This document shows, one piece after another, positions 1 to 20,464 of a DNA stretch of 20,464 bases. The notes under the pieces were generated by a model, which did not search any database, was not told the DNA's origin, and saw only the letters and a program-made list of their open reading frames with translations. Source of the DNA: a virus; IMG/VR virus record IMGVR_UViG_3300048433_000044, positions 1 to 20,464 of that record; one strand, 5' to 3'. The translations under genes were made by a program, and so were the position numbers. Within the stretch, counting starts at the first letter, position 1. The number at the start of each line of letters is the position of its first letter.

Positions 1-188
1 AGATACCTAACGACACAGATGGACAAGAGTTTGTAGACACTATGAAGAAGTATCTTAACAAAGACTCATACAAGATGAGAGTACGTGGACAACACATCAA
101 GGAAGAACTCAAGGGTACGGGTGCTACCTGTTTTGGTCAAAGATTGGATGAGTCATCTCATATGAGAGTTTATGTGGATGTTAAGTAA
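1..188 (+). CDS. C-terminal end of an unknown small phage protein (partial)
   Basis: An open frame enters from the left edge (first full codon at position 3) and runs 61 codons to TAA at 186-188. The visible part begins IPNDTDGQEFVDTMKKYL and ends with an alternating hydrophobic strand (MRVYVDVK). It is charged and has no membrane segment. I do not recognise the family. It runs in the same direction as the replication genes downstream but is separated from them by a promoter-bearing gap of about 90 bases, so it probably belongs to a preceding transcription unit. Codon use resembles the neighbouring genes. The true start lies outside the window. Confidence 0.6.
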   Translation, partial: IPNDTDGQEFVDTMKKYLNKDSYKMRVRGQHIKEELKGTGATCFGQRLDESSHMRVYVDVK

Positions 189-193
189 TAGGG

Positions 194-221
194 TTGACAT
201 TTTTTATAAACACTATATAAG
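194..221 (+). promoter_or_regulatory. Sigma70-like promoter ahead of the replication arm
   Basis: A perfect TTGACA -35 element (194-199) is followed 16 bases later by TATAAG (216-221) as a -10 element; TATATA at 214-219 is an alternative with shorter spacing. It lies in the longest intergenic gap of the window and faces the DUF932-like gene at 279. Because the downstream genes overlap or nearly touch, this one promoter could drive much of the plus-strand arm. No phage RNA polymerase gene is visible, which fits use of host sigma70. Transcription from it is inferred. Confidence 0.6.
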
Positions 222-240
222 TAATTATCACTTAACCAAA

Positions 241-255
241 GTCCCAACTTGGGAC
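241..255. repeat. Palindrome copy 1, GTCCCAACTTGGGAC (operator candidate)
   Basis: A perfect inverted repeat with 7-bp arms around a central C, 19 bases downstream of the -10 element and 9 bases upstream of the Shine-Dalgarno. It therefore lies in the expected 5' leader. It could be a dimeric repressor site, or an RNA hairpin (GUCCCA stem, three-base loop) close to the ribosome binding site. The same palindrome recurs at 2291-2305 and 9982-9996. Confidence 0.7.
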
Positions 256-264
256 ATAATTTTT

Positions 265-272
265 GAAAGGAG
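265..272 (+). promoter_or_regulatory. Strong Shine-Dalgarno GAAAGGAG for the first gene
   Basis: GAAAGGAG lies 6 bases before the ATG at 279 and fixes that start. The surrounding TTTTGAAAGGAG recurs ahead of the genes at 6548 and 11754, suggesting a shared high-efficiency initiation context in this phage. Confidence 0.7.
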
Positions 273-278
273 ACTACC

Positions 279-1133
279 ATGCCATTAGACGCACAAATTA
301 TAGAGCTATTTAACTTAGACGGAACAGATTTAGATTTCAAAGTTAAATATGAGGATACTAAATTCACAGGTAAAAGATATGTGAAGAACTCTGTTACAGG
401 AGAATATTTAGGTATCGTGGGAGATAAGTTTAAAACAATAGACCACAAAGATTACTTTAATGGTATCAAAGAGGTTATACAAGAGAATAGATTACCCCAT
501 GAACTTGATAATGCGAAAGTAAGTATATCAACTGCACGTAACTGTGCTTTTGCTTTGTTGGATATTACATTACCAAATGTTAAGCACACAATCACAACTG
601 CTAAACATCAAACAACAATCAACGAAAGAATCATCGCCTTGCATGGTATTGATGGGTCTTGTTCTAACCAAGTATACTTTGGTGCTATTGATAGCTACTG
701 TTCTAACGGACAGATAGGTGGAGAGTATGACACTATCAAGAGAAAGAATACAAGTGGTCTCAGACGTTCTGTGTTGTTGAATGAGGTACGTGAAGCTAAA
801 AATAACTTTGATAAACGTGCTAACCTTATGCAAGAGTGGGCAAACATACCTCTCAAGATAGATGGTAAGGTATTTATGTCTAGCATTATACCATCAGAGA
901 ACTTAGCTAAGAAGATGTACGAGTTAGCTTGTCAAGAGATTAGCAAGAGAGGTAAGAATGTATTCGCCTTATACTCTGCATTCACTAACTACGCATCTTA
1001 CGCAGATGAGAGAAATGGTTTCAACATACGTAACACAGGTTTTGATACTAAAGCAGAAACTATGTGGAGAAGAGAACAAGAGGTAGCTAAGTGGGTTTCA
1101 TCACCTCAGTTCAAAGAATTATTGGTGGCATAA
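279..1133 (+). CDS. DUF932-like phage/plasmid protein
   Basis: A soluble 284-residue protein. Residues 30-60 contain a GKRYVKNSVTGEYLG stretch followed by GDKFKTIDHKDYF, and residues 140-160 contain a CSNGQIGGEYDTIKRKNTSG stretch. Both resemble the conserved blocks of the DUF932 (phage/plasmid-like TIGR03299) family, found on phages and conjugative elements and of unknown biochemical function. The start is fixed by a strong Shine-Dalgarno 6 bases upstream. It is the first gene after the promoter and palindrome, and its stop overlaps the integrase start (TAATG), so the two are probably co-translated. Family assignment is by remembered motif shape only. Function is unknown; early expression is inferred from position. 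Confidence 0.6.
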   Translation: MPLDAQIIELFNLDGTDLDFKVKYEDTKFTGKRYVKNSVTGEYLGIVGDKFKTIDHKDYFNGIKEVIQENRLPHELDNAKVSISTARNCAFALLDITLPNVKHTITTAKHQTTINERIIALHGIDGSCSNQVYFGAIDSYCSNGQIGGEYDTIKRKNTSGLRRSVLLNEVREAKNNFDKRANLMQEWANIPLKIDGKVFMSSIIPSENLAKKMYELACQEISKRGKNVFALYSAFTNYASYADERNGFNIRNTGFDTKAETMWRREQEVAKWVSSPQFKELLVA

Positions 1134-2074
1134 TGAAAGTTGATGACTTACTTAATGAGTACTATTTATCCTTTGAATACAATAACTTACGTCAAGAAAC
1201 TAAAGTACAGTATAAGTATTTTTTGGGTATAGTTTCCTCTACAAGTGTGGTTGATGGCAAAAAGTTAGGCAGTTATAAACTGTCTAGCTTGACCACCAAA
1301 CTTGCAAAATTATCTTACAACAAATGGTGTGAGAGAGGTGTATCATTTGCTAATCATCTCATGTCTGTTGTCAGAGTCTTGCTTAATTACGGAATCAACA
1401 TGGAGCATTGTAACATGAACCCATTTAGCAACATCAAAAAAAGAATGACCAAGAGCCGAAAAGTTGTTTGGACAAAGGATGACGTTATCAGGTTTCTTGA
1501 TACCTGTTACTCTGACTTTAACACAAGAAGTATTGGTCTTATTGCACAGATGGCATATGAATGGTGTCAAAGAATTGGCGATATGAGGTTGCTTGAGTGG
1601 TCTAACCTTGATTTAGATGCTAAACGTATGCAGATTGAACAGTCAAAGCGAAGAGCACAAGTATTTTTACCTATATCAGATGAGTTACACGAGATGTTAG
1701 TACAACAACATGATGATTATGGGTTTCAAAAGTATGTAGTACCTCGCCCAAGAGCCTACAAGGGGTCTTACAAGCCTTATTCACTAACTAAGCTACCCAT
1801 ACTAGCTAGAAAGATAATGGACTCTGCAGGGCTTTCTAAGGAGCTTAGGTTAAGTGACTTACGTAGAACAGGTACAGTTGAGATGGTAGATGCAGGGGTA
1901 TCCATGGGTAATATTATGTCAGTTACAGGACATGCTAACCCACAATCTGTTAAACCATACATGAAAAATACATTCACGAGTGCTAACTTAGCATTGCAAG
2001 CAAGAAAAAATTTGACAGATGAAAAAAGCTATGGTACAAGCATGTTAAGTGCCGACAAGGAAGGATGTATATAA
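1133..2074 (+). CDS. int: Tyrosine recombinase / phage integrase
   Basis: A 313-residue site-specific recombinase that would join phage attP to a host attB site. The N-terminal ~100 residues form a core-binding-like helical domain. The C-terminal catalytic domain shows Arg147 in WCQRIGDMRLLEW, Lys172 in the beta-hairpin (EQSKRRAQVFLPI), SDLRR at 241-245 with Arg244, His267 in VTGH, and the nucleophile Tyr276 in VKPYMK. The usual His of the HxxR box is Ser241, a variation I recall in other marine phage integrases. Start chosen at the ATG overlapping the previous stop (TAATG); an in-frame upstream start at 1091 would overlap that gene by 43 bases and add an unconserved-looking leader. The gene makes a temperate life style possible. 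No attP or tRNA fragment is apparent beside it. Confidence 0.9.
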   Translation: MKVDDLLNEYYLSFEYNNLRQETKVQYKYFLGIVSSTSVVDGKKLGSYKLSSLTTKLAKLSYNKWCERGVSFANHLMSVVRVLLNYGINMEHCNMNPFSNIKKRMTKSRKVVWTKDDVIRFLDTCYSDFNTRSIGLIAQMAYEWCQRIGDMRLLEWSNLDLDAKRMQIEQSKRRAQVFLPISDELHEMLVQQHDDYGFQKYVVPRPRAYKGSYKPYSLTKLPILARKIMDSAGLSKELRLSDLRRTGTVEMVDAGVSMGNIMSVTGHANPQSVKPYMKNTFTSANLALQARKNLTDEKSYGTSMLSADKEGCI

Positions 2075-2078
2075 TAAC

Positions 2079-2861
2079 ATGTTAAGTGTATATCAATATG
2101 TAAAAGACTTAGACATAAGTAATGGAGAAACAAAGAGACTAACTTGTCCTATGTGTAAATCGTACAAAACTTTTACAGTAACAAGTAACATGGGCACTAT
2201 TGTATGGAACTGTTACAAGGCATCGTGTAGTGTAAAGGGCAACTCTCGTGTTCACATGACTGTTGATGAGATACGTAACTTCAACAAGGTGTCCCAAGTT
2301 GGGACATCATTTGAATTGCCTGAGTGTGTTGTGTCTCATTCTTACAGAAAGGAAGTTATGAACTTCTGTGAACTGTGGGATTTAGATGTTGACAAACTTG
2401 ATTTACTGTATGATGTTAAAGAGAGTAGAGTGGTTTTTCCAATAAAAGAAAACAATAAAATTGTTGATGCTACAGGTAGGTCTGTCTACAATAAGTTACC
2501 AAAATGGAAACGCTATGGTGACTCGGACTTGCCATATTCATTTGGTTGTGGTAGTATCGCAGTTGTTGTAGAGGATTGTGTGAGTGCAGGAGTCGTGGGA
2601 AGTGATGTATTAGTTGGGGTAGCTGTGTTAGGTACGTCATTATCGGATTCACATAAACTGTTTCTTTCACAATTCTCTACTGCAATAATAGCACTTGACC
2701 CTGACGCATTACCCAAGTCTTTTGCATTTGCTAAAGAGTTACGTTCACATGTCAAGAATATTAAGATACTTAAATTGAAAGATGATTTAAAATACAGAGA
2801 CGAAGAAGACATAACTAATTTAAAACTACTAACCCCAAAGGAGACACAGATATGGAATTAG
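2079..2861 (+). CDS. Stand-alone DNA primase, zinc-binding plus TOPRIM
   Basis: A 260-residue primase resembling the N-terminal half of T7 gp4; it would synthesise RNA primers for lagging-strand replication. A zinc-binding module uses Cys23, Cys26, Cys45 and Cys50 (CPMC ... WNCYKASC). The TOPRIM fold follows, with the catalytic Glu165 in VVVEDCVSAG and the Asp207-Pro-Asp209 pair in ALDPDAL. The helicase is encoded separately by the next gene, overlapping by 10 bases, so the T7 fusion is split here. The ATG at 2079 is preferred, 4 bases after the integrase stop; a GTG at 2049 would add ten residues inside the integrase gene. An AGGAAGGA upstream is rather distant. The gene contains palindrome copy 2. 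Confidence 0.88.
   Translation: MLSVYQYVKDLDISNGETKRLTCPMCKSYKTFTVTSNMGTIVWNCYKASCSVKGNSRVHMTVDEIRNFNKVSQVGTSFELPECVVSHSYRKEVMNFCELWDLDVDKLDLLYDVKESRVVFPIKENNKIVDATGRSVYNKLPKWKRYGDSDLPYSFGCGSIAVVVEDCVSAGVVGSDVLVGVAVLGTSLSDSHKLFLSQFSTAIIALDPDALPKSFAFAKELRSHVKNIKILKLKDDLKYRDEEDITNLKLLTPKETQIWN
2290..2306. repeat. Palindrome copy 2, TGTCCCAAGTTGGGACA, inside primase
   Basis: A perfect 17-bp palindrome whose 15-bp core is the same as the leader copy except for the central base (G instead of C). It lies in the primase frame across codons for VSQVGT (71-76), in the linker between the zinc module and TOPRIM domain. That is a different reading frame from the copy in nrdJ, so protein conservation does not explain the match. 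Confidence 0.75.
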
Positions 2862-4075
2862 CATTAATAAGAAGTTTGATGGACAAATCATTTTATGATT
2901 CCCATCGTGGAGCAAAGTGTCCTGATAGATTATTCAGCAAGGATGCAAGAAAGGTGAAGCAGTCTGTTGACAAAGCCATGAGTAGGTATGAAAGAACTGT
3001 TACACCTGATGAGATAGAAGCATTGTTTATGTCAAGCAATCCTACACTCACTACGGCACAGAAACAGGCTTACTCACATTTGTTTAGACAGATAAAGAAT
3101 GAGCAACCTATGGGAGAGGATGTAGCACAAGAGGTGCTATCCAAACTGTTTCAGCAAGTTGTAGGCGAAGAGATTGCCAACATTGGATTTGATTATGTCA
3201 ATGGTTCTCACTCAAGCCTAGAACCTATACGTAACATACTTGAAGTATACGGAGATGATTTTACACCTAACCTTAACGTGGAGTGGGATGACATGGAAAT
3301 AGATACATTATTAGCGAAGAATGATTTGGAAGCACGTTGGTCGTTTAACTTACCAACTTTAACAAGACAAGTTGAAGGCATTAATGCAGGACACTTAATT
3401 GAAGTAGGAGCAAGACCTAACACAGGTAAGACTTCTTTTCATGCAAGTTTGTTGGCAGGACCTGATGGCTTGGCACGACAAGGTGCGAGTTGCATTATCC
3501 TTTGTAACGAAGAAGGTAGTCACAGAGTTGGTGCTAGATATCTGACTGCATCAACAGGTATGACTATGAGAGAAGTGAAGCAGAACCCAAGTAAAGCACG
3601 AGACTTGTATGCACCTGTCAAGAATAACATCAAGATAAAAGATGCAACGGGTCGTGATATGTCGTGGGTGGAGAGTGTATGTAAAACATATAGTCCTGAC
3701 ATTGTTGTGCTTGACATGGGAGACAAGTTTGCACGTACAGGTGGCTTTGCAAGGACAGATGAAGCACTCAAAGCTAATGCCATACATGCTCGTATGATTG
3801 CAAAGGAACACAAGTGTGCAGTCTTTTATATGTCTCAACTATCTGCAGATGCAGAGGGTAAGGTGTTACTCAACCAAAGCATGATGGAAGGTAGTCGTAC
3901 AGGTAAGGCAGCCGAAGCGGACTTGATGATATTGATTGCCAAGAATCCACCAAGACAAGATGAGACAGAAGAAGATTTACAAAGGCATTTAAATGTGGTA
4001 AAGAATAAACTTACAGGATGGCACGGTGTTGTCCATTGTAATTTAAATTATAGAGTAGGAAGATATGAAGCATGA
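2852..4075 (+). CDS. DnaB/T7 gp4-type replicative helicase
   Basis: A 407-residue RecA-fold helicase that would unwind DNA ahead of the phage polymerase as a hexamer with the neighbouring primase. Residues 1-140 form a helical N-terminal region. The ATPase core has Walker A at 186-194 (GARPNTGKT), a CNEEG acidic motif at 218-222, Walker B at 284-291 (IVVLDMGD), a sensor-like YMSQLS at 326-331, and a C-terminal NLNYRVGRYE at 397-406 typical of the arginine-bearing end of DnaB-like helicases. It overlaps the primase by 10 bases and the endonuclease VII gene by 4 (ATGA), indicating translational coupling. Length is typical for a helicase without a fused primase. Confidence 0.9.
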   Translation: MELALIRSLMDKSFYDSHRGAKCPDRLFSKDARKVKQSVDKAMSRYERTVTPDEIEALFMSSNPTLTTAQKQAYSHLFRQIKNEQPMGEDVAQEVLSKLFQQVVGEEIANIGFDYVNGSHSSLEPIRNILEVYGDDFTPNLNVEWDDMEIDTLLAKNDLEARWSFNLPTLTRQVEGINAGHLIEVGARPNTGKTSFHASLLAGPDGLARQGASCIILCNEEGSHRVGARYLTASTGMTMREVKQNPSKARDLYAPVKNNIKIKDATGRDMSWVESVCKTYSPDIVVLDMGDKFARTGGFARTDEALKANAIHARMIAKEHKCAVFYMSQLSADAEGKVLLNQSMMEGSRTGKAAEADLMILIAKNPPRQDETEEDLQRHLNVVKNKLTGWHGVVHCNLNYRVGRYEA

Positions 4076-4515
4076 CACAATTTAATTTATTCAAAGAACT
4101 ACCACAAAAAGAAAACCCTATAATTGATGGTGTTGTCTGTATTAAGTGTGAAATAAGGCAACCTATAACACATTTCTCTGTTATGAAAGCAGGTGAAATA
4201 AAAAGAACTTGCAGGTCTTGTAGAAAGGGTCATAAGGAAGTCTTGAATAAACTAAGAAAAGAAAATGCTTATCCCGATAAAGATTATTCATGTGCTATAT
4301 GTGACAGAACATTAGATGAATTAGGTAAGCATGGTCAGACTAGATTACAAAATTGGGTGTTAGACCATTGCCATGATACAAATACTTTTAGAGGTTGGGT
4401 GTGTCATAAATGCAACACAGGATTAGGTGGCTTCTCTGATGACTTGACTATTATTGAAAGAGCAGTTATATACTTAAAGAAACATAAGGAAAGATTAAAT
4501 GAAACTAACACTTGA
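4072..4515 (+). CDS. Recombination endonuclease VII (HNH/His-Me finger)
   Basis: A 147-residue nuclease of the T4 gp49-like endonuclease VII family, which cleaves branched DNA such as Holliday junctions. Cys23-x2-Cys26 and Cys47-x2-Cys50 suggest an added N-terminal zinc finger. The endonuclease VII core has CAIC at 74-77, the catalytic DHCHDT at 98-103, and WVCHKCNTGLG at 109-119, which supplies the second zinc pair and the HNH-type Asn115. It overlaps the helicase by 4 bases and the polymerase by 17. Since a T7-type endonuclease I is encoded at 8270, this phage would have two junction-cleaving enzymes. Confidence 0.9.
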   Translation: MTQFNLFKELPQKENPIIDGVVCIKCEIRQPITHFSVMKAGEIKRTCRSCRKGHKEVLNKLRKENAYPDKDYSCAICDRTLDELGKHGQTRLQNWVLDHCHDTNTFRGWVCHKCNTGLGGFSDDLTIIERAVIYLKKHKERLNETNT

Positions 4516-6511
4516 TGTAGAAAATACAACAACAAAACGAGATGGTAAGTTACATCTTGACCCATTTGAACCAAACAATAAACTAGTCATGGTGGGTTGT
4601 CTTACGGATAAAGGAGAGGAGCATTTGTTCAGAGACAACTTTGATGGAGTACAAGAGTTGCTTGACCAAGCTACTATACTCATAGGTCACAATATAGCAT
4701 ATGATCTTATGTGGATATGGGAGTGTGGCTTCAAGTATGATGGTCCTGTCTTTGATACAATGCTTGGTGAATATATATTGCAACGAGGTATCAAAGAACC
4801 TCTACACCTAAAAGACTGTGCGTTAAGATATGAATTAGATACACAGAAAGAAGATACACTTAAAGATTATTTTGCAAAAGGTTATAATACAGATGAGATA
4901 CCTGCAGAAGAGTTATCGTTTTATCTGTCAGCAGATTTACATGCAACTCAACAGTTAGCTGATGCCATATATAAAAAGTTAAATACTGAAGAATACAGTA
5001 GTCTAATGAACTCAGTTATACTAACTAACAAGGTTTGTGTTACTCTTGCTAAGATATACAAGAATGGCTTTAAGGTAGATAAAAAAGCATTAGATGAAGT
5101 TAGAGTTGAATTTGAAAAAGAGAAAAATGAAGTAGCAAACAGACTTAAAAAACAAGTTCAACATTTAATGGGAGACACTCCTATTAATTTAAATAGTCCT
5201 GAGCAGATGTCTTGGGTTATCTATAGTAGAAAACCTAAAGATAAAACTATGTGGGCTAACAACTTCCATCCCTACATGGACATATCAGAGTACAAAGAAA
5301 AGGTTAGTGAGTATTCTGATATTGTATACAAGACTAAAGCAGTAAAATGTGGGGAGTGTCGTGGGGATGGCTACATAAGAAAGGTAAAGAAAGATGGAAG
5401 TTTATACTCTAAGCCAAACAGGTGTAATACTTGTAATACTTTTGGCTACTTATTCAATCCTACGAAATCTATAGCAGGTTTAAAGTTCTCAGCACCAAAT
5501 GCTAAATGGGTTAGTGCTAATGGATTTACAATTAACAAAACATATCTAGAGATATTAGCTAATGTAGCAAAGAAGAATAACATGCAAGATGCAGTAAACT
5601 TTCTAACTGACTTGCAAAGGTTGTCTGCTCTAGATACATACTTGTCTTCATTTGTTGAAGGCATAAGTTCATATGTAAAAGATGATGGTATGTTGCATGT
5701 TAGATTGTTACAACACAGAACTGCAACAGGTAGGTTTAGTGGTGCTGACCCCAACATGCAGAACATGCCTAGAGGTGGTACTTTCCCCGTCAAGAAAGTG
5801 TTTGTATCACGTTGGGAAGGTGGCAAGATACTTGAAGCTGACTTTGCACAGCTAGAGTTTAGAACGGCTGCCTACTTATCACAAGATAAAATAGCAATGA
5901 AGGAGATTAAAGATGGTTTTGATGTACATGCATACACTGCTTCTGTCATTACGGAATCAGGTCAGAAGACTTCTAGGCAAGAAGCCAAAGCCCATACCTT
6001 TGCACCTCTCTATGGAGCAACAGGATTTGGGAGAACGTCTGCTGAAGCAAAATATTATGAACAGTTCACACAAAAGTACAAAGGGGTTGCATCATGGCAT
6101 TCCCGATTGGCTAAAGAAGCTTTAAATACAGGTATGATAACAACACCGTCAGGCAGACAGTTTTCTTTTCCTGATGTACAAAGAAGAAGAAACGGAACAG
6201 TGTCTCACTTTACACAGATAAAGAACTATCCTGTGCAGTCATTTGCTACTGCTGACATTGTTCCAATTATTCTTGTACACATTCAAAAAGAGCTTGACAG
6301 GTATAAGTCATGTGTGGTAAATACAGTACATGATTCTATAGTAATAGATATCCATCCTAGTGAGGAAGAGAATGTTTTGAATATTATACGTGACACAAAT
6401 AAGTCATTGAATAATATAATTAATTTAGAGTTTGGTATAGACTTTGATGTGCCTCTTTTACTTGAGGCAAAGATTGGTACTAATTGGCTTGACACCAAAG
6501 ATGTATCGTGA
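4499..6511 (+). CDS. Family A DNA polymerase with a DnaJ-like zinc insert
   Basis: A 670-residue replicative polymerase. The 3'-5' proofreading domain has Asp6 and Glu8 (DVE), GHNIAYD at 63-69 and Tyr142/Asp146. The polymerase domain has TATGRFSG at 408-415, motif A with Asp448 (ILEADFAQLEFR), motif B at 493-507 (Arg493, Lys497, Phe501, Tyr505), and motif C VHDS at 610-613. The residue matching E. coli Phe762 is Phe501. Between the two halves, residues 284-317 hold two DnaJ-like zinc knuckles (CGECRGDG and CNTCNTFG). I recall a partial DnaJ central domain as a hallmark of the HMO-2011 phage polymerase. The gene overlaps endonuclease VII by 17 bases. Confidence 0.95.
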   Translation: MKLTLDVENTTTKRDGKLHLDPFEPNNKLVMVGCLTDKGEEHLFRDNFDGVQELLDQATILIGHNIAYDLMWIWECGFKYDGPVFDTMLGEYILQRGIKEPLHLKDCALRYELDTQKEDTLKDYFAKGYNTDEIPAEELSFYLSADLHATQQLADAIYKKLNTEEYSSLMNSVILTNKVCVTLAKIYKNGFKVDKKALDEVRVEFEKEKNEVANRLKKQVQHLMGDTPINLNSPEQMSWVIYSRKPKDKTMWANNFHPYMDISEYKEKVSEYSDIVYKTKAVKCGECRGDGYIRKVKKDGSLYSKPNRCNTCNTFGYLFNPTKSIAGLKFSAPNAKWVSANGFTINKTYLEILANVAKKNNMQDAVNFLTDLQRLSALDTYLSSFVEGISSYVKDDGMLHVRLLQHRTATGRFSGADPNMQNMPRGGTFPVKKVFVSRWEGGKILEADFAQLEFRTAAYLSQDKIAMKEIKDGFDVHAYTASVITESGQKTSRQEAKAHTFAPLYGATGFGRTSAEAKYYEQFTQKYKGVASWHSRLAKEALNTGMITTPSGRQFSFPDVQRRRNGTVSHFTQIKNYPVQSFATADIVPIILVHIQKELDRYKSCVVNTVHDSIVIDIHPSEEENVLNIIRDTNKSLNNIINLEFGIDFDVPLLLEAKIGTNWLDTKDVS

Positions 6512-6547
6512 TATAACTATGGTTCTTTTGAAAGGAGAAAATTATAA

Positions 6548-7477
6548 ATGACAGATTTAGTTACAATTAATACAGACAATTATGCTACTATGGCTAAGGC
6601 AATGGGCTTGCCTACTAGTACTGTTGAGAAGAAGGCTAACACCTTAAACAGATTTAGAATATGGCACAACCCTACAATGGGCATAGGTGAAGCTAATGGA
6701 AAGTCTGTTAAGATGGAAGTTGTTGAAGGAGGTATGTACAGATTAGAAGTACCAGGAGACCCTAGTACATTTTACTTTTCTGAAAAGGTAAAGTTTAGAC
6801 CCTTCTTACAAAGGTTTATGTATAAGAAGTTTACGCAGAATCGCAATGTAAAAGAAGGAGATAAGCAAGGTGGTTATGTTAAAACAATAATGGCTGATAC
6901 ACTAAACATTGACCTTAAAGATGATGACGGCACTTTTAACTGTGGTAAACCAACAGGATATGTTAAAGACTTTCAATCCCTTCCCGAAGCTACAAAAAAA
7001 CTTATAAAGGAGATTAAAAGAACTAGAGTTGTGTTTGGTCTTATAAAGATGGTAGACCCTGTAAAAGGGATTGATGGCAGAGAGATTGCAGACTTGCCTG
7101 AATATCCTGTAATATGGGAGATAGAAAATAGAGATGCTTACAAAGCCATTGGAGATGTCTTTTCTAGGTTTGCCAAATCGCAGAGCTTACCTCTTCAACA
7201 TGTTATAAAGCTAGAGGGCACTAAGGAAAATAAACTCAATAATGGTGGTAGCTTTTATACGCCAATAGTACAGCTAGACACAACAAGTAAAATTGAGATA
7301 TCTGATAGTGACCATAAAGCATTTGGAGACTTCTTGGATTGGGTAAAGAACTACAATGATGGTATTATAAGTAAGTGGGATACCAAGGTTTCAGAAAGAC
7401 AAGATGAAGTGTCAGAGGAAGATATGGAAACTGTAGAAAACTTTATTGATGTAGAGATAGATACTGATGCTAAGTAA
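6548..7477 (+). CDS. Probable single-stranded DNA-binding protein
   Basis: A 309-residue soluble protein directly after the polymerase. It has no motif I recognise with certainty. The last ~27 residues (283-309) are strongly acidic (DEVSEEDMETVENF, then VEIDTDA), the kind of tail phage SSBs use to recruit replication proteins. The middle is rich in Lys, Phe and Tyr, for example KVKFRPFLQRFMYKKF at 81-96, suitable for stacking on single-stranded DNA. The position between polymerase and a RecB-like nuclease matches the SSB slot of T7-like replication clusters (gp2.5 next to gp3 and gp5). The start is set by TTTTGAAAGGAG 10 bases upstream. The role is inferred from context and the acidic tail. 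Confidence 0.5.
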   Translation: MTDLVTINTDNYATMAKAMGLPTSTVEKKANTLNRFRIWHNPTMGIGEANGKSVKMEVVEGGMYRLEVPGDPSTFYFSEKVKFRPFLQRFMYKKFTQNRNVKEGDKQGGYVKTIMADTLNIDLKDDDGTFNCGKPTGYVKDFQSLPEATKKLIKEIKRTRVVFGLIKMVDPVKGIDGREIADLPEYPVIWEIENRDAYKAIGDVFSRFAKSQSLPLQHVIKLEGTKENKLNNGGSFYTPIVQLDTTSKIEISDSDHKAFGDFLDWVKNYNDGIISKWDTKVSERQDEVSEEDMETVENFIDVEIDTDAK

Positions 7478-8216
7478 TAATGCTTTCAAAGCACATGGTA
7501 TTAACTACCTTTCACCAAGTAGTATAAATACATATATCAGTGACCCACCTATGTGGGTCGCTAGATATCTATTCAAAGTGAAATCATCAAGTGGTCCAGG
7601 TGCAGTTAGAGGCATTGCAACGGAGCACGTATTAGCTAACAAATATAATGAAGGCACATTTGATTATAAAATGCTTGACTTAAAATTCATTAGCTTATGC
7701 ACAGAATCTATGGTTGATTTAGGAGATAAGAAGGCAGAGAAAGAAAGGAGTACTTTAGAAAAGTTTGGAGAAGTTATAGATAAAAATTTTAACTATAAAG
7801 ACTTAGAAGACTATCAAGAAAGAGTTGAAGTACAGTTAGATGATTTGCCTGTACCTATCATGGGCTACATAGATTTTAGATTTAAAGATAAAATTGTAGA
7901 TTTAAAAACATCTACAAGGATGCCAACACAGCCAACTGAAGCACAAAAAAGACAGATGGCTTTGTACTCTATGGCATACCCTAAGAGTAGTGTGGACTTA
8001 TTTTTTGCTACACCAAAAGAGCATAAAGTGTTCACACTTAAAAATTTGGCTTCTTATAAAAAGCAACTTGAAAAGGTTGCTTATAGCATACAGAAGTTTT
8101 TGTCTATCAGCGATGATAAACATGAGTTAGCTTCTTTTATGTATCCTAACCTTGACTCTTGGATGTGGAATGGTAAGATGAAAGAAGAAGCAAAAAAAAT
8201 ATGGAGTGTAAAATAA
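7467..8216 (+). CDS. RecB/Cas4-like PD-(D/E)XK nuclease
   Basis: A 249-residue nuclease of the RecB-like branch of the PD-(D/E)XK superfamily. Visible motifs are GIATEHVL at 49-56 (the His/Glu box), GYIDFRF with Asp136, IVDLKTST with Asp145 and Lys147, and QMALY at 163-167, the QxxxY box of RecB/Cas4 proteins. In phages this family often supplies the exonuclease that degrades host DNA and prepares ends for recombination, a job done by gp6 in T7. No Cas4-type cysteine cluster is seen (only Cys78), so an iron-sulfur centre is unlikely. It overlaps the preceding gene by 11 bases. The ATG at 7467 is the only plausible start before Met29. Confidence 0.8.
   Translation: MLSNNAFKAHGINYLSPSSINTYISDPPMWVARYLFKVKSSSGPGAVRGIATEHVLANKYNEGTFDYKMLDLKFISLCTESMVDLGDKKAEKERSTLEKFGEVIDKNFNYKDLEDYQERVEVQLDDLPVPIMGYIDFRFKDKIVDLKTSTRMPTQPTEAQKRQMALYSMAYPKSSVDLFFATPKEHKVFTLKNLASYKKQLEKVAYSIQKFLSISDDKHELASFMYPNLDSWMWNGKMKEEAKKIWSVK
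8203..8206 (+). promoter_or_regulatory. GGAG ribosome binding site serving the ATG at 8216
   Basis: GGAG lies 9 bases before the ATG at 8216, which overlaps the previous stop (TAATG). By contrast, the TTG start of endonuclease I at 8270 has no recognisable Shine-Dalgarno, so ribosomes probably enter this region at 8216. Confidence 0.5.
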
Positions 8217-8269
8217 TGTCTGATACATATTCGTATAGTAATCCCTTTATATCTTGGCGAAACTTTTAG
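8216..8269 (+). other. 17-codon ORF ending in amber, in frame with endonuclease I
   Basis: ATG at 8216 (TAATG overlap, GGAG 9 bases upstream) encodes MSDTYSYSNPFISWRNF and ends in TAG at 8267-8269. The next codon, in the same frame, is the TTG that begins the endonuclease I gene. It could be a short leader peptide giving termination-reinitiation, a true N-terminus cut off by a point mutation to amber, or an amber read through at low level. The aromatic-rich peptide looks like genuine coding sequence, but this is inference. Confidence 0.45.
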
Positions 8270-8722
8270 TTGTCTCCTCATAAATTAAGAAGAGATGCTA
8301 TAAAGCATGGGTATAGGAGTGGCTTAGAACATAAGTTATCCATCTATCTTAAAGAACATAAGTTTAAATTCTCTTATGAGTCTATTAAAATAGAGTGGGA
8401 AGATTTATTGTATCGCACTTATACCCCTGACTTCATACTAGACAATGGTATAATTGTAGAAACGAAAGGTAGATTTCTAGTATCTGATAGGCGAAAACAT
8501 TTAGCTATTCAGAAACAGCACCCTAAACTAGACATTAGATTTGTGTTTACAAATAGCAGGGTTAAGTTATACAAAGGCAGTAAAACAACGTATGCCCAAT
8601 GGTGCATAAAACATAAGTTTAGATACTATGACAGAATCATACCCGAAGATTGGCTTAAAGAAAAGGGCAAAAACAAACACCCTGTTTTTATAAAGTTTGT
8701 TGGTAAAAAAATAAGGAGATAA
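8270..8722 (+). CDS. T7-type endonuclease I (Holliday junction resolvase)
   Basis: A 150-residue resolvase of the T7 gp3 family, which cuts four-way junctions and helps break down host DNA. It aligns well with remembered T7 gp3: GYRSGLEHKL at 14-23 (Glu20), YTPDFIL at 51-57 (Asp54), the catalytic VETKGRF at 63-69 (Glu64, Lys66), DRRKHLAIQKQHPKLDIRFVF at 73-93 in T7-like order, NSRVKLYKGS at 95-104, and a lysine-rich C-terminus. From the TTG at 8270 the distance to the RSGLE motif equals that of T7 gp3 and the total length is nearly the same, supporting this start. However, the TTG has no clear Shine-Dalgarno and directly follows an in-frame TAG ending a 17-codon ORF. Confidence 0.88.
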   Translation: MSPHKLRRDAIKHGYRSGLEHKLSIYLKEHKFKFSYESIKIEWEDLLYRTYTPDFILDNGIIVETKGRFLVSDRRKHLAIQKQHPKLDIRFVFTNSRVKLYKGSKTTYAQWCIKHKFRYYDRIIPEDWLKEKGKNKHPVFIKFVGKKIRR

Positions 8723-8725
8723 AAA

Positions 8726-9043
8726 ATGAAAACATATGACAACAAAGGCAATCATTTCTTCATAGAAGTTATACCATCAATAGATGATAAAGGTTATTGG
8801 GATGGTAGATTTGAATTAGCTATACAGGTTAGAAAATCTAATATAGAGGAAGAAAGCTATTGGGAGTTAGAGAAGCTATGCCAAATGGCTTGTGCAAGTC
8901 TTTCCCTAATGCAACAAGATGCTAGGGTAAGAGACACTATTGAAACATTTTTAAATACCCCCGAAAATGATGATATTAAATTACCTTCACCTGTTGACAA
9001 GGTTACAGGTAATGTGATAAAAGTTAACTTTGAGAAAGGTTAA
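8726..9043 (+). CDS. Small acidic phage protein of unknown function
   Basis: A 105-residue soluble protein. A beta-rich first half (FFIEVIPSIDDKGYWDGRFE at 11-30) leads into a helix (YWELEKLCQMACASLSLMQQ) and a flexible C-terminus ending VIKVNFEKG. I do not recognise the family. It starts 3 bases after endonuclease I with a good GGAG 7 bases before the ATG, and is followed 3 bases later by a DUF3310-like gene. Position among nucleic-acid genes suggests an early accessory role; nothing in the sequence shows which. Confidence 0.75.
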   Translation: MKTYDNKGNHFFIEVIPSIDDKGYWDGRFELAIQVRKSNIEEESYWELEKLCQMACASLSLMQQDARVRDTIETFLNTPENDDIKLPSPVDKVTGNVIKVNFEKG

Positions 9044-9046
9044 TAC

Positions 9047-9316
9047 ATGTTAAGGCATATGGAGTATATGAAAATGAAAGAAGAAGAACTAAAAGAAAAA
9101 GAAGATATGGTCAATCATCCAAAGCACTATAACAAAGCAGGTATTGAAACTATTGATGCTTTACAAGCTATGTTAACAGACGGTTTTGATTATTATTTGC
9201 AAGGTAACATAGTTAAATACCTATGGAGATTTAGATACAAGAATGGTGTAGAAGACCTCAAGAAAGCACAGTGGTATCTAAATAAACTTATAGAGGTTTG
9301 CGATGGTAAAAGTTAA
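9047..9316 (+). CDS. DUF3310-like small protein
   Basis: An 89-residue protein dominated by the DUF3310 signature: VNHPKHYNKAGIETIDAL at 22-39, then YYLQGNIVKYLWRFRYKNG at 49-67 and VEDLKKAQWYLNKLIE at 68-83. The family is common in tailed phages near nucleotide-metabolism genes; its biochemical role is not established to my knowledge. The N-terminal 20 residues are very Lys/Glu-rich, and internal Met codons at 9059, 9068 and 9107 are alternative starts. The 9047 ATG is kept because a purine-rich AGAAAGG precedes it at suitable spacing. The end overlaps the next small gene by 14 bases. Confidence 0.8.
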   Translation: MLRHMEYMKMKEEELKEKEDMVNHPKHYNKAGIETIDALQAMLTDGFDYYLQGNIVKYLWRFRYKNGVEDLKKAQWYLNKLIEVCDGKS

Positions 9317-9479
9317 TATGATGTTATCCTTAAAGATTGACCCTGACGAATACCCTATGCCATCAGACGGGAGATTAGATACAGAACTAGAGGATTACAT
9401 TACAGACTTAATCCATGAGATAGAGGGAGTAAAAATAAATAATATAAGAATTACAATGGAGAACAAAAATTATGATTAG
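9303..9479 (+). CDS. 58-residue acidic phage protein
   Basis: A complete short ORF bridging the DUF3310-like gene (14-base overlap) and nrdJ (8-base overlap). It begins MVKVNMMLSLKIDPDEYPMP and continues DGRLDTELEDYITDLIHEIE, then GVKINNIRITMENKNYD before TAG at 9477-9479. A strand, an acidic helix and a second strand are predicted by eye. Without it there would be a 155-base gap in a region with almost no gaps, and its ends mesh with both neighbours, so it is very likely real. The start may be the ATG at 9303, 9318 or 9321. No function recognised. Confidence 0.7.
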   Translation: MVKVNMMLSLKIDPDEYPMPSDGRLDTELEDYITDLIHEIEGVKINNIRITMENKNYD

Positions 9480-11385
9480 CAACTATTTACCAACAGATTA
9501 TCAGAACTTCATAGCACTTTCTCGCTATGCAAGATGGAAAGACGATGAGCAAAGAAGAGAAAATTGGGGTGAGACTGTAGACAGATACTTTGATTACATG
9601 ACTAATCACCTTAAAAAAAATCATTCCTATGATTTAACAAAAGCTCTTAAAGAAAAACTTACTCAACATATAATGAACTTAGGTGTTATGCCTAGTATGA
9701 GAGCATTAATGACATCTGGACCTGCATTAGACAGATGCCACGTAGGAGGCTACAACTGTAGTTATATACCTGTGGATAGTCCACGTAGCTTTGATGAATG
9801 CATGTATATTCTTATGTGTGGTACAGGTGTAGGTTTTTCTGTTGAACGTGAGAATGTTGACAAGCTACCCATTGTCAATGAGCACTTTGAGGACAGCACT
9901 ACTATCATCAAAGTTGCAGACAGCAGACCTGGTTGGGCACGAGCATTACGAGAATTAATATCTTTGTTATATGTTGGGCAAGTCCCAACTTGGGACACAT
10001 CAGAAGTTAGACCTGCAGGTGCTAGACTAAAAACTTTTGGTGGTAGAGCATCAGGACCTGCACCACTAGAAGAGCTATTCCGTTTTTGCATAGCTAAGTT
10101 TGAAGGTGCTAAAGGTAGAAGACTATTTCCTATTGAATGTCACGACATTATGTGTAAGATAGGTGAGGTTGTAGTTGTAGGTGGAGTACGTAGGTCTGCT
10201 CTTATATCTCTATCCAACTTAGGTGATGACCAAATGAGACACGCTAAGTCAGGTCAATGGTGGGAGAATGAAGGGCAGAGGGCACTAGCCAATAACTCTG
10301 TAGCATTTAAAGGTAAGCCTGAGATGGGTACATTCATGCGAGAGTGGACATCATTATATGAATCTAAGTCAGGTGAACGTGGTATCTTCAACAGACAAGC
10401 TGCCAAAGTTAAGGCATCTGAGAATGGTAGACGTGAGATTGACCATGAGTTTGGTTGTAATCCCTGCAGTGAAATTATATTACGACCATATCAGTTCTGT
10501 AACCTAACTGAGGTAGTATGTAGAGCCACCGATGATTTAAACACTTTAACAGAGAAGGTACGTATGGCTACTATACTTGGTACATTTCAGTCTACTCTAA
10601 CTAGCTTCAAGTATTTACGTAAGATATGGAAAGATAATACAGAAGAAGAGAGGTTATTAGGGGTTTCCCTAACAGGTATACTAGATACAAACGTATGGGG
10701 AAAAGAAGTTCTTACAATATTAAGAGAAGTTGCAGTAGAAACTAATAAGAAGGTAGCTAAAGAGTTAGGTATACCACAGTCAACTGCTATCACTTGTGTA
10801 AAGCCAAGTGGTACAGTCAGTCAGTTAGTTGACAGTGCTTCAGGTATTCATGCTAGACACAACGACTACTACATCAGAACTGTACGTGGTGATAACAAAG
10901 ACCCACTCACACAGTTTATGAAAGAGAGTGGTATACCAAATGAGCCTTGTGTTATGAAACCTGATAGCACTACTGTGTTCAGTTTCCCAATGAAGTCACC
11001 TCAAGGTGCTGTTACTAGAACACAGATGTCTGCTATTGAACAGCTAGAGTATTGGCTAATGTTCCAAAGACATTGGTGTGAGCACAAGCCTTCTGTTACT
11101 GTATCTGTTAAGGAAGATGAGTGGATGGATGTAGGAGCATGGGTGTATAAGAACTTTGATGAAGTATCAGGTATATCCTTCTTACCATTCAGTGACCACA
11201 CATATGCTCAAGCACCTTACCAAGACATAACTAAAGAAGAGTACACTGAGTTGTTTAGTAAGATGCCTATGTCTATTGATTGGTCTAAATTAGCAGACTT
11301 TGAAAAAGAAGACACTACTAGCGGTGGCAGGGAATTAGCTTGCACAGCAGATGCCTGTGAAGTAGTTGACTTGACATCTAATTAA
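9472..11385 (+). CDS. nrdJ: Class II adenosylcobalamin-dependent ribonucleotide reductase
   Basis: A 637-residue reductase that converts ribonucleotides to deoxyribonucleotides using B12-derived radical chemistry, supplying DNA precursors independent of oxygen. Signature elements: PSMRALMTSGPA at 74-85; NCSYIPV at 95-101 with the first redox Cys96; VRPAGARLKTFGGRASGP at 179-196; the active-site NPCSEI at 330-335 with Cys332 and Glu334; Cys343 in QFCNLTEVV; KPSGTVSQL at 444-452; and a C-terminal redox pair Cys624/Cys629 (CTADAC). No small subunit or activase gene follows, as expected for class II. Length fits the shorter monomeric form. It requires host or environmental cobalamin. The gene contains palindrome copy 3. 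Confidence 0.95.
   Translation: MISNYLPTDYQNFIALSRYARWKDDEQRRENWGETVDRYFDYMTNHLKKNHSYDLTKALKEKLTQHIMNLGVMPSMRALMTSGPALDRCHVGGYNCSYIPVDSPRSFDECMYILMCGTGVGFSVERENVDKLPIVNEHFEDSTTIIKVADSRPGWARALRELISLLYVGQVPTWDTSEVRPAGARLKTFGGRASGPAPLEELFRFCIAKFEGAKGRRLFPIECHDIMCKIGEVVVVGGVRRSALISLSNLGDDQMRHAKSGQWWENEGQRALANNSVAFKGKPEMGTFMREWTSLYESKSGERGIFNRQAAKVKASENGRREIDHEFGCNPCSEIILRPYQFCNLTEVVCRATDDLNTLTEKVRMATILGTFQSTLTSFKYLRKIWKDNTEEERLLGVSLTGILDTNVWGKEVLTILREVAVETNKKVAKELGIPQSTAITCVKPSGTVSQLVDSASGIHARHNDYYIRTVRGDNKDPLTQFMKESGIPNEPCVMKPDSTTVFSFPMKSPQGAVTRTQMSAIEQLEYWLMFQRHWCEHKPSVTVSVKEDEWMDVGAWVYKNFDEVSGISFLPFSDHTYAQAPYQDITKEEYTELFSKMPMSIDWSKLADFEKEDTTSGGRELACTADACEVVDLTSN
9982..9996. repeat. Palindrome copy 3, GTCCCAACTTGGGAC, inside nrdJ
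   Basis: Identical to the leader copy at 241-255, including one flanking A on each side. Here it is read exactly in codon register as Val-Pro-Thr-Trp-Asp (171-175), just before the conserved VRPAGA block. A partial further copy precedes it: GTTGGG at 9973-9978 pairs with CCCAAC at 9984-9989, giving alternating half-sites. Confidence 0.75.
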
Positions 11386-11546
11386 TGTTAGAATCTGCTG
11401 AGTTATTGTGGTGGCAATGGTGGTTACTTATCGCCATTTCCATCAACACAACTATAAACTTAATCGTGTTCTTTAAAGGTAGGAAACTACACATTAGAGA
11501 ATTTTTACATTTAAAACCAAAAACAAAGAAAAGGAGTAAAGAATGA
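11385..11546 (+). CDS. 53-residue single-pass membrane protein
   Basis: A complete short ORF filling the gap after nrdJ. Its ATG overlaps the nrdJ stop (TAATG) and its TGA overlaps the next ATG (ATGA), the strongest argument that it is real. The N-terminus is tryptophan-rich (LLWWQWWLL at 7-15), followed by one hydrophobic helix to about residue 30 (IAISINTTINLIVFF) and a basic tail (KGRKLHIREF ... KPKTKKRSKE). By the positive-inside rule the tail should face the cytoplasm. It could be a small inner-membrane effector; a holin-like role is possible but nothing shows it. No family recognised. Confidence 0.7.
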   Translation: MLESAELLWWQWWLLIAISINTTINLIVFFKGRKLHIREFLHLKPKTKKRSKE

Positions 11547-11794
11547 GAGACATGCTATTGAATGCAATAAAGACTAAAATGATAGGGCAGATGAATGCCC
11601 ATATAGCTAATATTGAAGTTATGTTGTCAAACCCTGTTGGTGCGAGAGACCGTGCAACTGTAGTAGATACTATTGAGAAAGAGATGTCTGCACTAGAGCA
11701 TCTTGATGGAAGAATTAATGTACTAGTAAAATATTTTGAAAGGAGCAAGGAAAATGCGATTGAAGAACAGAAAGAGAAACCCAAATCTAAGTAA
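11543..11794 (+). CDS. Small helical protein of unknown function
   Basis: An 83-residue, mainly helical, charged protein. Residues 1-30 look amphipathic (LLNAIKTKMIGQMNAHIANI), followed by a loop with NPVGARDR, a second helix (TVVDTIEKEMSALEHLDGRI) and a Lys/Glu-rich tail. A two-helix hairpin is likely. It overlaps the membrane-protein gene by 4 bases and the RMF-like gene by 41. AAAAGGAG precedes the ATG. I do not recognise a family or function. Confidence 0.75.
   Translation: MRDMLLNAIKTKMIGQMNAHIANIEVMLSNPVGARDRATVVDTIEKEMSALEHLDGRINVLVKYFERSKENAIEEQKEKPKSK
11738..11745 (+). promoter_or_regulatory. GAAAGGAG ribosome binding site deciding the 11754 start
   Basis: This Shine-Dalgarno lies inside the preceding coding sequence, 8 bases before the ATG at 11754. 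It argues against a TTG start at 11736, which would lie before the site. The TTTTGAAAGGAG context matches those at 261-272 and ahead of 6548. Confidence 0.6.
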
Positions 11795-12029
11795 ATATGA
11801 TGCACCTCTACGTATACAATTTGATCGTGGGGTAAAAGCATTTAGAGGAAAACAATATCTAAAAACAATAGAAGATAATAAAATAATAGCTACTACAAGT
11901 CCCTACAGTATTGATTCCATGCAACACAGGGAATGGCAAAGAGGTTACGACTTTGCATATTTTAAAAATTTAGAGAGAGTAAAAAATGCAGAAGCTAGAA
12001 GAAGAAGCGAAGAAATACATGCAAGATAA
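11754..12029 (+). CDS. Small basic protein resembling ribosome modulation factor
   Basis: A 91-residue basic protein. The N-terminus is Lys/Arg/Asn-rich (MRLKNRKRNPNLSKY). Residues ~24-70 show RGVKAFRGKQ, then SPYSIDSMQHREWQRGYDFA. The order RG-x-x-A...G...PY...W-x-x-G-(Y/W)-x-x-A is the same as in E. coli ribosome modulation factor (RGYQAGIAG...CPY...WLGGWREAM), a small protein that dimerises ribosomes in stationary phase. Similar short domains occur in phages, but the match is by eye and the spacing before PY is longer. It overlaps both neighbours (41 and 44 bases). It may bind ribosomes or RNA; an unrelated phage protein sharing a short motif is the alternative. Confidence 0.7.
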   Translation: MRLKNRKRNPNLSKYDAPLRIQFDRGVKAFRGKQYLKTIEDNKIIATTSPYSIDSMQHREWQRGYDFAYFKNLERVKNAEARRRSEEIHAR

Positions 12030-12378
12030 AATACGTATAGCAGAAGTGATGACTGCTGAGTTTTATGAAATGAAAGCGGGACAGACAGCCATCTTTCCTA
12101 AACACAAAGCTCTAGAGTATTTAGCTCTAGGGTTAACTAGTGAAGCAGGAGAAGTGGCAGGAAAGGTCAAGAAACTTATACGTGATGGTGAGGATGTGGA
12201 AGGCTTTGAGTTGAAGAAGATTGCCATAGCATCAGAAATAGGTGACGTACTTTGGTATTGTGCTATGATGGCTAAAGAGGTAGGTGTTCCATTGGATGAG
12301 ATTATGAAAGAAAACTTGAAGAAGTTACATGGTAGAAAAATACGTGGAACACTACATGGGTCAGGGGATAACCGTTAA
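11986..12378 (+). CDS. MazG-like nucleotide pyrophosphohydrolase
   Basis: A 130-residue all-helical NTP pyrophosphohydrolase of the MazG/dUTPase-like superfamily. The metal-binding acids are visible as SEAGEVAGK with Glu53 and Glu56, and SEIGDVLWY with Glu84 and Asp87, the ExxE...ExxD arrangement of the family. The C-terminus ENLKKLHGRKIRGTLHGSGD is typical of phage and bacterial short MazG proteins. It would hydrolyse (d)NTPs to monophosphates, cleaning up nucleotide pools or altering host stringent signalling; substrate is not shown by sequence. With nrdJ it forms a nucleotide-metabolism end to the operon. ATG 11986 has AGAGAG upstream; ATG 12019 is an alternative that reduces the 44-base overlap. 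Confidence 0.88.
   Translation: MQKLEEEAKKYMQDKIRIAEVMTAEFYEMKAGQTAIFPKHKALEYLALGLTSEAGEVAGKVKKLIRDGEDVEGFELKKIAIASEIGDVLWYCAMMAKEVGVPLDEIMKENLKKLHGRKIRGTLHGSGDNR
12375..12378. other. Overlapping convergent stop codons (TTAA)
   Basis: The plus-strand mazG-like gene ends in TAA at 12376-12378 and the minus-strand giant virion gene ends in TAA read from 12377-12375, so the two stops share the palindrome TTAA. The arms meet with no intergenic space, and I see no hairpin followed by a T-run on either strand nearby. Confidence 0.8.
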
Positions 12379-15300
12379 AACATTTTAAATAGACTCTGAT
12401 AGGCTTTAGATATAGTGTATGCAGTTACATAATCTGAACCACTATTAGGGTCTACAGGTTGTCCCTTTTCCTGTTCAAATATTCTAAGACCCCATTCACG
12501 AATATTTTTAGGAAGCCTTTTAAACTTAACTCTATATTGCTCTAGCAAAAATTTATTTTTCAACCTAGCTCTCTTTTCTTCAGGGATGTCTTTGCCAACC
12601 TCTAATATTTTCATATAAGCTGCTTCTTTAAACATACTTTTTATTGGAGCTAAATTAGAGCTTATTATACCTCTTATTTCGGCTTGTATAAATTGCTTAC
12701 TTTTATCTTGTTCAATTAATTGCTTCTCTCTTGCTTGTGCTAGTTTAGCCAAAGGTGGAATCAATTCATTCATCAAGTCATTCTCTATTCTTCTTATGCT
12801 AGGAGTAGAAGCTCTTGATGACATTTCAAATTCGGTGAATCCATATTTTTGCATAAACAAACCTGAAGGGGGATTGTCTTCATAATATGTAGCACCTGCA
12901 CCTATCTTTAAAGCAGGGTTAATTCTACGTTTACCATCTTGGTCTAATACATATGTTCTATTTGGAAGTTTCCTTTCCTCTTCAGGACTTATGAATCCTC
13001 TACGAATAAAAGGCATCTTTGCTGATTGCACAAAAGTTGATTCAAAATCACCATAAATAGGGTCTACATTAGGGTCTTTTATTTGAGATGCTCTGCTTTC
13101 TACAAGACCATAGTCTATTAGTTTACCATCTTTACCTATTCTTATTTCAGGTAATTTAGACATACTTCTTTCTAAATCTATAATCTGAGCAGCAGGAACA
13201 GCATATCTTTGCACAAAGTTTCCAAACGCTGTGCCTGTGGTCTTAGCTATTCTGTCTGACCAAGAAGCATCCGCACCACCTAATGCATTTACAAAATCCT
13301 CTATCATACTAGTGCCTCTACCTGTACGTAAAGTAGCTCCAAAAAAAGTTTCTGTAAATTCTTTTGCGTCACCTACCAAAGAACCTTTCAATGTACCGTC
13401 TTTCCACCTATCAATAAACTCAGATATGTACAAAGCCTGTCTTAAAGGAAATTGTGGAGTAGTATCAAAAGACTCACCGTCTGATGTTCTAATCATTTTA
13501 TAATCAGGGTGAGGTTCATCAAAATATCCTTGCATCCAAGCAGGTCTCTCACTTTCAGGCTTTCTGTAAGCACTAGCAGCTAAATACACTCCGTAACCAA
13601 CTAAGTTTCTTGATATATCTTCTCTGTCTCTATCGGTTAGTTTTTGTAATCTATTAGGTCGTATTAATCTTCTTATAGGCACTAAAGCAGCACCTGCAGA
13701 GTATTGTGCTATTAACTCTAAACTTGTGAATACAAATCTAGGAAAAGCAACTAATGCTGTACCACCATATTTAGCAAGTATTTCATTTACAACTTTAAAA
13801 GGTGCAAAGTTAGGAACATTAGAGTATGTAGCATTTCTAGCTTTTTCTGTTGCCTCTGCAACTATTTCAGAAAATTCTTTAGACCCTTCAGGTAATACAG
13901 TAGGTGAATCATTTAATATTTCTCTCATACGACCTTTATTTAACTCATCTACTAGCTCTAATCCTTTATAATTTTTTCTAAACAAGTCCTCTAAGTTTTG
14001 AAGAAAGTAAGCACTTCTTGTTATATAGTCTTGCCATTTGTTAGGTATATTTAGTGTATCAACAAAGTCTTCACCTGCTTCTAACAATTCATCTATCTTT
14101 TGCTGAACAGGTGTTAACTGAATACCTTCTGGTCTACGCAATCGTACTAGTTCACTAACATTACTAAATAATACATTATAGTTATTCATAAACTCAGGTC
14201 TTTTTAATATATAATCAACATAATCCCTAGCATCTTTATTATCTATTAAATATGAGTGATGCTTAAAACTATTTCTCCAATTAGTAGGACTCAAAACAGT
14301 TAGAGTTTTTTTCTTCAGACCCTTTTCTGTTAGATTATATAAAGAGGTATTAAATACATTAGACAAACCTTCTAATGGACTTCTCATTAAAGTAGATTCT
14401 ACGTTACGTATCATAGTGGCTAACATAGAAACTAATGCACCTCTACCTATATCAATAAATCGTAGAGCCGCCTTACCTGCAAAATTATACTTCTCTAGAT
14501 TAGCTTGGTCTATAGCTTCTTTTCTAGATTTTTTACCTATTTTCCTACCTTTAATTGGAGCAAATTTTTGAAGAACTTTACCTGCTTGTGATGCAGAACC
14601 TAAAGTCATAAGTATATAATCCTCAAAACTAACATCATATTTATTTAATAATGCTGTTAATTCATCATCAGGAAGTAAATCACCTCTTACTGTGGCATTA
14701 AAAAGGTTGTCAATTGTCATTCTGCTTTCAGGAAAAAGTTCAGGCTTAGTTTTCTTTAATTCAGAAGCAATAGCCACTAGAGGGTCTAGTTTGTCAGGGT
14801 TAATTATAGGTGAAAGAAGGTCTTCCTTTTTTAATCCTATTGTAGATTCTAAATCTGAAGCAGCTATCAAGTCTCCATCTATATCTACAGCACCAACATA
14901 TTCTTTTTCAGCTATGTTTAAACCAACAACTCTAGCCTTATCATAATCTATAGACAGTTTACCTGCTACAGTTTTAGATATTAATTTATCTTCATTAATT
15001 ATTTTCTTAATATTATTAGGGTCTCTAGCTCCTATCTGGACTTCATAGTCCATTATTAGCTCTTCTTTAATAGATTGATTCTCACTCGCTTTATCTGCAG
15101 CATCCTTTGCCTTTTTAGCAATTATCTCAGCTTCAGCACTCTTAGCCCTATTAATATTTAGCCTTCTACTTTCATACTTTTTAATCTTTGCGGCATTCTT
15201 AATTAATTTCTTTTTTCTTTTTATCTCAGCTTCAAATATATCTTTGGCTAGTTCTAGAGCTTTAGGTGACCTAGACAGTATACTCATCATAGCACCCTTT

Positions 15301-16190
15301 TCACCAACCTCTAGTATTTGACCCACATCACCAGTAAATGCTTTAGCCGCAGTCTTTGAATCCATGTTTATTGTTTTAGTAGCATCACCGTCTGTTGCAT
15401 CATCTACTGCTTCATGTACTGTTTTATACAAATCAGCAAACCCACCTCTTACGTATTGAGCACTTGATGATATACCTGCAAGAACTTCAGCACCTGTTTC
15501 ACCAAAGTTTTCATAGTACTTTTGCATTATAGGATTGTCTTTAACTTTATCTTTGAAGGCTTGACTGTTTAAATAAGTTTCATAGTCAACCTGTACCATT
15601 CTAGGTGGTTTAGGATAGGTGTATCTTTCCCCAATGATATCTCTATCAGGGATAGTCATCATACCTTTCATTTGTTCTTCTATTGAGGGTGCTTTAGAAC
15701 GGAAGGATTGGTCTTGAGATTGTTCAAAACCTTTAGCTTGTTCTATTTCGGCAGGAGTAGCAAACTTTATTATAGGCTCTGCAAGAGGTTTACCCTGTAA
15801 GTCAACAGTCTCCTCATATACTATGCCTTCTTGTTTTGCTTGTGCTAAGTCTATTAATTTACCTTCTGTAAATAAATTAGGGTATTGATTAGCGTACTTA
15901 ATTCTTAATTCATTTTGCTCTGTTTTATCTATTTGAGCATCTATAGATTCTTTATTTTTTAAATATACTTTTTCATATTCTCTATTACGGAGAAACTCTT
16001 GGTATCTAGGGTCAACAGTTGCTTCTTTTTCTTTTACAACTTCTTCGTCACCAAATACAGACAAAAGAGCATTGTCATCTTTTTTCTCTACCTCCTCATC
16101 CCCAAAAACTGAGGAAAGAGCATCATCGCTTTGTGATACCTCTTCTTCATCACCGAATACAGATTGAAGAGCTTGATTATTTAAATCCAT
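12375..16190 (-). CDS. Very large virion (probable DNA-ejection) protein
   Basis: A 1271-residue protein, the last gene of the virion arm. Three ALxSVFGDEE units at residues 7-16, 24-33 and 41-50 open the protein. A very basic, helix-prone stretch follows at ~312-380 (EIKRKKKLIKNAAKIKKYES). Hydrophobic segments occur near 575-600 (RGALVSMLATMI) and 810-845 (GGTALVAFPRFVF, YSAGAALVPIRR). No lytic transglycosylase or other catalytic motif is recognised. Size, last position after smaller virion genes, coiled-coil and membrane-active segments resemble T7-like internal core proteins (gp15/gp16) that leave the capsid with the DNA. This role is inferred; a large structural polyprotein is the alternative. 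The start has a weak AGAGAAA site. Confidence 0.75.
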   Translation of the reverse strand: MDLNNQALQSVFGDEEEVSQSDDALSSVFGDEEVEKKDDNALLSVFGDEEVVKEKEATVDPRYQEFLRNREYEKVYLKNKESIDAQIDKTEQNELRIKYANQYPNLFTEGKLIDLAQAKQEGIVYEETVDLQGKPLAEPIIKFATPAEIEQAKGFEQSQDQSFRSKAPSIEEQMKGMMTIPDRDIIGERYTYPKPPRMVQVDYETYLNSQAFKDKVKDNPIMQKYYENFGETGAEVLAGISSSAQYVRGGFADLYKTVHEAVDDATDGDATKTINMDSKTAAKAFTGDVGQILEVGEKGAMMSILSRSPKALELAKDIFEAEIKRKKKLIKNAAKIKKYESRRLNINRAKSAEAEIIAKKAKDAADKASENQSIKEELIMDYEVQIGARDPNNIKKIINEDKLISKTVAGKLSIDYDKARVVGLNIAEKEYVGAVDIDGDLIAASDLESTIGLKKEDLLSPIINPDKLDPLVAIASELKKTKPELFPESRMTIDNLFNATVRGDLLPDDELTALLNKYDVSFEDYILMTLGSASQAGKVLQKFAPIKGRKIGKKSRKEAIDQANLEKYNFAGKAALRFIDIGRGALVSMLATMIRNVESTLMRSPLEGLSNVFNTSLYNLTEKGLKKKTLTVLSPTNWRNSFKHHSYLIDNKDARDYVDYILKRPEFMNNYNVLFSNVSELVRLRRPEGIQLTPVQQKIDELLEAGEDFVDTLNIPNKWQDYITRSAYFLQNLEDLFRKNYKGLELVDELNKGRMREILNDSPTVLPEGSKEFSEIVAEATEKARNATYSNVPNFAPFKVVNEILAKYGGTALVAFPRFVFTSLELIAQYSAGAALVPIRRLIRPNRLQKLTDRDREDISRNLVGYGVYLAASAYRKPESERPAWMQGYFDEPHPDYKMIRTSDGESFDTTPQFPLRQALYISEFIDRWKDGTLKGSLVGDAKEFTETFFGATLRTGRGTSMIEDFVNALGGADASWSDRIAKTTGTAFGNFVQRYAVPAAQIIDLERSMSKLPEIRIGKDGKLIDYGLVESRASQIKDPNVDPIYGDFESTFVQSAKMPFIRRGFISPEEERKLPNRTYVLDQDGKRRINPALKIGAGATYYEDNPPSGLFMQKYGFTEFEMSSRASTPSIRRIENDLMNELIPPLAKLAQAREKQLIEQDKSKQFIQAEIRGIISSNLAPIKSMFKEAAYMKILEVGKDIPEEKRARLKNKFLLEQYRVKFKRLPKNIREWGLRIFEQEKGQPVDPNSGSDYVTAYTISKAYQSLFKMF
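16041..16172 (-). repeat. Three SVFGDEE coding repeats, 51-bp period
   Basis: Units at 16143-16172, 16092-16121 and 16041-16070 encode ALQSVFGDEE, ALSSVFGDEE and ALLSVFGDEE, exactly 17 codons apart. The codons differ at many third positions (for example GGT/GGG, TTC/TTT, GAA/GAG) while the peptide is constant, so selection acts on the protein. Confidence 0.85.
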
Positions 16191-16205
16191 TTATTTCTCT
16201 ATAAT

Positions 16206-17354
16206 TTAATTATAAACAGGCTGACCACTCAACAAAGGAATATTGATGAATTTCCCATCGGCATCTTTTTGTCCTGTAAATACAACTCTTTGCCCATTGG
16301 ATTTAGTATACGTCATCCCTGGAATCATCTGCTCTCCTTCATCAGGTTTAGATAATCCTACAACATTTGCACCTGCTCCTTGGACAACAGCACGAAAAGC
16401 AGGGTCATTTAATTTGTTAGCACCTGCACCAAACATGACAAAATTACGTAATGAATTTCTTTCTACCTCACGCTTTATAGCATCATTCTTTTCTCCACCA
16501 GGAAACGTAAAATCAAAGCCACCTGTAGGATTTGGAACAACTTTTAAATCTAACTTAGTTGCTTTAGCGGCTATGTTTGCAAAATCTTTATATGAGTTTC
16601 TCCAATCACTAGGTTTCCATGTAGTTGTTTTTTCTAAAGCTGCTTTGTTCTTCTGTATAGTGCTTTCATTCAATCTATACTTTTGAACTTCATCCAAAGT
16701 TTTATTGTGGTCATATTTAGGTTTCATGGCTATCTTAGGTAATTCACCCTCAACAACTTCAGGTAATCCTAGTGCTGCTTTAGCTTTAGCACCTATGTCT
16801 TCTACATTTATAGGGTCGGTGACTATACCACGAGATTGAGGCATAGATTTAAGTACTTGCATACTAACATCAAGGTTTCTAGGAGCAGCACCAACTTTAT
16901 TTTGAGCTATTATAGTTGATATCTTATCTATATTCATATCACTATTTATGGATTTTATATCTTGAAACTCATCATTTAAAAAGGATTTCCTGTTATATCC
17001 CAAGCTACCTAACTTTTGACTAGCAGCCACTTTATTTTGATATGCTTTATTAATCTTTTCAGGGTCATAACCGTGTTTAGCATACAATGCTTGTGCGGCA
17101 GCTACCCTATCTGTTTGAGTTAAATCTAAATCTTCAGGTAGATACTGAGACATTATATTTTGTAAGTCTTCTTTTGCTTTATTCTTAACAAGAAGATGCT
17201 TCTGTCTATACTCACTAGCAGGTGCGGCAGAATCCTCTATAGATTTAAATAGAGCATTTTTTATACCATCCATTCTTTTATTTTCAGTTTCTCTTACTAT
17301 TCTAGCTGCTTCACCACCAGCTATAGCAAACTTTTGAAACACACTTAATCCCAT
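16206..17354 (-). CDS. Probable virion/internal protein, 382 residues
   Basis: A 382-residue soluble protein between two virion-type genes. The N-terminus (GLSVFQKFAIAGGEAARIV) is followed by a long charged helical region to ~residue 110, a Lys/Asn-rich middle, and a glycine-rich C-terminal part (FVMFGAGANKL, VVQGAGANVVG). The end, ISYTK-like in style (PGMTYTKSNGQRVVFTGQ), forms a small beta domain. No family is recognised. Its start overlaps the previous stop (TAATG) with AAGGAG placed just upstream, and it ends 15 bases before the giant ejection-type gene. By gene order it could be an internal core partner of the 1271-residue protein, analogous to smaller T7 internal proteins. Function is inferred from position only. 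Confidence 0.7.
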   Translation of the reverse strand: MGLSVFQKFAIAGGEAARIVRETENKRMDGIKNALFKSIEDSAAPASEYRQKHLLVKNKAKEDLQNIMSQYLPEDLDLTQTDRVAAAQALYAKHGYDPEKINKAYQNKVAASQKLGSLGYNRKSFLNDEFQDIKSINSDMNIDKISTIIAQNKVGAAPRNLDVSMQVLKSMPQSRGIVTDPINVEDIGAKAKAALGLPEVVEGELPKIAMKPKYDHNKTLDEVQKYRLNESTIQKNKAALEKTTTWKPSDWRNSYKDFANIAAKATKLDLKVVPNPTGGFDFTFPGGEKNDAIKREVERNSLRNFVMFGAGANKLNDPAFRAVVQGAGANVVGLSKPDEGEQMIPGMTYTKSNGQRVVFTGQKDADGKFINIPLLSGQPVYN

Positions 17355-17881
17355 TAAGAACTCCTTCTACCCATTAAACCTTTTGGTTCAACCTCGTTTT
17401 CATTTTCTTCTGATATGTCTTTAACCTCAGAAGCACCACCCATAACATCTTCCATCAAACCTTCAACATCTTCATCTTTAAGTAACTCTTGTTCCGCTTC
17501 AGTTGCGTCTAATGGTGTAACATTACTTTTGTTTTCTTCATCTGCGTCTATAGTATAGTCTATTCCTGCTAAGTCAGCCAATCCCTTTAAAAACTCAACT
17601 ATTACAGGATTCACAAGAACAGAAACATCAACAGTATGTCTACCTTCCATAGTACCACTTAACGTAAATACTTCAGCTATAGCAGTCAAAGATGCTCCAC
17701 TTTCTATAATTCTTAGTGTAGTATTTATTGTTGAAGGGTCACCTAATTTAGGTATGTAATAATCAATAGCATCCTCAAGTGTTTGCAGTTCTGCTTTTTG
17801 TTGCCATGGTCTAGCACCTAATTCTGCAGTTAAAGATTGACCCGGTATAGGAGCATCTAATAATGGTTCATTTTGTATCAT
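17354..17881 (-). CDS. Small acidic virion-associated protein
   Basis: A 175-residue acidic protein. It opens with PLLDAPIPGQSLTAELGARP (6-25) and WQQKAEL, then a globular domain with AIDYYIPKLGDPSTINTTLR (38-57) and a hydrophobic stretch around FTLSGTMEGRHTVDVSVLVN. The last ~60 residues are very acidic and disordered (EAEQELLKDEDVEGLMEDVM). I recall a PIPGxSLTxE(L/P)G opening in proteins of marine tailed phages near structural genes, but cannot name the function. It starts 2 bases after the 69-residue gene and overlaps the 382-residue gene by one base. A minor virion component or assembly factor is the likely role. Confidence 0.7.
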   Translation of the reverse strand: MIQNEPLLDAPIPGQSLTAELGARPWQQKAELQTLEDAIDYYIPKLGDPSTINTTLRIIESGASLTAIAEVFTLSGTMEGRHTVDVSVLVNPVIVEFLKGLADLAGIDYTIDADEENKSNVTPLDATEAEQELLKDEDVEGLMEDVMGGASEVKDISEENENEVEPKGLMGRRSS

Positions 17882-17883
17882 AT

Positions 17884-18093
17884 TTAGCTCTTTACTTTAT
17901 TAACAGCTTCACGAATTGCTAAAACATATTCAGCAGTAGGGGTAATTTGATTGTTGGTATTGCCCACATTTGGTTTTTTTAGTAGGCTATTCTTTTTGCT
18001 AGTAGGCATAGTTGGCTTTATCTGATTATTTTTTATTTGATTGTCTATGCCAAACCATGCTTTACGATTAGCATTTCTATATGTTTGAAACAT
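17884..18093 (-). CDS. Small basic Asn/Lys-rich protein
   Basis: A 69-residue, basic, low-complexity protein (MFQTYRNANRKAWFGIDNQI, then Asn/Lys/Thr-rich), ending in a short helix (AEYVLAIREAVNKVKS). It has no membrane segment and no recognised family. The ATG read from 18093 is preferred over that at 18099 because GAGGAG sits 7 bases before the former and only 1 base before the latter. It overlaps the end of the large structural gene by 17 bases and is followed 2 bases later by the 175-residue gene. A small virion or assembly protein is a guess from position. Confidence 0.65.
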   Translation of the reverse strand: MFQTYRNANRKAWFGIDNQIKNNQIKPTMPTSKKNSLLKKPNVGNTNNQITPTAEYVLAIREAVNKVKS

Positions 18094-20464
18094 ATTCATA
18101 CTCCTCTTTTATTCCCTTTAAATAACGTGGATTAGTGACAACCTTATCCATAAAATATTTTACAACCTTTTTAAGTTTCGGTTTATCTTTAATAAACATA
18201 GCGAACTGTTTACCATATTTACCATATAACCACTTAAACCAAGATGGAGCATCTTTATCCATCCAACTTCTAAATATAACCCATTTAGGATTAGAAGAAC
18301 CATATATTTCCCTAGCTACCCAGCATAACCAACCGCCAATTAAGGAGTTAGAACCTGCTGTCAATATAGTTCCCACCATTGACCCTAGACCAGAAGATGT
18401 TTTTGCATCCGCTTGCAATTTGTAACCTTGTGTAGCTGCATCTGCAGTTAATTCAGCAGTTGTTATTTTTACTATTCTATCTAGCTCATTTTCTGCTGAT
18501 GTCCATGCCCATTCCATAGTGTCAGCATAATGTTGCCATAAATTATCATAAGCAGTTTTAGATATGTTTAATAATGCATTAGCATTTAATTCATTAGCAC
18601 GATTTACGGATGCAGTATCTGCTGTAGCTATTTGCCTTCTCCATTGAGCATTACTCTGAGCTATGACTAGCTGATTCTGTGCGTTGAATTGGTCACGTTG
18701 ATTATTTAATTCAGCATTAAATCTTTCTACGGTATTAGCTTGTCCTGCATTAAACTGTGATTGTGCATTGGCTTGTGTAGCATTAAACTGTGCTACTTGT
18801 GTACCGAGATTAGCAAAGAATTGGTCTACTTGATTTTGACTAGAAGCATTAAACTGTCTAGCAGCATTTGTAGCAGCTTGGTCAGTAAACAAAGATTGTG
18901 TTCTTTGCTGTGCCTTAAATAGATTAGTTTGTTGTTGATTAGACAAATTAGCCATGTCCATTTGCAAAAAGTTTTGAGCATTTTGAACAGCAGCTTGTTG
19001 TCTATTATTTAAGTTAGACATATCTAAGTTAGCTAATGCAGACGCTTCAGCCATGACCATAGCTTGTCTATTAGACAGATTATTTAGATTCATTGTGTTC
19101 ACAGCACGAGAGTTCTCTAGAGCTATGTTCTGCTCTGCTGTGAAGTTCATATTAGCTATATCACCAATTCTAGCCGAGTTCTGCACTCTCGCTTGAAATG
19201 CTTGGTCAAACTCTTGTCCTATGAACTGTGCTCTCTGTTGAGCTGCAAGCATAGCTCTCTGTTGTTTGTTAGATAAATTCTGTGCTTCAAACTGTGCAGT
19301 TACCTGTGCATCTGCCTGTGCTATTGGCAACGCTGATTCCAATGCTGCCTGAATCATTGCTTGTCCTGCCATGCTAGATGCACCTAAGCCTCTTTGTTGC
19401 ATAACGGCTTGAACACCTCTAAGTGCTCCTGCTGCCCATGCAGGTGGGTTAGTAGCATCAAAGTCAGCAGTAAGCTGTGCTAGTTGTCCTTGTACAGTAG
19501 CTTTCTCCGTTGGTGTAGCTGTGGCGGCTTGAATCTGTTCTGCGTAAGTAGAAGCAGTCTCGGCATTAGCAGCTCCTGACACTAACTCACCTTGTTGTAT
19601 TTGTCTTTGTACAGGATTCTCTAATAGAGTAGCATTACCTTGAGCAGATGATAAATCACCTACGCTTGAAGCAGTTTGTTGGGCTGCTAATATTTGGGAA
19701 CGTGGGTCTGCAGGGTCTGTTTGAGCAGCTTGAAGTGTGTCTAGTGAAGTATTAACTTGTTCTGCTACACTTTGAGCATCCATTAAATTTGCTTGAGTAG
19801 AAGTTGGCTGTTGAGCCATTGTTGTTTGAGCCATTGCAGTTGGCACAGAAACAGTACCTGACACTTGACCACTGTCAGGTGCAAGCATTTGTTCTTGCGT
19901 CAATTGTGTTCCTACAGGAACAACTGTTGCACCTGTTGGTAATGCAGGATTGATTGCTTGTTGAGCACTCACATCTCCTATAGTAGAACCTTCGGGTATA
20001 TTTTGCTGTGGTATATTTTGCTGTGGTAAAGAACGTGGGTCAGTCATAACTTGTGTTACAGGTTGCTGTTGCTGTCTACTTTGTAGTGCAACGGTTTGGT
20101 CTGTTTCACCTGCAGGTATAACATTACCACCAAGTCGTGCTTCTGCTATAGGAAACTGCTCCACTGTAGACGGTTGTTCATAACTATAATCAGTAACACC
20201 TGCTCTTTCAGCAATCATTCCATTGCCATATTGAGTTCCATCAGGACCATATACAACTGCTTGTGTACCAGCTTGGAAGGGATTAAATGGCATACTATCA
20301 ACATTCACACCACCCACAGCCATCTTACGTACAGCACCACCTTTAGCCATCTCTTGTGCCTTACTTCTATACACAATCATCTCACGTTCTTTGTCAGGGT
20401 TCTGCTTCAAGTACTCATCAAAGTTTTCCATACTACCTGCATAACCCATACGTGTGGCTATTTT
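18077..20464 (-). CDS. Large Gln/Asn-rich virion structural protein (5' end outside window)
   Basis: At least 790 residues. The frame stays open through the window edge (KIATR precedes Met at 20449), so that Met is probably internal. Numbered from it, residues 1-60 are charged and include KGGAVRKMAVGG; 60-330 are low-complexity Gln/Thr/Pro/Ala; 391-590 show strict 11-residue periodicity (NLSN-type units at 391, 457, 479, 501 and Phe at 533, 544, 555, 566, 577, 588), suggesting a long right-handed coiled coil. The C-terminus (709-770) holds a Trp-rich module with CWVAREIYG, NPKWVIFRSWM and APSWFKWLYGKYG. Such sequences are typical of marine phage tail or internal structural proteins. A fibre, tail-stem or internal role cannot be separated by eye. 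Confidence 0.75.
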   Translation of the reverse strand, partial: KIATRMGYAGSMENFDEYLKQNPDKEREMIVYRSKAQEMAKGGAVRKMAVGGVNVDSMPFNPFQAGTQAVVYGPDGTQYGNGMIAERAGVTDYSYEQPSTVEQFPIAEARLGGNVIPAGETDQTVALQSRQQQQPVTQVMTDPRSLPQQNIPQQNIPEGSTIGDVSAQQAINPALPTGATVVPVGTQLTQEQMLAPDSGQVSGTVSVPTAMAQTTMAQQPTSTQANLMDAQSVAEQVNTSLDTLQAAQTDPADPRSQILAAQQTASSVGDLSSAQGNATLLENPVQRQIQQGELVSGAANAETASTYAEQIQAATATPTEKATVQGQLAQLTADFDATNPPAWAAGALRGVQAVMQQRGLGASSMAGQAMIQAALESALPIAQADAQVTAQFEAQNLSNKQQRAMLAAQQRAQFIGQEFDQAFQARVQNSARIGDIANMNFTAEQNIALENSRAVNTMNLNNLSNRQAMVMAEASALANLDMSNLNNRQQAAVQNAQNFLQMDMANLSNQQQTNLFKAQQRTQSLFTDQAATNAARQFNASSQNQVDQFFANLGTQVAQFNATQANAQSQFNAGQANTVERFNAELNNQRDQFNAQNQLVIAQSNAQWRRQIATADTASVNRANELNANALLNISKTAYDNLWQHYADTMEWAWTSAENELDRIVKITTAELTADAATQGYKLQADAKTSSGLGSMVGTILTAGSNSLIGGWLCWVAREIYGSSNPKWVIFRSWMDKDAPSWFKWLYGKYGKQFAMFIKDKPKLKKVVKYFMDKVVTNPRYLKGIKEEYEYVSNI
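18101..18106 (-). promoter_or_regulatory. GAGGAG ribosome binding site deciding the 18093 start
   Basis: On the minus strand GAGGAG lies within the end of the 790-residue gene. Spacing selects the second of two nearby ATG codons (18093) rather than the first (18099) for the 69-residue protein. Confidence 0.55.
18680..19279 (-). repeat. Hendecad (11-residue) repeat region
   Basis: Within the large structural protein the repeats keep phase: NLSN at 391 and 457 are 66 residues apart, then units follow at 479 and 501, and six aromatic positions from 533 to 588 are exactly 11 apart (QFNATQANAQS style). DNA copies are diverged, so this is protein-level periodicity. Confidence 0.75.
19995..20024 (-). 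repeat. Two perfect 15-bp tandem copies
   Basis: GGTATATTTTGCTGT occurs twice head to tail, encoding two QNIPQ-type units (PQQNIPQQNIP) in the low-complexity part of the structural gene. The perfect match suggests a recent slippage duplication, and copy number may vary between relatives. Confidence 0.8.

Follow-up and report, generated by a model that had tools for sequence, protein, structure and literature searches.

Three perfect copies of the palindrome GTCCCAA-S-TTGGGAC have been identified in the window, i.e. the whole 20,464-bp stretch of viral DNA analysed here. On the sequence evidence, this palindrome is, with a probability of roughly 70%, the operator of a dispersed, phage-encoded circuit in which gene 1 is the predicted dimeric regulator. 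Gene 1 lies outside the window; it is the hyperdiverse gene that opens the rightward early arm and encodes about 200 amino acids. Each phage lineage seems to carry its own version of the palindrome together with a matching, previously unrecognised candidate regulator gene. The sites are best read as dispersed operators, or "stoperators", with lineage-specific, immunity-like specificities for this putative dimeric protein. It is also fairly probable that HMO-2011-type phages possess an apparently undescribed immunity-like system with a new, hyperdiverse family of predicted DNA-binding proteins, in which the N-terminal domain and about 4-13 operators, several of them in protein-coding linkers, switch specificity together, with many coexisting alleles and mosaic exchange.

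Affiliation and gene content of the window

The window appears to be part of the genome of a marine phage of the HMO-2011 type. Its DNA polymerase shares 64.6% identity with that of HMO-2011 (over 100%). PMC9038755 characterizes this type by an HMO-2011-homologous DNA polymerase with a partial DnaJ insert and two CXXCXGXG motifs; in the window polymerase CGECRGDG fits this pattern, and the second motif, CNTCNTFG, deviates from its strict form at one position. The gene order matches that of HMO-2011 (integrase–primase–helicase–polymerase–endonuclease–RNR–MazG, followed by genes on the opposite strand), the helicase, endonuclease and MazG being assigned by position. Four plus-strand genes are of interest here: (i) a DUF932-domain gene (279..1133; Pfam PF06067, E 2.5e-6); (ii) a tyrosine integrase (1133..2074; Pfam PF00589, E 4.4e-17 on 1091-2074), listed as an open reading frame from 1091, with an in-frame ATG at 1133; (iii) a DNA primase (2079..2861), listed from 2049, with an in-frame ATG at 2079, and named from relatives and the HMO-2011 gp10 annotation; (iv) the ribonucleotide reductase nrdJ (9472..11385), named from relatives and the HMO-2011 gp18 annotation. 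HMO-2011-type phages are among the commonest marine phages. A contig scan returned 12 loci, all in metagenome-assembled genomes of inconsistent taxa, and therefore no host has been assigned.

Palindromes in the window

Copy 1 (GTCCCAACTTGGGAC, 241..255) is located in the leader of the DUF932 gene, between a sigma-70-like promoter and the SD/ATG. This probable promoter, TTGACA-N16-TATAAG (194..221, plus strand), was read by eye upstream of the copy and is absent from the four matches of a consensus promoter scanner. Copy 2 (TGTCCCAAGTTGGGACA, 2290..2306) lies in a hypervariable loop of the primase and is the only one whose symmetry extends to 17 bp, unlike that of the outer two copies. Copy 3 (GTCCCAACTTGGGAC, 9982..9996), the weakest member, is placed within nrdJ, where it encodes VPTWD, a recurrent peptide of ribonucleotide reductases. 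Allowing up to three mismatches yields no extra copy in this record, the only part of the genome examined for palindrome copies; shuffled windows contain a mean of 0.23 matches, and none of 100 reaches three. The preliminary description, which had reported three perfect 15-bp copies at 241-255, 2291-2305 and 9982-9996 and different frames for the two coding ones (SQVGT in the primase, VPTWD in nrdJ), is confirmed in both respects.

From these frames, conservation at the DNA or RNA level had been proposed, with a comparison of the arms and the synonymous sites around them as a check. The leader and primase copies agree with the proposal. In the primase (2291-2305) the arms are fixed within the hypervariable loop and the centre base switches V to L, 13 of 256 primase windows are synonymously as conserved as the palindrome window, and other lineages place other palindromes in the same leader and primase slots. 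Both copies fit a dispersed-operator system well.

For nrdJ the proposal is weak, with 53 of 632 windows as conserved as the palindrome window. This copy is partly explained by the protein sequence, since a VP(T/N/K/Q)WD-like or (V/I)PxWD-like peptide recurs at its position in nrdJ relatives. Its membership of the operator system is less certain, and it is quite possible that chance and protein constraint account for it, the VPTWD codons happening to spell the palindrome. The absence of the palindrome from 3 of 14 distinct nrdJ sequences of A-labelled loci (allele A being the palindrome of the window) agrees with such an origin, as does its absence from nrdJ of contig G001, which has 11 copies elsewhere; a version with an A centre is likewise encoded in nrdJ of four distant loci, which form two similar pairs and came from a search for the palindrome itself. 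However, all 11 distinct A-labelled nrdJ sequences of at least 83% identity contain the palindrome, and it is missing from those of L029, L035 and L037 (89.8-92.0% identity), which have no A site; L035 has a B leader site.

Copies of the same palindrome in relatives

The larger relative contigs G001, G002, G003, G005, G010 and G014 carry 9-13 copies each, all perfect, and smaller fragments carry fewer. New A-type contigs (3/3) likewise have A sites (10, 8 and 10). In G001 all 11 copies fall inside 17,002-26,080 of 55,310 bp, i.e. about 9 kb of early genes, and about half stand immediately 5' of a ribosome site; one of the 13 copies of G002 is in nrdJ. Across 29 sequences, near-duplicates included, 107 of 190 sites precede an SD-ATG by no more than 45 nt, against 24.8 expected, and the remaining 83 are not start-associated under this rule.

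Such positions might suggest control at the RNA level, in which a nuclease or a phage protein, perhaps gene 1, would bind hairpins before ribosome-binding sites and thereby set translation or mRNA processing. Folded in isolation, each of the four palindromes tested forms a hairpin of 5-6 bp, which the leader and primase copies retain in context, and several genomes show a preferred orientation of the centre base. This preference, the nearness to translation starts and the potential hairpins also count against the operator reading. This explanation is nevertheless unlikely: G001 and G002 have one site directly upstream of the -35 box of the gene-1 promoter, which that promoter does not transcribe; the arms within a genome are identical in sequence, beyond mere pairing; the symmetry spans one- or two-base centres that are unpairable in RNA loops; centre orientations in L416 are 3:3; and, within its surrounding sequence, the nrdJ copy adopts another fold.

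Among the roles listed in the preliminary description, the evidence now favours a dispersed operator that a dimeric repressor would bind, and host-encoded, partition and packaging sites have gained little support. It is highly improbable that the palindromes serve a ParB- or KorB-like host protein in organising or silencing the phage DNA. A perfect copy of the chromosomal parS, TGTTTCACGTGAAACA, is present in 8 of the 11 distinct A-allele contigs spanning the control region, and KorB operators are S-centred palindromes in about a dozen copies. Yet L466 has 10 sites and no parS, no ParB-like domain was detected among ten proteins scanned, and the palindromes differ by lineage, following a phage gene.

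Palindrome alleles in other lineages

An exact-sequence search of cultured relatives had made the palindrome appear private to the clade of the window, and none of the six cultured genomes scanned whole contains it within two mismatches; read to the letter, this is the absence from relatives that the preliminary description had named as a refutation. The de novo search overturned this view, as the alleles differ: three of the six have a different repeated palindrome, with 5, 6 and 5 copies in HMO-2011, CRP-345 and CRP-1, mostly in the early arm. CRP-603, CRP-207, CRP-2 and HTVC033P have no repeated palindrome family with 6-base arms, which counts against the operator reading.

In total, at least 13 alleles have been distinguished, those of L404, L431, L405, L414, L386 and L390 being set or corrected by hand from their own sites. 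The sites are perfect or near-perfect palindromes of 13-15 bp with two-fold symmetry. Six different perfect palindromes occupy the leader slot (the position of copy 1) in relatives, and palindromes at one slot differ by symmetric double changes. In L020 and L066 two alleles are mixed within one contig, which again speaks against operators.

Gene 1 as the candidate regulator

Families of at least three identical-arm palindromes were found de novo in 25 of 27 gene-1-positive and in 0 of 17 gene-1-negative loci. These 44 early arms were picked via p72, the conserved first leftward gene (about 70 amino acids), and not via gene 1; 80 loci were kept of 567 confirmed p72 stretches, and the 36 with an early arm below 4,900 bp were left out. 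In the shuffle control (five per locus) the largest palindrome family was 1 in 43 loci and 2 in one. The two gene-1-positive misses, L383 and L384, have five copies each of GTCCG-N4-CGGAC, a palindrome with shorter arms found afterwards. L385, L424 and L437 have an unrelated ORF in the gene-1 position and, if of sufficient length, went into the gene-1-negative group; that of L437 matches phrog_3842 and the other two align with it. Recounting L385 and L424 as positive gives 25/29 versus 0/15. Among ten loci fetched by gene 1 alone, nine have three or more copies and the tenth has two.

Gene 1 also varies with the palindrome. The median identity of its N-terminal part is 70% (31-93) for 42 same-allele pairs and 33% (22-52) for 94 different-allele pairs, against 27% and 21% for the C-terminal part; the allele pair counts and Fisher tests ignore relatedness. 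Where the C-terminus has been naturally exchanged (L417, L390), the allele stays with the N-terminus. The motif DKRRR is paired with GTCCA in 13/13 cases and (A/P)KQRR with GTCCG in 11/13 (24/26 in total), and L456 and L457 differ in motif and operator base together. CRP-345 and CRP-1, missed by the motif pattern and hence outside the 26, combine IDRRRR with GTCCAA. L451 and L423 violate the residue-base rule, which counts against the operator reading. In 17 of 36 loci the sequence just after gene 1 contains a terminator-like element, compared with 20 of 680 random early positions; none was seen 3' of gene 1 in the other 19, another point against operators.

If the palindromes are operators, their binder could also be another phage protein such as p72, which is encoded beside the control region in the genomes inspected, all the more as gene 1 has no recognised DNA-binding domain. 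This is quite improbable and p72 was set aside, since the 17 loci that lack both gene 1 and repeated palindromes encode it as well (p72 having served as bait) and it is well conserved across alleles, whereas gene 1 varies with the allele.

Two scans of gene-1 proteins, one of 17 members and one of seven, gave no significant hit in Pfam or PHROG, and there was no significant PDB-sequence match. For the A-type protein, hits below the cutoff to one PHROG and to two Pfam families of eukaryotes were discarded. The fold search revealed no convincing solved fold (best VIA Z 4.4 and 3.7); the A-type model aligned best with HapR/SmcR (Z 4.4, rmsd 4.0, 91 aligned), and numerous MarR entries scored around Z 2.2, beneath the meaningful level of the tool. 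Because of these search results, DNA binding by gene 1 stays a prediction. A search for a phage DNA-binding protein of matching distribution had been suggested, and gene 1 is a candidate by its co-occurrence and co-variation with the palindromes. Integrases are present both with and without gene 1, which is thus not a simple marker of temperate phages; this weighs against the operator reading, as does the position of gene 1 outside the window.

Proposed circuit

From the sites, their positions and alleles, and the behaviour of gene 1, we infer the following circuit. A dimer of the regulator would occupy two-fold symmetric sites of identical sequence. Some of these adjoin the gene-1 promoter or lie within gene 1 or close behind it, others stand beside early promoters, and others precede early genes or, in some cases, fall inside them. 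At promoters it would block initiation, and at intergenic or intragenic sites it may block the elongating polymerase, thereby switching the early arm off. Such a shutdown could serve lysogeny maintenance, superinfection immunity or early shut-off. Lineages would differ in the operator allele, with the N-terminal domain of gene 1 shifting in step.

Two papers on HMO-2011-type phages contain no occurrence of promoter, palindrome, repressor or operator (PMC9038755) and none of repressor, palindrome, inverted repeat or promoter (PMC6918029); literature matches listed for the palindrome arms look unrelated. A major phage group of the uncultured ocean would gain a testable control circuit and a candidate regulator, and in metagenomes the operator allele could serve to read likely superinfection-immunity groups from sequence. 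With more than 12 operator alleles matched to regulator sequences, nature would provide a series of specificities for a protein whose fold is not recognised. The circuit also opens the question whether these phages, with annotated integrases and mostly unproven lysogeny, keep repressed prophages.

Comparison with known systems

By analogy, the palindrome system would work like the L5 stoperators or the start-associated repeats of cluster K, but with palindromic sites and a regulator without a match to known families. In cluster A mycobacteriophages, many near-identical sites are likewise dispersed in promoters and short intergenic spaces, have a predominant orientation relative to transcription, and diverge jointly with their repressors between relatives (PMC6550527, PMC9283540). 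Many sites in early-arm promoters and short gaps are present in the relatives, and the window shows three. In contrast to the perfect or near-perfect palindromes of 13-15 bp found here, the L5 site is 13 bp and asymmetric, binds a monomeric protein that has two DNA-binding domains, and has experimentally established repression, whereas the present palindromes are known from comparison of genomes. Gene 1 has no recognisable relation to known repressor families; as regards homology to L5 gp71, Pfam, PHROG and PDB-sequence searches gave no significant match and fold searches weak ones only.

The cluster K elements (SAS/ESAS) occur in 11-19 copies per genome, only in the non-structural half and near start codons, which partly resembles the palindromes, and the ESAS inverted-repeat consensus varies between subclusters like the alleles here (PMC3203893). 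The SAS is a 13-bp asymmetric element reported 3-7 bp from starts, a tighter placement than the 45-nt association above, and the ESAS has imperfect 17-bp arms with spacers of mostly 4-13 bp (PMC3203893). Unlike these, each site here is one compact palindrome of other sequence, not matching the 13-bp GGGATAGGAGCCC element; sites occur upstream of promoters as well, and the system includes a co-varying gene. Phage phiC31 has about 18 palindromic repressor sites dispersed in early intergenic regions; the dispersed palindromic arrangement is shared, but the hosts differ and phiC31 is not known to have an allele series. The operators of P1 C1 and RK2 KorB are also dispersed and multi-copy, with one regulator each, but the P1 sites are asymmetric and KorB belongs to the ParB family.

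Distribution of the palindrome in the window and its relatives

The palindrome GTCCCAA-S-TTGGGAC (the A allele) occurs exactly three times in the window, a virus contig of 20,464 bp, with starts at 241, 2291 and 9982, as the preliminary description had claimed; no further copy is present at up to three mismatches, and shuffled windows contain 0.23 matches on average. The window polymerase shares 64.6% identity with its counterpart in Puniceispirillum phage HMO-2011, whose gene order the window also follows; the order in Roseobacter phages CRP-345 and CRP-1 agrees as well once insertions are allowed for. The first copy (241) belongs to the leader preceding the DUF932 gene, some 13-27 bp beyond the point where transcription from the putative promoter TTGACA-N16-TATAAG would be expected to begin; the positions of this promoter were assigned by eye and then checked. 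The second (2291) lies inside the primase and the third (9982) inside nrdJ. Conservation of the arms relative to surrounding synonymous sites, which the preliminary description proposed to check, is moderate in the primase, where the copy is conserved although it sits in a hypervariable loop (13 of 256 windows equally conserved). In nrdJ the copy is a weak member of the system: it is present in 11 of 14 distinct sequences, and 53 of 632 windows are equally conserved.

A primase search yielded 40 IMG/VR loci and a pattern search for the palindrome at least 120 stretches. Three loci (L007, L008, L028) carry it at the same three places as the window, and smaller fragments hold one to six copies. 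The palindrome recurs in six larger contigs of relatives with 9-13 perfect copies each: G001 (11), G003 (12), and G002 (13), G005 (12), G010 (9) and G014 (10), the last four of which look like close relatives of each other. In G001 all 11 copies fall within 9.1 kb of early genes, with none in the other 46 kb. About half of the copies precede an SD-ATG, 5 of 11 in G001 and 6 of the 11 within the initial 10 kb of G002, for example as palindrome-AAAGGAG-ATTAGA-ATG. Elsewhere, copies immediately precede the TTGACA element of the gene-1 promoter (G001 and G002), flank a second early promoter on both sides, or lie within coding sequence; those read in frame within gene 1, gene 2 and the primase encode SQ(V/L)GT in variable stretches. 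Early promoters of G001 and G002 have a half-operator, GTCCCATTTGACA, that overlaps their -35 box (L022:1609-1621 and similar). Among other phage contigs, G012 (IMGVR 3300034283_000839, 44.5 kb; L183-L185) has 10 matches to GTCCCAA-(A/T)-TTGGGAC at up to two mismatches, and another phage contig, G013, has three such sites inside 170 bp (L186:10479-10646).

Lineage-specific alleles

Absence from relatives had been named as evidence against the element, and at up to two mismatches the window palindrome is indeed absent from six cultured genomes (HMO-2011, CRP-345, CRP-1, CRP-603, CRP-207, HTVC033P), as well as from the 30 kb covered of CRP-2. Yet three of these genomes have other repeated palindromes: exact GTCCAA-NN-TTGGAC sites in CRP-345 (six) and CRP-1 (five), and five AGTCCG-N4-CGGACT sites in HMO-2011, which are confined to the early arm and in four cases precede an SD-ATG. 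No family with six-base arms was found in CRP-603, CRP-207, CRP-2 or HTVC033P. TGTGATCACA palindromes occur four times in the CRP-603 control region (L240:5104-5222) and twice in CRP-345 (L238:5394 and 5469).

At the position equivalent to site 241, relatives carry the arms GTCCCAA, GCCACAA, TTCCCAA, GTATCAA, GTAGCA and GTCCAAA, every one perfectly symmetric; among 46 distinct leaders compared, the more distant mostly have no palindrome there. In L413, L431 and L020 different palindromes occupy the primase position, where several lineages have none. L020 and L066 are mosaic contigs with different operator alleles in the two positions.

In a palindrome-independent survey, 80 loci were fetched via p72, a conserved gene of about 70 aa adjoining the control region, and early arms were searched de novo for identical-arm palindromes. 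The families recovered are lineage-specific and number 3 to 11 copies, against a maximum of two copies for any late-arm family in the p72 loci. For the 44 loci whose early arm spans 4.9 kb or more, a family of three or more was present in 25 of 27 gene-1-positive versus 0 of 17 gene-1-negative loci, and the remaining two positive loci were afterwards found to have five 5-base-arm copies each. With five shuffles per locus, the largest family was one in 43 loci and two in one. The 27 positive loci comprise 12 alleles, the window allele being the 13th; cores of 13-15 bp start with GT, end with AC and vary in the inner bases, two leader variants deviating from GT/AC. Across 29 sequences, near-duplicate loci included, 107 of 190 sites precede an SD-ATG against 24.8 expected.

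Gene 1 also served for prediction: a fetch by gene 1 only gave 10 new L443-type loci, nine with at least three copies and one (L453) with two, and three new A-type contigs hold 10, 8 and 10 copies of the window palindrome. The L411-type gene 1 as query returned its own contig only.

Gene 1 as the candidate regulator

Gene 1 opens the rightward early arm and encodes about 200 aa. Its distribution matches that of the palindromes, as was sought for a phage DNA-binding protein, and we infer its DNA binding. It has no significant match in Pfam or PHROG; its sole strong viral match is S4S2E1 (79% identity, 205 aa), similar in length to HMO-2011 gp74 and presumably that protein. One or two sites usually lie upstream of gene 1 (32 of 36 loci), 34 of 36 have a site either in the linker of the gene (mostly nt 398-458) or no more than 24 nt past its stop, and a terminator-like element follows the gene in 17 of 36, versus 20 of 680 random positions. 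In the AlphaFold2 model (mean pLDDT 77.5, pTM 0.57), a confidently predicted N-domain, helical for the most part, is joined by a disordered linker (131-157) to a pair of C-terminal helices; the model for the A type is weaker (74.6) and contains a beta hairpin. Neither reliably matches a solved fold.

The co-variation tests ignore phylogeny. N-terminal identity is 70% (31-93) within alleles versus 33% (22-52) between them (alignable subset, n=17). Because N-terminal identity follows the allele while C-termini are swapped across alleles (L417, L390), it is the N-domain that tracks the operator. Where helix 86-97 begins, DKRRR accompanies GTCCA in 13 of 13 cases and (A/P)KQRR accompanies GTCCG in 11 of 13 (exceptions L451, L423). 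Despite the close similarity of their N-domains, L456 and L457 differ in motif as well as in operator base.

Judged from sequence, gene 1 probably encodes an autoregulated dimeric regulator, for which promoter-proximal sites would be operators and intergenic or intragenic sites roadblocks. The phiC31 repeats are a comparable arrangement; among the literature consulted, the closest described are L5 stoperators and the cluster K start-associated sequences. Unlike the latter two, the sites here are symmetric, the candidate regulator is unrecognised and the allele series is broad. The palindromes may possibly act as RNA hairpins instead. In several genomes the centre base favours one orientation; in L416 the two are balanced. 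L5 stoperators are similarly skewed, according to PMC6550527. For gene 1 as regulator, we infer a role in lysogeny, but the evidence fits early shut-off equally well; integrases are general across the group, gene-1-negative phages included, and PMC6918029 describes CRP-3 integration into a tRNA.

Other features of the control regions and contigs

Of the 11 distinct A-allele contigs, 8 have in the control region a perfect copy of TGTTTCACGTGAAACA, the chromosomal parS consensus (L163:17090-17105, L167:8202, L169:8865, L171:5196, L173:6382, L180:919, L462:7739, L463:7756); L191, L179 and L466 lack it. It also occurs in the early arms of L433 and L435, was not found in HMO-2011 or CRP-345, and is present in at least 120 viral stretches; a host centromere-like site carried by a phage is unexpected. 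Intergenic blocks conserved in the control regions of G001, G002, HMO-2011 (L237) and CRP-345 (L238) resemble, by eye, GTGGTTAACACT..TTT.CCT.ATCTGTGTATTT and CAACTGTTATGGTATCAGTTGCC, and are possibly an origin, att site or late promoter. Two oppositely oriented p72 genes (100% and 80% identical) are present in G005 (L171), a contig that is either a chimera or two joined phages. A small late-arm ORF of G002 (reverse-complement 13840-14106) with GGHVELQSF and CSGCAMS motifs resembles, by eye, a NifU/NfuA-type Fe-S protein.

Follow-up and report, generated by a model that had tools for sequence, protein, structure and literature searches.

What the codon in front of endonuclease I represents, and how ribosomes come to start on that gene, are the questions raised by this locus. 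In the 20,464-nucleotide stretch of DNA analysed here (the window), which belongs to a marine HMO-2011-like phage, an open reading frame (ORF) of 17 codons ends in a TAG that is followed immediately, in the same frame, by the TTG start codon of the endonuclease I gene. The original prediction offered three readings of this arrangement: a leader peptide limiting the synthesis of a toxic nuclease, a recent amber mutation that interrupts what was a longer endonuclease N-terminus, or partial readthrough of the TAG.

Anatomy of the exonuclease-endonuclease I junction

The layout initially described (17 codons preceded by a ribosome site and TAATG, ending in TAG, then TTG) proved correct to the base. 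The features of the junction, with the readings suggested by comparison with relatives, are as follows.

7467..8216, + strand: PD-(D/E)XK exonuclease-like gene, 249 aa (PF12705, E 3.5e-6)
8203..8206, + strand: GGAG, Shine-Dalgarno-like, 9 nt 5' of the ATG of the short ORF
8214..8218, + strand: TAATG, a 1-nt overlap of the exonuclease stop and the short-ORF start (ATG 8216-8218)
8216..8269, + strand: 17-codon ORF, MSDTYSYSNPFISWRNF and stop; apparent remnant of a 74-80-codon gene (comparison with relatives)
8223..8225, + strand: junction left by the deletion, at a 3-bp ATA microhomology (seen against L086, L003 and L088)
8228..8266, + strand: retained conserved C-terminal tail, YSYSNPFISWRNF (in the intact gene, dN/dS ~0.016 for the final 10 codons)
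8267..8269, + strand: TAG, read as the ordinary stop of the upstream gene (TAG or TAA at the same place in relatives)
8270..8722, + strand: endonuclease I, T7 gp3-like (Phage_endo_I), with a TTG start and without a Shine-Dalgarno sequence

The exonuclease gene stops at the TAA at 8214-8216, and the C-terminus of its product (...KKIWSVK) is intact and common to more than 20 relatives. The codons of MSDTYSYSNPFISWRNF occupy 8216-8266, with TAG directly 3' and the TTG at 8270-8272. The GGAG at 8203, which lies inside the C-terminal codons of the exonuclease gene and is kept in close relatives, is the sole Shine-Dalgarno-like word in 8196-8275; none was found in this interval before the TTG, as had been claimed. 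RNA structure at the junction did not exceed that of shuffled sequences (the deleted forms gave z 0.29 and 0.17, intact L003 -1.28). Under a null model with the DNA composition of the window, a random ATG ORF has a chance of ~2% of stopping exactly at codon 18; the short ORF alone thus proves little, and the case rests on relatives.

The 150-aa product of the downstream gene matches Phage_endo_I with an E-value of 3.5e-49 and a score of 166.7 bits against a curated cut-off of 29.1, on which basis it is assigned to the phage endonuclease I family (PF05367). Compared with members such as T7 gp3 (PF05367, PHROG 945), the protein matches strongly over residues 12-135 and is unremarkable; its gene likewise has its start at the usual position, after the DNA polymerase and exonuclease genes, and the start codon is TTG. 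Relatives carry GTG (80), ATG (41) or TTG (24) at the same position in the 145 loci compared, which agrees with the earlier choice of the TTG as the true start.

A small gene at the same place in related phages

A search with endonuclease I retrieved 80 viral contigs at 79-99% identity. Upstream of the endonuclease start, the translations of two very close contigs are those of the window, and those of the next in closeness, L003 and L004, read ...DEAVKEELKSLGY....YSYSNPFISWRNF followed by a stop. The exonuclease of L003/L004-type relatives ends in the same ...KKIWSVK and stop as that of the window, which makes the extra sequence in these relatives a separate gene. In close relatives this gene comprises 74-80 codons and extends from the exonuclease stop, in several cases through TAATG, to the endonuclease start; L003, L004, L085 and L086 have genes of 74-75 codons at this locus with the same C-terminal tail, and the start context in L003, L085 and L086 is that of the window. 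The small gene of the closest relatives begins at the same ATG and has the same ending (...YSNPFISWRNF and stop), its stop abutting the endonuclease start.

The tail of the short ORF and the C-terminus of the intact gene share 13 of 16 residues (tblastn on the window, E ~2e-6). For ISWR(N/T)F-type genes, of which 36 distinct ones were compared, dN/dS was ~0.05 for the body and 0.016 for the final 10 codons; the corresponding values for 46 genes of the GWR type were ~0.14 and ~0.11. By these ratios the gene is real and under strong purifying selection. A deficit of synonymous changes in the tail, suggested by a dN/dS run on five genes, vanished with 36 genes.

A recognisable member with an NPFIS or GWR tail is found at about 100 of the 145 distinct loci (L003:2776-3000 among them), and we note that in marine HMO-2011-like phages these members form a helical family of 67-80 aa that is encoded between the exonuclease and endonuclease I genes and whose aromatic C-terminal tail varies (NPFISWRNF, NPFTGWRRLL, NWYWRDLT and others). 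In L028, a Trp codon in the tail, near the endonuclease start, is replaced by TGA and the last residues are lost, suggestive of an independent lesion or a sequencing error. Pfam and PHROGs searches with the small protein returned weak coiled-coil-like matches and no clear assignment. Structure prediction gave one long helix and a tail (mean pLDDT 67, pTM 0.29), values too weak for a fold search, so that the protein is predicted, with low confidence, to consist mostly of one long helix followed by the aromatic C-terminal tail. The comparison points to a family of small, strongly conserved proteins in marine HMO-2011-like phages that is as yet undescribed.

The HMO-2011-type roseophages CRP-1 and CRP-345 carry the gene at the same place and at full length (gp22 and gp31, respectively, both annotated as hypothetical proteins), whereas the window keeps only its ends; gp22 and gp31 are diverged members that have a helical body with shared invariant residues and are 39-51% identical to the intact version found in close relatives. 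HMO-2011, in contrast, is without an intervening gene, and its exonuclease gene directly overlaps the endonuclease start. The ORF of the window sits where family members sit, between exonuclease and endonuclease I, starting at the stop of the former and stopping at the start of the latter, and it lacks, through deletion, the conserved helical body (LxxxIxxMEKxLAEAK...GLxxAxEAxKxADEAVKEE). A search of the 20-kb window for a second copy of the small gene returned no convincing candidate (best other match E 2.8). Judged from these comparisons, the ORF is best described as a remnant and not as a working member of the family.

A 171-bp deletion upstream of endonuclease I

Relative to L003, the window is short of 171 bp (224-53 = 171; 57 codons), in frame. 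It retains ATG TCT GAT and then reads ACA TAT TCG TAT ... TAG; the first three to four codons and the conserved tail remain, and the breakpoint is ambiguous within a shared ATA. In relatives, the arms of the deletion are CTGATA on the left and CTAATA on the right, with ATA common to both. Microhomology of this kind is left by slippage or illegitimate recombination, and one such event at ATA probably removed the 57 codons, leaving the beginning of the gene, its tail and its stop in place. We consider it highly probable that the 17-codon ORF is the remnant of an in-frame deletion in a separate small gene and that the TAG is the stop of that gene; its junction with endonuclease I is probably coupled. 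This 171-bp event was not among the readings of the original prediction.

The same junction is present in three other metagenome contigs, L082 (99.9% identical to the window), L084 (99.96%) and L083 (93.2% over 8.1 kb). An assembly error as the source of the deletion appears very unlikely given this recurrence, one of the three contigs being diverged by ~7%. The carriers of the deletion are mutually closest relatives in both exonuclease and endonuclease DNA, and a single event on their common branch therefore suffices. Between the window and L083, the 211 bp at 8088-8298 are without a difference, although the contigs diverge by ~7% overall and the flanking genes by ~4%. The region of the deletion junction may have recombined locally; since recombination, low local divergence and constraint are indistinguishable in this identity, the persistence of the remnant is not proof of function. 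Retention of the frame, expected a priori in one deletion out of three, is likewise weak evidence for selection. A deletion out of frame would shift termination away from the TTG, and retention of the frame may thus have been required.

The loss of the small gene before endonuclease I is real, well explained and mostly ordinary, and what began as a speculative reading of a stop codon is replaced by a documented event of gene decay. That the remnant is kept on purpose, as a micropeptide, through an aromatic tail still binding a partner, or purely as a ribosome-delivery cistron (a natural minimal coupling cistron), seems to us an unlikely prospect.

The TAG and the initiation of endonuclease I

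The stop-start junction was compared across the 145 distinct loci. The gap between the stop of the upstream gene and the start of endonuclease I is 0 or -1 nt in 120 of them, and the stop is TAG or TAA, rarely TGA. A stop directly precedes the start at 59 loci, and nearly all others have the endonuclease frame closed within ~20 codons upstream, so that endonuclease I has no family-wide in-frame extension. A gap of -1 places the two genes in separate frames, which argues against their descent from a single fused gene interrupted by a stop. All this identifies the TAG at 8267-8269 as the normal stop of the upstream gene and not an amber mutation.

The remaining explanations may be weighed against this background. 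That a recent amber mutation or a sequencing error split a longer endonuclease N-terminus, or that TAG readthrough yields a fusion, would accommodate an upstream peptide that looks coding and lies in the endonuclease frame. The homologue comparison proposed by the original prediction, namely whether the peptide upstream of the endonuclease start continues without a stop, gave the opposite answer: TAG or TAA stands at this place in the closest relatives and ends a separate gene, the same TAG occurs in L082, L083 and L084, and the N-terminus starting at TTG fits phage endonuclease I. Neither the 59 loci with an abutting stop nor the early closure of the frame in nearly all the rest is consistent with a longer protein, and conserved in-frame coding across the stop, the mark of readthrough, was not found in the relatives, in many of which the two genes overlap by 1 nt and so occupy different frames. 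We regard this explanation as very improbable. More remote still is a chance ORF without relation to any gene. Its exact length has the ~2% probability given above, but the match of its tail to the conserved C-terminus of an intact, selected gene at the same locus refutes this reading. The suspicion that the upstream peptide is coding was therefore well founded, and the similarity upstream of the TTG in relatives, whose absence would have marked the ORF as fortuitous, was found. Equally remote is the idea that the exonuclease lost its C-terminus by a frameshift, with the short ORF as its tail, accessible through -1 slippage at an A8 run. Such a run does lie shortly before 8200 and the short ORF is in the -1 frame relative to the exonuclease, but ...KIWS(V/I/L)K and a stop end the exonuclease also in relatives with a full-length small gene, and the tail is part of another gene, which starts from an ATG of its own. 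With the exonuclease C-terminus intact and conserved, this candidate was ruled out.

Termination-reinitiation is known from stop and start codons that overlap or abut where the downstream initiation site is weak (PMC6728339, PMC10666635, PMC12548453). Reporter studies in E. coli showed that the process requires an overlap or a very short gap and that 15 nt at the end of the upstream gene suffice (PMC10666635), and short upstream ORFs may serve only to deliver ribosomes to the downstream gene (PMC12548453). Like these systems, the window combines an upstream cistron whose own initiation site is good, a stop (TAG 8267-8269) abutting the next start (TTG 8270; 0 or -1 nt in the family) and a poor downstream site (TTG, no Shine-Dalgarno sequence). 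Unlike known coupled pairs, it has as its upstream cistron the 17 codons left by a deletion, and the coupling is deduced here from sequence. Ribosomes ending at the TAG would most likely reinitiate on the TTG, and termination-reinitiation is the likely route by which this start is used. The 17-codon remnant may still deliver ribosomes to endonuclease I, in which case retention of the frame would have preserved the coupling.

Coupling of this kind was also the core of the leader-peptide proposal, and that part of it, a plausible means of using a TTG without a Shine-Dalgarno sequence, stands; the evolved metering of a toxic nuclease does not. A 17-codon regulatory leader is favoured by the good Shine-Dalgarno sequence and TAATG before the ORF and by the stop right at the TTG. 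Against it, the ORF arose when a deletion shortened a 74-80-codon gene, the same kind of junction is found in relatives with the full gene or with other upstream genes, and HMO-2011 has no gene in between, its exonuclease overlapping the endonuclease start. Short length is therefore not what makes the coupling, and the adjacency of stop and start is the general arrangement of the family and not an evolved leader peptide. As the origin of the ORF, a leader peptide is largely refuted and in our estimation improbable. Relatives with a 74-75-codon upstream cistron and the window with its 17-codon counterpart, both before the same endonuclease start, provide a natural pair for measuring coupling.

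Elsewhere in the window, 1091-2074 encodes a protein that by eye resembles a tyrosine recombinase. Such a protein would fit a temperate lifestyle, which has been proposed for some HMO-2011-type phages (PMC9038755).
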